Positions 1 through 64,000 of a DNA stretch of 64,000 bases are shown here, piece after piece. The notes under the pieces are model-generated. The model was not told the DNA's origin. It was given only the letters and a program-made list of their open reading frames with translations, and ran no database searches. Position 1 is the first letter of the stretch; every line of letters starts with the position of its first letter. The position numbers were made by a program, and so were the translations under genes. Source of the DNA: Demequina flava (GTDB taxonomy: Bacteria; Actinomycetota; Actinomycetes; Actinomycetales; Demequinaceae); NCBI RefSeq assembly GCF_000975035.1, contig NZ_BBRA01000002.1, forward strand, positions 1-64,000, written 5' to 3'.

Positions 1-3
1 GGC

Positions 4-31
4 AAGGGCCGCCCCATTTGGGGCGGCCCTT
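4..31 (+). terminator. Intrinsic terminator of the gene upstream of the window
   Basis: A perfect 12-bp stem (4-15 paired with 20-31) with an ATTT loop. The arms begin with AA and end with TT, so it can work in either direction, but no long T-run follows. It separates the gene left of the window from the operon starting at 118. In Mycobacterium the corresponding upstream gene is tyrS; that identity is inference. Confidence 0.75.
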
Positions 32-117
32 CGCATTTCCCCAGCGAGCAAGTGCTGGCACGATGGTGACGGTAGCGGCGAGACTCGCCCGCGCCGTCCG
101 CAAGGAGACACCTCAAC

Positions 118-1869
118 ATGGCTGATTCATCGCACACCAACGGTTCCGACGACCGCCGCGATCGCAACGATCGGACGGACCGCGACCAAGGACGTCCCCG
201 GAACAATGGTTCCGGTCGTTCGAGTGGGTCCGGATCTGGTGGTGGTTCACGAGGCCAACAGCGTTCCAGTGGCGGGCAACGACGCTCTTCCTACGACGAT
301 CGCCCCGGTCAGAACCGCTCTTCTGGTTCCCGCGGCAACTCTCAGAGTCGTGGACGCTCCAGCGGCGGTCGTGACGGCGCGCGGTCGTACGGTAGCCGCA
401 ACGGCGCAGGTACTTCGGGTAGCCGGGACGACCGTGATCGTGGAGGGCGTGACGGCCAGCGCACTGGCGGAAACCGTGACGGTTCCTCCCCCGACGACCG
501 CAGTGGAGGATCACGCGACAGTTCCTCGCGCGGCCCCGCACGTGGGTCAACCTCCAGGCCTAGTTCCTCACGCGCCAGCGGCGGTCGTGACAACAGGGGC
601 TACGACCGCGGTGGTCGGTCTGACGATCGTCGCGACGGTCGAAGCGATGATCGCAGTAGCGGTCGGCCCAGCTACGGCGGGGGGTCACGTGGCAGCTATT
701 CGCGTGATGACCGTGACGGTCGAGGCGGCCGTGATAGTCGTCCCGGGGGAGATCGGTCGCGTGCGGGTGGTTCCTACGGCAGGTCCGATGACCGCCGTGG
801 TGGTACCGGCGATGACCGTCGAGGCGGTTGGCGCGACGGACGGCGCGACGGTCGCCGCGACGACTCGCGTGGCAGTGGCCGCTATGAGCGTTCTGGTTCG
901 CGTCCGCAGGGTGGACGTGACCAGGTGCGTCGTGATGACCGCCGCACGGAGCGCGACGACGGTTCACGTCGTGGCGACCGTTCGACAGTGCGTCCAGTCA
1001 CCGAGGTGCCCGAGATCCCCGAGGAGATCTCGATTGGTCAGCTCGACCGTACGGTGCGGGCGCGACTGCGAACGCTGAGCAAGGACAACGCAGAGGACGT
1101 CGGTCGTCACCTCGTGATGGCTGGACTGCTCCTGGAACTCGATCCCGAGCGTGCATACAAGCACGCCCAGGTCGCCGTGGCCCGTGCGGGTCGCGTCGAC
1201 GTTGTTCGCGAAGCCGGCGCGGTCGCTGCATACGCGACCGGTCGCTACGGCGAAGCACTGAGGGAGTTCCGCACAGTGCGCCGTCTCAACGGGTCTAACG
1301 AGCACGTTGCTCTGATGGCCGACTGCGAGCGCGGCCTGGGACGCCCGGAACGCGCCATTGCGCTTGGTCGTGAGTCAGAGAGCGCTGACCTTGACGCTAG
1401 GCAGCGGGCGGAGCTCGACATCGTGCTGGCCGGCGCGCGCATGGATCTCGGTGAGAACGAGGCGGCATACGTTGCACTCGGCCGGATTACGGCGCCCGAC
1501 CTCGAGATTCAGCAGCAAGTCGATACTGCTCGCGCAACTGTTCTTCGTGCTTTGGGGCGCATTGCCGACGCCGAAGCGATTGAGGCAACTCTTCCCGCAC
1601 CGGCTGAGGTCGAGGATCCTTGGGCCGACGACGTCACACTGTACGACGTCCAGGAACTTCCCGATCCCGCCGAGTACGAGGCACGCGAAGCCGCTCGTCA
1701 AGCTGCGTTTGCAGAGGCCAACGCTGTCGAGGAGCCCAACGTGCCCGACGTGCCCGAGGCGTCCGAGGATGCCCAACTCGATGGCGCGGACGACTCCGAC
1801 CTGGCTCCGGACGCCGGTGCACCTAGCGACTACGAGCCCACGACCAACGAGGATTCACAGGAGAAGTAG
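118..1869 (+). CDS. TPR-repeat protein with long disordered Arg/Gly/Ser/Asp-rich N-terminus
   Basis: A 583-residue protein in two parts. Residues 1 to about 290 are low complexity, dominated by Arg, Gly, Ser and Asp, with recurring DDR, RGG-like and SRG steps. Residues about 300 to 500 are a normal alpha-helical region resembling TPR units (alanine-rich helices such as DPERAYKHAQVAVARAGR), followed by an acidic tail rich in Glu, Asp and Pro. The start is supported by AAGGAG at 101-106. It heads the run TPR-HAD-small protein-tlyA-nadK-recN, matching the order around Rv1691 of M. tuberculosis, whose product is also a TPR protein. The RG-rich arm suggests RNA binding or condensation, by analogy only. 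The exact function is unknown. Confidence 0.8.
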   Translation: MADSSHTNGSDDRRDRNDRTDRDQGRPRNNGSGRSSGSGSGGGSRGQQRSSGGQRRSSYDDRPGQNRSSGSRGNSQSRGRSSGGRDGARSYGSRNGAGTSGSRDDRDRGGRDGQRTGGNRDGSSPDDRSGGSRDSSSRGPARGSTSRPSSSRASGGRDNRGYDRGGRSDDRRDGRSDDRSSGRPSYGGGSRGSYSRDDRDGRGGRDSRPGGDRSRAGGSYGRSDDRRGGTGDDRRGGWRDGRRDGRRDDSRGSGRYERSGSRPQGGRDQVRRDDRRTERDDGSRRGDRSTVRPVTEVPEIPEEISIGQLDRTVRARLRTLSKDNAEDVGRHLVMAGLLLELDPERAYKHAQVAVARAGRVDVVREAGAVAAYATGRYGEALREFRTVRRLNGSNEHVALMADCERGLGRPERAIALGRESESADLDARQRAELDIVLAGARMDLGENEAAYVALGRITAPDLEIQQQVDTARATVLRALGRIADAEAIEATLPAPAEVEDPWADDVTLYDVQELPDPAEYEAREAARQAAFAEANAVEEPNVPDVPEASEDAQLDGADDSDLAPDAGAPSDYEPTTNEDSQEK

Positions 1870-1871
1870 AC

Positions 1872-2882
1872 ATGCTGCTCGGCACAGACGTTCCATTGTG
1901 GGAAGCGCACGACGCGGCCTTGGTCGATCTCGATGGCGTGGCCTACCGCGGCCCGCACGCAATCCCTACAGCTCCGGATGCCCTGCAGGCGGCTCGCGGT
2001 GCAGGGATGCGCATCGTCTTCGTGACAAACAACGCCAGCCGGGAGCCAAGCACCGTTGCCGACCACCTCACGGAGCTCGGGATGCCCACTCAGACCCACG
2101 AGGTGCTGACCGCGGCGCAGGCCGTCTCCTTGATGGTGCGCGACGCAATGCCGGAAGGGTCCCCGGTGTTTGTCGTGGGTGGCCAGGGCCTGAGGACCGC
2201 ACTGACGGACGTCGGAATGCGCCTCGTTGATTCGGCCCACGACAATCCCGCAGCAGTCGTCCAGGGTTTCAACCCGGACGTGTCTTGGAAGGACTTCGCC
2301 GAGGCGTCGTACGCCATTTCACAAGGCGCCAAGTTCTTCGCGTCCAACATGGACCTCACCATTCCCAATGACCGCGGAGTGGCGCCAGGCAATGGTTCAC
2401 TCGTCAACGTCGTGATCACCGCTACCGGCGTGACGCCTCCCAGCGCGGGCAAGCCTGCGCCAGAAATGTTCACGCTCGCCGCGCGTCAGGCAGATGCGCG
2501 AACGCCTTTGGTCATTGGCGACCGCCTCGACACCGACCTCAAGGGCGGCCGCGCTGCGGGGTACCCGGGACTCATGGTTCTCACCGGCGTCAACGACGGC
2601 CGTGACGCGGTGCTTGCGGTACCCGACGAACGCCCGTCATACATCGGCGAGGACCTCCGCAGCCTTGCCCACCCTCACCCCGCCCCCGAGCGGGACGGAG
2701 AAGGGTGGAAGGTCGGTGAGTGCAGCGCGCGTGTGAGCGATGGACACCTCTCCGTTACGGGACCAGCCGATGTGGATCGCATCCGGGCAGCGTGTGCCGC
2801 GGCGTGGGAGGCGGCCGATGCCGGGGTCACGATCGAGGTTGAGTCCCTGCCTGACCTGGGCGTATCCTCAACCCATGACTGA
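1872..2882 (+). CDS. HAD-superfamily (class IIA) phosphatase
   Basis: A 336-residue HAD hydrolase of the NagD/4-nitrophenylphosphatase type. The nucleophile motif DLDGVAYRG lies near residues 22-30, the motif II region is FVTNNASR, and the motif III/IV region is VIGDRLDTDLKGGRAAG. These give a Mg-dependent phosphoaspartate mechanism. The substrate cannot be read from sequence; sugar phosphates or phosphoglycolate are usual for the family. The start lies 2 bases after the previous stop, with AGGAGAAG at 1858-1865 as ribosome site. The last 8 bases overlap the next gene. It corresponds in position to Rv1692 of M. tuberculosis, a glycerol-3-phosphate phosphatase, so that activity is a reasonable guess. 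Confidence 0.88.
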   Translation: MLLGTDVPLWEAHDAALVDLDGVAYRGPHAIPTAPDALQAARGAGMRIVFVTNNASREPSTVADHLTELGMPTQTHEVLTAAQAVSLMVRDAMPEGSPVFVVGGQGLRTALTDVGMRLVDSAHDNPAAVVQGFNPDVSWKDFAEASYAISQGAKFFASNMDLTIPNDRGVAPGNGSLVNVVITATGVTPPSAGKPAPEMFTLAARQADARTPLVIGDRLDTDLKGGRAAGYPGLMVLTGVNDGRDAVLAVPDERPSYIGEDLRSLAHPHPAPERDGEGWKVGECSARVSDGHLSVTGPADVDRIRAACAAAWEAADAGVTIEVESLPDLGVSSTHD

Positions 2883-3045
2883 GTTCTCCGAGCAGCGTGA
2901 GCCCCTGGGCGAGGTCCAGTACCCATCTGAGGTCCGTGAGGCACTGCGGGCGGTCACTGAGTTGCCGACTGACTTGAACGAGCAGGCTGACTTCTTCGAC
3001 AAGATCCAGTCATCGCTGTCGAATCGCCTGCGCGAAGACCAGTAG
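2875..3045 (+). CDS. Small conserved hypothetical protein between HAD phosphatase and tlyA
   Basis: A 56-residue acidic protein with predicted helices and no cysteines or membrane segment. Its ATG at 2875 overlaps the end of the HAD gene by 8 bases, and its stop lies 9 bases before tlyA, so it is translated within the operon. M. tuberculosis has a similarly small gene (Rv1693) at exactly this place, which supports it as a real gene. A longer reading of the frame back to 2740 would run deep into the HAD gene and is unlikely. Function unknown. Confidence 0.75.
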   Translation: MTEFSEQREPLGEVQYPSEVREALRAVTELPTDLNEQADFFDKIQSSLSNRLREDQ

Positions 3046-3054
3046 AGCGCGCTG

Positions 3055-3882
3055 ATGCGGCTCGACCGCGCGCTCCACGTGCGCGGACTCGCTCGCTCGC
3101 GTTCCCACGCGCAGCAACTCATTGACGCTGGTGTGGTCTCCGTCGCCGGGCGTACCTTGCTCAAGGCCTCGACGACTGTCACCGACGACATCGCCATCGT
3201 GATCGACGAGTCCGAGGCCCACTACGTATCCCGTGCAGCCCACAAACTCCTAGGCGCCCTCGACGTTTGTGAACCTTTGGGTTTGAAGGTGGCCGGAGCA
3301 TCGGCCCTTGATGCGGGAGCCTCAACTGGCGGCTTTACTCAAGTTCTCTTGGAACGCAGCGTAGCCCGCGTGCTCGCCGTTGACGTCGGCCACGGTCAAC
3401 TCGTGCCTGAGATTGCCCAAGACCCCCGGGTGGATGCGCGGGAAGGAATCAACGTTCGCGACCTCACGGCTTCGTCGGAGGGCGCGGGTGTCGATCTCGT
3501 GGTGGCAGATCTGTCGTTCATTTCGTTGACGCACGTCATCGCTCCTTTGGCTGACTTTGCCGGCCCCGCGAGCGACTTTGTCCTCATGGTCAAGCCCCAG
3601 TTCGAGGTCGGCCGGTCAAAGCTGTCGAGCAGGGGAGTCGTCACCGATCCGCGAGATCGCGTGGCCGCGGTGACGCAAGTGGCAAACGAGATGCGGGCGC
3701 AAGGCCTTAGCCTGCACCACATTGCCCGTAGTCAGCTGCCGGGTCCACAGGGAAATCACGAGTTCTTCGTGTGGGGCTCGCAAGCATGGCAGGCTAGTGA
3801 CAGTCGCGGCGGGACCAGGCCGGTTCTTAACGACATTGACCTGAAGGTACAGATCAAGCAGGAGGTGAAGGCAGGCACATGA
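3055..3882 (+). CDS. tlyA: 16S/23S rRNA 2'-O-methyltransferase TlyA
   Basis: 275 residues, the normal length for TlyA. The N-terminal S4 RNA-binding domain covers about residues 1-60 (begins MRLDRALHVRGLARSRSHA) and is followed by an FtsJ/RrmJ-type methyltransferase domain with the SAM-binding stretch ALDAGASTGGFTQVLL near residue 85-100. The family methylates cytidines in 16S and 23S rRNA; in mycobacteria this creates the capreomycin-sensitive state. The gene overlaps nadK by 4 bases (ATGA). Its place between the small Rv1693-like gene and nadK is the same as in Mycobacterium. Confidence 0.95.
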   Translation: MRLDRALHVRGLARSRSHAQQLIDAGVVSVAGRTLLKASTTVTDDIAIVIDESEAHYVSRAAHKLLGALDVCEPLGLKVAGASALDAGASTGGFTQVLLERSVARVLAVDVGHGQLVPEIAQDPRVDAREGINVRDLTASSEGAGVDLVVADLSFISLTHVIAPLADFAGPASDFVLMVKPQFEVGRSKLSSRGVVTDPRDRVAAVTQVANEMRAQGLSLHHIARSQLPGPQGNHEFFVWGSQAWQASDSRGGTRPVLNDIDLKVQIKQEVKAGT

Positions 3883-4802
3883 CACGCACCGTTCTGATTG
3901 TGTCCAACCCTCACCGACCCGAGATCGTTGATGCCGTCGCAGATGTCGAGGCCGCCCTGCGCGCCGAGGGCATTGATGTGCGTCATGACCTGGTCGACGG
4001 CGCCGACATCGAAGCGGCCATCGTCCTGGGCGGCGACGGCACCATGCTGCACGCCGCTCATCTCACGCATGGCACGGGCATTCCGCTGCTGGGCGTGAAC
4101 CTCGGCCGTGTCGGCTTCCTCGCAGAGCTCGAGCGTGACGACGTCGTCACTGCCGCGAAGCGGTTGGCGGCGCGGGACTACACGACGGAAGCGCGCGGAA
4201 CTCTGCACGTCACCGTCAAGCGTGCCGACGGCACCGTCGAAGACGGCTGGGCGCTCAACGAAGTGACGCTCGAACGCGATGAGCGCTTGCGCACCCTCGA
4301 GGTCCAGGTGGGCGTAGACGGTCACCCGCTGTCGTCCTTTGGGTGTGATGGCATCGTCGTGTCGACAGCTACCGGTTCCACGGCCCACGCATTCTCTGCG
4401 GGTGGACCGGTGATGTGGCCCAATGTTGACGCGTTGCTGTTCGTTCCGCTGTCCGCTCACGCGCTGTTTGCGCGACCACTTGTCGTGGGGCCGGACTCGA
4501 CGTTCGCGATCGAGGTCGTCGATTCGTCCGATGCTGGGGGACAGGTCGTACTCGACGGGGCTCGCGCGATTGATGCCGGCCGTGGTTGCGTCATTGAGGT
4601 CAAGCGCGGTTCTGGCACGGTGCGGTTGGCGCGTATGTCCGATGCTCCGTTCACCCAGCGACTCGTCGACAAGTTTTCATTGCCAACGCAGGGGTGGCGT
4701 GGAGAGCGGGCCCGCACCACGCCTATCGGTCGTGAGATCGACGGGCACGACGCCGATGCTGTTGTCGAGGTGGAGCCGAACGTCCCCGACGAGGACGGCT
4801 GA
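3879..4802 (+). CDS. nadK: NAD kinase
   Basis: A 307-residue ATP/polyphosphate NAD kinase making NADP from NAD. The family GGDG motif (VLGGDGTMLHAAHL) lies near residue 52, followed by NLGRVGFLAE, and the second conserved block is GIVVSTATGSTAHAFSAGG. The start overlaps tlyA in an ATGA and the stop shares a base with the recN start, so the three are translationally coupled. M. tuberculosis has ppnK at this place. The C-terminus after about residue 280 is acidic and unconserved. Confidence 0.95.
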   Translation: MTRTVLIVSNPHRPEIVDAVADVEAALRAEGIDVRHDLVDGADIEAAIVLGGDGTMLHAAHLTHGTGIPLLGVNLGRVGFLAELERDDVVTAAKRLAARDYTTEARGTLHVTVKRADGTVEDGWALNEVTLERDERLRTLEVQVGVDGHPLSSFGCDGIVVSTATGSTAHAFSAGGPVMWPNVDALLFVPLSAHALFARPLVVGPDSTFAIEVVDSSDAGGQVVLDGARAIDAGRGCVIEVKRGSGTVRLARMSDAPFTQRLVDKFSLPTQGWRGERARTTPIGREIDGHDADAVVEVEPNVPDEDG

Positions 4803-6493
4803 TGCTGCACGAACTATCGATCGCAGATCTTGGAGTCATCGAGTCTGCGCGCGTGGAGCTCGGGCCTGGCCTGACGTGTGTGACCGGCGAGACCGGCGCG
4901 GGCAAGACCATGGTGCTCACCGGGCTCGGGCTCATTCTTGGTGCGAAGAGCGCTCGGGCTACGGTCCGTGAAGGCGCGAAGGAAGCACTCGCCGAGGCCG
5001 TGATCGACATTCCCCGTGACTCAGAATCTGCGTTACGCCTCGAAGACGCCGGAGTGATCGTGGACGACGACGGCACTGTGGTCGTGGCCCGGACCGTGGG
5101 CGCGGCAACTCGGTCACGCACGGTGATCGGTGGGCGCACCGTTCCCCAGGCGCTCCTTGGCGACCTCGCGTCTGAACTCGTGACTGTGCACGGCCAGAGC
5201 GATCAGGTGCGCCTTCGGTCGGCGTCGCGACAGCGTGACACTCTCGACCGCTACGCAGGCCCCACGCACGCTTCATTGCTGGCGACGTACCGCGCCGCAT
5301 GGGATGCGTGGAAACTCGCTGAGGAAGAGTTGCGGGTGATGCAGGAAGGCGCTGACGCCGAGCGCGCTGAGGTGTCACGCCTACGCGACGATGTTGACGC
5401 GATCGATGCCGTCGCGCCCCGTGAGGGAGAAGACGCTGAGATCGAGGCCCAGGTCCGCGTTCTCGATAACGCGGAGGCCGTGCGGATGTCAGCGGCTGCG
5501 GCACATGCCGCACTGACTGGCGACGATGAGTTCACAGTTGCTACCGCTCTCGAAGCGGCCCGCAAGGCACTGGGCGACGGCGCCCGCCACGACGCAACAC
5601 TTGAGGCTCTTGAGCAACGTGTCGCGGACTTCCTCTACGGTGCGACCGACGTGGCGTCAGAGCTGACGAGTTACCTCGACGCGCTTGACGCTGACCCTGA
5701 GCGCCTCAACGAACTTCATCAACGTCGTTCTGATCTCAACACTTTGATGCGCAGAATTGGCGTGCCCGACCTTGCCAGTGTCATCGAGTACGCGGAGACG
5801 GCGCGACCCAGGATCGCGGCCGATGACGACTGGGACGCCACGCTCGAGCGCCGAGCCGCTCAGGAACGACAAGCCCGGGAGTCGCTCGAAGCCGCTGCTG
5901 GCGTGGTCCGGCAGTCCCGAGAGGGTGCGGCGGAGCGTCTGTCGCATGCGGTGGACGCCGAGCTCACGGAGCTGGCGATGGCTGACGCGTCGGTACGGAT
6001 CGTGATCGAACCAACGGACCTTGCTCCCCATGGTGGCGACACCGTGACCTTCACCCTGGCTTCCCACCCTGGGGCACCGCATCGGCCCTTGGCGGAAGCC
6101 GCGTCCGGCGGTGAACTCTCGCGCATCATGCTGGCTCTCGAAGTGTCACTCGCTTCGACAGACGCCGACGCATCGCGAACCTTTGTCTTTGATGAGGTCG
6201 ACGCCGGTGTCGGTGGCCGTGCTGCCATTGCGGTGGGCAACCGACTCGCTGAACTCGCTCGATCCCACCAGGTGATTGTCGTGACGCACCTCGCGCAAGT
6301 GGCGTCCTTCGCAGACACCCACGTCGTCGTGCGCAAAGCGACCGACGGAGCCGTCACGCGGGCCCAGGTCACGACCCTCGACGGCGATGCGCGCGTCGAA
6401 GAAATCGCGCGACTGCTCTCAGGGCAAGAGTCCTCGTCTGCTGCACTCGCCCACGCGCTTGAGCTACTGGAGGCATCCCGCGTGGCACGATGA
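4802..6493 (+). CDS. recN: DNA repair protein RecN
   Basis: A 563-residue SMC-like ATPase for double-strand break repair. Walker A GETGAGKT is at residues 29-36. A long Glu/Ala/Arg-rich coiled-coil region fills about 150-360. The ABC signature region ASGGELSRIM and Walker B TFVFDEVDAGVGG lie near 435-475, followed by the switch VIVVTHLAQVASFAD. Length and domain order are normal. The ATG overlaps the nadK TGA by one base. SOS control is known for recN elsewhere, but no LexA-type palindrome is seen here, consistent with its internal operon position. Confidence 0.95.
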   Translation: MLHELSIADLGVIESARVELGPGLTCVTGETGAGKTMVLTGLGLILGAKSARATVREGAKEALAEAVIDIPRDSESALRLEDAGVIVDDDGTVVVARTVGAATRSRTVIGGRTVPQALLGDLASELVTVHGQSDQVRLRSASRQRDTLDRYAGPTHASLLATYRAAWDAWKLAEEELRVMQEGADAERAEVSRLRDDVDAIDAVAPREGEDAEIEAQVRVLDNAEAVRMSAAAAHAALTGDDEFTVATALEAARKALGDGARHDATLEALEQRVADFLYGATDVASELTSYLDALDADPERLNELHQRRSDLNTLMRRIGVPDLASVIEYAETARPRIAADDDWDATLERRAAQERQARESLEAAAGVVRQSREGAAERLSHAVDAELTELAMADASVRIVIEPTDLAPHGGDTVTFTLASHPGAPHRPLAEAASGGELSRIMLALEVSLASTDADASRTFVFDEVDAGVGGRAAIAVGNRLAELARSHQVIVVTHLAQVASFADTHVVVRKATDGAVTRAQVTTLDGDARVEEIARLLSGQESSSAALAHALELLEASRVAR

Positions 6494-6497
6494 CGAC

Positions 6498-7652
6498 ATG
6501 AGTCGTTCCTCTCGCACACGGGACGCGGACGACGGCACGGTCATTGGACCCGTTCGCATCGATCGCAGCGCCTCCGCGCTTGCTCGTCGCCTGCGCGCGG
6601 GCGACGTTGCCGTCATCGACGTTCTCGACCTCGATCAGGGCTCCGCTGAGTCCCTTGCTGCTCGCCGTCCAGCCGCCGTCGTCAATGTCAGCACGTCGAT
6701 CTCTGGTCGCTATCCTGCCGGGGGTCCACGGGTTCTGCTTGAAGCAGGAATTCCACTCCTGGATGCCGCCGGCCCCGCGGTGCTCGACCTCAAGGAAGGC
6801 ACCACTGCACAGCTGCGCGACACGGACCTCGTTGTGGGTGACGCTGTCGTGGCGTCCGGCACCATCCTCGATGGCGACGCCATTGTCGACGCGATGCAAT
6901 CCGCAGGCGAAGGCATGCGGGTGCAACTTCAAATGCTGACCGCGACCGCGATGGAACAGATTGCCCGTGAGGGTGACGTGCTCTTGGAGGGCCAAGGTCT
7001 TCCCGAGACTGGAGTCGACTTCACTGGCCGCCACGTCGTGATCGTCGCTCCGGGCTATCGGCACAAGGAACAGCTGAAGGAAATCAAGCGCTACCTGCGC
7101 GACGTGCGGCCCTTGGTCGTGGGCGTCGGCGCAGGGGCTGATGCGGCGCGCGACTTGGGGCCCGCCGCATCCGTCGTCGTTGGCGACGTTGAGGGCATCG
7201 AAGAAGAGACCCTCGCCACCGCCCAGCACATCGTCTTGCACGACCCTCACGGGAGCGACGTAGGTCTCATCCGCGTAGAGGCTCTCGGGGTCGACCACTC
7301 ACACGTCGACTCGACGCTGTCTGCCACTGACGTGGCAATTTTGATGGCGCACGCTGGGGGAGCCGAGGTCATCGTCACAGTCGGCGTCGAATCGCGGCTG
7401 ATGGACTTCCTTGAGCGCAGCCCTGCCGAGGGGGCTGGCACACTGCTGTCGCGGCTGAGCGCTGGAGCGCGCCTGGTTGATGCGACCACGCTCGCCCTCG
7501 TGTATCGCCATCGCTACGGAGCCTGGACGTTGGTTGTGCTGCTCATCAGCGCACTCCTCGCCCTCGGCGCCGCGATCTGGGTCACGCCCGCAGGACGAGC
7601 TTGGGTGGAGAGCATCTGGAATGGACTCACCGCATGGATCGGGGGCGCGTGA
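6498..7652 (+). CDS. steA: SteA, septation/cell-separation protein
   Basis: 384 residues from ATG 6498, five bases after the recN stop. A start further upstream would run through the recN end and is rejected. The body is a soluble alpha/beta protein related to thiamin-pyrophosphokinase-like folds (VVGVGAGADAARDLGPAASVVVGD), with one C-terminal membrane segment (about 350-372, AWTLVVLLISALLALGAAIWV). SteA and its partner SteB are needed for daughter-cell separation in Corynebacterium glutamicum. The stop overlaps the steB start by one base, fitting a membrane complex. Identity rests on family recognition and recN-steA-steB-pyrG order (Rv1697 position). Confidence 0.85.
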   Translation: MSRSSRTRDADDGTVIGPVRIDRSASALARRLRAGDVAVIDVLDLDQGSAESLAARRPAAVVNVSTSISGRYPAGGPRVLLEAGIPLLDAAGPAVLDLKEGTTAQLRDTDLVVGDAVVASGTILDGDAIVDAMQSAGEGMRVQLQMLTATAMEQIAREGDVLLEGQGLPETGVDFTGRHVVIVAPGYRHKEQLKEIKRYLRDVRPLVVGVGAGADAARDLGPAASVVVGDVEGIEEETLATAQHIVLHDPHGSDVGLIRVEALGVDHSHVDSTLSATDVAILMAHAGGAEVIVTVGVESRLMDFLERSPAEGAGTLLSRLSAGARLVDATTLALVYRHRYGAWTLVVLLISALLALGAAIWVTPAGRAWVESIWNGLTAWIGGA

Positions 7653-8584
7653 TGATTGATTTCCGCTATCACTTGGTGTCACTTAGCGCGGTCTTCCTCG
7701 CTTTGGCCGTAGGCGTGGTCTTGGGAAGCGGGCCGATGCGCGACGCGCTCGTCGGGGACCAAGCTGGACAGATCGACGAGCTTGAACAAGAAGTGCATTC
7801 GCTCGAGGACGACATCCTGGTTCAGCAAGAGGCCGCGGTTGCTGGGGAGCAGTTCGCGGACGAGTCGTCCCAGCGTGTGCTGGCTGGCGCCCTTGGGGAC
7901 GTCCAGGTCGCCTCGGTCGAGGTGGGGGAGCCTTCGGTCGAGTCAGCAGATGGCGTGCGAGCGCGTCAGGTCCAAGCCGGCGCTACCGTCACGGCACAGG
8001 TCAGCGTGCTCGACGCGTGGACTGACCCCGGCCAGGTCGCGTTCCGTAGCTCACTGGCGTCGACAGTGTCGTCCCAAGTAGCGGGAGCCACTGAGGACAT
8101 GGCACCAACCACCGTGTTGGCGCACGCACTGGCTCAGGCGCTCATGCCTGGGGTTGTGCCGCCTGGCGCGGACGCGGACGCGTTCGCAGATGATCCACAG
8201 GAGCGGGCGAGCGCGCTCTTTGATCTGCTGTCAGAGGCCGACCTTGTCGATGGCAGCGTCTCCGCTGCCGCTGGCGCCGTCACCGTGATCGCGGGACCAG
8301 CTGATGAAGAGTCCTCGAGTGACTCTGCGACGTTTGCCGAGTTGTCCGGAGTCCTCGCGCAGTATGCGGAGGGCATTGTCGTGGCCTCGGGGCTGCCGTC
8401 ATCAGGAGACGTTCCGACGGCCATCGCAGCGGCGCCGGACGCATCGGGCCTGGTGTCGACGGTCACGACCGGCACGACGTACTACGGACGGATCTCGACG
8501 GCGCTGGCGCTATCGGAGAACATTGGCGGAAGTGTGGGGCAGTACGCGGTCGGTGAAGGACAGACCTATGTACCGGCTCCGTAG
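7652..8584 (+). CDS. steB: SteB/MctB-family envelope protein
   Basis: 310 residues from ATG 7652, sharing a base with the steA stop. An N-terminal signal anchor (RYHLVSLSAVFLALAVGVVL) is followed by a short coiled coil (QIDELEQEVHSLEDDILVQQ) and an extracytoplasmic Ala/Ser/Asp-rich domain. This is the family of M. tuberculosis MctB (Rv1698, described as a copper transport protein) and C. glutamicum SteB. The tight pairing with steA favours the cell-separation role here. No metal-binding His or Cys cluster is visible, so a copper role is not supported by this sequence. Confidence 0.82.
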   Translation: MIDFRYHLVSLSAVFLALAVGVVLGSGPMRDALVGDQAGQIDELEQEVHSLEDDILVQQEAAVAGEQFADESSQRVLAGALGDVQVASVEVGEPSVESADGVRARQVQAGATVTAQVSVLDAWTDPGQVAFRSSLASTVSSQVAGATEDMAPTTVLAHALAQALMPGVVPPGADADAFADDPQERASALFDLLSEADLVDGSVSAAAGAVTVIAGPADEESSSDSATFAELSGVLAQYAEGIVVASGLPSSGDVPTAIAAAPDASGLVSTVTTGTTYYGRISTALALSENIGGSVGQYAVGEGQTYVPAP

Positions 8585-8637
8585 TGATTCTTATCGCTAG
8601 AGAGGCGTTTCGGCATTCGCGGACCGCTCACGCCTGT

Positions 8638-8643
8638 TAGTGT
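8638..8643 (+). promoter_or_regulatory. Candidate -10 element for leaderless pyrG
   Basis: TAGTGT lies 8 bases before the GTG at 8652, the spacing seen at other candidate leaderless starts in this window. It is the main reason to prefer 8652 over the GTG at 8640. The -35 region is not clear. Confidence 0.4.
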
Positions 8644-8651
8644 TGAAGCCC

Positions 8652-10310
8652 GTGGAGAGATCTCGAATTTCGTCCGGTACGGACCATGTAACACGGCACA
8701 TCTTCGTCACAGGGGGCGTCGTTTCCTCCCTGGGCAAGGGCCTCACTGCTTCCTCCCTGGGACGCCTTCTGCGCTCGCGCGGGCTCCGGGTGACGATGCA
8801 AAAGCTCGATCCCTATCTGAATGTGGATCCGGGCACGATGAACCCCTTCCAGCACGGCGAGGTGTTTGTCACCGACGACGGTGCAGAGACTGACCTCGAC
8901 ATTGGGCACTACGAGCGCTTCCTCGATGTGAAGCTCTCCGCTAGTTCTAACGTCACCACGGGTCAGGTTTACTCGCAGGTCATCGCCAAGGAGCGCCGCG
9001 GAGAGTACTTGGGTGACACCGTCCAGGTAATTCCGCACATCACCGATGAGATCAAGCGACGTATGCGCGATCAGGCGGGCCCCGAGTGCGACGTGATCAT
9101 CACTGAGGTCGGCGGCACCGTCGGTGACATCGAGTCCCAGCCGTTCCTCGAGGCCGCGCGCCAGGTTCGTCACGATGTGGGTCGCGACAACGTCTTCTTC
9201 CTGCACGTATCGCTGGTGCCGTTCATTGGCCCGTCGGGGGAGCAGAAGACCAAGCCCACCCAGCACTCCGTCGCTACGTTGCGCAGTATCGGTATCCAGC
9301 CCGATGCGCTCGTGCTGCGCTCGGACCGGGACATCCCTCAGCCGGTGAAGTCCAAGGTCGCGCTCATGTGCGACGTGGAGAACGAGGCGGTCGTCACGGC
9401 GAAGGACTCGCCGAGCATTTACGACATCCCGAAGGTGCTCCACTCGGAGGGCCTCGATGCCTATGTGGTCCGTCGTCTGGACCTGCCGTTCCACGACGTG
9501 AAGTGGGGTGCATGGGACAAGGTCCTGGATCGCGTCCACCGCCCCGAACATCACGTCGAGGTCGCGTTGGTCGGCAAGTACATCGACCTGCCCGACGCGT
9601 ACCTTTCCGTCTCAGAGGCGCTCCGTGCCGGCGGCTTCCACCACAGCGCCAAGGTGCGCCTGCGCTGGGTGGCCTCGGATGAGTGCCAGACGCCCGAGGG
9701 TGCCGAGAAGTCCCTCAGCGGCGTCGACGCAGTGCTGGTGCCCGGCGGCTTCGGCATTCGCGGCGTTGACGGCAAGATCGGTGCCCTGCGTTGGGCGCGC
9801 GAGAACAACGTCCCAACGCTCGGCATCTGCCTGGGCATGCAGACCATGGTGATGGAATACGCGCGCAACGTTGTCGGTCTTGAGGGAGCGTCCAGCTCTG
9901 AGTTCGATCCCGACACGCCGCACCCGGTCATCGCGACCATGGAGGAGCAGCAGGCGATCGTGGACGGCGACGGCGACTTGGGTGGAACCATGCGTCTGGG
10001 CGAGTACCAGGCCGTCCTGAAGGAGGGGTCGGTGGCCGCCGAGACCTACGGAAAGACGCAGGTAGGGGAGCGCCACCGCCACCGGTACGAGTTCAACAAT
10101 GCGTACCGCGCCCAGCTCGAAGAGGCTGGACTGGTCATCTCGGGTGAGTCTCCCGACCGCAACCTGGTCGAGTTTGTCGAGCTCCCACGAGACGTCCATC
10201 CGTATTACATCTCGACGCAGGCGCACCCGGAGTTCCTGTCGCGCCCCACGGACGCGCACCCGCTGTTCGCCGGGCTGATCGGTGCGGCTGTCGCTCGGCA
10301 GTCTGCATAG
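8652..10310 (+). CDS. pyrG: CTP synthase
   Basis: 552 residues from GTG 8652 (556 if GTG 8640 is used). It makes CTP from UTP, ATP and glutamine. The N-terminal synthetase domain begins [20 protein letters not shown], and the C-terminal class I glutaminase domain (about 300-550) carries the nucleophile loop [11 protein letters not shown] with its Cys, plus the C-terminal His-Pro-Glu (QAHPEF) of the triad. Neither candidate start has a strong ribosome site. The NUDIX gene begins on the next base after the stop. The position after steB matches Rv1699. Confidence 0.95.
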
Positions 10311-10946
10311 GTGTCTGACTCGTTGAAGGACTCACCACGGGATGCTCCCGTGGTGAGTCGCACGCGCCAGTTCACCGGCGCGGTGTGGGACATCGACTCG
10401 GATGTTGTGGACCTCGGCGACGAGGTCACAGTGACCCGTGACTATGTGCTCCACACCGGCGCCGTCGCGATCATGGCGCTCAACGACCGCAACGAGTTGT
10501 ACCTCGTCAAGCAGTACCGGCACCCGGTGCGTATGGAGTGCTGGGAGCCTCCGGCTGGCCTGATGGACATGCCCGGTGAAGAAGCGCTCGGTACCGCGCA
10601 GCGCGAGCTGTGGGAAGAAGCGGATCTCACCGCGCGCCAGTGGGACGTGCTCGTCGATTCCTACACGTCGCCTGGGGGCTCCACTGAGAGCATTCGGATC
10701 TTCCTCGCGAGAGACGTTGCTGAGGTGCCGGCCTCCGAGCGTCATCAGCGCGAAGCCGAGGAAGCTCAGATGACCGGTGCCTGGATCCCGGTGGCCGAGG
10801 TAGTGGACGCGGTCTTGACTGGTCGTGTCCACAGCCCGCCGCTCGTCATGGGTGCCCTCGCACTCGACGTGGCGCTGCGCAACGACTTCTCTACTTTGCG
10901 TCCCGTGGACGCGCCGTGGGACCGTCCGCCAACGCGCGACCTGTAA
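10311..10946 (+). CDS. NUDIX hydrolase, ADP-ribose pyrophosphatase-like
   Basis: 211 residues, GTG start directly abutting the pyrG stop. The NUDIX box spans about residues 83-105 with the core ALGTAQRELWEEADL. The REUxEE acids are all present, but the final Gly of the classical box is replaced. The upstream QYRHPV and downstream SPGGSTE elements are typical of ADP-ribose/nucleoside-diphosphate-sugar pyrophosphatases. The order pyrG-NUDIX is conserved with Rv1699-Rv1700. Probable role: removal of ADP-ribose or related nucleotides. Last gene of the rightward run; it converges on ctaA. Confidence 0.9.
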   Translation: MSDSLKDSPRDAPVVSRTRQFTGAVWDIDSDVVDLGDEVTVTRDYVLHTGAVAIMALNDRNELYLVKQYRHPVRMECWEPPAGLMDMPGEEALGTAQRELWEEADLTARQWDVLVDSYTSPGGSTESIRIFLARDVAEVPASERHQREAEEAQMTGAWIPVAEVVDAVLTGRVHSPPLVMGALALDVALRNDFSTLRPVDAPWDRPPTRDL

Positions 10947-10971
10947 GTGTTCGCGCGCTCAATCGGATCAC

Positions 10972-11049
10972 CGGCCGATGCTGTGGAGCCACTCCCGTCG
11001 GCTTACGAAACCCGTTGATTTCCGCCGTAGTGGCGGTACTCATCGGCCG
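10972..11049. repeat. Inverted copies of the CGGCCGATG motif between converging genes
   Basis: CGGCCGATG at 10972-10980 has its exact complement CATCGGCCG at 11041-11049. A smaller hairpin, CCGCC/GGCGG at 11022-11036, lies inside. The segment sits between the ends of the NUDIX gene and ctaA, so it may act as a bidirectional terminator. The left arm is one copy of a nonamer repeated through the window. No open frame of note is seen in 10947-11081. Confidence 0.45.
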
Positions 11050-11081
11050 ACCGGCGAGATTCGAGGGGCAACAGTTCCGCG

Positions 11082-12017
11082 CTAGCGCGCGAGAGCGGGG
11101 TCAGCCGACGTCTTAAGCAAGTAGTGCAGCGCCGCGTGCGCCGCTGCAAACAAGCCAATACCGATGAGGTGAAGAGCCACGAGGACTTCGGGTAGCCCAG
11201 TGAAGTACTGGACGTAGCCGACAGCCCCTTGGAAGAGCGTGACAGCGGCAAGCACGATCCACGCTTTGCGCACCTCATCCCGGCCACCGACCGAGTGGTC
11301 GCGTCGAATCCGCCACACCAATGCGGCGAAGACGGCGAGGAAGATCCATACCGCTGCAGCGTGTGCGCGGGCGATCGCCGCAGGGTCGAGCGCGAGCCGT
11401 TCTGTGGCGTCAATGTCGCCCGAGTGGGGGCCTGCGCCCGTGGTGAGCGCCCCTAGGAACAACAAGATTGCGACGATGAGGGAGAGCCCACGCTGGTGCC
11501 ACACGATTGACTTGCCGTCCCTCCTCGGTGCGCGGCGGTGTGTCAACGCGAGCCATACGGAGAACCACACGAGCGCCGCGGACAGGAGGAGATGGGGAGC
11601 GACCACCAGCGGGTGGAGCTCGACGAGCACAGTGATTCCGCCCACGACGGCCTGAACGATGACGCCGATCCCCGGTACGAGGCCCCACCATTTGAGGTCC
11701 GGGCGCGACCGCCACAGGCCGATCGCGACGCCGAGCGCCACGGCAGCGAGCACGAACGTCAGCATGCGGTTGCCGAATTCGACTGCGGGATGCAGCCACT
11801 GTTCGGGGTGGAACTCCGGCGTGAAGCTTCCCGGCTCACACTGGGGCCACGTCGAGCAACCAAGGCCCGAGCCGGTCAGGCGGACAATGCCTCCCGTGAC
11901 GATGATGCCGGCCTGGGTGACGATGTTCGCCAAAATGAAGCCACGGGTGTGACGCGTGATCCAGTCAAGAACCCAGATGAAGGCGCGGCGTACGGCGGAT
12001 ACAGAGCGGGTGAGCAC
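11082..12017 (-). CDS. ctaA: Heme A synthase, COX15/CtaA family
   Basis: A 311-residue membrane protein with about eight hydrophobic segments. It converts heme O to heme A for cytochrome aa3 oxidase. Conserved features are the first helix region TQAGIIVTGGIVRLTGSGLGCSTWPQC, here with two cysteines (CSTWPQC) near residues 54-60, and histidines in the later helices, such as LHPLVVAPHLLL and ALHLIGIGLFAAAHAALH, expected to ligate heme. It starts with GTG at 12017, with a -10 hexamer six bases upstream. It is divergent from the suf operon, as ctaA (Rv1456c) is in Mycobacterium. Confidence 0.92.
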   Translation of the reverse strand: MLTRSVSAVRRAFIWVLDWITRHTRGFILANIVTQAGIIVTGGIVRLTGSGLGCSTWPQCEPGSFTPEFHPEQWLHPAVEFGNRMLTFVLAAVALGVAIGLWRSRPDLKWWGLVPGIGVIVQAVVGGITVLVELHPLVVAPHLLLSAALVWFSVWLALTHRRAPRRDGKSIVWHQRGLSLIVAILLFLGALTTGAGPHSGDIDATERLALDPAAIARAHAAAVWIFLAVFAALVWRIRRDHSVGGRDEVRKAWIVLAAVTLFQGAVGYVQYFTGLPEVLVALHLIGIGLFAAAHAALHYLLKTSADPALAR

Positions 12018-12023
12018 TGTCCT

Positions 12024-12029
12024 ATCCTA
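12024..12029 (-). promoter_or_regulatory. Candidate -10 element for leaderless ctaA
   Basis: On the minus strand TAGGAT lies six bases before the GTG start at 12017, so transcription would begin at the start codon. This supports 12017 as the true start. Confidence 0.5.
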
Positions 12030-12118
12030 GTTTCGCAACTCCGTGGGTCTGTCCACGGTGGCGGGATCCCCTGACGGCGTGCGGCTCACCCGGCGCGCAG
12101 CAGTGAATTACGCAACAC

Positions 12119-12137
12119 TTAAGTAAGGCTTCCCTTG
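12119..12137 (+). promoter_or_regulatory. DtxR/IdeR-like iron box upstream of the suf operon
   Basis: The 19-base stretch matches the DtxR consensus TWAGGTWAGSCTWACCTWA at 16 of 19 positions by eye; mismatches are at positions 4, 14 and 19. It lies 85 bases before sufR. DtxR-type regulators bind such boxes with ferrous iron, and iron control of suf is known in Corynebacterium. Binding here is inference. Confidence 0.55.
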
Positions 12138-12157
12138 CTTGCCGGGAACGAATTTAG

Positions 12158-12171
12158 CAACAAGAATGTTG
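12158..12171 (+). promoter_or_regulatory. Candidate SufR operator (inverted repeat)
   Basis: CAACA and TGTTG flank a 4-base spacer AGAA. It sits 50 bases before the sufR start and just downstream of the iron box. Self-repression by SufR through an inverted repeat in this interval is known for other actinobacteria, but the site sequence differs, so the assignment is tentative. Confidence 0.4.
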
Positions 12172-12221
12172 TCTACAAAGGACACCTTTGCTACCCACCT
12201 CGCATCCCTCTGGAGGGCGCT

Positions 12222-12872
12222 ATGACGACTGACACCACGCGGGACCGCGTGCTCGGGCTCATCGCCTCGGCAGGGCCAATCACAGCATCGGCCCTTGCGG
12301 AGGAACTCGGCGTGACTGCCGCCGGAGTGCGTCGGCATCTGTCGGCGCTGATCGGTGACGGCCTGATCGAGGACCACGAACCTCCAGGGCAGCACACCCG
12401 TGGCCGTGGCCGGCCAGCCAAGTCGTACGTCGCAACAACGGATGGGCAGCGTTCGCTTACCTCGGCTTACTCATCCGTCGCGGTCGATGCCGTGGCGTTC
12501 ATGCGCGAGCACGGTCAGCTTGACGAGTTCGTCGAGACCAAGGCAAAGGAACTCGAGGCGACTCTCGTGAGTTCCATTCCTGAGGGCACGCCCATCGAAG
12601 AGCGCGTGAAGTTGCTGTCCGACGCCCTCGCCGAGCAGGGCTATGCCACGTCCGTCCGGCCGGGGCCAGGCGGCTACACCGTTCAACTGTGTCAGGGACA
12701 CTGTCCCGTCCAATCGATTGCCGAGGAAGCTCCGGAGTGGTGCGAGGCGGAAACTCGCGTCCTCTCCCGCGTCCTCGACGTCCATGTCCAGCGCCTGTCA
12801 ACACTGGCAGGCGGAGCACACGTGTGCACCACGACCATCCCCGTCGCGCTTGCGACGTCCAAGGAAGGATGA
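12222..12872 (+). CDS. sufR: SufR, iron-sulfur-sensing repressor of the suf operon
   Basis: 216 residues from ATG 12222 (GGAGGG at 12212-12217 as ribosome site). The N-terminal winged helix-turn-helix covers about 1-85 ([20 protein letters not shown] as recognition region). The C-terminal half has cysteines at 157, 161 and 174 and another near 202, in the pattern that binds an Fe-S cluster in SufR proteins. Apo/holo switching would relieve repression when clusters are scarce. First gene of the operon, with sufB starting 2 bases after its stop. The frame could be read from 12135, but that would swallow the operator region. Confidence 0.9.
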
Positions 12873-12874
12873 CT

Positions 12875-14311
12875 ATGAGCACCCCTACCGAGAATGCGCC
12901 CCAGGCGACCGATGAGGAGATCATCGACTCCATCGGTGGTTATGAGTACGGATGGCACGACTCCGATGCCGCCGGCGCCATTGCCGAGCGCGGTATCAAC
13001 GAGGATGTTGTCCGTAACATCTCTGCGCTGAAGGACGAGCCCGAGTGGATGCTGAACATGCGTCTCAAGGGTCTGAAGATGTTCGACAAGAAGCCGCTGC
13101 CTCACTGGGGTAGCGACCTGTCGGGCATCGACTTCGACCGCATCAAGTACTTTGTGCGCTCGACCGAGAAGCAGGCCACGAGCTGGGAAGACCTCCCGGA
13201 CGACATCAAGCAGACCTACGACAAGCTTGGTATCCCCGAGGCTGAGAAGCAGCGCCTGGTCGCTGGTGTCGCAGCTCAGTACGAGTCCGAGGTCGTTTAC
13301 CACCAGATCCGCGAGGACCTGGAGGAGCAGGGTGTCATCTTCATGGACACCGACACCGCTCTTAAGGAGCACCCGGAGATCTTCGAGCAGTACTTCGGCA
13401 CCGTGATTCCGGTTGGCGACAACAAGTTCGCTGGACTCAACACGGCTGTGTGGTCAGGTGGCTCGTTCGTTTACGTCCCGCCGGGCGTCCACGTCGAGAT
13501 CCCGTTGCAGGCCTACTTCCGTATCAACACGGAGAACATGGGTCAGTTCGAGCGCACTCTCATCATTGCTGACGAGGGTTCGTACGTTCACTATGTCGAG
13601 GGCTGCACGGCCCCCATCTACTCGTCCGACTCGCTGCACTCCGCGGTGGTTGAGATCGTCGTGAAGAAGAACGCCCGCGTTCGCTACACGACCATCCAGA
13701 ACTGGTCGAACAACGTGTACAACCTGGTCACCAAGCGCGCCACCGCCGCTGAAGGCGCCACCATGGAGTGGGTCGACGGCAACATCGGCTCGAAGGTCAC
13801 CATGAAGTACCCGGCGATCTACATGCTCGGCGAGCACGCTCGCGGCGAGACGCTGTCCATTGCCTTTGCAGGCGAGGGCCAGCACCAGGATGCCGGCGCC
13901 AAGATGGTGCACGCTGCCCCCAACACCTCGAGTTCGATCGTGTCGAAGTCCGTCGCCCGTGGTGGCGGCCGAACCTCGTACCGCGGACTGGTTCAGGTGC
14001 TGGAAGGCGCCAAGAACTCCAAGTCGAACGTGCTGTGCGACGCGCTGCTCGTCGACCAGATCAGCCGCTCCGACACCTACCCCTATGTCGACGTGCGTGA
14101 AGACGACGTCCACATGGGCCACGAGGCATCCGTCTCGAAGGTGTCCGAGGACCAGCTGTTCTACCTCATGTCCCGCGGTCTGGACGAGACGGAAGCCATG
14201 GCCATGATCGTGCGCGGGTTCGTTGAGCCCATCGCGCGCGAGCTGCCCATGGAGTACGCGCTCGAGCTGAACCGCCTTATTGAACTTCAGATGGAAGGAT
14301 CCGTCGGTTGA
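12875..14311 (+). CDS. sufB: SufB, Fe-S cluster scaffold subunit
   Basis: 478 residues, standard for SufB. With SufC and SufD it forms the SufBC2D scaffold on which clusters are built. The typical core beta-helix ([20 protein letters not shown], then [18 protein letters not shown]) and C-terminal helices are present. ATG 12875 is preferred because AAGGAAGG at 12861-12868 lies six bases upstream; the in-frame ATG at 12869 would have no spacing. No intein is present, unlike M. tuberculosis SufB. Overlaps sufD by 4 bases. Confidence 0.96.
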
Positions 14312-15510
14312 CCGTCACTGACCACTCCCGAGCAACTGCCGACACCGCGCACAGCCACGGTCTCGGCACCCCGACTCCCGACGCCTCGCGCGCCGACCGT
14401 CCCACCTCGTTTGAGGTGTCGGACTTCACCGTCCCCGGCGGTCGTGAGGAAGAGTGGCGCTTCTCCCCTCTCAAGGACATCAAGCCGATGCTCGCCGACG
14501 AGGCAACATCCGGTCACCTTGAGTGGGACGTGCCTGAGCTTCCTGCCGGCGTGACGCTGACCGACATCGATGTGGCGGCTGCTCGCGAACGTTCCGTTCG
14601 CGCCCCAGGCGACCGCGCATCGGCCGTCGCAGCCGCTCACTCCGGTGGAGCCCGAGTGCTGACCATTGCACCCAACACGGTTCTCGACGAGCCCCTGCAG
14701 ATCTCCGTGACTGGAACCGGTCAGGACGTGCGCGGCCACCTGCTGGTCGAGGCCGGCGAGTCGTCCGAGGCAACCGTGATCTTCGAGCGCAAGGGCACTG
14801 CAACGTACTCCGAGTTCGTCTCTGTTGACCTCGCCCAGAACGCAGGCCTCAACCTCGTGTTGCTGCAGCTGTGGGACGCGGACGCCGTACACGCGGGAGA
14901 GATTGTTGCCCGTCTGGGCCGCGACTCCCGCCTGCGCGGATCCGTTGTCACGCTCGGCGGCAAGTCGGTACGCCTGAACACCTCAGCCGCTTTCGCCGGC
15001 GAGGGTGCCCGCGTTGACCTGTTCGGTCTTTACTTCGCCGACTCCGGTCAGCACCAGGAGCACCAGCTGTTCGTCGACCACGCGGTGCCGCGTTGCACCT
15101 CGCGTGTCACGTACAAGGGCGCCCTGGCAGGCAAGACTGCTCGCACCGTCTGGATCGGCGATGTGCTGATCCGCAAGGAGGCCGAGGAGACCGACACCTA
15201 CGAGCTCAACCGCAACCTGGTGCTCACCGACGGTGCTCGCGCCGACTCGGTGCCGAACCTCGAGATCGAGACCGGCGAAATCGCCGGTGCCGGACACGCC
15301 TCGGCGACCGGACGCTTCGACGACGAGCAGATGTTCTACCTGCGCTCGCGTGGAATCTCCGAGGCTGAGGCCCGCAAGCTGGTCGTTCGCGGCTTCTTCG
15401 CGGACCTGGTCCAGGAGATTGGCGTGGCAAGTGTCGAGCAGTCGCTCATGAAGGCGATTGAACTCGAACTCGAGCACGTCAACGAGGAGCTTGCGGAGAC
15501 AGAAGCGTGA
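14308..15510 (+). CDS. sufD: SufD, Fe-S assembly scaffold subunit
   Basis: A 400-residue paralogue of SufB with the same C-terminal beta-helix core, including [20 protein letters not shown] and the conserved C-terminal block [20 protein letters not shown]. It begins with TTG at 14308 inside a TTGA overlap with the sufB stop, indicating translational coupling. The first 45 residues are a variable linker rich in Thr, Asp and Ser. In the family it pairs with SufB and is needed for iron delivery. Confidence 0.95.
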
Positions 15511-15845
15511 GTGAGCAGCTCGCCTGCATGGTGACCGACCTCGAGCCGGGCTCCGCGATGGATGTGGAGCTCACGCTCGCATCCGGCGCAGACACCCCGA
15601 TCGCGGTCGTGCGCAGCGATGATGGCGATTTCTACGCCATCGGTGGCATGTGCACCCACGGCGAGGTACCGCTGGGCGAAGGCGACGTTGAAGGCTGCTT
15701 CATCGAGTGCTGGGCGCACGGTTCGCGTTTCGATGCGCGTACCGGCGTTCCTGACGAGTTGCCTGCCGTCACCCCTGTGTCGACCTACCCCGTTCGGATC
15801 GATGGCGAGCGTGTGCTCGTGGACATCGACAACCCCAAGTCTTAA
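15507..15845 (+). CDS. Rieske-type [2Fe-2S] ferredoxin within the suf operon
   Basis: A 112-residue single-domain Rieske protein. The two ligand boxes are CTHGEVPLG (about residues 49-57) and CWAHGSRFD (about 68-76), giving the Cys-His plus Cys-His set for a [2Fe-2S] centre. It resembles small non-heme oxygenase ferredoxin subunits, but no oxygenase lies nearby. It overlaps the sufD stop by 4 bases and is followed after 22 bases by sufC, so it is co-expressed with Fe-S assembly. An electron-transfer role in cluster building is likely but unproven. M. tuberculosis lacks it at this place. Confidence 0.9.
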   Translation: MSEQLACMVTDLEPGSAMDVELTLASGADTPIAVVRSDDGDFYAIGGMCTHGEVPLGEGDVEGCFIECWAHGSRFDARTGVPDELPAVTPVSTYPVRIDGERVLVDIDNPKS

Positions 15846-15867
15846 GAAGAGTGAATCAAGGAGCATC

Positions 15868-16623
15868 ATGAGCACCCTGGAAATCAAGAACCTCCACGCC
15901 TCCGTGGATACCCCTGAGGGCACCAAGCAGATCCTCAAGGGCGTCAACCTGACCATTAACTCCGGAGAGACCCACGCGATTATGGGTCCCAACGGATCGG
16001 GCAAGTCGACCCTGGCTTACGCCATCGCCGGTCACCCCAAGTACGACATCACCGAGGGCTCCGTGTTCCTCGACGGTGAGGACGTGCTGGAGATGAGCGT
16101 CGACGAGCGCGCCAAGGCTGGTCTGTTCCTCGCGATGCAGTACCCCGTTGAAGTCCCCGGCGTTTCGGTGTCGAACTTCCTGCGCACCGCCAAGACCGCC
16201 ATCGACGGCGAAGCACCCAAGCTCCGTACCTGGGTCAAGGAAGTCAAGGGCTCGATGGAGGACCTCCGTATGGATGCCTCCTTCGCCGAGCGCAATGTGA
16301 ACGAGGGCTTCTCCGGTGGTGAGAAGAAGCGCCACGAGATCCTCCAGATGGAGCTCCTGTCGCCGAAGATCGCTGTGCTGGACGAGACCGACTCCGGCCT
16401 GGACGTCGACGCGCTGCGCATCGTCTCCGAGGGCGTGAACCGCGTCAAGGAGAACACCGGCCTGGGCGTCATGCTCATCACGCACTACACGCGCATCCTG
16501 CGGTACATCAAGCCCGACTTCGTGCACGTGTTCGTCAACGGCCAGGTTGCTGAAGAGGGCGGCCCCGAGCTCGCCGAGCGCCTCGAGGCCGAAGGCTACG
16601 ACCGCTACCTGGTCGAGGCGTAA
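15868..16623 (+). CDS. sufC: SufC, ABC-type ATPase of the SUF system
   Basis: 251 residues from ATG 15868, with AAGGAG at 15858-15863. Walker A GPNGSGKST is near residue 38, the signature is FSGGEKKRHEI, Walker B is KIAVLDETDSGLD, and the switch His is in MLITHYTRIL. The sequence DETDSGLD is diagnostic of SufC rather than a transporter ATPase. It drives shape changes in SufBC2D. Longer readings of the frame overlap the Rieske gene and are rejected. Confidence 0.96.
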   Translation: MSTLEIKNLHASVDTPEGTKQILKGVNLTINSGETHAIMGPNGSGKSTLAYAIAGHPKYDITEGSVFLDGEDVLEMSVDERAKAGLFLAMQYPVEVPGVSVSNFLRTAKTAIDGEAPKLRTWVKEVKGSMEDLRMDASFAERNVNEGFSGGEKKRHEILQMELLSPKIAVLDETDSGLDVDALRIVSEGVNRVKENTGLGVMLITHYTRILRYIKPDFVHVFVNGQVAEEGGPELAERLEAEGYDRYLVEA

Positions 16624-16638
16624 GGAATCCGTAAGCCG

Positions 16639-17913
16639 ATGCTGCTTCCCGATCTACGCGAAGACTTCCCGCTCCTGAACCGCACGGTCAGGAACGGGAA
16701 GCCCCTCGTGTACCTCGACTCAGGAGCGACCGCGCAGAAGCCGCGCGTGGTACTAGACGCCGAGCGCGACTTTTACGAGCAGCACAACGCTGCCGTGCAA
16801 CGTGGCGCTCACTTGTTGGCGGAAGAGGCGACGGAGCTGTTCGAGGGCGCGCGCACTGATGTCGCGTCCTTTGTAGGCGCTGGACCCGACGAGATTGTCT
16901 GGGCCGAGAACGCCACGGCGGCCCTGAACCTCGTAGCCAGCGGTATCGGTAATGCGTCTGCTGGCATTGGGGGAGAGGACTCCGCTCAGTTCCGCATCGG
17001 CCCCGGTGACGAGATCTGCGTCACGCAGACCGAGCACCACGCGAACTTGGTTCCGTGGCAGGCGTTGGCGACCCGAACGGGCGCGACCTTGCGATGGATC
17101 CCGGTGGATTCTGAGGGTCGCATAATCCTCGACGACCTGGACTCCCTGGTCAATGACCGTACGCGGGTGCTGGCGTTCACGCACGCGTCCAACGTGACCG
17201 GAATCATTAGCCCGGTGACAGCGTTGGTGGCCCGCGCGAAGGCCGTGGGCGCACTGACGGTTCTCGATGGGTGCCAGTCGGTGCCGCACCTGCCGGTGGA
17301 CGTGAAGGCGCTTGATATCGACTTCATGGCCATGAGTGCTCATAAGATGCTCGGTCCCACGGGTATTGGCGCGCTGTACGGACGCAAGGACCTTCTCGAC
17401 GCGCTCCCGCCCAGCATCTTCGGTGGTGGAGCGGTCAAGATTGTGTCGATGGAGGAGACCAGCTGGCTTGAAGCGCCAATGCGCTTCGAGGCAGGCTCGC
17501 AACCCGTGGCTCAGGCCGTCGGGATGGGGGCGGCAGCGCGGTATCTGTCAGCACTTGGCATGGACCGCGTCGAGGAACACGAGCGCGAGATCGCAGCGAT
17601 CATGCGCGCGGGAGTGGCAGAGATTCCAGGCGTCCGGCTCCTCGGTCCCGTAGGCGATGCTGATGCTCGCGACGTGATTGGTGTCGCCGCAGTGGTCGTG
17701 GACGGTGTCCACCCCCACGATGTAGGACAGGTGCTCGACGACGCCGGCGTGGCCGTACGCGTTGGTCACCACTGCAATCAACCGCTACACCGGCACTTTG
17801 GTGTGACGGGTTCTACTCGGGCAAGCGCCCATGTTTACACGACCGCGGAAGACGCTCACGCCTTCGTTGAGGCGTTGGCGGGCGTCCCCGCATTCTTCGG
17901 AGTGAATAGATGA
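16639..17913 (+). CDS. sufS: SufS, cysteine desulfurase
   Basis: A 424-residue PLP enzyme that releases sulfur from cysteine as a persulfide. The PLP lysine is K236 in SAHKMLGPTG, and the persulfide cysteine is C379 in VGHHCNQP. The C-terminal RASAHVYTT motif is typical of group II desulfurases. It overlaps sufU by 4 bases, and SufU would accept the sulfur. The ATG follows one partial copy of the GCCGATGC motif at 16632-16640. Length normal. Confidence 0.96.
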   Translation: MLLPDLREDFPLLNRTVRNGKPLVYLDSGATAQKPRVVLDAERDFYEQHNAAVQRGAHLLAEEATELFEGARTDVASFVGAGPDEIVWAENATAALNLVASGIGNASAGIGGEDSAQFRIGPGDEICVTQTEHHANLVPWQALATRTGATLRWIPVDSEGRIILDDLDSLVNDRTRVLAFTHASNVTGIISPVTALVARAKAVGALTVLDGCQSVPHLPVDVKALDIDFMAMSAHKMLGPTGIGALYGRKDLLDALPPSIFGGGAVKIVSMEETSWLEAPMRFEAGSQPVAQAVGMGAAARYLSALGMDRVEEHEREIAAIMRAGVAEIPGVRLLGPVGDADARDVIGVAAVVVDGVHPHDVGQVLDDAGVAVRVGHHCNQPLHRHFGVTGSTRASAHVYTTAEDAHAFVEALAGVPAFFGVNR

Positions 17914-18368
17914 GCAGCCTTGAACAGATGTACCAGCAAGTGATCATGGACCACGCCCGTGAAGCGCACGGTCGTGGACTGAAGGATCTTGACCTCATCC
18001 AGGTCGGCGAGTCGCATCAGGTCAACACGACCTGCGGTGACGAGATCCGCCTGCGCGTTGGCCTTGACGGCGACACCGTGGCTTCCGTGACATGGGAAGG
18101 CCAGGGATGCTCGATTTCCCAGGCTTCCGTGTCCGTGTTGCACGAGCTTGTCGAAGGCGAAAGCCTTGAAGAATCCGAGCGCACGATGGAAGCATTCCGC
18201 GACCTCATGCAGGCCAAGGGCGAGGGACTGGACGAAGACAGAGAAGACCTTCTCGGCGACGCAACCGCGTTCGTCGGAGTGGGCAAATACCCGGCGCGCA
18301 TTAAGTGCGCAATGCTGGGGTGGGCGGCGTTCAAGGACGCGCTCATTCAGGCACGAAAGGATCAGTGA
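17910..18368 (+). CDS. sufU: SufU, zinc-dependent sulfur-transfer protein
   Basis: A 152-residue IscU-like protein. The three cysteines of the SufU zinc/sulfur site are seen in NTTCGDEI, EGQGCSISQAS and IKCAMLGW. In SUF systems of Gram-positives SufU takes persulfide from SufS. The 18-residue insertion of SufU relative to IscU appears present in the middle (EGESLEESERTMEAFRDLM region). Overlaps sufS and sufT by 4 and 1 bases. Confidence 0.94.
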   Translation: MSSLEQMYQQVIMDHAREAHGRGLKDLDLIQVGESHQVNTTCGDEIRLRVGLDGDTVASVTWEGQGCSISQASVSVLHELVEGESLEESERTMEAFRDLMQAKGEGLDEDREDLLGDATAFVGVGKYPARIKCAMLGWAAFKDALIQARKDQ

Positions 18369-18694
18369 TGACTGAGACAACCACCCCGCCGAACGCGGCG
18401 GACGTCGAAGAGGCGTTGCGAGACGTCATCGACCCCGAGTTGGGCATCAACGTGGTCGACCTCGGGCTCGTGTACGGCGTCTCCCTTGACGAGAACCAGC
18501 ACGCGGTCGTCGACATGACGCTGACGTCGGCGGCATGCCCGCTGACCGACGTGATCGAGGACCAGACCGGCCAGGCCCTTGAGGGCTTGGTCAACGGCTT
18601 CCGTATCAACTGGGTATGGATGCCGCCGTGGGGTCCGGACAAGATCACGGACGACGGTCGCGAGCAGCTTCGCGCGCTCGGATTCAACGTCTAA
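18368..18694 (+). CDS. sufT: SufT-like DUF59/MIP18 iron-sulfur assembly factor
   Basis: A 108-residue DUF59 protein. The conserved stretch VIDPELGINVVDLGLVYGV and the single conserved Cys in MTLTSAACPLTDVIEDQ are present. Members assist Fe-S maturation. Its ATG shares a base with the sufU stop. It is the last clear member of the suf operon and sits in the Rv1466 position. Confidence 0.92.
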   Translation: MTETTTPPNAADVEEALRDVIDPELGINVVDLGLVYGVSLDENQHAVVDMTLTSAACPLTDVIEDQTGQALEGLVNGFRINWVWMPPWGPDKITDDGREQLRALGFNV

Positions 18695-18701
18695 AAACTT
18701 C

Positions 18702-19316
18702 ATGTCTCGTGAACCACGAGATGTGACCGTGGCCACCGCCGAGGGCGGTGACATTGATTCCGCGATCGAACTGATCGCAGAGGTCTTTGTCGCCGATCCG
18801 GTGGTGGCCGCGCTCGTTTCTCCCGATCTTCCCCGCCGCGACCGGGCACTACGCGCGCTGATTCGTGCTGACGCGTCGCCGCGCGGTGCCGTCGTCGACA
18901 TTGCGTCGGGGGCGGATGGGGCAGTCGTCGGGGCCACGGTGTGGCATAGGGCCGATGCTGGCTCACCCGCGTTGTCGGCTCGCCTTCAGCTTGCCTGGTA
19001 CGGCGGCCGTGGGACCGTGCGCGCGTTGAAGGAGTACGACGACACGGTTCGGAAGATTTTCCCCGCAGAGAATCACTGGCATCTGTTGAATATCGTCGTT
19101 TCACCGCAGGCGTCAGGAAGCGGAGTCGGGAGCACACTCCTGCAACATGGGTTGGACCGCGTTGACGCGGACGCACAATCCGCCGTGCTGGAAGCGTCGA
19201 CGCCGGACAGCGCGCGGCTGTACGCGCGACACGGCTTTGAAGAACTCGCTGTGATCGAGGGCGGCCCGGCACACGGTGCCACGTTGATGCGGCGGCCACC
19301 AGGAGGCACACAATGA
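18702..19316 (+). CDS. GNAT-family N-acetyltransferase
   Basis: A 204-residue GNAT protein. The acetyl-CoA loop is recognisable in VSPQASGSGVGSTLLQHGL (about residues 131-149), followed by SARLYARHGFEELAVI, a typical GNAT motif B. The start is uncertain: ATG 18702 has no good ribosome site, and GTG 18723 is possible. It lies 7 bases after sufT and overlaps the next gene by 4 bases. Substrate unknown. Confidence 0.8.
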   Translation: MSREPRDVTVATAEGGDIDSAIELIAEVFVADPVVAALVSPDLPRRDRALRALIRADASPRGAVVDIASGADGAVVGATVWHRADAGSPALSARLQLAWYGGRGTVRALKEYDDTVRKIFPAENHWHLLNIVVSPQASGSGVGSTLLQHGLDRVDADAQSAVLEASTPDSARLYARHGFEELAVIEGGPAHGATLMRRPPGGTQ

Positions 19317-19942
19317 CGGCGAAGCCGCGAGAGACATGGACGACGTACCGCAGCTCGATCGGCGACAGATCCGCCATGTTTGCGCAGGTCGCTCGCCGCT
19401 GGGACATCTCCTCCGCGGTGTACCCGGGGGCTTACCTTGACCTGTCGCCATCGGTGTCGATTCCCACCGTGACGTACAACGACATGGACCGCCGTGCAGC
19501 GCGGTTTTTCGCGGACGAAGCTCTCGTGACACAAGAACTGGACGGGCGGTCGAGCCTGGAGGCCCGTGAAGTGAGGTTCATCCACGGTGACTACACGCAG
19601 CCGTTGGACATTGACGATAACTCCCACGACCTGCTGATCTCGCTGTATGCGGGGCCGGTGTGGGATCACTGTCGACGCTACTTGCGCGACGGCGGATATC
19701 TGCTCGCCAACACCAGTCACGGCGATGGCTCCGTCGCGGCGCTAGATCCAGCGCTCACTCTTGTGGGAGTCATCGGTGGATCGGGGGAGTCGGCGGTGCT
19801 TGATGAGTCCGAGTTGGACTCCTACCTCATTCCAAAGAAGCCCGGCGAGGCTGATGCGCAGCGCATCCGGCAAGCAGGCAAAGGCATCGCGTATACCCGT
19901 ACCGCGTCCGCGTATCTCTTCCGGTACGACGCCGCGCTCTAA
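19313..19942 (+). CDS. Methyltransferase-like protein of unknown function
   Basis: A 209-residue protein with the layout of a class I SAM-dependent methyltransferase (AYLDLSPSVSIPTVTYNDMD, then FIHGDYTQPLDIDDNSHDLL, then YLRDGGYLLANTSHGDG). The usual glycine-rich loop is replaced by LDLSPS, so SAM binding is uncertain. It overlaps the GNAT gene by 4 bases (ATGA), suggesting the two act together, perhaps in one modification. I do not recognise a specific function. It converges on the APC transporter with a 37-base gap. Confidence 0.6.
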   Translation: MTAKPRETWTTYRSSIGDRSAMFAQVARRWDISSAVYPGAYLDLSPSVSIPTVTYNDMDRRAARFFADEALVTQELDGRSSLEAREVRFIHGDYTQPLDIDDNSHDLLISLYAGPVWDHCRRYLRDGGYLLANTSHGDGSVAALDPALTLVGVIGGSGESAVLDESELDSYLIPKKPGEADAQRIRQAGKGIAYTRTASAYLFRYDAAL

Positions 19943-19979
19943 GCGGAGGAGCTCCCGGCACGGTCGGTCCTTTCGGTCG

Positions 19980-21434
19980 CTACAGCGCGATCCAGCCATT
20001 GACGAGCGCCACGATGCCAACGATCGCGCCCGCAAAGGTGACCACACAGACGATCATCTCGCCCACGGTGAAGACCGTCTTGTTGCGCTGCTTGCGTGCC
20101 CATATGTAGATCAGGCTTGCTGGGGCATAGATCATGAACGACAGCAGCACATACTGGGTGCCCATGGCGTACACCAGGTACACGGTGTAGAGCGTTGCCA
20201 CCACGGCCGCCGCGACGGCTGTGGCGACCCGTGATCCGCGCAAGGCAATCTTCAGGCCAAAGCCAGCCGTGAGCAGGTACGGGAGGATCGCCAGCGCACT
20301 TGTGAGTTCCAGCGAGAAATCGAACGCGCTCTCCGCGAAAAAGGCCACCACGAAGAACAACTGAGTGGTCAACGAGGTGGCTAGCAGCGCACGGAATGGC
20401 ACCTCATTCTTGTTGAGCTTCGACAGCACTGGCGGCGCGTCGCCATGGACGGCAGTCATGTAGAGCGATTCGACTGCCAGCAGCGACCACGCGAGGTACG
20501 CGCCCAAGACAGAAATGAGCAACCCGATCCCAATGACCCACGCGCCCCACGAGCCCACCGCCGCTTCAAGCACGCCCGCCATGGAAGGCTCGCGGAGCGC
20601 CGCGATCTCATCCCGGGGCAGCACCCCGTAGCTGAGCATCGTGACGGCCACGAATACTGCCAAGACGGTGAGGAATCCCCACACGGTGGCCTTACCGACG
20701 TCCTCGCGCTTCTTGGCCCATCGCGAATAGACGCTGGCGCCTTCGATGCCGATGAAGACAAACACGGTGACGAGCATGGTGCTACGGACTTGGTCGGACA
20801 GGGAGCCTAGGGAGGCGTCCTCCGCATAAAGGTTGTCAGTGAAGACCTCCCAGGAGAATCCGCCACCGACAATGAGCACCGCAAAGATCGCCAGCGGCAC
20901 AAGTTTCGCGACAGTCGCGATGCCATTAATCAACGTCGCGCGCGTCACACCCTTTTGGATGATGAAGTGGAAGACCCAGATGCCTGCTGTTCCGAGGGCA
21001 AGGGCCCACGCGGTGTCACCATCGCCGAAGGCAGGGACCACGCCACCGAGCGTGGAGGCCACAAGCACCCAGTACGTCACGTTTGCGACGCAGGCGCTGG
21101 TCCAGTAGCCGAACGCGGAGAAGAACCCAATGAAGTCCCCGAAGCCTGCGCGAGCGTAGGCGAAGATTCCGGAGTCCAGGTCGGGCCGGACAATGGCGAG
21201 TCGCTGAAAGACGAAGGCGAGCGCGAGCATGCCGCCACCTGCGATGGCCCACGCGATGGCGGCGCCCACGACGCCCGTGGATGATGAGAACTGTGCCGGG
21301 AGCGAGTAGACACCGGCACCGATCATGGTGCCGACGACCATCGCCGTGAGGACGGGGACCGACATCGTCTTGCGAGAGCCGCTCACCGGCGCGACGCCCG
21401 CGGCTGTGGGCGGTGGATTCTCGTTGCCGCTCAT
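19980..21434 (-). CDS. APC-family basic amino acid/polyamine antiporter
   Basis: A 484-residue integral membrane protein with about 12 hydrophobic segments. The first helix carries the APC signature GTMIGAGVYSLPAQF, and later segments resemble arginine/ornithine antiporters of the ArcD type (SGIFAYARAGFGDFIGFFSA, YWVLVASTLGG). Exchange of arginine for ornithine or a related pair is likely, though no arginine deiminase genes are near. The start follows GGGAG at a suitable distance, with a TAGGCT hexamer further upstream (minus strand, about 21463-21468). Confidence 0.85.
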   Translation of the reverse strand: MSGNENPPPTAAGVAPVSGSRKTMSVPVLTAMVVGTMIGAGVYSLPAQFSSSTGVVGAAIAWAIAGGGMLALAFVFQRLAIVRPDLDSGIFAYARAGFGDFIGFFSAFGYWTSACVANVTYWVLVASTLGGVVPAFGDGDTAWALALGTAGIWVFHFIIQKGVTRATLINGIATVAKLVPLAIFAVLIVGGGFSWEVFTDNLYAEDASLGSLSDQVRSTMLVTVFVFIGIEGASVYSRWAKKREDVGKATVWGFLTVLAVFVAVTMLSYGVLPRDEIAALREPSMAGVLEAAVGSWGAWVIGIGLLISVLGAYLAWSLLAVESLYMTAVHGDAPPVLSKLNKNEVPFRALLATSLTTQLFFVVAFFAESAFDFSLELTSALAILPYLLTAGFGLKIALRGSRVATAVAAAVVATLYTVYLVYAMGTQYVLLSFMIYAPASLIYIWARKQRNKTVFTVGEMIVCVVTFAGAIVGIVALVNGWIAL

Positions 21435-21510
21435 GTGTGCTCCCGTACGCCAGGGGTCAGTAGCGTCAGCCTAGCGGCGCAAAGAGCCTGGTGAGCGGTC
21501 GTGACGTGCG

Positions 21511-22356
21511 CTACTTGTCTGAGCTTTGCGGCCCGAGAAGGCGTTCGAAGGCCTCTTCCTTCGTCATGGTGTCCTCGCCCGTCGCGCCTTCAGGGGCCGA
21601 GTCAGCGGGGGAGTCGCCACTGTCAGGCGGAGCTTGTTGAGTGACCGCCGGGCCACGTCTACGACCGCGTCCGCGTAGCCGCTTGGCGGTCTTCTCCGCC
21701 TTTTTGGCACGGCGCCGTTCGCGCTTGGACCGGGCTTCATGAGTTGCATCGGACTCCTCGCCGATGCCCCGCGCGTGGATCGCCTGACCCAGGTCCAGTG
21801 CGAATCCCACGGTGCGCGTGGTGGTGGGGAACAGGACGGCGCGCAGCGACCGGTCAAGCCCGCGCGCACGCGCTGCCTGGCGTGACTCCGCATAGATCTG
21901 CGCGACCTCGGGTAGCGCGCGGAGCATCAGCGCGAACATCAAACCGAGCGTGTCCGGCGGCAGGATCGCGCGAATGGGCCGGGCGAGCGTGGCAATGAAG
22001 TCGAGCATCGCCGCCATCGAGGTCGAAGTGCTGACGGCAAGCGCAAGGGACACGATCGCGACCAGGTCTGCCACAACATCGGCCGCCCGTAGCCAATCTC
22101 CACGCCACATGAACAGCGCGGACGACAACAACGCGATGAGGACTGTTCCTGCGATCGTCCACAGCGTGACCTTCGCTGGTGGAACCGTGCTCACCAGCAG
22201 AAGCAGCGCCGCACACATGATGCCGAGTGACGTCACGATGTCAGAGGAAACCAGCACGACGATGGTCGTGGCGACCAGCAGGCTGACCTTGAACCACGCC
22301 GGTGCGCGGTGCAGCGGCGTATCGCGCGGCCGGTAAAGACCGAGCGTGGAGATCAC
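21511..22356 (-). CDS. bioN: EcfT/BioN transmembrane subunit of a biotin ECF transporter, with charged tail
   Basis: 281 residues. The membrane part spans about 1-205 with five or so hydrophobic segments and the two Ala-Arg-Gly coupling motifs (AARARGLDR and IHARGIGEE) that contact the ATPase. The family is usually 200-270 residues. Here about 75 more residues form a hydrophilic tail, first Lys/Arg-rich, then acidic. Its start overlaps the ATPase stop by 4 bases. The set BioY-ATPase-EcfT is a dedicated biotin importer (BioMNY type). Confidence 0.88.
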   Translation of the reverse strand: MISTLGLYRPRDTPLHRAPAWFKVSLLVATTIVVLVSSDIVTSLGIMCAALLLLVSTVPPAKVTLWTIAGTVLIALLSSALFMWRGDWLRAADVVADLVAIVSLALAVSTSTSMAAMLDFIATLARPIRAILPPDTLGLMFALMLRALPEVAQIYAESRQAARARGLDRSLRAVLFPTTTRTVGFALDLGQAIHARGIGEESDATHEARSKRERRRAKKAEKTAKRLRGRGRRRGPAVTQQAPPDSGDSPADSAPEGATGEDTMTKEEAFERLLGPQSSDK

Positions 22357-23060
22357 TGCGAATCCGCCCTCGTCGTGCGGCCGAACATGAGGTCACGGTA
22401 AAACTTGATCGACTCGGCGGGGGCGCCATCGAAGACGACATTTCCACTATCGACCACGAGCGTGCGCTCGGCGCGTGAGGCAGAGTCCAGGTCGTGCGTG
22501 CACTCGATCAACTGCACGGGCAGCGACCTCAGGAGCGACCCCACGTGCGCGCGCCAGCGCAGGTCGAGGAGCGTAGTCGGCTCATCTGCGATGAGCGTGG
22601 TCGGCGTCACTGCAAGCACGCCTGCCATCGCGAGAAGCTGGCGTTGCCCACCGGACAACGCGGACACGGAGACGTCAGCGCGATCGCCGAGACCAATCTC
22701 TTCAAGCGCGTCCAAAGCGGCACGCGTGCGGGCGTCCTTGTTCTTGATCGAACGTCGCAGCGACAGCATCACATCTTCCACGGCAGTGGGCATGATCAAC
22801 TGAGCAGAGGGGTCGGTGAACAGGAATCCCACGCGCCGGCGTACTTCTGCGCCGTGCTTGGCGACGTCCAGACCGTCAACCTCGATGGAGCCCGTCGTCG
22901 GTGGGATGAGCCCGTTGATGAGGCGTACCAGCGTCGACTTGCCACCACCGTTGGCGCCCACGATGGAGACGTGCCGCTCGGTGAGTGTCAGCGTTGTGGG
23001 CTCCAGGATCGTCACGCCGGTATCGGGCGCGATGACGGACGCCCCCTTGAACTCGATCAT
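22353..23060 (-). CDS. bioM: ECF transporter ATPase (BioM)
   Basis: A 235-residue ABC ATPase. Walker A is GANGGGKSTLVR near residue 35, the signature is LSGGQRQLLAMAG, Walker B is TLIADEPTTLLD, and the switch His is in LIECTHDLDSA. Walker B is DEP as in energy-coupling ATPases. It lies between bioY (9 bases upstream) and bioN (4-base overlap), so it powers biotin uptake. A single ATPase gene implies a homodimer. Confidence 0.92.
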   Translation of the reverse strand: MIEFKGASVIAPDTGVTILEPTTLTLTERHVSIVGANGGGKSTLVRLINGLIPPTTGSIEVDGLDVAKHGAEVRRRVGFLFTDPSAQLIMPTAVEDVMLSLRRSIKNKDARTRAALDALEEIGLGDRADVSVSALSGGQRQLLAMAGVLAVTPTTLIADEPTTLLDLRWRAHVGSLLRSLPVQLIECTHDLDSASRAERTLVVDSGNVVFDGAPAESIKFYRDLMFGRTTRADSQ

Positions 23061-23069
23061 GCGACAAGG

Positions 23070-23681
23070 TTATGCGGTCGTGGGCTGCTCCACGTCCACA
23101 GGCTTCTCAGAAGGCTCGGTGCGAGGCATGAGGCGAGGGTAGGCGCGGTGGATGATCGCGGCGAGGGACGCAGCGATGGCGATCTTGATGAGGTCACCGA
23201 CCATGAAAGGCGCCATCGCCACAGCGGCCTGCCACAGCGTCAGTCCGGTGTAGACGGACAGCCACGGGATGCCGATCGCGTAGGTGATGGGGATGGACAC
23301 CAAGCCCGCAAGGAAGAGGACGCCGACATTCAGGCGAGTGCGCTTACGCGCGGCTCGGGTGATCCAGCCCACGGCGAAGGCCGCTGGAATGAATCCGAGG
23401 AGAAAGCCACCGGTCGGTCCCGCAACAACTGCTGGCCCGGCAGCCAAGTTGGCAAACACGGGAACACCCGCGAACCCGACCAAGATGTACAGCACTGCAG
23501 CCGCGGCTCCTCGCCACGGCCCCAGGCACATTCCTGCGAGCACGACGGCAAGAGTTTGCAGAGAGAACGGGACGCCAAATGCCAGCGTGATTTCGGGGAC
23601 GAGCGTGGACGCCGCGATGAAGGCAGCGAACACCGCGATCAGCGCGACATTGCGGCCAGATAGGGCCTGGTGTGAGGACAT
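23070..23681 (-). CDS. bioY: BioY biotin-binding S component
   Basis: 203 residues from ATG 23681, preceded by GGAGAAG at good spacing; the longer frame from 23798 is rejected. Six hydrophobic segments are visible, with the BioY-typical ITLAFGVPFSLQTLAVVLAG and LYILVGFAGVPVFANLAAG followed by GPTGGFLLGF. It binds biotin and delivers it to BioMN. First gene of the leftward operon and divergent from the ABC-F gene. The last 25 residues are a hydrophilic tail. Confidence 0.93.
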   Translation of the reverse strand: MSSHQALSGRNVALIAVFAAFIAASTLVPEITLAFGVPFSLQTLAVVLAGMCLGPWRGAAAAVLYILVGFAGVPVFANLAAGPAVVAGPTGGFLLGFIPAAFAVGWITRAARKRTRLNVGVLFLAGLVSIPITYAIGIPWLSVYTGLTLWQAAVAMAPFMVGDLIKIAIAASLAAIIHRAYPRLMPRTEPSEKPVDVEQPTTA

Positions 23682-23813
23682 GGCTTCTCCTTGCGATAAT
23701 GGACTGGCGCTCACGCTACTGGGGTGCCCACGCCGGGAATGGGCCTTTTCGTCCTCGCCGTGAGATCGTTGTAGGAATCCCACCAATTCCCTCACCAAAC
23801 GGAGAGCTCTTTA

Positions 23814-25412
23814 GTGATTAGCGCGCAAAATCTCGAGATGCGCATCGGCGCCCGAGTCTTGCTGCACCCCACGTCCTTCCACGTGAATGCGGGCGACCGC
23901 ATCGGCCTGGTGGGACGCAATGGCGCGGGTAAGACCACGATGACGCGCATTCTGGCGGGAGAGGGACAGGCGTCAGGCGGTTCGGTGTCGCACAAGGGAT
24001 CGGTCGGCTACTTGCCTCAGGACCCACGGTCGGGAGACCTGACGCAGCTCGCGATGGACCGCATCTTGGCCGCGCGCGATCTCGCCGGAATCATCACCAA
24101 GATGCGCGAGGCCGAGCAAGCGATGGCCGGCGAGGATGAGAAGGCCTCGATCAAGGCGATGGAACGCTATCCCCGCCTCGAGGAACGGTTCCGCGCCGCA
24201 GGCGGCTACGCGGCAGAGTCTGAGGCGCACCGCATCGCGTCCAACCTGGGACTTGACGAGCGCATCCTTGGCCAACCCCTCGAAACGCTCTCGGGTGGTC
24301 AGCGTCGTCGCGTGGAGTTGGCGCGCATCCTGTTCTCGGACGCCGAGACCCTGTTGCTAGATGAGCCGACGAACCACCTGGACGCGGACTCCATCGTGTG
24401 GCTGCGCGACTTTCTGAAGAACTACTCGGGCGGGCTCATCGTGATCTCTCACGATGTCGACCTGGTCCGTACGGTCGTGACCAAGGTGTTCTACCTGGAC
24501 GCGAACAGGGGAGCGCTCGACCAGTACGCGATGGGTTGGGACTTGTACCTGCGCCAGCGCGAAGACGACGAGAAGCGTCGCCACACCGAGCGCCGCGTCG
24601 CAGAAAAGAAGGCCGGCGTGCTTGTCGCGCAGGCTGAGAAGATGCGTGCGAAGGCATCGAAGGCCGTCGCCGCTCAGCAGATGCTGAAGCGTGCAGAGAA
24701 GATGCTCGAGGGCACGGAGTCCGAGCGCGTGAGCGACAAGGTGGCCTCGCTGCGCTTCCCAACCCCCGCGGCGTGCGGCAAGACCCCGCTACGCGGCCAT
24801 GGGCTGTCGAAGAGCTATGGCTCACTCGAAGTCTTCATGGACGTCGACCTGGCCATTGACCGTGGATCGCGCGTTGTGGTGCTCGGCTTTAACGGCGCGG
24901 GCAAGACGACTCTGCTTCGCCTCTTGTCCGGCACCGAAGACCCGGATACCGGGCTCGTCGAGGCCGGACACGGGCTCAAGCTTGGCTATTACGCGCAGGA
25001 GCACGACACCCTCGACATGGATGCAACGGTCGCGGAGAACATGCGCCATGCCGCGCCGGACCTGGGCGACACCGAAGTGCGTAAGGTCCTTGGCTCGTTC
25101 CTGTTCTCAGGTGACGACGCCGATAAGCCCACCCGGGTGCTGTCGGGAGGCGAAAAGACCCGCCTCGCCTTGGCAACACTGGTCGTCAGCCAGGCAAACG
25201 TCTTGTTGCTCGATGAGCCGACAAACAACTTGGACCCTGCCTCGCGTGCGGAGATCCTGGGCGCTCTGCGCACCTACGAAGGTGCCGTCGTCCTGGTGAC
25301 TCACGATGAGGGCGCAGTTGACGCTCTCGAGCCCGAGCGCGTGCTGTTGCTTCCGGACGCGGACGAGGACCTCTGGAACGACTCCTACCGCGACCTCATC
25401 ACGTTGGCGTAG
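23814..25412 (+). CDS. ABC-F family ATPase
   Basis: 532 residues, two ABC domains and no membrane segments. Walker A motifs are GRNGAGKTTMTR (about 36) and GFNGAGKTTLLR (about 360). Signatures are LSGGQRRRVELARIL and LSGGEKTRLALATLV, and both Walker B motifs end DEPTNHLD/DEPTNNLD. A charged linker rich in Lys, Arg and Ala (about 245-310) joins them. ABC-F proteins act on the ribosome, as translation factors (EttA-like) or antibiotic protectors. This looks like a housekeeping member, but that cannot be settled by eye. GTG start with GGAGAG at 23801-23806. Confidence 0.92.
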   Translation: MISAQNLEMRIGARVLLHPTSFHVNAGDRIGLVGRNGAGKTTMTRILAGEGQASGGSVSHKGSVGYLPQDPRSGDLTQLAMDRILAARDLAGIITKMREAEQAMAGEDEKASIKAMERYPRLEERFRAAGGYAAESEAHRIASNLGLDERILGQPLETLSGGQRRRVELARILFSDAETLLLDEPTNHLDADSIVWLRDFLKNYSGGLIVISHDVDLVRTVVTKVFYLDANRGALDQYAMGWDLYLRQREDDEKRRHTERRVAEKKAGVLVAQAEKMRAKASKAVAAQQMLKRAEKMLEGTESERVSDKVASLRFPTPAACGKTPLRGHGLSKSYGSLEVFMDVDLAIDRGSRVVVLGFNGAGKTTLLRLLSGTEDPDTGLVEAGHGLKLGYYAQEHDTLDMDATVAENMRHAAPDLGDTEVRKVLGSFLFSGDDADKPTRVLSGGEKTRLALATLVVSQANVLLLDEPTNNLDPASRAEILGALRTYEGAVVLVTHDEGAVDALEPERVLLLPDADEDLWNDSYRDLITLA

Positions 25413-25415
25413 CGA

Positions 25416-26288
25416 CTACAGCGCGTCTTCGATCTCTTCGTCGCTTGGCCCACTGCGGCGTTTCTTGCGGCGGGCCGATGCTGGCTTGCGCGCCGTAGCA
25501 GCGCTCGCCTGGCCGGGTGCGGGCTCCGCGGCCCCAGGTGTTGACACGCGGGCGGCGGCAGCGATCTCGTTCGCGTCACGACGCAACAGGAGGACTGCGC
25601 CCGTGGGTGCGAGCGCGGCGAAAACCCACCACTGCCATGCGTAGGACAGGTGTGAGCCCAGAGTCAGCTCCGGCAGCGGGACTTCGTCGCCGACGACCGT
25701 GGCGGTGCATTGGTCGGCATCGCAGTACTCGCGGATCATGAGATAGCCAGGCGAGACATCCCCATGTGGCTGAGGTACCTGAGCCGGCGTGATGCGAGAG
25801 ACCGAGTCCGTGGCTTCCTTGCCATCGTCCTCTTCCCATGCCCGGATCACGCCAGTGACGGTCGCCGTTCCGTTCGTGTACTCGGGCGCCTCGGGGTCCT
25901 CGTTCGGGCCAGGTTGTGGCACCCAACCAACAGATACCAGCACGGAGCGCCCATCCTCGGTGTCGAGCCATGCCAGGTATTGCCATGCCGCGGTGGAATC
26001 GATCGGGCGTCCTCGCAACACCGTCGTCGTGTCCGGCTCGAACACGCCCGTCACTGTCACCGTGCGCCACTCGGCGTCGGCGGGAAGATCCTCAGCATCG
26101 GCCGGAACGACGTCGTTCAATGGCGCAGCGGGTTCCTCCACCGCGACGCGGTACGCGTCTCTAGCCTCAACTCGGACCTCGTAACGCCCGTACTGCCACA
26201 TGCCCAACACAATCGCGACCGCGGAAACAGACAGTGCAATGCCCAAAGTGAGCGCGATACGCGCAAACGACAGGCCACGGAAGAACAC
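25416..26288 (-). CDS. SURF1-family cytochrome oxidase biogenesis protein
   Basis: 290 residues from GTG 26288. It has a membrane segment near the N-terminus (IALTLGIALSVSAVAIVLGMWQ), the conserved WQYGRYEVR, a periplasmic domain with LRGRPIDSTAAWQYLAWLD and VSVGWVPQPG, and a second membrane helix (SYAWQWWVFAALAPTGAVLL). The Lys/Arg-rich tail is cytoplasmic. SURF1 aids heme insertion into oxidase, consistent with ctaA in the same window. An alternative start at GTG 26354 would overlap the fabG start. The stop is 3 bases from the ABC-F stop (convergent). Confidence 0.85.
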   Translation of the reverse strand: MFFRGLSFARIALTLGIALSVSAVAIVLGMWQYGRYEVRVEARDAYRVAVEEPAAPLNDVVPADAEDLPADAEWRTVTVTGVFEPDTTTVLRGRPIDSTAAWQYLAWLDTEDGRSVLVSVGWVPQPGPNEDPEAPEYTNGTATVTGVIRAWEEDDGKEATDSVSRITPAQVPQPHGDVSPGYLMIREYCDADQCTATVVGDEVPLPELTLGSHLSYAWQWWVFAALAPTGAVLLLRRDANEIAAAARVSTPGAAEPAPGQASAATARKPASARRKKRRSGPSDEEIEDAL

Positions 26289-26334
26289 CTGAGCGATCGT
26301 AGTCGCGCTGGCCCGCTGATCAGAATCTGTTCGG

Positions 26335-26340
26335 TACCGT
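26335..26340 (+). promoter_or_regulatory. Candidate -10 element for leaderless fabG
   Basis: TACCGT lies seven bases before ATG 26348. The same hexamer and spacing occur before glgA and the site-2 protease gene. Confidence 0.5.
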
Positions 26341-26347
26341 GGCACCC

Positions 26348-27052
26348 ATGACACGTCACGTTCTCGTCACTGGAGCGAACCGCGGCATCGGCCGTGCAAT
26401 CGCTGAATCCTTCGTCACCGCTGGCTACACCGTCAGCTCTATTCACCGCAGCGGAGACTTGCCGGAGGGCGTCGACAGCGCCATCGCGGACATCACCGAC
26501 ACGGAAGCGGTCAACGCCGCGTTCGACACTCTTGAGGAACGTCACGGCCGGGTCGAGATCCTCGTCGCCAATGCGGGTGTCACGAAGGACGGGCTGCTCA
26601 TGCGGATGTCCGACGAGGACTTCGAGTCGGTTCTCGACGTCAACCTCGCAGGCACGTTCCGTTGCGTGAGGCGCGCGTCGAACTCGATGCTTCGTCAGCG
26701 CTTTGGCCGCATCATCCTGGTCGGATCCGTGGTGGGCCTCATGGGCAACCCCGGCCAGGTCAACTATTCGTCGTCCAAGTCCGCGCTCGTGGGCATGGCA
26801 CGCTCCATCACCCGCGAGATCGGTGCGCGTGGCATTACTGCCAACGTCATCGCGCCCGGGTTCATCACGACGGACATGACCGGGGAGCTCGACGAGGACC
26901 TCGTGAAGCAATACGAGGGCAACATTCCCGCGAAGCGCTTTGGCTCTACGGACGATGTTGCGGCGGCGGCTCTGTACCTCGCTTCTGACCAGGCTGGCTA
27001 CGTCTCCGGAGCCGTGCTGCCGGTCGACGGCGGCCTGGGGATGGGTCACTAA
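26348..27052 (+). CDS. fabG: 3-oxoacyl-ACP reductase
   Basis: A 234-residue short-chain dehydrogenase. The NADP loop TGANRGIGRA lies at about residues 8-17 and the NAG motif is VANAGVTKDG. The catalytic Ser and Tyr-x3-Lys lie in GSVVGLMGNPGQVNYSSSKSA, and the C-terminus ends PVDGGLGMGH as in FabG. It reduces 3-ketoacyl-ACP in type II fatty acid synthesis. The next gene is the InhA-like enoyl reductase, matching the mabA-inhA pair of mycobacteria. ATG 26348 is chosen over GTG 26339. Confidence 0.93.
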   Translation: MTRHVLVTGANRGIGRAIAESFVTAGYTVSSIHRSGDLPEGVDSAIADITDTEAVNAAFDTLEERHGRVEILVANAGVTKDGLLMRMSDEDFESVLDVNLAGTFRCVRRASNSMLRQRFGRIILVGSVVGLMGNPGQVNYSSSKSALVGMARSITREIGARGITANVIAPGFITTDMTGELDEDLVKQYEGNIPAKRFGSTDDVAAAALYLASDQAGYVSGAVLPVDGGLGMGH

Positions 27053-27063
27053 TCCAACCTTCA

Positions 27064-27086
27064 CTGCCGTGATTTCACGGTGGCAG
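27064..27086 (+). other. Imperfect hairpin between fabG and fabI
   Basis: CCGTG (67-71) pairs with CACGG (76-80) around a 4-base loop, extended by CTG/CAG at the outside with a small bulge. No T-run follows. It may weaken read-through or be incidental. The rest of 27053-27171 holds the fabI promoter candidate. Confidence 0.3.
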
Positions 27087-27142
27087 ATACTGTCTCGCGC
27101 CAGCATGGCTGTCGCGCTGACGCGAATGATTGGCTAGGCCGC

Positions 27143-27148
27143 TAGGCT
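27143..27148 (+). promoter_or_regulatory. Candidate -10 element for fabI
   Basis: TAGGCT precedes a 5' leader of about 17-20 bases containing a strong AGGAGGA ribosome site (27156-27162). It suggests fabI has its own leadered promoter besides read-through from fabG. No good -35 is seen. Confidence 0.4.
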
Positions 27149-27171
27149 CTGGCTCAGGAGGAAACACTTAC

Positions 27172-27939
27172 ATGGGAATTCTTGAGGGAAAGAACATCCT
27201 CGTCACCGGCGTGCTGACGGAAGGCTCCATTGCCTTCGACGTCGCACGGTTGTGCCAGGAACAGGGCGCGACCGTTGTTCTCACCGGAGTGGGACGCACA
27301 CTGAAGATCACGCAGGCGATGGGCCGGCGCTTGCCCGTTGAGGCCCAAGTGGTGCCGCTTGACGTGACTGACCCTGAGCAGCTTGGTCAGTTGGCCGACT
27401 CTGTGCGTGAGCACGTGCCTCACCTCGATGGCGTGGTGCACTCCATCGGCTTCGCTCCCCAGAACGTCATGGGCGGCGGCTTCATGGACGGCCCTTGGGA
27501 AGACGTCGCGACGGCCATGCACATCTCTGCTTACTCGCTCAAGGCGCTCGCTGAGGCGACGTTGCCACTGATGAGTGGCGGCGGCTCGATCGTGGGCCTG
27601 ACCTTCGACGGCACCGTTGCCTGGCCTGTCTATGACTGGATGGGTGTAGCCAAGGCCGCACTCGAATCGACGAGCCGCTACGTGGCCCGCGACCTGGGCC
27701 CCCAGGGCATCCGCTGCAACATGGTGTCCGCTGGTCCAATCAAGACCACTGCCGCGAAGAACATCCCCGGCTTCGAGCAGATGGAAGGAACCTGGTCCGA
27801 GCGCGCGCCGCTGGGATGGGACTCCACAGCAACAGAACCCACAGCCAAGGCCGTGACCGCGCTACTAAGCGACTGGTTCCCGGCCACCACCGGAGAAATG
27901 GTGCACGTCGATGGCGGCGTGCACGCGATGGGACAGTGA
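27172..27939 (+). CDS. fabI: Enoyl-ACP reductase (InhA/FabI type)
   Basis: A 255-residue NADH-dependent enoyl reductase for the last step of fatty acid elongation. The atypical SDR loop TGVLTEGSIAFDVARLCQEQ is close to InhA, as is VVHSIGFAPQNVMGGGF. The catalytic Tyr and Lys sit in YDWMGVAKAALES (Tyr-x6-Lys spacing). The start at ATG 27172 follows AGGAGGA; the upstream start at 27130 is rejected. Being InhA-like does not mean mycolates are made; many actinobacteria without mycolates carry this form. Confidence 0.94.
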   Translation: MGILEGKNILVTGVLTEGSIAFDVARLCQEQGATVVLTGVGRTLKITQAMGRRLPVEAQVVPLDVTDPEQLGQLADSVREHVPHLDGVVHSIGFAPQNVMGGGFMDGPWEDVATAMHISAYSLKALAEATLPLMSGGGSIVGLTFDGTVAWPVYDWMGVAKAALESTSRYVARDLGPQGIRCNMVSAGPIKTTAAKNIPGFEQMEGTWSERAPLGWDSTATEPTAKAVTALLSDWFPATTGEMVHVDGGVHAMGQ

Positions 27940-27940
27940 C

Positions 27941-28447
27941 ATGCCGACTTTGATTCTCGCGCGCCACGCTAAGGCGGAGCGCCCCGCAGGACTGCAGGAC
28001 ATGGACCGACCGCTCGCGCTGATTGGTCGCAAGGCCTCAGCACACCTGGGCGAGGAGCTCGTGTCTGCGGGCCTGAGCCCCACCCTCGCGCTGGTGTCCC
28101 CAGCCAATCGCACCCAGCAGACATGGGGCCTCATGTCTTCCGGGTTTGACCAGTGCGAACTGCGCACGGTTGACGACCTCTACGAGACGCACGTCGACGG
28201 ACTCCTTGACGTCCTGCGTGAACTCGGTGATGAGGACTCTGTTCTTGTGGTCGGGCACGAGCCGACGTCCTCGGCCACCGCCGCATACCTGGCCTCAGAT
28301 GAATCCGACACGCCCGCTTTGAAGTCCGTGGCACAGGGCCTGAGTACCGCGACGGCAGCAGTGTTGACGTTCGACGGCGCTTGGTCTGAGCTGGGCTCGC
28401 GTACCGCGCAGCTCACGCAGGTTGTGTCCGGCCGCGACGTCGAATGA
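27941..28447 (+). CDS. SixA-type histidine phosphatase
   Basis: A 168-residue phosphohistidine phosphatase of the histidine-acid family. The N-terminal LILARHAKAE carries the catalytic Arg-His, and the second His is in VLVVGHEPTSSATAAYLAS. SixA-like proteins dephosphorylate phosphohistidine domains; the partner is unknown here. ATG 27941 lies just after the fabI stop (TGA then C). Confidence 0.85.
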   Translation: MPTLILARHAKAERPAGLQDMDRPLALIGRKASAHLGEELVSAGLSPTLALVSPANRTQQTWGLMSSGFDQCELRTVDDLYETHVDGLLDVLRELGDEDSVLVVGHEPTSSATAAYLASDESDTPALKSVAQGLSTATAAVLTFDGAWSELGSRTAQLTQVVSGRDVE

Positions 28448-28460
28448 CCTCGTAGTACGT

Positions 28461-28491
28461 AGCGTGGGCGCGTGATGAGCGCGTCCACGCT
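28461..28491. terminator. Bidirectional terminator hairpin
   Basis: 12-bp stem (28461-28472 with 28480-28491, one G-T pair) and a 7-base loop. It fills the gap between two converging genes. The T-run is weak on both sides. Confidence 0.6.
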
Positions 28492-28496
28492 TCCAG

Positions 28497-28985
28497 TCAG
28501 TCGTGACCGTCACCCCTGTCCATGGTGCCGGACGCATTGATCTCGATTGTGCGGTGTACCGAAGCGCGTCGTTCCGCTATCGCCCAGCGCTGAGCCTTGA
28601 GCGTGAAGTTGTCCTCATAAGTTCCAGCGGTCAGCGTGCGCGTGCCATCGGAATGCTCTGTGAGTACCCACACATCCGTGAGCACATATGCCTCGTCCGC
28701 TCCGCGCAGGGTGACAACCGTGTTGGAGTTCCAGTGGTGCATGCCAGGCTGACTGTTCCACTGCCGCAAAATGGCCTGGCGGGTCTCAGCGTGTCCGGCG
28801 AATGCGGCGCTTCCCACATCCCACACGCCATCGGGGTGAAATGCTCCCAAGAACCGAGTGAGATCACGTTTGTTGGCGCCGTGCGAGTAGGCCGCAATGA
28901 CCTCTCGAATCTCTTCCCGAGCCTCGAGCGCCGCTAGGCGCTCGAGCACAGACTCGACAAGAAGGTCCGGCTTAGGGGACACCAT
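28497..28985 (-). CDS. SnoaL-like (NTF2-fold) protein
   Basis: A 162-residue protein of the SnoaL-like/NTF2 fold. The N-terminal helix LAALEAREEIREVIAAYSHG is followed by FHPDGVWDVG and MHHWNSNTVVTL, a pattern usual in small nuclear-transport-factor-2-like enzymes and ring-hydroxylating dioxygenase beta-like proteins. Function unknown. It starts 23 bases after the serB stop on the same strand, so it is probably the last gene of the glgC-serB unit. Confidence 0.72.
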   Translation of the reverse strand: MVSPKPDLLVESVLERLAALEAREEIREVIAAYSHGANKRDLTRFLGAFHPDGVWDVGSAAFAGHAETRQAILRQWNSQPGMHHWNSNTVVTLRGADEAYVLTDVWVLTEHSDGTRTLTAGTYEDNFTLKAQRWAIAERRASVHRTIEINASGTMDRGDGHD

Positions 28986-29008
28986 GGCGCTTCGTGAGAT
29001 GCGGGGCT

Positions 29009-29647
29009 CTAGCCGCGGGCATCGATGACGTCGACGACTGCCATCAAAGACGGCTCGTTCACCGCAGCATCGGCTTGACTTTGTACAACGGGCTTCGCGT
29101 TGAACGCGATCCCGAGCCCCGCTGCCGCCATCATGTCCAGGTCGTTGGCGCCGTCGCCGACAGCCACTGCATGGGCCGGATCGACTCCCACCTGTGCGGC
29201 GTACTCACGCAGCGCCGTCGCCTTCGCGGCACGGTCGATGACCGGCCCCAGTGTGCGTCCCGTGAGCTTGCCGTCTGCGACCTCGAGCCGGTTGGCCCGG
29301 TACAGCGAGATACCGATCTTTTCCGCGAGGGGACCAACGACCTCCTCGAAACCGCCAGAGACGAGCGCTGCGGTCCATCCGCGGGCCTGGAGCGTGGAGA
29401 TGAGCTCGTGAGCACCAGGAGTGAACTGAACTTCGTCCAAAACTTCCGCGAAAACGGTGTCGGGCACGCCTTCGAGGGTTGCCACCCGCTGTCGCAGTGA
29501 CTCTCCAAAGTCGATCTCGCCACGCATGGCGGCCTCTGTCACTGCCGCTACTTCAGGCTCCGTGCCAGCGCGCGCCGCAATCATCTCGATGACTTCGGAG
29601 GTAATGAGGGTGGAATCAACATCCAGGATGATGAGTCCTGCGCTCAT
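29009..29647 (-). CDS. serB: Phosphoserine phosphatase
   Basis: A 212-residue HAD phosphatase for the last step of serine synthesis. The nucleophile motif is [15 protein letters not shown] (about residues 8-22), followed by [17 protein letters not shown] and the metal-binding [18 protein letters not shown]. It is the short, single-domain form, lacking the ACT domains of mycobacterial SerB2. Its ATG overlaps the glgC stop by 4 bases. Confidence 0.93.
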
Positions 29648-30885
29648 GCGCTCACCACTGTGCCCTTGGGGATGACGGTGATGCCGGAGTCCGTGACAGT
29701 GAATCCGCGCTCGATGTCGCTTTGGCGGTCGATGCCGACGCGTGCGCCCTCTTCGACGACCACGTTCTTATCCAAAATGGCGCGGTGAACTTGGGCATGC
29801 CGGTGAACCATGACGTGGTCCAGCAAGATCGAGTCAGACACCGTTGACCACGAGTGCAGGCGCACGCCAGGCGAGAGCACTGAACCCGTCACTGTGGCAC
29901 CTGAGACGATCACGCCAGGGGAGACGACAGAGTCTGCGGCGTGGCCGAGGCGTCCCTCCTCCGAGTGAATAAACTTCGCGGGAGGCTCGGTAATGAGTCC
30001 CTGGTGGAGGGGCCATTCGTGGTTGTACACGTTGAAAATTGGCTGCACAGCGATGAGATCCATGTGTGCGTCGTAGTAGGAGTCAATAGTTCCCACGTCG
30101 CGCCAGTAGTCGCGGTCCCGGTCGGTGGAGCCGGGCACATCGTTGTCGACGAAGTCGTAGAAGCCGCACGTGCCCTTGTCGACGAAGTGCGGGACGATGT
30201 CGCCGCCCATGTCGTGCTTGGAACTGTCAGATTCCGCGTCGGCCTTCAGCGCAGCCAGAAGCGGTTCCACGGACGCGACATAGTTACCCATCGACGCCAA
30301 GACCTCGCCGGGGGAGTCAGGCAATCCCTCGGGGTCAGTGGGCTTTTCTAGGAACGCGCGGATGCGTCCTGGGTTTTCCTTGTCGATGTCGATCACGCCG
30401 AACTGGTCAGCGAGCTCAATGGGCTGACGGATTCCTGCAACCGTGAAGTCTGCTCCCGAGGCAATGTGAGAGTCGACCATCTGCGAGAAGTCCATGCGGT
30501 ACACGTGGTCGGCACCGACAATCACCACGATGTCCGGCTGCTCATCTTCGATGATGTTGACCGTCTGATAGATCGCGTCAGCGCTTCCCAAATACCAGTG
30601 CTTACCGCGGCGCTGCTGCGCCGGAACGGGAGCCACGTAGTTGCCCAGCAACGGCGACATGCGCCACGTGCGCGCAATATGGCGGTCCATCGAGTGAGAC
30701 TTGTACTGCGTCAGCACCACGACGTGCAAGTAACGCGAGTTCACCAAATTGGACAACGCGAAGTCGATCAGCCGGTACGTGCCGCCAAAGGGAACTGCTG
30801 GCTTGGCACGCGCAGCGGTGAGGGGCATCAGGCGCTTGCCCTCACCTCCGGCAAGGACGATGGCAAGTACTTTCGGTTCGGGCAT
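29644..30885 (-). CDS. glgC: Glucose-1-phosphate adenylyltransferase
   Basis: 413 residues from ATG 30885. It makes ADP-glucose for glycogen or maltosyl units. The N-terminal [19 protein letters not shown] is the nucleotidyltransferase signature, with RLIDFALSN and GSADAIYQT following. The C-terminal part has left-handed beta-helix hexapeptides ([19 protein letters not shown]). The open frame extends far upstream to 31770, but that region overlaps divergent glgA and is rejected; a -10 hexamer six bases before 30885 supports the shorter start. Divergent from glgA, as in Mycobacterium. Confidence 0.95.
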
Positions 30886-30891
30886 ATTGTC

Positions 30892-30897
30892 AGCATA
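30892..30897 (-). promoter_or_regulatory. Candidate -10 element for leaderless glgC
   Basis: On the minus strand TATGCT lies six bases before ATG 30885. It fixes the glgC start. Confidence 0.5.
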
Positions 30898-30944
30898 GGG
30901 GCATGTTTGGCGCGTGAACAGGGTGTACGCGCCGCTCAAAGCGA

Positions 30945-30950
30945 TACCGT
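30945..30950 (+). promoter_or_regulatory. Candidate -10 element for leaderless glgA
   Basis: TACCGT lies seven bases before ATG 30958. With the glgC element it makes a 72-base divergent control region. Confidence 0.5.
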
Positions 30951-30957
30951 GGGATAC

Positions 30958-32160
30958 ATGCGAGCAGACATCCTCACCCGCGAGTACCCACCACACATCT
31001 ATGGCGGCGCCGGTGTACACGTCACCGAACTGGCTGCAGTGCTGCGTCAACACATGGACGTCGAAGTCCGCGCGTTCGACGGGCCGCGTGATGAACCTGG
31101 CGTGACGGGCTATGACGCCCTTGGCGGTGGCGTGGGTGATGCCTCGCTCGACGTGCTGGCCCACAACCTCCCAATGGCGAACGACTGCGCCGGCGCGGAC
31201 CTTGTGCATTCGCACACCTGGTACGCGAACATGGCCGGTCACTTGGCCGCGAAGCTGCATGGCATTCCGCACATCATTAGTGCCCACTCGCTTGAACCTC
31301 TGCGCCCGTGGAAGGCAGAGCAGCTCGGCGGCGGGTATCGCGTGTCCTCGTGGATCGAGCAGACGGCGTACGAAGGCGCCGACGCGATCATCGCGGTCTC
31401 CGGCGGGATGCGCGACGACGTTTTGCGCTCGTACCCCAACGTTGATCCCGAGCGCGTGCACGTGATCCACAACGGCATCGATGTGGACGCGTGGGCCGCC
31501 CCTGAGACTGATGACGAACGCACGGCGGCCGATGCCGTGGTCGCCGATTGGGGTATCGACCCCAATCGTCCTGCGATCGTTTTCGTAGGCCGCATCACGC
31601 GACAGAAGGGCTTGCCGCTGTTCTTGCGCGCTGTGGAGCAGTTGCCGCCCGAGGTCCAGGTGGTGTTGTGCGCCGGTGCACCTGACACCAAAGACATCAT
31701 GACTGAGGTCTCTGGCTTGGTCTCGAGTCTTCAGGAGCGCCGCGACGGTGTGATCTGGATCGACAAGCACTTGCCGCGTCCTGAATTGGTCGCGGTCCTC
31801 GATGCCTGCACGGCATTTGTGTGCCCCAGTGTGTACGAGCCGCTGGGCATCGTGAACCTTGAAGCAATGGCGGTCGGTCTGCCCGTCGTCGCGACGGCGA
31901 CGGGAGGAATCCCCGAGGTCGTTGTCGACGGTGAAACGGGAATCTTGGTCCCCATCGAGCAGGTCAGCGACGGTACGGGGACCCCGATCGATCCCGATCG
32001 GTACATCGCCGATCTCGCGGCAGCGCTGGCAGAGGTGGTGTCTGACCTAGACCGTGCCAAGGAGTGGGGCGCGGCCGGTCGAGCCCGAGCCGCGGAGCAC
32101 TTCTCGTGGGAAACCATCGGCGAGCGCACGGCAGCCCTATATAACGACATCCTCCGATAG
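30958..32160 (+). CDS. glgA: Glycogen synthase/maltose-1-phosphate synthase (GlgA/GlgM)
   Basis: A 400-residue GT4-type glycosyltransferase. The N-terminal [20 protein letters not shown] is typical of actinobacterial GlgA. The donor-binding C-terminal half has [20 protein letters not shown] and the EX7E region [16 protein letters not shown]. The mycobacterial homologue (Rv1212c) joins ADP-glucose to glucose-1-phosphate to give maltose-1-phosphate for the GlgE pathway, so GlgM is the better functional name if the same holds here. Starts upstream of 30958 would run over glgC. Confidence 0.92.
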
Positions 32161-32163
32161 GCT
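32158..32163 (+). promoter_or_regulatory. Candidate -10 element for the ABC ATPase gene
   Basis: TAGGCT overlaps the glgA stop codon and lies eight bases before ATG 32172. Confidence 0.4.
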
Positions 32164-32171
32164 GAGCGACC

Positions 32172-32954
32172 ATGACCGAGGTGCTGAATTTCGCAGGCGT
32201 GCAGTTGCGCCGCGGAGACAATCCGATCCTGCGAGACATTGACTGGAGTGTCGACTCCTCACAGCGGTGGGTAATTCTGGGCCCCAACGGTGCAGGCAAG
32301 ACGACGCTGACCAACATTGCCTCTGCCCGCATGCACCCGTCTGAGGGGCAGGTCACGGTGTTGGGCGAGGTCCTGGGCCACACCGACACTCACGACCTCC
32401 GCACTCGAGTGGGTCTCACGTCCGCAGCGCTTGCCGACCGAATCCCCGACGACGAAACCGTGCGTGACGTCGTCATGACCGCCGCGTACGGAGTGACCGG
32501 ACGTTGGCGAGAAGAGTACGAGCAGATTGACGAAACTCGTGCGGATGATCTCCTCGCGGCTTTCGGCATGCTCGATTTCACGAACCGCGCGTTCTGGACG
32601 CTCTCCGAGGGAGAACGTAAGCGCGTACAGATCGCCCGCGCGCTCATGACCGACCCGGAACTTCTCATCCTGGACGAGCCTGCAGCTGGTCTGGACCTCG
32701 GAGGCCGCGAAGAGTTGCTTGCGGCCTTGACCGAGATCGCTAGCGATCGGCGTTCGCCCGCCATGGTGATGGTGACCCATCACGTCGAGGAAATCCCGCA
32801 GGACTTCACGCACGCACTGCTGTTGCGCGAGGGTCGGATCGTGGCCGCTGGACCGCTTCACCAGACCATCACGTCGGCCACCTTGTCTGAGGCCTACAAC
32901 ATGCCTGTTGCGCTCCACGCTCACCAGGGTCGCTGGACCGCCCGCAAGGCCTAG
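32172..32954 (+). CDS. ABC transporter-type ATP-binding protein, stand-alone
   Basis: A 260-residue ATPase. Walker A GPNGAGKTTLTN is near residue 38, the signature is LSEGERKRVQIARAL (Gly-Glu variant of LSGGQ), Walker B is LLILDEPAAGLDLGG, and the switch His is in VTHHVEEIPQ. No permease gene is next to it. It resembles stand-alone ATPases of the YlmA/PhrA type rather than an importer subunit. The substrate or function is unknown. It starts 11 bases after the glgA stop. Confidence 0.82.
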   Translation: MTEVLNFAGVQLRRGDNPILRDIDWSVDSSQRWVILGPNGAGKTTLTNIASARMHPSEGQVTVLGEVLGHTDTHDLRTRVGLTSAALADRIPDDETVRDVVMTAAYGVTGRWREEYEQIDETRADDLLAAFGMLDFTNRAFWTLSEGERKRVQIARALMTDPELLILDEPAAGLDLGGREELLAALTEIASDRRSPAMVMVTHHVEEIPQDFTHALLLREGRIVAAGPLHQTITSATLSEAYNMPVALHAHQGRWTARKA

Positions 32955-32980
32955 CTGAACCGCGCCCAAGTCATCCTTGA

Positions 32981-33005
32981 GGCCGATGCCTTCACAGCAT
33001 CGGCC
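32981..33005 (+). terminator. Hairpin built from two inverted copies of GGCCGATGC
   Basis: GGCCGATGC (32981-32989) and GCATCGGCC (32997-33005) form a perfect 9-bp stem with a 7-base loop CTTCACA. It lies between the ABC ATPase and nfeD and may end transcription, although only three Ts follow at 33014-33016. The arms are the window-wide repeated nonamer. Confidence 0.55.
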
Positions 33006-33037
33006 CTGCTAGGTTTCCCCGTATAGGAGGTGAAGCC

Positions 33038-33478
33038 ATGGATTCTCTGTGGTGGTTTGTCGCTGCGATCGTGCTCGGCATCGTTGAGATCTTCACGTTA
33101 GACCTGGTGTTTGCGATGCTCGCCGCCGGGGCTCTCGCAGGTGGTGCAGCCGCGCTGCTGGGAGCACCTTTCTGGCTGTGCATGGTCATCGCGTGTGTTG
33201 TCGCGGCGTTGATGATTCTGACGCTGCGACCGTGGCTGCTGAAGTCCATTCGCGCCCGGTCTGTCCTGGTCGAGACGAACTCTGCGGCACTCGTGGGCGA
33301 AGACGCCCGCGCAGTCGATGAGGTCACCGAATTTCGTGGCCGCATCAAGTTGGGCGGCGAAGTGTGGTCAGCACGTACGCGCGATGACGCCGAGCCCATT
33401 TCAGAAGGCACGGACGTCACCGTGATCGAGATTAAGGGCGCGACGGCAATCGTCGAGCCAGAGAAGAAGGGGGAGTAA
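33038..33478 (+). CDS. NfeD-like membrane protein (short form)
   Basis: 146 residues, with two or three N-terminal membrane segments (WWFVAAIVLGIVEIFTLDLV, FAMLAAGALAGGAAALLG, CMVIACVVAALMILTL) and a C-terminal OB-like domain (about 85-146, ALVGEDARAVDEV and IKLGGEVWSA). This is the short NfeD form without the protease domain. It pairs with the SPFH protein starting 3 bases later, as usual. It has a perfect AGGAGGTGA ribosome site at 33026-33034, the best in the window. Confidence 0.88.
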   Translation: MDSLWWFVAAIVLGIVEIFTLDLVFAMLAAGALAGGAAALLGAPFWLCMVIACVVAALMILTLRPWLLKSIRARSVLVETNSAALVGEDARAVDEVTEFRGRIKLGGEVWSARTRDDAEPISEGTDVTVIEIKGATAIVEPEKKGE

Positions 33479-33481
33479 CTC

Positions 33482-34558
33482 ATGTCTATTGCACAGATTG
33501 TGATTACCATCATCGCGATTGTTTTGGCGATCTTCGTGATCGCAGCACTCGCCAAGGCGGTCCAGATCGTTCCGCAGACGGAAGCGCGCGTCGTCGAGCG
33601 CCTCGGACGCTACAACCGCACCATGGAGGCCGGCATGCACTTGCTGGTTCCCTTCATCGACAAGGTCCGCCAGAAGGTCGATCTTCGCGAGCAGGTGGTT
33701 TCCTTCCCACCGCAAAACGTCATCACCTCGGACAACCTGAACGTCGAGATCGACACGGTCGTCTACTTCCAGGTGACGAACGCCAAGGCGGCCGTTTACG
33801 AGATCGCCAGCTACATCGTTGGTATGCAGCAGCTCACGGTCACCACGATCCGTAACGTGATCGGAACCATGGACCTCGAGCAGTCGCTCACCAGCCGTGA
33901 TCAGATCAATGGCCAGCTGCGCACTGTGCTCGATGAGGCCACGGGCAAGTGGGGCATCCGCGTGGGTCGCGTCGAGCTCAAGGCGATTGACCCGCCGCTG
34001 TCCATCAAGGACTCGATGGAGAAGCAGATGCGCGCCGAGCGTGACCGTCGTGCCGCCATCCTGACGGCGGAGGGTGTCAAGCAGTCGCAGATCCTCACCG
34101 CAGAGGGTGAAAAGCAGTCGGCCATTCTGCGCGCTGAGGGTGAGGCTCAGGCCGCGATCCTCAACGCCGAGGGTGAGGCCCGAGCCATTCTTCAGGTGTT
34201 CGACGCCATTCACGAGGGTGACGCGGACTCCAAGCTGCTCGCATACCAGTACCTCCAGGTGCTGCCGGAGATCGCGAAGACCGACTCGAACAAGGTGTGG
34301 TTTGTGCCCACCGAGTTCACCGGAGCGCTCAAGTCCATTTCCGCCGCCTTTGGGCAGGAAGAGCAGCTTGATCCGTTGACTCGTGACCAAGATCGCGATC
34401 GTGAGCGTTCCTCACGCATCACCTCAGCACTGGCGGACCCGGCCGAGGCGCTCCGCCAGGCCAAGCAGGAGGTCGAGGACGCGACGTCTGACGCCACCGA
34501 CGCCGGAACGCGCTCTGGCCGTCCCTTCAACCCGGACGCCGAGCGCGGCCAGCAGTAG
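33482..34558 (+). CDS. SPFH/stomatin-like membrane protein
   Basis: A 358-residue prohibitin-homology protein. One N-terminal membrane helix (about 4-25) is followed by the band-7 domain (VPQTEARVVERLGRYNRTME to about residue 190). Then come four tandem 11-residue repeats at 193-203, 204-214, 215-225 and 226-236 (pattern ILxAEGExQxA) forming a coiled coil. The C-terminus is a charged tail. Members form membrane scaffolds with NfeD partners. The repeats are visible in DNA at 34058-34189. A strong hairpin follows the stop. Confidence 0.9.
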   Translation: MSIAQIVITIIAIVLAIFVIAALAKAVQIVPQTEARVVERLGRYNRTMEAGMHLLVPFIDKVRQKVDLREQVVSFPPQNVITSDNLNVEIDTVVYFQVTNAKAAVYEIASYIVGMQQLTVTTIRNVIGTMDLEQSLTSRDQINGQLRTVLDEATGKWGIRVGRVELKAIDPPLSIKDSMEKQMRAERDRRAAILTAEGVKQSQILTAEGEKQSAILRAEGEAQAAILNAEGEARAILQVFDAIHEGDADSKLLAYQYLQVLPEIAKTDSNKVWFVPTEFTGALKSISAAFGQEEQLDPLTRDQDRDRERSSRITSALADPAEALRQAKQEVEDATSDATDAGTRSGRPFNPDAERGQQ

Positions 34559-34578
34559 TCGCCTGTACCGCTCGTCAG

Positions 34579-34609
34579 CGCCCCCGTCACCGTCAAGGTG
34601 CCGGGGGCG
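34579..34609 (+). terminator. Terminator after the nfeD-SPFH pair
   Basis: CGCCCCCG pairs with CGGGGGCG and CACC with GGTG, with one mismatch between, around the loop GTCAA. Very GC-rich, with no T-run. It sits 20 bases after the stop. Confidence 0.65.
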
Positions 34610-34710
34610 TTGCGCTCTACCCACCCATTTCCCCTGGCCGTACATACTCGGCGGGAATTCGAGCCCCGCCGGCTCCTGGCCGTCGATTCTCGGTGGCCCG
34701 GGCGCACTGA

Positions 34711-34716
34711 GACAAT
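34711..34716 (+). promoter_or_regulatory. Candidate -10 element for the SpoU methyltransferase gene
   Basis: GACAAT lies six bases before GTG 34723, a leaderless arrangement. Confidence 0.35.
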
Positions 34717-34722
34717 GAGGCT

Positions 34723-35514
34723 GTGATCACCGACCCCACCGACCCGCGGCTTGACGACTACCGCAACCTCACCGACGTGGCGCTGCGCCGCAAACTCGAG
34801 CCCGAGCGCGGCCTGTACATGGCGGAGGGCGCCAAGGTGATCGAGCGAGCCCTCACGGCCGGACACCAGCCCCGGTCAATTCTCGTGAGCGAGAAGTGGG
34901 AACCGGGCATCCGCGAGGTCCTTGAGCGCACCGGCGCGACGACAGACGTCTACGTCGCACCAGAGTCGCTCCTTGAGAACGTCACCGGCTACCAGGTCCA
35001 CCGCGGAGCTTTGGCCGCCATGCATCGGCCCGCTCTCACCGATCCCGCGGACCTGGTGAAGAATGCGCGGCGCGTGATTGTGCTCGAAAGTATCGTCGAC
35101 CACACCAACGTTGGCGCGATTTTCCGCTCGGCCGCAGGAATCGGGGCTGACGCGATCCTGGTCGCGCCCACCTGCGCCGACCCGCTCTACCGACGCAGCG
35201 TGAAAGTGTCGATGGGCACGGTGTTTCAGGTGCCGTGGACACGCGCGGAAAACTGGCCCGGGACGCTCACCGACCTTCGCGACCAAGGCTTTGCTGTGGG
35301 GGCGCTGGCGCTATCGGCCGATGCTGTGAGCCTGGATGAGTTTGCGGCCGCCGGTCACGAGCGAATCGCCTTGGTTATGGGGGCTGAGGGGGATGGATTG
35401 AGTCGCGCGGCGCAGCAGGCGGCCGAGAGAATCGTCACCATACCCATGGCGGGAGGGGTGGACTCGCTCAACGTCGCCGCAGCCGCCGCGGTGGCGCTGT
35501 GGGCGGTGCGCTGA
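34723..35514 (+). CDS. TrmH/SpoU-family RNA 2'-O-methyltransferase
   Basis: A 263-residue SPOUT methyltransferase. The N-terminal substrate-binding part (RRKLEPERGLYMAEGAKVIE) resembles L30e-like domains. The catalytic part has motif I (VDHTNVGAIFRSAAGIGADA), motif II (ALVMGAEGDGLSRA) and motif III (IPMAGGVDSLNVAAAAAVAL). It methylates a ribose in rRNA or tRNA; the target cannot be read. Length and motif set are normal. Confidence 0.9.
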   Translation: MITDPTDPRLDDYRNLTDVALRRKLEPERGLYMAEGAKVIERALTAGHQPRSILVSEKWEPGIREVLERTGATTDVYVAPESLLENVTGYQVHRGALAAMHRPALTDPADLVKNARRVIVLESIVDHTNVGAIFRSAAGIGADAILVAPTCADPLYRRSVKVSMGTVFQVPWTRAENWPGTLTDLRDQGFAVGALALSADAVSLDEFAAAGHERIALVMGAEGDGLSRAAQQAAERIVTIPMAGGVDSLNVAAAAAVALWAVR

Positions 35515-35577
35515 ATCACGGTGAATGACCACTCTGTTGGTTGACGAAGTGGTGCATGTCAGGGTCTACTGAGATAC

Positions 35578-35593
35578 TCGAACATATGTTCGA
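35578..35593 (+). promoter_or_regulatory. LexA (SOS) box of the mutasome operon
   Basis: TCGAACATATGTTCGA is a perfect 16-base palindrome matching the actinobacterial SOS box (TCGAAC-N4-GTTCGA). It lies 35 bases before the imuA ATG. A 6-bp hairpin (CGCGAG/CTCGCG, 35595-35611) follows. DNA damage induction of the three genes downstream is strongly implied. Confidence 0.88.
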
Positions 35594-35628
35594 ACGCGAG
35601 GGTTTCTCGCGATGACCAGTGGAGTGAC

Positions 35629-36333
35629 ATGTCGACCCAATCGCCGACCCCGGACGCCGCTCAGCAGCAGCGACTGGCTCGCGCGCGCGATGCGCTTCAG
35701 GGCGTGCAGGCGCGCTGGGGTGTGACGCGTGAAGCGCAGCAGGCTCCAGCTGTGTTGCCCCTGTCGGAGGGCGTAGCCGAGGTGATGCCGGCGGGGCTCA
35801 CTCGCGGCCACGTGGTGCGCGTGCAGGGCTCAACCTCACTCATGCTGGCGCTAGCGGCGGAAGGGTCCAAGGAGGGGTCCTGGGCTGCAGTGATCGGCAT
35901 GCCCGCGGTGGGTGCTGTCGCGGCTGCACGGCGAGGAATGGACTTGTCGCGGCTCGTCCTCGTTCCGCAGCCGGGGGCTCAAGCGGCGGCTGCTGCGGGC
36001 GCCTGCGTTGACGGCATGGACCTCATACTGCTTGGCGCGAACCTTGCCTTGTCCGACGGCGATCGTCGCCGGCTCGCGGCCAGGGCGAAGGAACGCGGTT
36101 GCGTGATCCTCACTTCGGGACGGTGGCCCGGGGCGCAGACGGACCTCCACGTGGAACGCACGCGCTGGAGCGGGCTAGGAGCAGGGGGTGGACGGCTACG
36201 CAAGAGCGAGATGACGGTGGCGGTCACCGGTCGCAGACAGTCGGGGGTGCGGCGGGTCCGGGTGGTCCTGGATCGGGACGATGCTTGGGTGTCGTCGTCA
36301 GCGTCCGCGACGGTTCGCGAGGGGGCGGCATGA
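35629..36333 (+). CDS. imuA: ImuA', mutasome accessory protein
   Basis: A 234-residue RecA-like protein without an intact Walker A, as is usual for actinobacterial ImuA'. The stretch LTRGHVVRVQGSTSLMLALA stands where RecA has its P-loop. ImuA' connects ImuB and DnaE2 in translesion synthesis. The start ATG 35629 follows a GGAG at 35621-35624. Overlaps imuB by 4 bases. Recognition relies mainly on operon position and fold-like pattern. Confidence 0.82.
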   Translation: MSTQSPTPDAAQQQRLARARDALQGVQARWGVTREAQQAPAVLPLSEGVAEVMPAGLTRGHVVRVQGSTSLMLALAAEGSKEGSWAAVIGMPAVGAVAAARRGMDLSRLVLVPQPGAQAAAAAGACVDGMDLILLGANLALSDGDRRRLAARAKERGCVILTSGRWPGAQTDLHVERTRWSGLGAGGGRLRKSEMTVAVTGRRQSGVRRVRVVLDRDDAWVSSSASATVREGAA

Positions 36334-38033
36334 CCGCTCCTGTTCACGCCGGCTCTGGCGCTGTGTCGACCACACGGCGCATGGTGTTGTGGGTGCCTGA
36401 TTGGCCCGTGGTTGCCGCGATGCGTGAGGCTGGCCTGAGTCCGGACGTGCCAGCGGCCGTGTTGCATGGGCGAGGGATTACGGCCGTCTCGGCCGCAGCG
36501 CGCGCTGCCGGAGTGAAGCGGGGCAGCACTAAGCGGGTGGCGCAACGACTGTGCCCTGACCTGGCTCTCTTGCCCTACGACGAGGGACGCGACTCGCGCA
36601 CGTTTGAATCCGTGGCGGCGGCGGCAGAAGACGTCGTTGCCGGTGTTGAAATCTCCCGGCCCGGGCTGTTGATGATCCCGGCAAACGGAGCGGCGCGCTT
36701 TCACGGATCCGAGGAGGCCTTGGCCGAAGCCCTTGTGGGGTCAGTGGCACAACTGAGCGAACACGAATGCCTGGTGGGAGCCGCCGACGGACTGTTGGCT
36801 GCAGTCATGGCGGCACGGTCCTCCGTGCTGGTGCCCCCAGGACAGTCTCAGGAGTTCCTCGCCCGCGCGGGAGTGCAGGTGCTGACACTGGCGGCGATGG
36901 AGCGACGGCAACGCGAGGCGGTCGAGAACCTCGTAGGCGTGCTGACCCGGTTGGGGATCCAGACGCTCGCCGAGTTCACGGCGCTGCCGCTGGGGGATGT
37001 TTTGGCTCGGTTCGGCCAGGTGGGCCGGTGGGCGCATCGCGTGGCTCTGGGCGAAGATGTGCGTCCGCCAGTGCTGCGGCGCTCCGAAGAGGACATCGCG
37101 GTCTCGTTTGAGTTTGAGGAACCAGCCCAGCGGGTCGAGCAGCTTGCCTTTGTCGCGGAGCATGTCGCGACACAACTGGATGCTGCACTCTTGGAGGGCG
37201 GGGTGCGGTGCGGGCGGGTCAACATCAGTGCCAGGACGGAACACGGAGACGTGCTGGAAAGGGTGTGGCGCACGGATGTGGGGGCCCGCTCGGGAGCGTT
37301 CGCAAAGCACATGACAGACCGCGTGCGCTGGCAGCTGGAGGGATGGCTATCGGGTACGGCAACGGGGCCGGAGCCAGCCCCCATTTGCGCACTGACGGTC
37401 ACGGCTCAGGACGTCGTGGCCCTCGGTGACGAACAGGCCTATCTGTGGGGAGGAACCTCAGGGGCCGATGCCCGGGCGCAGCGCACCGTTGAGAGAATGC
37501 AGTCGTTGCTGGGCGCTGATTCCGTGCTGTCGGTGCGTGAACAAGGTGGCCGTGCGCCACGCGACCGGATGCTGACATTGCCGTGGGGCCAAGAAGCGCG
37601 GACCGCACGCAAGGTTGAACACCCGTGGCCAGGGCGGATTCCTGACCCTGCACCGGCCACCGTGTTGCCGATCGCGGAGCCCATGGAGGTGCTCGACGCC
37701 GGAGGCACTCCGGTCTCGGTGGGCCGGCGTCTCACCATGAGCGCGCCTCCTACCTGGGTGCGCCTGCAGGCAGAGCCTGGCAAGGGCCCCGTCGCCGCCG
37801 CGCGCAGACACCCCGCATCGGGCCATGTGGGAGCCAGCCCCACCTGGGGCCAGGCCCGTCCGGTGGAGGCCTGGGCCGGACCGTGGCCAGTGGTGGAGCG
37901 ATGGTGGTCTGAGGACTCATCCAGGCGCGCCTATGTGCAGATCACGGTGCGCGCTGAAGACGAAGGCTCTGACCTGGCCGTGCTGGCGGCATTCAGTGAA
38001 GGCCAATGGTGGCTGGAGGCGGTCTATGACTAG
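36330..38033 (+). CDS. imuB: ImuB, inactive Y-family polymerase of the mutasome
   Basis: 567 residues from ATG 36330. The N-terminal part is Y-family-like (RMVLWVPDWPVVAAM) but lacks the catalytic Asp/Glu set, typical of ImuB. A little-finger-like region and a long C-terminal part follow. MLTLPWG at about 414-420 is a candidate beta-clamp-binding motif. ImuB bridges clamp, ImuA' and DnaE2 during SOS mutagenesis. It overlaps both neighbours (4 bases before, 8 after). Confidence 0.9.
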   Translation: MTAPVHAGSGAVSTTRRMVLWVPDWPVVAAMREAGLSPDVPAAVLHGRGITAVSAAARAAGVKRGSTKRVAQRLCPDLALLPYDEGRDSRTFESVAAAAEDVVAGVEISRPGLLMIPANGAARFHGSEEALAEALVGSVAQLSEHECLVGAADGLLAAVMAARSSVLVPPGQSQEFLARAGVQVLTLAAMERRQREAVENLVGVLTRLGIQTLAEFTALPLGDVLARFGQVGRWAHRVALGEDVRPPVLRRSEEDIAVSFEFEEPAQRVEQLAFVAEHVATQLDAALLEGGVRCGRVNISARTEHGDVLERVWRTDVGARSGAFAKHMTDRVRWQLEGWLSGTATGPEPAPICALTVTAQDVVALGDEQAYLWGGTSGADARAQRTVERMQSLLGADSVLSVREQGGRAPRDRMLTLPWGQEARTARKVEHPWPGRIPDPAPATVLPIAEPMEVLDAGGTPVSVGRRLTMSAPPTWVRLQAEPGKGPVAAARRHPASGHVGASPTWGQARPVEAWAGPWPVVERWWSEDSSRRAYVQITVRAEDEGSDLAVLAAFSEGQWWLEAVYD

Positions 38034-41000
38034 CCCTCCCCAGTACGCGGAACTCCACGCGCACAGCGCCTTCAGCTTTCTTGATGGGGCCAGCCAGCCG
38101 GAGGAGATGGTCGCAGAGGCCGGGCGTCTGGGGCTGAGCGCGCTCGCTATCACCGACCACGACGGTCTTTACGGCGCAGTCCGGACCGCCAACGCTGCGC
38201 GAGCGATTGGCATGCCGGCCGTCTTTGGGGCGGAACTGCACCTCGGTGCCCCCGAGGTTCCCGGCGGTCCGCCCGTCTTGGATCCCCCCGCAGGAAAACC
38301 TGATCCCCGCGGCAGTCACCTGCTGGTGTTGGCCCGCGGTGCTCGTGGCTACGGGCGCCTGTCTCACGCCATTGGCATGGCGCACCTGGCTACAGGAGAG
38401 AAAGGACTCGCGCGCTACACCCTCGAGGACCTCGCGGACGCAGGGGCAGGGGAGTTCCTCGTCCTGACCGGATGCCGTAAGGGATCGGTACGGCGGGCGC
38501 TCGCGGGCATCGGCGTGCCCGGGGTGAGTGCGCTTGGCGGGACTGTGACGCCTCAAGGATTCACGGCTGCGAAGCGAGAGCTTGAGCGCCTCACGTCCTT
38601 GTTTGGTCGCGACAACGTCGCAGTGGAAGTGACCGACCACGGCGACCCCCTCGATTCTGAGCGCAACGACGCCTTGGCGGACCTTGCTTTCGACGCCCAC
38701 CTTCCACTCGTGGCCACCACGAACGCGCATTACGCCACCGAACGCGACGCCGACCTCGCCGGAGCCATGGCTGCGGTGCGGGCGCGCTCGTCACTTGACG
38801 ACATGGAAGGGTGGCTACCGGGTGGAACGGGTAGTCATTTGCGGTCGGCCACAGAGATGCTGAATCGGCACCGTCGCCATCCTCAGGCGGTGGCGACCGC
38901 CGCGGCCCTTGCTGCAGAGTGCGCTTTCGATCTGCAACTCGTGGCGCCCAACCTCCCGCCGTACCCGGTGCCTGAAGGTCACACGGAGGCATCGTGGCTA
39001 CGAGAGCTCGTGCGCCGGGGCGCCCATGCTCGCTACGGCTCGCCTCACGACGAACGCATTCCGGGCGCATGGAAGCAGCTGGAGCACGAGCTCAACGTCA
39101 TCGAAGCGCTCGACTTCCCCGGCTATTTCCTGATCGTCCACGACATCGTGAACTTCTGTCGCGAGCAGGACATCCTGTGCCAAGGCAGGGGATCGGCGGC
39201 GAACTCAGCTGTCTGTTACGCCCTGGGGGTGACTGCGGTGGACGCCGTCACGCATGGGTTGTTGTTCGAGCGTTTCCTCGCGCCCGAGCGCGACGGTCCT
39301 CCTGACATCGACGTCGACATCGAATCCGACCGCCGCGAAGAAGTCATCCAGTACGTCTTCCAGCGCTTTGGGCGTATCAACGCCGCGATGGTGGCCAACG
39401 TCATCCAGTACCGCCCACGCTCCGCCGTGCGCGACGCTGCGAAGGCGCTGGGATACGACGTCGGTCAGCAGGATGCGTGGTCCAAAAGCATCGACCGGTG
39501 GGGCCATCTCAAAGCGCCGCAACGTGACCTGGAGAAGTGGGCCGCGACCCAGCGCGACGCCATGTGGCCTGAGCCTCCGCCTACGCAAGACCTCGATCAC
39601 ATTCCCGAACCCGTCGTCGACCTTGCGGAGCGACTCATGCGCCTTCCACGCCACTTGGGGATTCACCCCGGCGGCATGGTGCTGTGCGATAGGCCGGTCA
39701 TTGATGTGTGTCCGGTGGAGTGGGCGCGCATGCCCGGTCGCACCGTCTTGCAGTGGGACAAGGATGACTGCGCCGATGCCGGGCTCGTGAAGTTCGACCT
39801 TCTAGGTCTCGGCATGCTGTCCGCGCTGAAGTATGCGTTCGGGTTCATCCGCGATACCGAAGGCCGTGAGCTGGGGCTGCACTCGCTCCCTCAGGAAGAC
39901 CCCGCGGTCTACGACCTACTGTGCGCCGCGGACACCGTTGGTGTTTTTCAGGTCGAGTCGCGCGCCCAGATGGCGACGCTTCCGCGACTGCGTCCGCGAC
40001 GTTTCTACGACATCGTCATTGAGGTCGCACTGATCCGGCCCGGTCCCATTCAGGGTGGCTCAGTGCATCCGTATATCTCCAGGGCACGGGGGAGGGAGCC
40101 CGTGACGTTCCTGCATCCATTGCTCGAGAAGTCGCTTGGCAAAACGCTTGGGATCCCCCTGTTCCAAGAGCAACTCATGCAAATGGCGATGGATTGCGCC
40201 GGATTTGATGGGGCGCTGGCGGATCAACTGCGCCGCGCGATGGGCTCCAAGCGCAGCCCGGAGCGCATGGAACAGCTCCGTGCGCGGTTCATGGTGGGCG
40301 CCCATGAGCGGGGGATTACGGCCGATGTCGCGGTACAGATTTTCGACAAGCTCAAGGCATTCTCAGACTTCGGTTTCCCCGAGTCTCACTCGTATTCGTT
40401 TGCGTACCTGGTGTACGCCTCGAGTTGGCTCAAGGTGCATCAGCCAGCCGCGTTCTATGCGGGACTCCTCGCCGCCCAGCCGATGGGGTTCTATAGTCCG
40501 CAGTCCTTGGCCGCAGACGCCCGCCGTCACGGTCAGGTGGTTCTCCGGCCGTGCGTAGATCGCTCGGACGTCTTGGCAAAGGTGGAAAGACTGGATTCCC
40601 CGTTCGAGACTCCGGAAGAGGCTCGCGATGATCTGGCGCGTCTCAGTCGCGTTGACCGCACTCTGGCGGTGCGGATGGGACTGGCCGCCATCAAGGGACT
40701 GGGCAAGGACGCTGCAACCGCCATCGCTGCGGCGCGGGAAGCAGGCCCTTTCGCATCGCTGACAGACATGGCCCGCCGCGTTCGGGTGACACCCGCGGGA
40801 GTGTCAGGTCAGGCGGGTCTTGCCCCCGCCAAGGGGCTCACGGTGGCGCAGTGGGAAGCCCTGGCCACGGCAGGGGCGCTCGAGACGCTTGGCGTGACGC
40901 GCCGTGAAGGGTTGTGGGCGGCCGGCGCACTGTCAAAGGAAGGGCCAGACACCCTTCCGGATGCAGTGCCGGGCGTTCAGGCCCCCATGCTGCCCGGAAT

Positions 41001-41412
41001 GAGCGTGGTCGAAGAGGCAGTCGCGGACGTGTGGGCGTCCGGAGTTTCCGTGGACAGTTACCCCACAGTGTTCGTGCGCGACGGGCTCAATGCGCAAGGC
41101 GTTCTCACCGTGGCTGGGGTTCTTGACCACGAGGCAGAACGGCGCGTGAGTGTGGCGGGCGTCGTGACGCATCGTCAGCGCCCGGGGACCGCCAGGGGAG
41201 TGACCTTCATCTCCTTGGAGGACGAGACCGGGTTCCTCAACGTGATCTGTTCGGTGGGAGTGTGGAAGCGATTCCAGAAGGTGGCGCGCCGGTCCCCAGC
41301 CCTCGTGATCCGCGGGAGGATCGAGCGCGCAGACGGTGCCACGAATCTGGTCGCCGAGCACTTGGCGCCCATGTCGCTGGCTGTACCGGCGAAGAGTCGA
41401 GACTTCCGGTGA
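38026..41412 (+). CDS. dnaE2: DnaE2, error-prone DNA polymerase III alpha
   Basis: 1128 residues from ATG 38026. The N-terminal PHP domain begins YAELHAHSAFSFLDGAS with AITDHDGLYGAV. The polymerase active site PDIDVDIESDRREE (residues 426-439) holds the catalytic Asps at 427, 429 and 431. The C-terminal OB domain (VAGVVTHRQRPGTARGVTFI) is present. Shorter than replicative DnaE1, as expected. It carries out translesion synthesis with ImuA'/ImuB and is under the LexA box at 35578. The 8-base overlap with imuB indicates coupling. Confidence 0.95.
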   Translation: MTSPPQYAELHAHSAFSFLDGASQPEEMVAEAGRLGLSALAITDHDGLYGAVRTANAARAIGMPAVFGAELHLGAPEVPGGPPVLDPPAGKPDPRGSHLLVLARGARGYGRLSHAIGMAHLATGEKGLARYTLEDLADAGAGEFLVLTGCRKGSVRRALAGIGVPGVSALGGTVTPQGFTAAKRELERLTSLFGRDNVAVEVTDHGDPLDSERNDALADLAFDAHLPLVATTNAHYATERDADLAGAMAAVRARSSLDDMEGWLPGGTGSHLRSATEMLNRHRRHPQAVATAAALAAECAFDLQLVAPNLPPYPVPEGHTEASWLRELVRRGAHARYGSPHDERIPGAWKQLEHELNVIEALDFPGYFLIVHDIVNFCREQDILCQGRGSAANSAVCYALGVTAVDAVTHGLLFERFLAPERDGPPDIDVDIESDRREEVIQYVFQRFGRINAAMVANVIQYRPRSAVRDAAKALGYDVGQQDAWSKSIDRWGHLKAPQRDLEKWAATQRDAMWPEPPPTQDLDHIPEPVVDLAERLMRLPRHLGIHPGGMVLCDRPVIDVCPVEWARMPGRTVLQWDKDDCADAGLVKFDLLGLGMLSALKYAFGFIRDTEGRELGLHSLPQEDPAVYDLLCAADTVGVFQVESRAQMATLPRLRPRRFYDIVIEVALIRPGPIQGGSVHPYISRARGREPVTFLHPLLEKSLGKTLGIPLFQEQLMQMAMDCAGFDGALADQLRRAMGSKRSPERMEQLRARFMVGAHERGITADVAVQIFDKLKAFSDFGFPESHSYSFAYLVYASSWLKVHQPAAFYAGLLAAQPMGFYSPQSLAADARRHGQVVLRPCVDRSDVLAKVERLDSPFETPEEARDDLARLSRVDRTLAVRMGLAAIKGLGKDAATAIAAAREAGPFASLTDMARRVRVTPAGVSGQAGLAPAKGLTVAQWEALATAGALETLGVTRREGLWAAGALSKEGPDTLPDAVPGVQAPMLPGMSVVEEAVADVWASGVSVDSYPTVFVRDGLNAQGVLTVAGVLDHEAERRVSVAGVVTHRQRPGTARGVTFISLEDETGFLNVICSVGVWKRFQKVARRSPALVIRGRIERADGATNLVAEHLAPMSLAVPAKSRDFR

Positions 41413-41455
41413 CGAATGCGGGCTCGCTGGTTAACTGAGCGCCCTGAATGCGTGC

Positions 41456-41461
41456 TAGAGT
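41456..41461 (+). promoter_or_regulatory. Candidate -10 element for tRNA-Leu
   Basis: TAGAGT lies 42 bases before the tRNA. A TTAACT 19 bases upstream (41431-41436) is a possible, over-spaced -35. Confidence 0.35.
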
Positions 41462-41503
41462 TTCTTCTCGCTGAGCCGCTCGGAAGAGCGAAGCAGACAC
41501 CCT

Positions 41504-41592
41504 GTCCGGGTGGCGGAATTGGCAGACGCGCTAGCTTGAGGTGCTAGTGCCCGTTTTAGGGCGTGGGGGTTCAAGTCCCCCCTCGGACACCA
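41504..41592 (+). tRNA. tRNA-Leu (anticodon GAG)
   Basis: A class II tRNA. The 7-bp acceptor stem is GTCCGGG/CTCGGAC (one G-T pair), the D-loop GGAATTGGCAGA is typical of Leu, and the anticodon stem CTAGC/GCTAG encloses TTGAGGT with anticodon GAG at 41538-41540. The long variable arm is TGCCCGTTTTAGGGCG, and the T-arm is GGGGGTTCAAGTCCCCC. CCA is encoded (41590-41592). A terminator follows. Confidence 0.97.
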
Positions 41593-41597
41593 CAGTG

Positions 41598-41634
41598 AAA
41601 GGGCCGGAGCAGACGCTCCGGCCCTTTCTGTATT
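41598..41634 (+). terminator. Intrinsic terminator after tRNA-Leu
   Basis: A perfect 13-bp stem (41598-41610 with 41615-41627), loop AGAC, A-rich left flank and a T-containing tail (TTTCTGTATTT). A textbook rho-independent site. From 41635 to 41784 no gene is evident. Confidence 0.9.
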
Positions 41635-41784
41635 TCAACCCTCCCGTGGCATGCGATGCCACCGCATGCGCCAACGGCGGTCACGCCACCCAGGTTTCAC
41701 CAGGGGGGAATACCTGACAGACGCATCGGCGTTGCCCCTGATGTCCGAAGCAGTACTGGAATGACCAAGGCAAGGAGCGACCTC

Positions 41785-41931
41785 ATGGCCACCATCTTGT
41801 GGATCATCGCAGTGATTGTCGGAATCATCGGAGTGATCCGTCTTATCCAGCGCGACTTCGTCTGGGGAGCAGTCCTCATCGTCGCAGCCTTCCTGATTGG
41901 CCCGGGTGGAGTCAGTATCTTCAGCCCGTAA
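41785..41931 (+). CDS. GPGG-motif small membrane protein
   Basis: A 48-residue protein from ATG 41785 with AAGGAG at 41771-41776. It has two hydrophobic stretches (TILWIIAVIVGIIGVIRLI and VLIVAAFLIGPGGVSIF), the second including the GPGG motif that names a family of small actinobacterial membrane proteins. Function unknown. A longer reading from 41656 adds an unlikely hydrophilic stretch. Confidence 0.75.
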   Translation: MATILWIIAVIVGIIGVIRLIQRDFVWGAVLIVAAFLIGPGGVSIFSP

Positions 41932-42005
41932 CGGGTGCGGCGTCATCACGGGCGCCCCACCCACATCAGTGAAGCCCGACGTCGAGGCTCATGCACCAAG
42001 GGCGT

Positions 42006-42011
42006 TAGCCT
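42006..42011 (+). promoter_or_regulatory. Candidate -10 element for leaderless M20 peptidase gene
   Basis: TAGCCT lies six bases before ATG 42018. Confidence 0.5.
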
Positions 42012-42017
42012 GAACGC

Positions 42018-43313
42018 ATGAGCCTCGACGTCGTGAAAATCTGCCAGGACCTCATCCGCATCGACACCTCCAACTACGGAGACGAGCCAGGTCCGGGCGA
42101 GCGTGCCGCCGCCGACTATGTGGCCGAATTGCTGAGCGACCTCGGCCTTGAGCCCACTATCCGCGAGGCCCAGCCGGGCCGCGCCTCTGTCGTTGCCCGC
42201 TGGAAGGGCTCCGACCCCAGCCGTGATGCCCTCGTGGTGCACGGCCACCTCGATGTCGTCCCCGCATTCGCTGAGGACTGGTCCGTTGACCCCTTCGGCG
42301 CGGAAATCAAGGACGGACTGCTCTACGGCCGCGGCGCGGTAGACATGAAGAACATGGACGCGATGATCCTCGCGGCCGTCGCTCAGATGATCGGGGCGGG
42401 CGTCCAGCCTCCGCGCGACATCATTCTCGCCTTCTTCGCCGACGAGGAGCACGGCGGTCATCGCGGCGCCAAGTGGATGGTCGAGAACCACCCCGAGGAC
42501 TTCGCAGGGGCCACAGAGGCCGTGAGTGAGGTCGGTGGTTTCAGCGCCTACGTCAACGGTCAGCGCGCCTACCTTGTCCAGACTGCGGAGAAGGGCATCC
42601 AGTGGCTCAAGCTCATCGCCACGGGCAAGCAGGGTCACGGATCCCTCGTGCACAGCGATAACGCCGTGGCACACCTCGCGGGCGCGCTCCAGCGCATTGC
42701 CGCCCATGAGTGGGAGGTCGACGTGACCCCCACGGTGGAGCACCTCCTACGCGGCGTTGCCAAGCTTGAAGGCGTCGAGTATGAGCCCACTGATGAGTGC
42801 ATCGGCCGCCTTGTCGACGGTTTGGGCGCAATGGCTCCCATGATCGATGCCTCGATCCGCAACACCTCGAACCCGACCATGATGGACGCGGGCTACAAGA
42901 CCAACGTGGTGCCCGACAACGCGGTGGGCTACGTCGACACCCGCTACCTCCCTGGCCAGCAGGAGCAGGTGCTGCGCAAGATCGAGGAACTTGCCGGCAC
43001 CCACGTGAAGGTCGAGCCGTACATCACCGAGCGCAGCCTCGAGGCACCCTTTGAGGTGCCGCTGGTGGACAAGATGATCGGTGCGCTCGGCATTGAAGAT
43101 CCTGGTGCGCCGGTCCTGCCGTACTCGCTCATGGGCGGCACGGACAACAAGCACCTGGCCGCGCTGGGAATTACCGGCTACGGCTTTGCTCCGCTCCAGT
43201 TGCCGCCCGAGCTCGACTTCCCGTCGCTGTTCCACGGCATCGACGAGCGCATCCCGGTCGATAGCCTGCACTTCGGCACCCGCGTGCTCGTGAACTTCAT
43301 GACGGACTGCTGA
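42018..43313 (+). CDS. M20-family metallopeptidase
   Basis: 431 residues. Zinc ligands are seen in VHGHLDVVPAF (His and following Asp), GAVDMKN, and FFADEEHGGHRGA with the catalytic Glu; the last ligand His is in SLFHGIDERIPV. M20 members include dipeptidases, deacylases and succinyl-diaminopimelate desuccinylases. The broad PROSITE-like pattern fits a general carboxypeptidase/dipeptidase, and no dap genes are nearby. Cytosolic, no signal peptide. Confidence 0.88.
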   Translation: MSLDVVKICQDLIRIDTSNYGDEPGPGERAAADYVAELLSDLGLEPTIREAQPGRASVVARWKGSDPSRDALVVHGHLDVVPAFAEDWSVDPFGAEIKDGLLYGRGAVDMKNMDAMILAAVAQMIGAGVQPPRDIILAFFADEEHGGHRGAKWMVENHPEDFAGATEAVSEVGGFSAYVNGQRAYLVQTAEKGIQWLKLIATGKQGHGSLVHSDNAVAHLAGALQRIAAHEWEVDVTPTVEHLLRGVAKLEGVEYEPTDECIGRLVDGLGAMAPMIDASIRNTSNPTMMDAGYKTNVVPDNAVGYVDTRYLPGQQEQVLRKIEELAGTHVKVEPYITERSLEAPFEVPLVDKMIGALGIEDPGAPVLPYSLMGGTDNKHLAALGITGYGFAPLQLPPELDFPSLFHGIDERIPVDSLHFGTRVLVNFMTDC

Positions 43314-43332
43314 GAGCCCGACGCAGACCGCT

Positions 43333-43584
43333 TCAGGCGGCGTCGGTCCGCTGCATGCGAATCACACGCCGCTTGAGCCACACGCGCCGCGTACCGCCCA
43401 ACAGGATCTGCGAGCGGGCCAGTTCCCACTGCTCCCGCTCGGCACGCTCGGTGAGCATGGCACGGGCGTCGCCGCGACTCATGCCGCGCGGAATCTCCAC
43501 GACGCGCCACTCGTAGCTTCTGGCGCGCGAATTTCCCTGTCGAGTCGGGGTGACTCGGTGAGTTCGCTGATCGTTGGAATGCAT
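43333..43584 (-). CDS. DUF5703 family protein
   Basis: An 83-residue basic protein. The block YEWRVVEIPRGMSRGDARAM and the C-terminal RRVWLKRRVIRMQR match a small family annotated as DUF5703 in actinobacteria. Start ATG 43584 (GGGAGG just upstream); ATG 43596 is an alternative. Divergent from the acidic protein gene at 43627. Function unknown. Confidence 0.72.
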   Translation of the reverse strand: MHSNDQRTHRVTPTRQGNSRARSYEWRVVEIPRGMSRGDARAMLTERAEREQWELARSQILLGGTRRVWLKRRVIRMQRTDAA

Positions 43585-43613
43585 CACACCTCCCATTGAA
43601 GCGCGTTCGCGGT

Positions 43614-43619
43614 TATCGT
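43614..43619 (+). promoter_or_regulatory. Candidate -10 element for leaderless acidic protein gene
   Basis: TATCGT lies seven bases before ATG 43627. Confidence 0.45.
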
Positions 43620-43626
43620 CGAAACC

Positions 43627-43914
43627 ATGAGCGCTGACGCACGCGACGCCTTACGACGTTTGACGGCCGCCTTCGAGGAGCATCTCGGGGCGATAGCGAC
43701 GCGCCGCAGCGATGACGATCCCGCCGTCGATGACGCGTATGAAGCGCTCGGCGCCGCCTTCTTGGCGTATGAGGATGCGCTCGACCAGGAGTTCGCCGAA
43801 GGCGTGCCGCTGGTGATTGATGAGGACTTCGAGGACGATGCGCTCGATGGCCATGTCGCAGAAGACGACGATGCGCTCGACGACGACCTGGATGACTTCG
43901 ACCTCGACCGATAG
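43627..43914 (+). CDS. Small acidic conserved protein
   Basis: 95 residues. The first 60 form predicted helices (ARDALRRLTAAFEEHLGAIA, DAYEALGAAFLAYEDAL). The last 30 are almost all Asp, Glu, Leu and Ala (DDALDDDLDDFDLDR). No cysteines or membrane segments. Divergently paired with the basic DUF5703 protein, so opposite charge could be meaningful. I do not recognise a function. Confidence 0.65.
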   Translation: MSADARDALRRLTAAFEEHLGAIATRRSDDDPAVDDAYEALGAAFLAYEDALDQEFAEGVPLVIDEDFEDDALDGHVAEDDDALDDDLDDFDLDR

Positions 43915-43929
43915 CGCACCGTCATGTCG

Positions 43930-44892
43930 TCACCGCCGCTCGGGATAGCCGATGCTTGGGGCAGAGATCTCGTCCAGCGCCTCACTGATGGCAGCCGGGA
44001 GTTCTTGGGTTTCGGCGTAGAGCGAGGGCTTGAGCTGCTCGGCGGTACGGGCGCCCACCACGGTTGACGCCACCGCCTCTTTGGCAAGGACCCATGCCAG
44101 TGCGGTGGCCTGCATGCTCCACCCAAGGCCCTCGGCTGCCGTAGCGAGTGCGCGTGTGACCGCGGTCGCCCTGTCATCCAGGTATGGCTCAACGAATCCG
44201 GCGAGGTGGTCCGACGCCGCGCGGGAATCCGCGGGGATCGCGTCCAGGTATTTTCCCGTGAGGACTCCGCGTCCCAGGGGAGACCAGCCCATAAAGCCCA
44301 TGCCGAGTGCCTCGACGGCGGGCAGGACCTCGCGCTCGACTCCGCGCTGGAGGAGCGAATACTCGCATTGACTCAGAGCGACCGCAGGACGCCCGGTTGC
44401 CAGCGTGGCGATGCGCGTCATCGCCCAGGCCGGGAAGTTGGAGACGCCGACGTAGCGTGCCCGCCCTGAGTTCACGGCGATCTCAAGCGCGTGAAGCGTC
44501 TCTTCGAGCGGGGTGACGCCATCAAAGGCGTGGACCAGCCAGACGTCGACGTAGTCGGTTCCCAAGCGGCCCAGGGACGCATCGAGCGCCGCCAGCATTG
44601 AATCGCGCGAGGCGTCGATCATGCCGCCGCGTGCGGTCCTCCTGATTCCCGCCTTGGTGCAGATCTGAATGTCCGAGCGCTCGACGGTTCCACCGAGCAT
44701 TGCTCCGATGGTCGCTTCCGCACCGCCGTCCGCGTAAGAGGCAGCCGTGTCGAGGAGGCTTCCGCCCGCGTCCAGGAACAGGTCCAGTTGCGCGCCAGCC
44801 TCATCGGCGTTGGTGTCGCGCGACCACGTCATCGTGCCCAGCGCGAGCCGGGAAACCTCGAGGCCGCTGCGGCCAACCCTCCTGCGTTCCAT
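43930..44892 (-). CDS. Aldo/keto reductase
   Basis: A 320-residue TIM-barrel NADPH oxidoreductase. The catalytic tetrad is visible: Asp and Tyr in LLDTAASYADGGAEA, Lys in IQICTKAG, and His in VWLVHAFDG. The C-terminal cofactor region is VVGARTAEQLKPSL. Substrate unknown. It starts at ATG 44892, with TAGCGT eight bases upstream on the minus strand (44901-44906). Divergent from uppP. Confidence 0.9.
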   Translation of the reverse strand: MERRRVGRSGLEVSRLALGTMTWSRDTNADEAGAQLDLFLDAGGSLLDTAASYADGGAEATIGAMLGGTVERSDIQICTKAGIRRTARGGMIDASRDSMLAALDASLGRLGTDYVDVWLVHAFDGVTPLEETLHALEIAVNSGRARYVGVSNFPAWAMTRIATLATGRPAVALSQCEYSLLQRGVEREVLPAVEALGMGFMGWSPLGRGVLTGKYLDAIPADSRAASDHLAGFVEPYLDDRATAVTRALATAAEGLGWSMQATALAWVLAKEAVASTVVGARTAEQLKPSLYAETQELPAAISEALDEISAPSIGYPERR

Positions 44893-44947
44893 AACCCGTG
44901 ACGCTACCGGTGTCGCGCGGCGGTGCGCGGGTGCGACGCGCGGGCGC

Positions 44948-44953
44948 TAGCCT
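44948..44953 (+). promoter_or_regulatory. Candidate -10 element for leaderless uppP
   Basis: TAGCCT lies seven bases before ATG 44961, supporting this start over the frame's upstream extension to 44898. Confidence 0.5.
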
Positions 44954-44960
44954 TGCCGAC

Positions 44961-45821
44961 ATGAGTTGGTGGGAAGCAGTCATCCTGGGCCTCGTCCAGG
45001 GCATCACGGAGTTCTTGCCGATTTCTTCGTCGGCACACGTCCGCGTCGTTGGCCCGCTGCTTCCTCACGGTGCCGACCCGGGCGCGGCGTTCAGCGCCAT
45101 CATCCAACTCGGTACGGAAGCGGCAGTGCTGCTGTACTTCCGAAAAGACATCGCACGGATCATTGCTGCGTGGTTCCGGGCCCTCGCTGGCCAGGACGGC
45201 ACCTCGCGCGCGGAGCGCCTCGGTTCCAAGAACTCCGACGCTCGCATGGGCTGGTGGGTGATCCTGGGTTCGATCCCGATCGCGGTGATTGGTTTCCTCT
45301 TCCAGGACTTCATCGAAGGACACCTGCGCAACCTCTACTTGACGGCAGCGATGCTGGCAATCTTTGGTTTGGTGCTGGGCTTCGCCGACAAGATTGGCCG
45401 GAAGCAGCGCGAGTTGACCTCGTTGCGCGGCAAGGACGCGTTGTTCCTGGGACTGGCGCAGGCGATGGCCCTGATTCCTGGAGTCTCGCGTTCTGGCGGA
45501 ACCATCTCGATGGGACTGTTCTTGGGGCTCACGCGTGAGGCCGCCGCGAGGTATTCGTTTCTGCTCGCGATCCCGGCCGTGCTGGGCTCAGCTGGCCTTG
45601 AGCTGGTGACCAACGCGGACGAACTCACGGCCGCCGGCGGCCCAGGCATCGTGAATACGGTGATCGCCACGATCGCCGCGTTCGTGGTGGGCTACATCGT
45701 GATCGTGTGGTTCCTCAAGCTCATCACGCACCACACGTTCTGGCCGTTCGTGTGGTACCGCCTCGGCTTCGCGGCACTGATTGTTGCGCTGCTTGGGGCC
45801 GGCATCATTCCGGCGCTGTAG
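44961..45821 (+). CDS. uppP: Undecaprenyl-diphosphatase
   Basis: A 286-residue BacA/UppP membrane enzyme that recycles the cell-wall lipid carrier. The family signatures GLVQGITEFLPISSSAH (about residues 9-25) and PGVSRSGGTISMGLFLG with the active-site Arg are present. Around eight hydrophobic segments. It confers intrinsic bacitracin tolerance in many species. Length normal. Confidence 0.95.
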   Translation: MSWWEAVILGLVQGITEFLPISSSAHVRVVGPLLPHGADPGAAFSAIIQLGTEAAVLLYFRKDIARIIAAWFRALAGQDGTSRAERLGSKNSDARMGWWVILGSIPIAVIGFLFQDFIEGHLRNLYLTAAMLAIFGLVLGFADKIGRKQRELTSLRGKDALFLGLAQAMALIPGVSRSGGTISMGLFLGLTREAAARYSFLLAIPAVLGSAGLELVTNADELTAAGGPGIVNTVIATIAAFVVGYIVIVWFLKLITHHTFWPFVWYRLGFAALIVALLGAGIIPAL

Positions 45822-45904
45822 CGCGCGCCGAAAAACGGGTGCGAACTACTCGCACGAGGGCTCTTGAAGTCTGCTGAGCCGATGCTGTGGTTGGGCGCGC
45901 GCTA
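45819..45904. repeat. 11-bp inverted repeat spanning the uppP-PAC2 gap
   Basis: TAGCGCGCGCC at 45819-45829 (it includes the uppP stop) is the exact complement of 45894-45904, 64 bases apart. Inside lie a 6-bp hairpin (GTGCGA/TCGCAC, 45839-45855) and a partial AGCCGATGC motif at 45877-45885. It sits between converging genes. Confidence 0.45.
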
Positions 45905-45908
45905 TGTG

Positions 45909-46775
45909 TCAGTCAGTGCGCTTGGGGCCACCATCGTCACGGCGGCGCAGGAAACGCTCAAACTCCGCGGCGATGGCGTCCCCGGATGCTTCGGGAAGGC
46001 TCGTCTCGTCCATGAGTGCTTCGAGTTGCTTGACGTGGTCGGCGATTTCTTCGTCCTCCTCGGCAAGTTCGTCCGCGCCGCGCACCCAGGCATCGGAGTC
46101 TTCGACGAGATCGCCGAGGTCGATGGACGTGTTGAGCAAGCGTTCGAGTTGGACAAGGAGCGCGGCGGTGGCCTTAGGGCTAGGTGGGTGCGCAATGTAG
46201 TGCGGCACGCCTACCCACAGGCTGAGAACGGTCATGCCGCGGTGCTGCGCCTCGTGGCCGAGAATTCCGACGATTCCGGCAGGGCCCTCGTAATCGGAGC
46301 GTTCAAGCCCGAACCGGGCGCGGGCGGCCTCCTGTTCAGAGGTGACGAAAGTCGGCAGCGGGCGGGTGTGAGGAACATCGACCAGCAGTGCGCCGCATGT
46401 GATCAGGGTGCTCACTCCCAGATTCTCCGCATGATCGAGGATCTCCTTGCAGAAGGAGCGCCAGCGCATCGACGGCTCAATGCCACGGACAATGCTGACC
46501 TCAGGCGCACCCTCGATCGAAGCCGTTGACACGATGGAGCCTGGCCAGGACACGATGCGATCGCCGTCTGCGTCGCGGGTGACCGTGGGGCGTGACACCT
46601 GGAAATCGTGGTAATCCTCGGGGTCAATCGCTGCATGCTCTTTGGCGTCCCACGTCTGCGCAAGGTGATCGAGCGCGGCTGAGGCAGAGGAGCCAGCATC
46701 GTTCCACCCCTCGAAGGCCGCGATCATCACGGACTCATCGGGACCCAATGCTGCGGTGAGATCGTCGGGAGTCAT
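45909..46775 (-). CDS. PAC2-family protein
   Basis: A 288-residue PAC2 (proteasome assembly chaperone-like) protein, with ESVMIAAFEGWNDAGSSASA at the N-terminus, YHDFQVSRPTV, and LSLWVGVPHYIAHPPSPKA. The family is found in archaea and actinobacteria; its bacterial role is unknown. The last 60 residues are acidic and helical. It lies about 4 kb from the arc-dop-pup-pafA locus, as Rv2125 lies near mpa. Starts at ATG 46775 with a -10 six bases upstream. Confidence 0.88.
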   Translation of the reverse strand: MTPDDLTAALGPDESVMIAAFEGWNDAGSSASAALDHLAQTWDAKEHAAIDPEDYHDFQVSRPTVTRDADGDRIVSWPGSIVSTASIEGAPEVSIVRGIEPSMRWRSFCKEILDHAENLGVSTLITCGALLVDVPHTRPLPTFVTSEQEAARARFGLERSDYEGPAGIVGILGHEAQHRGMTVLSLWVGVPHYIAHPPSPKATAALLVQLERLLNTSIDLGDLVEDSDAWVRGADELAEEDEEIADHVKQLEALMDETSLPEASGDAIAAEFERFLRRRDDGGPKRTD

Positions 46776-46781
46776 TGCGCC

Positions 46782-46791
46782 AGCCTAGACT
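46782..46791. promoter_or_regulatory. Overlapping back-to-back -10 elements (PAC2 gene and HAD gene)
   Basis: AGCCTAGACT contains TAGACT on the plus strand (46786-46791), eight bases before GTG 46800, and TAGGCT on the minus strand (46782-46787), six bases before ATG 46775. The two hexamers share the central TA. Confidence 0.5.
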
Positions 46792-46799
46792 CGGGAGGC

Positions 46800-47489
46800 G
46801 TGACTGCGCATCTCTCAAATCCCCAAGCCGTCCTGTGGGACATGGACGGCACCCTCATCGACTCCGAGCCGTACTGGATTGCGGCGGAAACGGAACTTGC
46901 CAGCCGTTATGACGTTCCGTGGAGCCATGAGGATGGGCTCCAGTTCGTCGGCAACCCGCTGCCCGTGTCAGCACGTGTTCTCCAGGAACGCGGCGTGGCC
47001 CTGAGCGAGGACGAGATCATCGGCTATTTGCTGATGCGTGTGCGCGAACAGGTTGTCGCGAACGTGCCGTGGCAAGCCGACGCCCGCGCTTTGCTCAATG
47101 CAACGGTGAGCGCTGGAATCCCGTGCGCACTCGTCACGATGTCGTACACGTCCTTGGCGCAAGCCCTGGTTGCCGCGGCTCCGGACGCGTTCTCCGTCAT
47201 CGTCACCGGGGACCGCGTGACGCGAGGCAAACCGGATCCAGAGGCTTTCCTCACCGCCGCCGATGAACTGGGCGTCGACATCACCCGATGCGTGGCGTTT
47301 GAGGACTCGCCGGCGGGAGTGGCATCGGCATGGACCTCAGGCGCGCGCACGGTCGGAATTCGCAGGCTGATACCCATCGAGCAGCGAGACGGACTCAGCC
47401 GGGTGCAGTCTCTTGAGGGCTGGGATGTCGACACAGTGCGGCGCATTGCTGCCGGAGACGTCATCGATGAACTCGGTGACTCTGTCTAG
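46800..47489 (+). CDS. HAD-superfamily phosphatase (beta-phosphoglucomutase-like)
   Basis: A 229-residue HAD hydrolase of class I. Motif I is LWDMDGTLIDSEPYW (about residues 12-26), motif II is ALVTMSYTS, and motif III/IV are GKPDPEAFL and CVAFEDSPAGVASAW. Substrate unknown; the family covers sugar-phosphate phosphatases and phosphoglucomutases. GTG start near a leaderless-type -10. Confidence 0.87.
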   Translation: MTAHLSNPQAVLWDMDGTLIDSEPYWIAAETELASRYDVPWSHEDGLQFVGNPLPVSARVLQERGVALSEDEIIGYLLMRVREQVVANVPWQADARALLNATVSAGIPCALVTMSYTSLAQALVAAAPDAFSVIVTGDRVTRGKPDPEAFLTAADELGVDITRCVAFEDSPAGVASAWTSGARTVGIRRLIPIEQRDGLSRVQSLEGWDVDTVRRIAAGDVIDELGDSV

Positions 47490-47517
47490 CGAGGCACCGA
47501 GCAGGGAGCGCGGGCAT

Positions 47518-48375
47518 CTAGTTTCCCGCCGACTCCTCGAGAGCGACAGGCCGCACGCCGAGAGCACGCTCGACCGCATCAGGGTCGATGTCGGGTGCGG
47601 TGCCGCCAAACTCGGGGCAGATGTCCTGGAAGTTGCACCATCCACACAGCTTGCTCTTCTTGGTGCGGAAACGGCCCGTTGAGGCGGCCGCGATGATCTC
47701 ATCCCACAGTTCACGGATCTCATGCTCAACAAGGTCGAGATCTTGGTCCGTGGGCCGCAACACGAGCGTGCCGCCGTCCTTGAGGAACAGCAACTGCAGT
47801 AGCGCTGGGCGGCGTCCACGAAGCCGCTCAACAAGGAGCGCGTAGAACTTCATCTGGAACTTCTCTTTGTGCCCGTACTGGGGCAGGGGAGTCTTGCCGG
47901 TCTTGTAGTCGACGATCCGGATGGAACCGTCTGGAGCGACATCAACGCGGTCAATGAATCCGCGCAGCAATGGCCCGTCGGGGAGCGCGAACTGCACAAA
48001 CTCCTCCCGGCCGGCCGGTTCGAGGCGCTGGGGGTTTTCCATCGTGAAGTAGGTGCGTAGCCGGGTGCGGCCGTCCTCGAGCCACGTCGCTTCCGCGGCG
48101 GGGCTGTCGTGCAGGTCGGCCAGTTCCGGCTTCTTGTCGAGCATGACTCGCCACTCGGGCTCGAGCATGGCGGTCGCGGTGTCTTCCGTGCGCTCTGCAG
48201 CCGGACGGTCGTAGAGGTGCTCCAAAACCGAGTGCACGAGTGTGCCGAGCGTCGCAGCGGCCGAGGGCGGCTCGGGAATCTTGTCGACCACGCGCAATCG
48301 GTACATGTAGGGGCATTGACGGAAGTCTCCGGCGCGCGAGGGCGACAGAGCGGGGGAGCGTCCAGCAGCAACCAT
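47518..48375 (-). CDS. RecB-family PD-(D/E)XK exonuclease with Fe-S cysteines
   Basis: 285 residues from ATG 48375. The nuclease core has VDVAPDGSIRIVDYKTGKTP with the catalytic Asp and Lys and QMKFYALLVE following. Four cysteines, one in FRQCPYMYRLR near the N-terminus and three in CGWCNFQDIC near the C-terminus, match the Fe-S staple of AddB/RecB-type nucleases. The corresponding mycobacterial gene is Rv2119. The long upstream extension of the frame is rejected because it crosses the divergent promoter. DNA repair role likely. Confidence 0.88.
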   Translation of the reverse strand: MVAAGRSPALSPSRAGDFRQCPYMYRLRVVDKIPEPPSAAATLGTLVHSVLEHLYDRPAAERTEDTATAMLEPEWRVMLDKKPELADLHDSPAAEATWLEDGRTRLRTYFTMENPQRLEPAGREEFVQFALPDGPLLRGFIDRVDVAPDGSIRIVDYKTGKTPLPQYGHKEKFQMKFYALLVERLRGRRPALLQLLFLKDGGTLVLRPTDQDLDLVEHEIRELWDEIIAAASTGRFRTKKSKLCGWCNFQDICPEFGGTAPDIDPDAVERALGVRPVALEESAGN

Positions 48376-48381
48376 GAGCCC

Positions 48382-48387
48382 AGCGTA
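48382..48387 (-). promoter_or_regulatory. Candidate -10 element for leaderless nuclease gene
   Basis: On the minus strand TACGCT lies six bases before ATG 48375. Confidence 0.45.
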
Positions 48388-48422
48388 GAAGGATCCGGTG
48401 ACATCACCGTCGCGGGAGCGTC

Positions 48423-48428
48423 TACCGT
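48423..48428 (+). promoter_or_regulatory. Candidate -10 element for leaderless site-2 protease gene
   Basis: TACCGT lies seven bases before ATG 48436. Confidence 0.5.
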
Positions 48429-48435
48429 GGTCGCC

Positions 48436-49578
48436 ATGACATCCCCGTCTCCACGCTCCCGCGGCTGGACCTTCGGTCACGCCTTTGGCGCCCGTCTGGT
48501 GATCCAGCCCTCGACAGTGCTGATGCTGCTCCTGTTGGCGCTTCTGTTCAGCACGTCCGGTGGCGGCGAACTCAACCGGCAGACATTCACGCTGGGCCTC
48601 ATCTTCGCGAGCCTGCTGTTTGCGTCCGTCTTTGTCCACGAATTGGCTCACGCAGCTACCGCGCACCGCTTCGGGCGGCAGGTACATGAGGTGGTCATCA
48701 CGCTGTGGGGCGGGCACACCACCTATGACGCGAAGGGCCTGACACCCGCGGTAAGCGGACTCACGTCGGCGGCGGGGCCGGTCGCGAACCTGGTAATCGC
48801 GGCGCTGGCCGCGGTCCCGATCTGGCTGGGATGGGTAGACGTGTCACTGATTGATGCGTTGGCCGGCGACATCTGGCTGTACGCGACGCTCCAGTGGCTC
48901 GTGTGGGCGAACTTCGTGTTGGCGATTTTCAACGCGTTGCCCGGAATCCCGATGGATGGTGGACGCGTTCTGGAAGCGATCGTGTGGAAGAGCACCGGTT
49001 CACGCACCCGGGGCATGAAGATTGCCGCGTGGGGCGGGCGGGTTGTCGCGATCGGCTTCGTGATCTACGTGTTGGGTTGGCCCATCCTTCAGGGGCGTCC
49101 TCCGACAGTGTTCGAATTCGCGTGGGCCGCGTTGGTCTTCATGATCCTGTGGCCTGCGGCCTCGCAAGCGCTCAAGGCGGCCGATGCTTACGCGGCACGC
49201 GAGCGATTCTCGATCGCAGCCATCATGGTGCGGTCGTTGGCGATGCCTCATCACGCCACGGTGGCCCATGCCCGCACTGCGGCCCGTAGCCACGGCGCGG
49301 GTGAAGTCATTGTGACGAGCCCTGACGGTCACCCCGCAGGGCACTTCCCAATCGACATGCTGGATGCCGTGCCAGAAGCCGACCGAGAGAGCACCACGCT
49401 GGTGTCCGTCACCATGCCATTGCCTCGTGGCGCGCAGATCGACGCTGAAGCGGGTACGGACAGCGTGATCGAGGCCGTGCAGCAGTGGTGGGGCAAAGCC
49501 GACGCGCTCGTCGTGACCCATCACGGCGCCTATGTGGGGTTGCTGCGCTTGCAGGACGTGCTGAAGAGCCTCGAATAG
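48436..49578 (+). CDS. Site-2 protease-family (M50) membrane metalloprotease with CBS-like tail
   Basis: 380 residues from ATG 48436. HELAH (the HExxH zinc motif) lies at about residue 71 within a membrane segment (LFASVFVHELAHAATAH). The third ligand is in NALPGIPMDGGRVLEA, the M50 NxxPxxxxDG motif. About six hydrophobic segments span 20-240. The C-terminal 140 residues look like a CBS-domain pair, placing it with M50B proteases of the Rv2625c/SpoIVFB-like group. Substrate unknown. Just upstream of trmI. Confidence 0.88.
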   Translation: MTSPSPRSRGWTFGHAFGARLVIQPSTVLMLLLLALLFSTSGGGELNRQTFTLGLIFASLLFASVFVHELAHAATAHRFGRQVHEVVITLWGGHTTYDAKGLTPAVSGLTSAAGPVANLVIAALAAVPIWLGWVDVSLIDALAGDIWLYATLQWLVWANFVLAIFNALPGIPMDGGRVLEAIVWKSTGSRTRGMKIAAWGGRVVAIGFVIYVLGWPILQGRPPTVFEFAWAALVFMILWPAASQALKAADAYAARERFSIAAIMVRSLAMPHHATVAHARTAARSHGAGEVIVTSPDGHPAGHFPIDMLDAVPEADRESTTLVSVTMPLPRGAQIDAEAGTDSVIEAVQQWWGKADALVVTHHGAYVGLLRLQDVLKSLE

Positions 49579-49585
49579 CTCGCCC

Positions 49586-49591
49586 TAGACT
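49586..49591 (+). promoter_or_regulatory. Candidate -10 element for leaderless trmI
   Basis: TAGACT lies six bases before ATG 49598. It would also drive arc and dop, which follow without gaps. Confidence 0.5.
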
Positions 49592-49597
49592 GGGGGG

Positions 49598-50587
49598 ATG
49601 ACATCCACCCCTCCCACGGGCGCCTGTGAGCGCCGCGGCCCGCTTCGCGCGGGCGACCGCGTGCAGCTGACCGACGCCAAGGGCCGCCACCACACGATCA
49701 TCCTCGAACCGGGCAAGATCTTTCACACGCACCGCGGGCAGTTCAGCCACGACGACATCCTCGGTGGCGACGAAGGCACGGTGGTGAGGAACACCGCCGG
49801 CTACGAGTACCTCGTGCTGCGGCCGTTGCTCAGCGACTACGTCATGTCGATGCCCCGCGGCGCTGCGGTGATCTACCCCAAGGACTCTGGGCAGATCATC
49901 CAGATGGCCGATATCTACCCGGGTGCGCGGGTCGTGGAAGCGGGCGTCGGTTCCGGCGCCCTCACCATGTCGCTGTTGCGCGCTGTGGGAGACAACGGCT
50001 CGCTGACCTCGATCGAGCGACGTGAGGATTTCGCGGACATTGCGCGCGCAAATGTGGAGAACCACTTCGGTGGCGAACACCCCGCATGGGACCTGCTGGT
50101 CGGCGACTTTGCCGAGAGAGTCAGCGAGGTGGCCGCGGAGGCTCCGGTCGATCGCATCGTTCTCGACATGCTCGCCCCGTGGGAGAACATCGAGGCTGCG
50201 GCCAATGCTTTGGCACCGGGAGGTGTCTTGCTCGCCTACGTCGCGACCACGACCCAGTTGTCGCGGCTGGCGGAAGATTTGCGCGAGCACGGTGGTTATA
50301 CCGAACCTCAGGCGTGGGAGTCCATGGTCCGTACGTGGCACCTCGAAGGTCTCGCGGTGCGTCCCGATCACCGAATGATTGGCCACACAGGGTTCTTGCT
50401 ATCGGCGCGACGGATGGCGCCAGGAGTCCAGGCTCCGCTACGCAAGCGGCGCCCGGCCAAGGGTTCGTACCCCACGGAAGCCGAATGGACTCCTGAGGAC
50501 CTCGGAGAACGTGCCGTGTCGGACAAGAAGGTAAGGCGCGTCCGTCGTGATGTGACGGCTACGCGCGCCAGTGAGGAGCAGGAGTAG
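49598..50587 (+). CDS. trmI: tRNA (adenine-58-N1)-methyltransferase
   Basis: A 329-residue TrmI protein. The N-terminal domain (GDRVQLTDAKGRHHTIILEPG) precedes the SAM-binding motif VVEAGVGSGALTMSLLRAVG near residue 110 and the catalytic-region DRIVLDMLAPWE. It methylates A58 of tRNAs. The C-terminal 60 residues are basic and variable. TrmI lies next to arc/mpa in many actinobacteria (Rv2118c). Its stop directly abuts the arc ATG in the same frame. Confidence 0.94.
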   Translation: MTSTPPTGACERRGPLRAGDRVQLTDAKGRHHTIILEPGKIFHTHRGQFSHDDILGGDEGTVVRNTAGYEYLVLRPLLSDYVMSMPRGAAVIYPKDSGQIIQMADIYPGARVVEAGVGSGALTMSLLRAVGDNGSLTSIERREDFADIARANVENHFGGEHPAWDLLVGDFAERVSEVAAEAPVDRIVLDMLAPWENIEAAANALAPGGVLLAYVATTTQLSRLAEDLREHGGYTEPQAWESMVRTWHLEGLAVRPDHRMIGHTGFLLSARRMAPGVQAPLRKRRPAKGSYPTEAEWTPEDLGERAVSDKKVRRVRRDVTATRASEEQE

Positions 50588-52003
50588 ATGGTCGCCGAAG
50601 GACAGGATCGGGTTGCGGCGCTTCAGGCGCGCAACACGGAACTGCAGCGTTTGCTGGAGGCCTCCCGCGAAGCAATGGGGGAGATGCGGGCCAAACTTGC
50701 TGAAGCATCGGCCCCACCCCACACCTTCGCCACGTTCGTGCAGACAGTCGGCGACCACGCTGACGTCGTGTCCAACGGACGCCGCATGCGTGTTGGCGTG
50801 ATGCCCGATCTCGATCTCGATCTCGACCTCCAGCCCGGAGACGAGGTTCTCCTTAACCCCATGAGCGTGATCGTGGGTGGGGCTGATGCTGAATTCACCG
50901 GCCAAGGTGCCCTGGTGCGTGAAGTCCTCGACGACGAACGTGCTCTCGTTGTCTCGCGCGGTGAAGATGAGCGCGTTGTGCGACTCATCGGCGGCAACGC
51001 ACGTGAACGCCTCACCGAAGGCGACACCGTGATCATCGATCAGCGCACCGGCTTCGCCTCCGAGCGCATTGAGCGCACCGGTGTTGAAGCATTGCTGCTG
51101 GAAGAGGTTCCCGACGTGGACTTCGAGTCCATCGGTGGACTGGGCCGCCAGATCGACCGCATTCGCGACGCCATCGAACTTCCGTTGCGTCACCCCGACC
51201 TGTACCGCGAGCACGCGCTGACGCCGCCACGTGGGCTGTTGCTGTACGGCCCGCCGGGATGCGGCAAGACGCTGATCGCCAAGGCGGTGGCACATTCATT
51301 GGCCGATGCTGTGGGAGCCGATCGCTCCTACTTCCTATCGGTCAAGGGTCCCGAACTGCTGAACAAGTACGTCGGCGAGACTGAGCGCTACATCCGCACC
51401 ATCTTTGAGCGCGCACGCGCCAAGGCGTCGCAAGGTTCCCCTGTGGTGGTGTTCTTCGATGAGATGGAAGCACTGTTCCGCTCGCGAGGCTCCGGCGTCA
51501 GCTCCGATATGGAGACCACGATCGTCCCGCAGTTGCTGACCGAACTCGACGGTGTTGAGCAGCTCGGCAACGTCATCGTTATTGGTGCCTCGAACCGCGA
51601 GGACATGATCGACCCCGCCATCATGCGCCCCGGCCGTTTGGACGTGAAGATCGAGGTGTCGCGCCCCGACGCTACCTCCGCTCGTGACATCTTCTCGAAG
51701 TACCTCACAGCGAATCTGCCCCTGGCGTCGGCTGTCGTGGACTCCAGCGGCGGCGACCGCGAGCGTGCGGTGACCGACCTCGCCGCGCACGCCGTGGGTC
51801 ACCTCTATGCGGACCCCTCCAATGCGGAGTACATGTCTGGCGCGCTGATCCGCAATGTCGTCGACCGTGCCAAGACCAACGCCATCAAGGCGCTGATCGC
51901 CGGCGGCGAGCGTGGAATCTCCACGGAGCACATGGATGCCGCGTGCGAAGCGGAACTGGCTGAGGCCCGCGCCGTCGCCAGCTCTCACCTCCGCGAAGGC
52001 TGA
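50588..52003 (+). CDS. arc: ARC/Mpa AAA+ ATPase, short form without proteasome-docking tail
   Basis: 471 residues, against about 600 for Mpa of M. tuberculosis. A short coiled coil (about 5-40) is followed by OB domains (to about 178) and the AAA+ module: Walker A GPPGCGKT at about 221-228, Walker B VVVFFDEMEA with Asp 291 and Glu 292, and SNREDMIDPAIMRPGRLD. From memory of Mpa, the first part of the coiled coil, a loop before GALIRNVVDRAK, and the C-terminal extension ending in GQYL are missing; this protein ends SSHLREG. The family unfolds pupylated proteins. ATG 50588 follows the trmI stop directly, so no longer N-terminus is possible without read-through. dop begins 3 bases after the stop. 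Confidence 0.93.
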   Translation: MVAEGQDRVAALQARNTELQRLLEASREAMGEMRAKLAEASAPPHTFATFVQTVGDHADVVSNGRRMRVGVMPDLDLDLDLQPGDEVLLNPMSVIVGGADAEFTGQGALVREVLDDERALVVSRGEDERVVRLIGGNARERLTEGDTVIIDQRTGFASERIERTGVEALLLEEVPDVDFESIGGLGRQIDRIRDAIELPLRHPDLYREHALTPPRGLLLYGPPGCGKTLIAKAVAHSLADAVGADRSYFLSVKGPELLNKYVGETERYIRTIFERARAKASQGSPVVVFFDEMEALFRSRGSGVSSDMETTIVPQLLTELDGVEQLGNVIVIGASNREDMIDPAIMRPGRLDVKIEVSRPDATSARDIFSKYLTANLPLASAVVDSSGGDRERAVTDLAAHAVGHLYADPSNAEYMSGALIRNVVDRAKTNAIKALIAGGERGISTEHMDAACEAELAEARAVASSHLREG

Positions 52004-52006
52004 TAC

Positions 52007-53536
52007 GTGCGCATCGCAGGAATCGAGACCGAGTACGGAATCGCCGACCCCAACAATCCCCAGGCAAACCCCATCCTGATGTCCTCACGGCTCGTCGAGG
52101 CGTGCCGGACCTGGGCGGGGGAGAACACCGCGCGCTGGGACTACGGCGGCGAAGACCCGCTCCAAGACCAGCGCGGGCACCGGCGCGAGCGCGCCCAAGC
52201 GCACCCCAGCATGCTGACGGACGAGGCCGAGTTCGACGAGAACGTGGGAGCGGTCTCGTTGCGCAAGCGCAGAGGATCGTGGGAAGACCCCGCGCATCTC
52301 AACGCCGTCCTGCCCAATGGATCACGGTTCTACGTCGACCACGCCCACCCGGAGTACTCAGGGCCCGAGGTGCGTGCGGCACGGGACGCGGTGGTGTGGG
52401 ACACCGCGGGCGATGCCATCGCGCTCGCGGCGCTCGCGCAGTACCGGGAAACCGAGGGTCTTGACCTCGCGCTGTACAAGAACAATGTCGACGGCAAGGG
52501 CGCGTCGTACGGAACTCATGAGAACTTCCTGGTCCGGCGGGATCTGGACTTCGACCAGCTCGGGCGCTGGCTCACGCCACACCTCGTGACTCGCCAGGTC
52601 CTGGTGGGCGCAGGGCGTGTGGGGCTGGGCCAACGCGGGGAGGGTGCTGGATTCCAAATCTCCCAACGCGCGGACTACATGGAGGCAGAGGTCGGGCTTG
52701 AGACGACCCTGCGCCGTCCCATCATCAACACCCGCGATGAGCCTCACGCTGAACGATCCCGCTGGCGCCGGCTGCACGTGATCATCGGCGACGCCAACTG
52801 TTTCGAGATGGCCACCTTCCTCAAGATCGGCACCACGGCGCTCGTGTTGTCTGCGATTGAGGCTGAGGACGAGCGTCTTGATTCCCTCGTGCTGGCAGAC
52901 GCGGTGCCCGCAGTCCAGACCGTTTCCCACGACATCACTTTGCGGGCAGCAATACCGCTGGAGTCCGGGGAGCAAGCCACAGCACTTGAGGTCCAACGCG
53001 CGCTGCTGGCGATCTGCCGGGATTACGCCGAGGATGCCGCTGACCACACTCTGCTGGCGCATTGGGAACGCATCCTTGACGCACTGTCTATCGATCCGTT
53101 CTCCGCGGCGAGAGACGTCGAATGGGTCGCGAAGCTGGCGCTCCTGGGGCGTTTGCGGGAGCGCAACGCCACACGCCACGATGATGGCTCCACGGAGCTA
53201 CTCGAGTGGTCCGATGCTCGGTTGGCGGCTCTTGACGTTCAGTGGAGCAGGCTTGGCGACGGCTGGGCGGCGAAACTCACGGCAGCCGGTCAGGTCAGTC
53301 GGTTGACCGACGACATGGAAGTTGCCGAGGCAATGAAGCGCGCGCCGCGGGACACTCGAGCTGCGTTGCGGGGCCGGCTGATTGCGGCACGCCCTGATCT
53401 TGTTGACGCAGCCGGGTGGTCGTCCGTGGTGATCGACCGTGACACTGACCACGGCAACCTCGAAGTGATTCACCTCGACGACCCGCATGCGTCCACGCAT
53501 CCGCTGATCGACGCCCTCGCAACTCAAACACTCTGA
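52007..53536 (+). CDS. dop: Dop, Pup deamidase/depupylase
   Basis: 509 residues. It converts the C-terminal Gln of Pup to Glu and removes Pup from substrates. The N-terminal GIETEYGIADP carries the metal/ATP-site glutamates. The Dop-specific loop region (about 45-75, GGEDPLQDQRGHRRERAQ) is present, distinguishing it from PafA, together with LYKNNVDGKGASYGTHENFL. GTG start at 52007, 3 bases after arc. Because Pup here ends in Gln, Dop is needed before PafA can act. Confidence 0.95.
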   Translation: MRIAGIETEYGIADPNNPQANPILMSSRLVEACRTWAGENTARWDYGGEDPLQDQRGHRRERAQAHPSMLTDEAEFDENVGAVSLRKRRGSWEDPAHLNAVLPNGSRFYVDHAHPEYSGPEVRAARDAVVWDTAGDAIALAALAQYRETEGLDLALYKNNVDGKGASYGTHENFLVRRDLDFDQLGRWLTPHLVTRQVLVGAGRVGLGQRGEGAGFQISQRADYMEAEVGLETTLRRPIINTRDEPHAERSRWRRLHVIIGDANCFEMATFLKIGTTALVLSAIEAEDERLDSLVLADAVPAVQTVSHDITLRAAIPLESGEQATALEVQRALLAICRDYAEDAADHTLLAHWERILDALSIDPFSAARDVEWVAKLALLGRLRERNATRHDDGSTELLEWSDARLAALDVQWSRLGDGWAAKLTAAGQVSRLTDDMEVAEAMKRAPRDTRAALRGRLIAARPDLVDAAGWSSVVIDRDTDHGNLEVIHLDDPHASTHPLIDALATQTL

Positions 53537-53546
53537 CGCGCGCGTC

Positions 53547-53552
53547 TAGACT
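53547..53552 (+). promoter_or_regulatory. Candidate -10 element for leaderless pup
   Basis: TAGACT lies six bases before ATG 53559, the same hexamer and spacing as trmI. It would let pup and pafA be made apart from arc and dop. Confidence 0.5.
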
Positions 53553-53558
53553 GGCGGT

Positions 53559-53738
53559 ATGCCTCAGACACATGCTTCCGGACAGCCCTACGAGGACGAT
53601 GCGCCCGAGCCCGCGGCAGCGCCCGCCAAGGCCGAGAACACTGACGCCCTTGACAGTCTGCTTGACGAGATTGACGACTCACTCCAGGTCAATGCCGAGC
53701 AGTTTGTGCGTTCCTTCGTGCAAAAGGGCGGGCAGTAA
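53559..53738 (+). CDS. pup: Pup, prokaryotic ubiquitin-like protein
   Basis: 59 residues, acidic and mostly disordered. The conserved C-terminal half reads DALDSLLDEIDDSLQ then NAEQFVRSFVQKGGQ. It ends in GGQ, so deamidation by Dop is required to give GGE for ligation to lysines. The lysine in VQKGGQ is the usual internal Lys near the end. It lies 22 bases after dop and 17 bases before pafA. Too short for many gene finders. Confidence 0.96.
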   Translation: MPQTHASGQPYEDDAPEPAAAPAKAENTDALDSLLDEIDDSLQVNAEQFVRSFVQKGGQ

Positions 53739-53755
53739 TCGCGTCCGCTACACCA

Positions 53756-55156
53756 GTGGGTGCCGAGGTGCCCGAACCGCTCGACGTTCCCGCGCATCGG
53801 CGCATCTTTGGGCTCGAAACTGAGTTCGGGCTACACCTCGACGCCCCCAACGCGCGCTCGGTAACCCCTGAAGAGGTGGCCGGGCATCTGTTCCGTTCCG
53901 TCGTGGAGTGGGGGCGCTCGTCCAATGTGTTCTTGACGAATGCATCGCGCCTGTACATCGATGTTGGCGCACACCCCGAATACGCGACTGCAGAGTGCGA
54001 CAACCTCACGGACCTGATTGCCTCGGATAAGGCGGGCGAGCGGATCGTCCACAACCTCATTGCCGACGGTGAACGACGGCTCCAAGAGGCCGGTATCGAC
54101 GGCACCATCCACCTGTACAAGAACAACACGGATTCCGCCGGCAACAGTTATGGCTGTCACGAGAACTATCTCGTGCGCCGCCGCGCGGACTTCAGGGCCT
54201 TCGCCTCGGCTCTCCTGCCATTCCTCATCACTCGCCAGATCGTGACGGGTGCAGGGTGCATTACGCGCACCCCAGATGGCGGGCACTTTAGCTTCTCACC
54301 GCGCGCGGATCACATGTGGGAGGGCCTCAGTTCCGCGACCACCAGGTCGCGTCCCATGATCAACACGCGCGATGAGCCACATGCGACGGCAGAGCTGTAC
54401 CGCCGCATGCACGTCATCGTCGGCGATTCCACGATGGCGGAGCCCACGGCGTTGCTCAAGGTCGGTGCCACCGATCTGATGCTGCGCTTGATGGAAGCGC
54501 ACGTGAAGCTCCCCGACTTCACGCTCGCCAACGAGATGCAGGCTATCCGGGCAGTGGCCCACGACATGACGGGACAGGCGACCGTTGAACTTGCAGACGG
54601 CCGTCACCTCACCGCAGTCCAGATTCAACAGGCATACCTCGATGAGGTGAGTTCCCACGTCGGTGGCGTGATCGAACGCACAGATGAAGTCGACCAAATT
54701 CTTGACCTCTGGGACCGCGGAATCCGGGCGGTACGGGACCAGGACTTCTCGCTCGTCGAGACGGAGTTGGACTGGGCAATCAAGCATCGGCTCGTGGAGC
54801 GCTACCGGGACCGCCTGGGCTGCCGCCTCGACGATCCGCGCCTTGCCCGACTGGAGATGGCCTTCCACGACGTGTCGCCGCAGCGCGGCTTGTACTACCG
54901 GCTGGTGGAGCAGGGGCTCATCAAGCGCATCATCGACGATGCCGCGATCGAGCGCGCGATGACGGTTGCTCCGCAAACCACCCGTGCCAAGCTCCGGGGC
55001 CGCTTCGTGGATGCCGCGCTGGCGTCTGGGCAGGACTTCACTGTGGACTGGGTGCACCTCAAACTCACGGGTGCTCACCAGACGATTCTCTTGAAGGATC
55101 CCTTTCGCAACGACGATGCCCGAGTCGACGCGCTTGTGGCGAAACTTGACGCTTAG
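53756..55156 (+). CDS. pafA: PafA, Pup-protein ligase
   Basis: 466 residues. It joins the Pup C-terminal glutamate to substrate lysines using ATP. The N-terminal RRIFGLETEFGLHLD carries the metal-binding Glu, and the conserved NNTDSAGNSYGCHENYLV and FSPRADHMWEGLSSATTRSR distinguish it from Dop. The C-terminal domain is normal. GTG 53756 is the first in-frame start; GTG 53768 is possible. It directly follows pup, where prcB and prcA lie in proteasome-bearing relatives. Confidence 0.95.
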   Translation: MGAEVPEPLDVPAHRRIFGLETEFGLHLDAPNARSVTPEEVAGHLFRSVVEWGRSSNVFLTNASRLYIDVGAHPEYATAECDNLTDLIASDKAGERIVHNLIADGERRLQEAGIDGTIHLYKNNTDSAGNSYGCHENYLVRRRADFRAFASALLPFLITRQIVTGAGCITRTPDGGHFSFSPRADHMWEGLSSATTRSRPMINTRDEPHATAELYRRMHVIVGDSTMAEPTALLKVGATDLMLRLMEAHVKLPDFTLANEMQAIRAVAHDMTGQATVELADGRHLTAVQIQQAYLDEVSSHVGGVIERTDEVDQILDLWDRGIRAVRDQDFSLVETELDWAIKHRLVERYRDRLGCRLDDPRLARLEMAFHDVSPQRGLYYRLVEQGLIKRIIDDAAIERAMTVAPQTTRAKLRGRFVDAALASGQDFTVDWVHLKLTGAHQTILLKDPFRNDDARVDALVAKLDA

Positions 55157-55163
55157 CGCCAGG

Positions 55164-55169
55164 TAGAAT
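55164..55169 (+). promoter_or_regulatory. Candidate -10 element for the FKBP-like gene
   Basis: TAGAAT lies 36 bases before ATG 55206, leaving a leader with a GAGAGGA ribosome site (55193-55199). No well-spaced -35 is visible. Confidence 0.4.
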
Positions 55170-55205
55170 CGTCCGTTCCGTCTGCTTTGTCTGAGAGGAC
55201 CACTC

Positions 55206-56186
55206 ATGCGTAGGGCTTTTGCTGTCATGGCGACCGGTGCCGTGGCGCTGAGCGCATGCACGGGACCGTCACCGTCACCCAGCGTGTCGCCGTCGATGGT
55301 CGGTGACATCTCATCGATCGTCGTCGGTCAGAGCGATACCCAGGCGCCGTCGCTGGAGTACACGCCCGGCCTCGAATACTCCGACGAGCAGGTCGAGGTG
55401 CTGTGGGACGGCGAAGGCGAGGCGCTGACATCTGGGCAGTCGTTGCTCCTTGATGTCTACGGTGAGTCCCTGGACTCAAGCGACGTGGTGATCAACACCT
55501 TCGATGGTTCTCCTGAGCCCTACATCTTGACCCCTGACTCCGTCGGAGGCGCACTGTACGACGCGTTGCTGGACGCGCACGTGGGTGCGCGCATCATGGT
55601 GGTCGAGCCCTCGGAAGTCATCGAGAACGCCGAAGGCGTTGAAGTGGGAGACGGTGCAAACGTCGACAACTCCGCCGAGGGCGAAGCGCCGCCGGTCGCA
55701 CTCGTCGTTGACGTTCGCTCCGAGCACGCGGTAGGCGCGGCTCAGCCAGCGCCAAAGACCATGCCCGAAGTAGTCGTCGGGGATGGCGGCGTGCCCCGGG
55801 TCGTGGTTGACCCGGAAGCACCACCCGTCACCGACCTGCAAGTAGCCACCCTGATCAAGGGTGTGGGCCCGCAGATCACCCCGAGCTCGCGCGCGCTCAT
55901 CAACTACACGATGTTCTACTACGCCGATGGTGAGATCGAGGGCGAGGACAGTCCTGAGTCCTGGAGCGCTGGCGATGTCTTCGACACCACGTGGGACGTC
56001 GACCGTGCTCCGTACCTTCTCGATATGGCATCCGGAAGCGTCGTCACGGGACTGTCACAGGGCCTACTGGACCAGACAGAAGGATCGCAGGTCGAGCTAC
56101 TCGTTCCGGGCGCAATGGGCTATCCCTCGCGTGGCACGATGGTGATTGTCGTCGACATCCTCGACGTGTGGAATTCGGAGACTTAA
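55206..56186 (+). CDS. FKBP-like lipoprotein, two divergent domains
   Basis: 326 residues. A lipoprotein signal (RRAFAVMATGAVALSAC) places the acylated Cys at about residue 18, so it is anchored outside the membrane. Two FKBP-like regions follow (about 60-145 and 225-326). The second has INYTMFYYADGE, a weak version of the usual NYTGxLxDG, and GLSQGLLDQTEGSQVELLVP with PSRGTMVIVVDILDV. The first is more degenerate. Residues of the isomerase pocket are partly missing, so it may be a chaperone only. FKBP-type genes are often next to pafA in actinobacteria. The next gene starts directly after the stop. Confidence 0.8.
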   Translation: MRRAFAVMATGAVALSACTGPSPSPSVSPSMVGDISSIVVGQSDTQAPSLEYTPGLEYSDEQVEVLWDGEGEALTSGQSLLLDVYGESLDSSDVVINTFDGSPEPYILTPDSVGGALYDALLDAHVGARIMVVEPSEVIENAEGVEVGDGANVDNSAEGEAPPVALVVDVRSEHAVGAAQPAPKTMPEVVVGDGGVPRVVVDPEAPPVTDLQVATLIKGVGPQITPSSRALINYTMFYYADGEIEGEDSPESWSAGDVFDTTWDVDRAPYLLDMASGSVVTGLSQGLLDQTEGSQVELLVPGAMGYPSRGTMVIVVDILDVWNSET

Positions 56187-56957
56187 ATGGGCGTAGCAGT
56201 AAGGGTCATTCCCTGCCTCGACGTTGATGCGGGCAGGGTCGTCAAGGGCGTCAACTTTGTTGACTTGCGCGATGCCGGCGACCCCGTTGAGCTCGCATCC
56301 GCCTACGGTGCTGCCGGTGCCGACGAGGTCACTTTCCTCGACGTGACGGCTTCATCGGCTAATCGCGCCACGACGCACGACGTTGTTGGCCGCACGGCCG
56401 AGCAGGTCTTTGTGCCGTTGACCGTTGGCGGGGGAGTGCGCACGGTTGAGGATGTTGACACATTGCTGCGCGCAGGCGCGGACAAGGTGGGAGTGAACAC
56501 TGCCGCCATTGCTCGTCCGGAGCTCATTGCCGAGATCGCGGAGCGCTTCGGTGCGCAGGTTCTCGTCCTGTCTGTCGACGCCCGCCGGTGCCAAGGCGAC
56601 ACGTCCACTCCGTCGGGCTACGAGGTAACCACGCACGGTGGCCGTGAAGGCACAGGCATCGACGCGGTGGAATGGGCTGTGCGCGGCGAACAACTCGGCG
56701 CCGGAGAAATCCTGTTGAACTCCATGGACGCCGACGGCACCACCGACGGCTTCGATCTCGAGATGCTGCGCGCGGTGCGCGGACAAGTCTCGATTCCACT
56801 CATTGCCTCGGGCGGCGCGGGTACTGTCGACCACTTTGTCGAGGCGGCCAAAGCCGGTGCGGACGCGGTCCTCGCGGCAAGCGTCTTCCACTTCGGGAAA
56901 CTATCTATTGAGCAGGTCAAGAACCACATGCGTAGCCACGGAATCGAGGTGCGGTGA
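56187..56957 (+). CDS. hisF: HisF, imidazole glycerol phosphate synthase cyclase subunit
   Basis: A 256-residue TIM barrel. [20 protein letters not shown] at the N-terminus has the catalytic Asp, and the second catalytic Asp is in [16 protein letters not shown]. With HisH it makes imidazole glycerol phosphate and AICAR. It starts directly after the FKBP stop and overlaps the ABC exporter gene by 4 bases. hisI follows after the exporter pair, so the his segment is interrupted by transport genes. Confidence 0.96.
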
Positions 56958-58828
56958 GCACTCCGTCTGACGCCGCAACCGACTACCGACTTTCAGGATC
57001 GTTCAACCGCAAAGCATTTCAACTTTTGCGGCACGCGATTCGCACCGAGCGGCTGCGGTTCAGCCTTGCCATTACCTTCGCGGCGCTCTTCTCCCTCCTG
57101 ACAGTCCTTTTCGGCACCCTCCTGGGTGACATCACCGACGCTGTGGTGATCCCCGCGGTCGAGGGCGACCCCATTCAGGGCGTGTGGGGAGACATGACGC
57201 AGGACCCCATCACCGCAATCTGGATTGCAGGTGGCGCTTTCCTCGCGATCGGTCTTGTCAACGCTGTCCTGGTGGGCCTGCGCCGTGGTGTGCAGGGAAT
57301 CGCGGTGGCCGGTGTGGCCGCGCGCCACCGCGGCGTGGTCGCCGACGCCCTGGCAAGCCTGCCTCTTGGCTGGCACCGCGCGAACCCGTCGGGCCGTCTG
57401 TTGTCGGCAATGTCGTCGGACTCCGAGTCCGCCACCAACACGCTGCACCCATTCGCCTTCACGGTCGGATCATTCGTCATGATGTTCGCGGCCGGCTGGT
57501 CCATGTGGCGCATGGACCCGTGGCTGGCAGTGACGGGCCTCGCAGTCGTTCCCGTGATCTTCGCGATCAACCTGGCGTACGAGAAGATCATCACGCCCCG
57601 GTGGGACCTCGGACAGTCGCGTCGCGCTGAGGTGTCCACGATCGCCCACGAGAGCTTTGAGGGCGGCACTGTCGTCAAGGCGCTGGGCGCCGAGAACATC
57701 GAGAGCGAGCGGTTCCGCGAGTCCGTGTTTGCGCTACGTGACGCCGACATCAAGGTGGGGCGCACCAGTGCGTGGTTTGAGCCCATGATGGACCTGGTGG
57801 TGCCGTTGGGCTCTGTTGCGCTCATGGTCGTCGGGGCGATTCGGGCCGATGCTGGGTTCGTTTCCGTAGGCGACGTGGTCTCCGCCATTTATTTGGTGAC
57901 ACTGATGGCGGTTCCGATCCGAGGGCTCGGATGGGTCTTGGGCCAGATGCCTCAGGCACTCGTGGCGTTCCGCCGCGTCGGAGAAATTGCCCAGGCCGCT
58001 ACCGAGGTAGACGAGCCGGGAGACACTCCGATCGCGCGTGACGGCGCGGGCCAGATGAGCTTCTCAGGCGCGGACATCGGCGCTGACGACGGGGACGGCA
58101 ACCTTGTGACCATCCTGCGCGACGTGTCGCTGGACCTGACACCAGGAACCGTCACGGCACTCGTGGGCGCGACAGGATCCGGAAAGTCCACGGTGGCATT
58201 GGCCGCATCGCGACTTGCCAGCCCCACGGCCGGCACGGTTGCTTTGGATGACACCGACCTAGAAACAATCGCGAGCCTGGGTGACCACGTCGCCCTCGTT
58301 CCGCAGACGGCGTTTGTCTTCGCTGGCACAGTGCGCGAGAACGTGACACTCGGCGGCGACTTCACGGACGACGAGGTCTGGACCGCATTGCGCAGCGCCA
58401 ATGTCACCGACGTTGTCGAGAAGCTGGCTCGCGACGGCGGATCTGGTTTGGACGCGACCTTGGCCGAGCGAGGTATGAACCTCTCGGGTGGCCAGCGTCA
58501 GCGCATCGCGTTGGCGCGAGCGTTGGTCCGCCACCCGCGCGTGCTCGTCCTAGACGACGCGACAAGTGCCGTCGATCCGCGCGTCGAGCAAGAGATCCTC
58601 CGTGGACTCAACGCGGACGGCAATGGTCCTACGGTCTTGATCATCGCTTACCGATTGGCCTCGATTCTGCTCGCAGATCATGTGGTCCACGTCGAGTCGG
58701 GATCCGTGGTGGACTCCGGTTCCCACGACGATCTCGTCAAACGCGACGCGGGGTATCGGGAACTGGTCCTCGCCTATGAAGAGGATTCCAAACGGCAGGC
58801 TGAACAGGAAGCGGGGTACATCGGATGA
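56954..58828 (+). CDS. ABC exporter half, degenerate ATPase partner
   Basis: 624 residues: six membrane helices (about 30-320) followed by an ATPase domain. Walker A is [14 protein letters not shown] and the signature is canonical ([16 protein letters not shown]). Walker B reads [13 protein letters not shown], with Asp where the catalytic Glu should be, and the switch His is replaced by Tyr in LIIAYRLAS. Such changes mark the non-hydrolysing site of a heterodimeric exporter. Its partner is the next gene (4-base overlap). Substrate unknown. GTG start inside the hisF end. Confidence 0.9.
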
Positions 58829-60609
58829 GCGACTCTCAGCCCGACATCACCACCTTCCGCGGCATGCTCAAGCGCGGTCTGCAGGTCAGCCCCGAGATTC
58901 GTAAAGGATTGTGGTTCACGCTGACGTTGGCGGCCGTCGCCGCCTCGGGAAGAGCGGCCGTCCCGTTCCTGACCCAGCGCATCACCGACTTCGGCCTCCT
59001 CGCCCCCACGGGCGTCGACGTCGAGTACGTGGTGCGGTTGGCGATTGCTGGCGCCATCGTGCTCGTCTTCACGGCGATTCTCGCGTGGCGCGTCCGCGTG
59101 CGCATGGTGTCTGCCTCGGAAAAGGGACTCGCCACGCTGCGTATCCGGGCCTTCGATAAAGTCCACGAGCTGTCAGTGCTGACTCAGAACGAGGAGCAGC
59201 GCGGACGCTATGTCTCGCGCGTCACCGGCGACGTCGAGACCATGCGTGACCTCATGCAGTGGACTGGCGCGGCGATGATGATTGCCGCTCTCGAGTCGAC
59301 CATTGTGTTCCTCGTCATGCTGGCCTACTCGTGGCAGCTGTCGCTGATCATCCTGCTGGCGTTCTTGCCGATGGTGGGGTCCCTCATCTGGATTCAGCCG
59401 CGCGTTCGTGAGGCATTCCGCCACGTGCGCGAGCAGATGGCTGACCTGCTTGGCCGGACCTCAGAGCAGATCGTCGGTGTTGCCACGATCCGCGCGTATG
59501 GCGTGCAGCAGCGCATGCGCGATGAGCTCCACCAGGAGAACGAGGACATTCTGAAGGCAGAGCGCCGAGCGTCCCTGCTCGCTTCGGTGAACTTCTCGTC
59601 CACGGTCATCGGCCAGTCGCTCGCCACCGGTTTGGCGCTCGTAGGCGGAACCATCATGGCGGTGGGCGGCTCGATGTCTGTCGGTACCGTCGTGGCGATG
59701 GCCTTCTTGGTCTATCAGTTCTCCGGTCCGCTGATGTGGATCATCGAGATGCTCGCAGAGATGCAGCGCGCCGTCGTTGGTTGGCGTCGGGTCCTCGAAC
59801 TCGTCGACCAGGAAGTCACTGTGAAGGACCCCGGCGAAGACGGAACGCCGATCCCTCACGGTCGTGGCGACCTTGACGTTGAGGGCGTCCGCCTGACGTA
59901 TCCCGGCGGCCCGGAGGTGCTCAAGGGCGTTGACCTCAACGTCCCAGCGGGGAAGCGGATTGCGCTTGTGGGTACGACAGGATCGGGAAAGACATCCCTT
60001 GCGCGCCTGATGTCGCGGTTCTTCGATCCCTCTGGCGGATCGGTTCGCGTCGGGGGAGTGGACCTCAAGGACGTCCCCCACGGCTCGCTGCGTCGGTCCG
60101 TCGCCGTGGTGCCGCAGGAGGGGTTCCTCTTCGATGGGTCCATCTTGTCGAACCTGGCGTATGCCCTTCCAGAGGCCTCACCCGAGGATCTCGCCCATCG
60201 ATCGCTTGCTGCATTCGAGTCGCTCGGCCTCGAGGGCTGGGTTGACGCGCTTCCGCTTGGCCTCGACACGCAAGTTGGGCCACGCGGAGAGTTGCTCAGC
60301 GCAGGAGAACGCCAGTTGGTGTCGATTGCTCGGGCGTACCTGCGCGACCCGGATCTGTTGATTCTTGACGAGGCGACGAGTGCCGTCGACCCCGCGACCG
60401 AGGTGCGCATTTCACGGGCCCTCGAAGGCTTGATGCAGGGCCGCACCGCCGTCGTCATTGCGCACAGGTTGTCGACCGCCGAGCGTGCCGACATCGTGGG
60501 TGTCATGGAGCACGGCGAGCTGATTGAAGTGGGTCCGCACCGTGAACTGGTCAATGCCGGCGGCGTGTACGCGTCGCTGCACCAGGCATGGGTGTCGCAG
60601 ACGCGGTGA
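58825..60609 (+). CDS. ABC exporter half, catalytic ATPase partner
   Basis: 594 residues, six membrane helices then an ATPase domain. Walker A is [13 protein letters not shown], Walker B is [13 protein letters not shown] with the catalytic Glu, and the switch is VVIAHRLST with His. The signature is altered to [15 protein letters not shown]. Together with the intact LSGGQ of its partner this forms one canonical and one degenerate site, as in heterodimeric multidrug or lipid exporters. It overlaps the partner by 4 bases. Confidence 0.9.
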
Positions 60610-60664
60610 CGGTGGGCCGGGCCGATGCTCGGGAGAGTTGGCAGGTCGTGGAAGGATAGGCGCC

Positions 60665-61024
60665 ATGTCATTGGATGCGGGTATTCGCGATTCCCTCAAG
60701 CGTAATTCCGACGGTCTTGTCTGCGCAGTTGTGCAGGAGCGAGACAGCCGCGAGGTGTTGATGGTTGCGTGGATGAACGATGAGGCGTTGGCGCTGACTC
60801 TCAGTTCGGGCCGGGCGGTGTACTGGAGCCGTTCGCGCCAGGAACTGTGGCGCAAGGGCGATACATCTGGACACATTCAAGAAGTCCACTCGGTGGACCT
60901 TGACTGCGACGGCGATGCGCTGCTGCTCACTGTGACGCAAACGGGACCTGCGTGCCACACGGGCACGACAAGCTGCTTCGAGGCCGGCGGGACCCTGGCG
61001 ATGGCCGGGAAGGGCGAGCAGTGA
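60665..61024 (+). CDS. hisI: HisI, phosphoribosyl-AMP cyclohydrolase
   Basis: A 119-residue zinc enzyme of histidine synthesis. The metal-binding block [28 protein letters not shown] with two Cys and a His, and the N-terminal [16 protein letters not shown] are typical. The start ATG 60665 has GAAGGA at 60651-60656. It overlaps trpE by 4 bases. One copy of the GGCCGATGC motif lies upstream at 60620, between genes. HisE is not fused. Confidence 0.94.
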
Positions 61025-62571
61025 CGTCGGCGCCGGAGAACATCGAATGGGGTCAGACCTGGCCAACCCTGGAGACATTCGTCGAGTTGGGTCGGACACA
61101 TCGCGTTGTGCCGGTGGTGCGCAAGGTCTTGGCCGACGGTCTGACGCCCATCGCGGTGTACCGCGCCCTTGCGCAGGAGCGCCCCGGTACCTTCATCCTC
61201 GAATCCGCCGACCCCGATGGCGCTCGTGGCCGTTTCTCCTTTGTCGGCGTGAACTCGCGCGCCACGCTCTCGGTGCGCGGCGATGACGCTTCGTGGTCTG
61301 GAGACGTGCCAGTCGGTCTTGACGATGGCGCACCGCTGACCACGATCCGTGACGTTTTGCGCGAGCTGAACACGGACTCGATCCCCGGCATGCCGCCGCT
61401 GACTGGTGGCATGGTCGGAGTGTTGGGATGGGACATCATCCGTCAGTGGGAGCCCACACTCCCTGCGAAGGCACCACGAGAGATCGATGTGCCCGACGTG
61501 ATGCTGCTGCTCGCGACGGACATTGCTGCGATCGACCACTACGACGGATCCGTGTGGCTCATTGCCAACGCGATTAATGGCAACGCGCAGGCGACCGGCA
61601 TTGAAGACGCGCATGCCGATGCTGTCGCACGGCTGGACCGCATGGAGATTGCGCTCGCCGGGGCCGAGTCCGGTGACGTGTGGACGTTGGATCCCGACAT
61701 CGAAGAACCTCAGATGCGCCAGCGCAGCGCGCCAGGGGAGTACGAGGCGGCTGTGCGTTTCGCGAAGGAAGCCATTCGCGATGGGGAAGTCTTCCAGATG
61801 GTGCCGTCGCAGCGGTTCGACGTGGACTGCCCCGCGAAGCCGCTGGACGTATACCGCGTGCTCCGCACGCTCAATCCGTCGCCGTACATGTACTACTTCC
61901 AACTTCGCGATGATGAAGATCGTGACTTTGCGGTTGTAGGAGCGAGTCCCGAGTCCTTGGCAGCCGTCAAGGACGGGCGGGTGTCGACATTCCCGATCGC
62001 CGGCTCGCGGCCACGAGGGTCCTCGGTGGTTGAGGATCAGCGACTCGAGGACGAGCTGCTGGCGGACCCGAAGGAAATCGCGGAGCACGTGATGCTCGTC
62101 GATCTCGCCCGCAACGACCTCGTGAAGGTGTGCGAGCCGACGTCGGTCGAGGTGCTCGAGTTCATGAAGGTCAACCGCTACAGCCACATCATGCACATTT
62201 GCTCGACCGTGGTCGGTGCCCTCGAACCGCAGTACGGCCCGGTTGATGTGTTGTCCGCGACCTTCCCCGCCGGCACTTTGTCGGGCGCGCCGAAGCCTCG
62301 CGCGATCGCGCTGATTGACGAGATTGAGCCCACGCGCCGCGCTTACTACGGAGGCGCGGTCGGGTACTTCGACTTCGCCGGCAATATGGACATGGCGATC
62401 ACTATCCGCACCGCCCTGATCGAAAGCGGCGTGGCGCACGTCCAGGCTGGGGCGGGAGTCGTTGCAGACTCCGTGCCCGCCTCTGAAGACCAAGAGACCA
62501 AGGACAAGGCAGCCGCGATGGTGCGCGCCGTGCGCATGGCGTGTCGCCTGACGTCCACCACCACTGACTAG
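61021..62571 (+). CDS. trpE: Anthranilate synthase component I
   Basis: 516 residues from GTG 61021, in a GTGA overlap with hisI. It makes anthranilate from chorismate. The N-terminal tryptophan-binding region includes [19 protein letters not shown]. The chorismate-binding core has [19 protein letters not shown] and PIAGSRPRG, and the C-terminal [15 protein letters not shown] and [10 protein letters not shown]. No trpG or leader with Trp codons is seen next to it. Order hisI-trpE-small protein-trpC agrees with Rv1606-Rv1611. Confidence 0.95.
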
Positions 62572-62574
62572 ACT
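62569..62574 (+). promoter_or_regulatory. Candidate -10 element after trpE
   Basis: TAGACT overlaps the trpE stop, 31 bases before ATG 62606. It would give a short leader with AAGGAG at 62595-62600. Confidence 0.4.
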
Positions 62575-62605
62575 TTGGCACGCCCAACCCAAGCAAGGAG
62601 CACGC

Positions 62606-62842
62606 ATGTCCAGCATTGAGATCGCCCCGGAAGATCTCCCTGAGGTCGCCCACACCAACCACGGCCGCACCACCGCCGCTTGGGTGACGAACATTGGCCT
62701 CGTGATTGGTGCCCTCATCGCCTCGATCGCGATGGCATTCCCCGTCTGGCCAGTTGTCTGGGTCGGCGTCGCCGTGTGCGCCGTGGCCCTCATCGTTGGC
62801 GGAGTTCTCCGTGCGCTCGGACACGGTCAGCCGCTAACCTGA
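62606..62842 (+). CDS. HGxxPAAW-like small membrane protein
   Basis: 78 residues with two membrane segments (VTNIGLVIGALIASIAMAFP and VVWVGVAVCAVALIVGGVL). The stretch NHGRTTAAWVT corresponds to the HGxxPAAW motif of a small actinobacterial family found between trpE and trpC, with Thr in place of Pro. Function unknown. A ribosome site AAGGAG lies at 62595-62600. Confidence 0.75.
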   Translation: MSSIEIAPEDLPEVAHTNHGRTTAAWVTNIGLVIGALIASIAMAFPVWPVVWVGVAVCAVALIVGGVLRALGHGQPLT

Positions 62843-62882
62843 CCAGGTACGCGCACGCGTAGAACTTCAAAGGAGAACACCA

Positions 62883-63254
62883 ATGTCTGATCTACCCCCT
62901 CCCTCCCAGCCGCCTAGTCAGCCGCCCTACGGTGGTCAGCCGCCTTACGGCTCCGCTCCGCCCCCCGGTGGGTTTGGTGGCGCGTCCGAGGAAAAGAACA
63001 GCCTCGGCACGTGGGCACTGGTTCTCGGAATCTTGAGTTTCGTCTGCTGTGGTGTCATCGCAGCCATCATCGCCATCGTCGTGGGAAAGCAGTCGATGAC
63101 TGCCGCTGAGCAGGGCCTGGCAACCAACGGAACGCTGGGTAAGGTCGGCTGGATTCTCGGTTGGGTCAACGTGGCCCTGACCATCGTCGCCGTGGTCATC
63201 TACGGAATCCTGTTCGCGACCGGCACCTTCACGCTTGACGACTTCTCGTACTAA
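62883..63254 (+). CDS. DUF4190 domain membrane protein with Pro/Gly-rich N-terminus
   Basis: 123 residues. The first 35 are Pro, Gly, Ser and Tyr-rich (PPYGGQPPYGSAPPPGG). Then come two membrane helices with the DUF4190 pattern (LGTWALVLGILSFVCCGVIA, then VGKQSMTAAEQGLATNG, then VGWILGWVNVALTIVAVVIY). Function unknown. AAGGAG at 62870-62875. Confidence 0.8.
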   Translation: MSDLPPPSQPPSQPPYGGQPPYGSAPPPGGFGGASEEKNSLGTWALVLGILSFVCCGVIAAIIAIVVGKQSMTAAEQGLATNGTLGKVGWILGWVNVALTIVAVVIYGILFATGTFTLDDFSY

Positions 63255-63260
63255 ACCGCT

Positions 63261-63704
63261 GTGAACGCAGTTCTGGCCGATGCGGCTACCCGGGGTGCCA
63301 ACCGCTCCCGGGGGCGGCGCCTCGTGGCGCCCGCCGCCGCATCGGCCGTTCTGCTGTCTCTCACGATTTACAACGCGCAAGGCGACCCCTACTCCGCGGG
63401 CCACTTCCCGGGCTGCATGTGGCTTGGACTGACCGGCATGTGGTGCCCCGGCTGCGGTGGACTGCGGGCCACTCACGAACTGGCGCACGGCGACATCGCC
63501 GCGGCCATGGCGCTCAACCCCGTGGTCGTCGTGCTGATTTTGCCGATGATCGCAGGCGGGCTTTTGCTGTGGTGGGCCAACGCCTGGCGAGGCAAGCCGT
63601 TTCCACGGATTCCCCTTTGGGCTGCAATCGCGGTTCCGGTCTTTCTGGGCGTTTTCTGGGTGCTGCGGAACATCCCTGCGCTCGAGCCATTTCTGGCGCC
63701 ATAA
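63261..63704 (+). CDS. DUF2752 membrane protein
   Basis: 147 residues with three membrane segments. The motif CPGCGGLRATHELAHGD, with its CPxCG and following His, is diagnostic of DUF2752. Function unknown. GTG start 6 bases after the DUF4190 stop. It is the last of three small membrane protein genes between trpE and trpC. Confidence 0.82.
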   Translation: MNAVLADAATRGANRSRGRRLVAPAAASAVLLSLTIYNAQGDPYSAGHFPGCMWLGLTGMWCPGCGGLRATHELAHGDIAAAMALNPVVVVLILPMIAGGLLLWWANAWRGKPFPRIPLWAAIAVPVFLGVFWVLRNIPALEPFLAP

Positions 63705-63798
63705 CAAGTGCCGCGTGGCCGCGCGTAGCGTGGGGTTCGCTGTGTATCAGGTGGGCTTACGAGGCTCAGGGACGGTCAGGAGCTTCATCTCACGGCGC

Positions 63799-63804
63799 TA
63801 CCAT
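63799..63804 (+). promoter_or_regulatory. Candidate -10 element for trpC
   Basis: TACCAT lies seven bases before ATG 63812 and 24 bases before the trpC ATG. The transcript would begin at or just before 63812. Confidence 0.45.
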
Positions 63805-63811
63805 GGTGGCC

Positions 63812-63832
63812 ATGGGAGAGGTAGCCGCATGA
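63812..63832 (+). CDS. Possible 6-codon leader ORF before trpC
   Basis: ATG 63812 encodes MGEVAA then TGA, and the TGA overlaps the trpC ATG (ATGA). The GGGAGAGG inside it (63814-63821) can serve as the trpC ribosome site, so the ORF may be incidental. No tryptophan codons are present, so it is not a classical attenuator. Confidence 0.3.
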   Translation: MGEVAA

Positions 63833-64000
63833 GCGTTTTGGACAGCATCATCGCAGGAGTACGTGAGGACCTCGCTGTGCGCGAGGCCGCTACTCCGATG
63901 GACACCTTGAAGGAGCGCGCTAGCCGCCTACCGGGAGCAATCGACGCGCGCCAAATGCTGGCGCGCGACGAGGTCGCGGTGATCGCGGAAGTGAAGCGTT
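63829..64000 (+). CDS. trpC: Indole-3-glycerol phosphate synthase (5' part)
   Basis: Only the first 57 codons lie in the window; the gene runs past the right edge. The N-terminus SVLDSIIAGVREDLAVREA and AVIAEVKR, with the conserved Glu and Lys of the first barrel strand, are typical of TrpC. It starts at ATG 63829 with GGGAGAGG eight bases upstream. Its position after trpE and small membrane proteins agrees with tryptophan synthesis. Confidence 0.88.
   Translation, partial: MSVLDSIIAGVREDLAVREAATPMDTLKERASRLPGAIDARQMLARDEVAVIAEVKR

Follow-up and report, generated by a model that had tools for sequence, protein, structure and literature searches.

Pupylation in Demequinaceae appears to work without a proteasome, and ARC, the ATPase of this system, has lost both halves of its beta-grasp domain together with the GQYL tail in each of the 19 genomes that represent the family, which is what is new here. 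In the reading that we consider quite probable from the sequences, ARC would pull out or unfold Pup-tagged proteins, which would then be released undegraded. Other actinobacteria are known to have this arrangement, which is unusually complete in Demequina: it is a known state in a new lineage, whose ARC is more fully stripped of 20S-binding parts than in the Corynebacterium glutamicum model and which has no ferritin. For Pup tagging in the absence of a proteasome, ferritin offers one worked example and the sole experimentally supported target. Demequina provides a natural test case, in which the system is under selection, ferritin is missing, and the motor is devoid of known 20S contacts; considering the latter two features, any Pup-dependent effect in Demequina needs another target and cannot stem from 20S docking.

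The locus was examined in a window of Demequina flava DNA (the whole stretch of 64,000 nucleotides that was analysed), where arc, dop, pup, and pafA, all intact, follow one another on the forward strand at 50588-55156:

50588-52003, forward strand: arc (mpa homologue), AAA ATPase of 471 aa, NCBIfam TIGR03689
50591-50707, forward strand: ARC residues 2-40, coiled coil (Pup-docking element in Mpa), predicted helix that aligns to Mpa residues from 60
51812-51832, forward strand: ARC site facing the missing Mpa segment, no counterpart of the Mpa beta16-17 hairpin
51965-52003, forward strand: ARC C-terminus, residues 460-471 (...SSHLREG) and stop, with the beta-grasp helix and strand and GQYL missing
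52007-53536, forward strand: dop, Pup deamidase/depupylase of 509 aa, TIGR03688
53559-53738, forward strand: pup, 59 aa, C-terminal VQKGGQ, TIGR03687 and PF05639 above cut-off
53739-53755, forward strand: pup-pafA junction of 17 bases, the place of prcB and prcA in 20S-bearing relatives
53756-55156, forward strand: pafA, Pup-protein ligase of 466 aa, TIGR03686

This gene order and the 17-base gap, both pointed out in the initial annotation, were confirmed, the former with support from NCBIfam and concordant Pfam assignments. All four proteins exceed the curated cut-offs of their NCBIfam equivalog models (ARC, 612 bits against 505; Dop, 541 against 492; Pup C-terminal domain, 65 against 41; PafA, 654 against 551). 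The other spacers are 3 bases (arc-dop) and 22 bases (dop-pup), and trmI lies directly upstream of the arc start. The genes that define a pupylation system, namely Pup with a GGQ end, PafA, and Dop, are present, and the description of the enzymes as intact holds: Pup, which aligns to the Pup of 7px9, ends in QKGGQ; Dop retains the Dop loop and, in YVDHAHPEYS, an aspartate at the position of D94 in 4b0r by alignment to the solved structure; and PafA has an aspartate in LYIDVGAHPEYA (53960-53962) that aligns to D64 in 4b0t. We take these two aspartates to be the catalytic nucleophiles of their families. Besides, a pair of WYL-domain genes, probably pafB and pafC, was observed at G000:C2:192461-193583 (L327, L328), about 137 kb away from pafA, which this pair adjoins in mycobacteria.

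ARC displays the features by which the Mpa/ARC family is recognized, i.e., an N-terminal coiled coil, tandem OB domains, and an AAA domain with Walker motifs, along with a helical subdomain; its closest PDB relatives are Mpa structures, and both Walker A (GPPGCGKT) and FFDE are invariant across 22 aligned ARC sequences. It is 89% identical to the ARC of Demequina globuliformis and 80-84% identical to its counterparts in most other Demequina species, and on the strength of these identities family f1 is taken to be Demequinaceae. Neither a beta-grasp domain nor a GQYL tail is present in it. An 18-residue stretch that forms the beta16-17 hairpin of Mpa is deleted in the alignment, the hairpin-containing stretch measuring 61 residues versus 79 in all 19 Demequinaceae genomes. 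The tail past SGAxI comprises 49-50 residues in the same 19 genomes versus about 91 in 20S-bearing relatives, and at its end point ARC stops after 12 residues where Mpa extends 52 more (557 to 609). Taken together, what the two shortened stretches have lost is the split beta-grasp domain, in both its halves, and the GQYL tail. The AlphaFold model, whose overall pTM is modest (0.52), shows the N-terminal coil at residues 2-40 and a confident, all-helical, hairpin-free C-terminal subdomain. In Mpa, contacts with the 20S proteasome are made by the GQYL motif and the hairpin, and mutation of the hairpin lowers degradation (PMC9599533; PMC8755798). Demequinaceae ARC is thus devoid of every known 20S contact, and it has neither the GQYL-type motif nor the beta-grasp docking domain that mark the ATPase of a Pup-proteasome system.

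These features can be set against systems already described. Mycobacterium tuberculosis has homologous Pup, Dop, PafA, and Mpa and the same gene order, whereas Demequina lacks prcBA and Bpa, and its ARC, in which the 20S-binding parts are missing, falls about 140 residues short of the 609 residues of the Mpa chain. The C. glutamicum system is closer, with the same four genes, pup adjoining pafA, no 20S, a retained ATPase, and a proposed non-degradative role; however, its Mpa/ARC keeps the beta-hairpin, with IDGSV replacing ANGDK (PMC8755798), whereas Demequina ARC has no beta-grasp domain. Other 20S-less actinobacterial loci have likewise lost prcBA and retained the Pup genes, with an ATPase that lacks the C-terminal interaction motif (PMC3511204), but most of the 20S-less ARCs with readable boundaries in the present sample retain the beta-grasp region. 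Outside Demequinaceae, loss of both halves was found in single genomes of two families, f6 (G071) and f3 (G123), and for this reason the full loss of the domain probably arose more than once.

The absence of the proteasome was examined across the whole genome (2,546,965 bases, or 2.55 Mb). PF00227, a profile that covers 20S alpha and beta subunits as well as HslV, gave zero matches and zero candidates in it (no PrcA, PrcB, or HslV), and the same search picked it up in 144 of the 248 genomes from the order and in 10 of the 14 controls. The possibility that prcBA lies elsewhere in the genome was thereby not borne out. PF00227 is also missing from all 19 Demequinaceae genomes (family f1), every one of which bears Pup, and in all 19 the conserved motif at the start of PafA follows 56-71 nt after the pup stop, as against about 1,450-2,600 nt in nearly all prcBA-bearing genomes. 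The proteasome activator Bpa was detected in none of the 31 searched genomes without 20S and in 21 of the 29 searched genomes with it. A proteasome that exists but was overlooked, because the assembly has a gap or because its subunits are extremely divergent, could be imagined considering that the assembly consists of three contigs instead of one, but its completeness is 99.97%, and a gap between pup and pafA is excluded because 18 relatives also lack 20S and all have the short junction. With Bpa missing too and the docking parts of ARC lost, an overlooked proteasome is vanishingly improbable, and we rejected it.

Loss of the tail and loss of 20S do not always coincide in the order. GxYL is kept in 1 of 79 ARC rows without 20S and in 69 of 73 with 20S, 56 of the latter being named loci from close relatives; on the tree, the association is not significant because there are only three tail changes and two informative independent pairs. 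In family f7, prcBA is present and its catalytic threonine is retained, yet none of the 12 ARC sequences of this family ends in GxYL (L225, L307-L311, L315-L318, L321, L322; ends such as PNSDLV, DSSLI, and THMSMF), and the four f7 Bpa sequences read end in GNYL (L329-L331, L333). ARC without GxYL was also found together with a 20S proteasome in family f20 (L236, L314) and in two f11 genomes (L237, L261), and Bpa was detected in none of the searched 20S-bearing f20 and f11 genomes. Because of these exceptions, a missing tail alone is no proof of a missing 20S. It may be that the f7 proteasome is still served by Bpa but no longer coupled to ARC. Uncoupling of ARC from 20S may precede 20S loss; alternatively, tail-less ARCs of 20S-bearing families may dock differently. 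Families with 20S and a GQYL-less ARC suggest the former, i.e., that uncoupling can come before proteasome loss. One 20S-less f9 genome, G242 (L163), has an ARC that still ends in ATGTYL and keeps the beta-grasp domain, and it has probably lost 20S recently.

Purifying selection acts on all four genes, and the system is thus maintained. Comparison with the closest relative gave dN/dS of about 0.06 for arc (dN 0.075, dS 1.32), 0.10 for dop (0.131, 1.30), 0.04 for pup (0.024, 0.68), and 0.07 for pafA (0.096, 1.44), and the flanking genes are comparable (trmI, dN 0.048 and dS 1.05; hisF, 0.089 and 1.31), values of dS above 1 being rough estimates only. Considering the low dN/dS in all four genes, a decaying locus was rejected.

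The explanation by ferritin cannot be transferred to Demequinaceae. For C. glutamicum, a species without 20S, it has been proposed that ARC unfolds pupylated ferritin and thereby frees iron (PMC8223512), a case that the initial annotation had invoked. This target is a feature of the C. glutamicum system, although not one needed for membership, and Demequina has none: ferritin and bacterioferritin were found in 0 of 19 Demequinaceae genomes, each of which has a single, Dps-like PF00210 protein with the Dps motif HWNVxGPxF (19 of 19). In NCBIfam, the D. flava protein matches no models other than those for Dps, and these below their strict cut-offs. The ferritin-release mechanism was rejected for Demequinaceae on the basis of these 19 ferritin-free genomes. 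Ferritins do occur in 20S-less genomes of f6, f17, and some of f11; Dps alone was found in the f3, f4, and f9 genomes read, and both proteins are missing from three genomes. Retention of a 20S-less Pup system cannot generally be explained by ferritin. Our literature search found pupylation and Dps together in a single paper, which deals with PafBC.

On the reading that we favor, an ancestor of the family would have lost prcB and prcA, with the Pup system remaining. Dop would deamidate PupQ, PafA would couple Pup to lysines, and Dop would later remove it; meanwhile, the ARC coiled coil would bind Pup, and the ATPase ring would unfold the tagged protein or extract it from its complex. As there is no 20S, and ARC has no surfaces left to hold one, the protein would be released rather than degraded, and Dop could free it of Pup. 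Enzyme activities, unfolding and release, and targets other than ferritin are all predicted from sequence, and we infer that the system is best read as a protease-free, Pup-gated disassembly machine acting on non-ferritin targets. That ARC was remodelled after proteasome loss, with the whole split beta-grasp domain excised and the ring exit opened for release of such targets, can be proposed only tentatively and is less probable than not. The idea that the Pup system works without a proteasome is supported, and more strongly than from the locus alone because ARC has lost its 20S-docking parts, but neither the ferritin analogy nor the status of an isolated case survived.

Two other functions were weighed against unfolding and release. 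Pup might still be a degradation tag if ARC passed its tagged substrates to a different protease, such as ClpP or some unknown chamber; the motor for unfolding is conserved, and without the beta-grasp collar the ring exit would lie open, which could suit a new partner, but the ARC C-terminus shows no new conserved motif and varies within Demequinaceae (SSHLREG, AAGTLAGA, and ARHLDRG), and no candidate protease is apparent among the genes adjoining pafA, which makes such a hand-over improbable. We regard it as equally unlikely that pupylation is a reversible regulatory mark by itself, with ARC playing another role or little role. PafA and Dop would indeed make a complete tag-and-remove cycle, and ARC has lost one domain; however, ARC was found in 80 of 80 searched Pup genomes without 20S, and arc is under purifying selection like its neighbors, with the Pup-binding coil kept. 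Unfolding and release of targets by ARC is the likeliest function on the present sequence evidence.

The locus had been presented as a further proteasome-less case, which is correct insofar as the 20S-less Pup system is real, but it is neither isolated nor rare: among 226 sampled genomes of the order that bear Pup, 83 have no 20S, two of these 83 being less complete, and they are spread over eight families (two surveys compared). Corynebacteria, Micrococcus luteus, Kocuria, Actinomyces odontolyticus, and bifidobacteria presumably all belong to the 20S-less group, a placing that is in part our assumption. On a tree of Dop, PafA, and ARC, 20S presence changes at least seven times, and Demequinaceae form a single clade. 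Reviews since 2012 record 20S-less pupylation, also outside corynebacteria (PMC3511204, PMC8223512, PMC4254994), with such loci reported for the five groups named above (PMC4254994; also PMC8223512, PMC3511204), and in some actinobacteria pupylation is kept, 20S is absent, and pup immediately precedes pafA (PMC3511204; PMC8223512). D. flava shows the hallmarks of the C. glutamicum-type system, since Pup, Dop, PafA, and ARC are present, prcBA is absent, and pup lies directly before pafA; our literature search returned no work on pupylation in this genus. In family f19, the complete genomes that were sampled (2.8-4.3 Mb) gave no Pup match, and the whole pupylation system seems to be lost there. 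Two 20S-less f3 genomes, G151 (L185, L186) and G179 (L201, L202), each carry two separate pupylation loci with differing ARC sequences.
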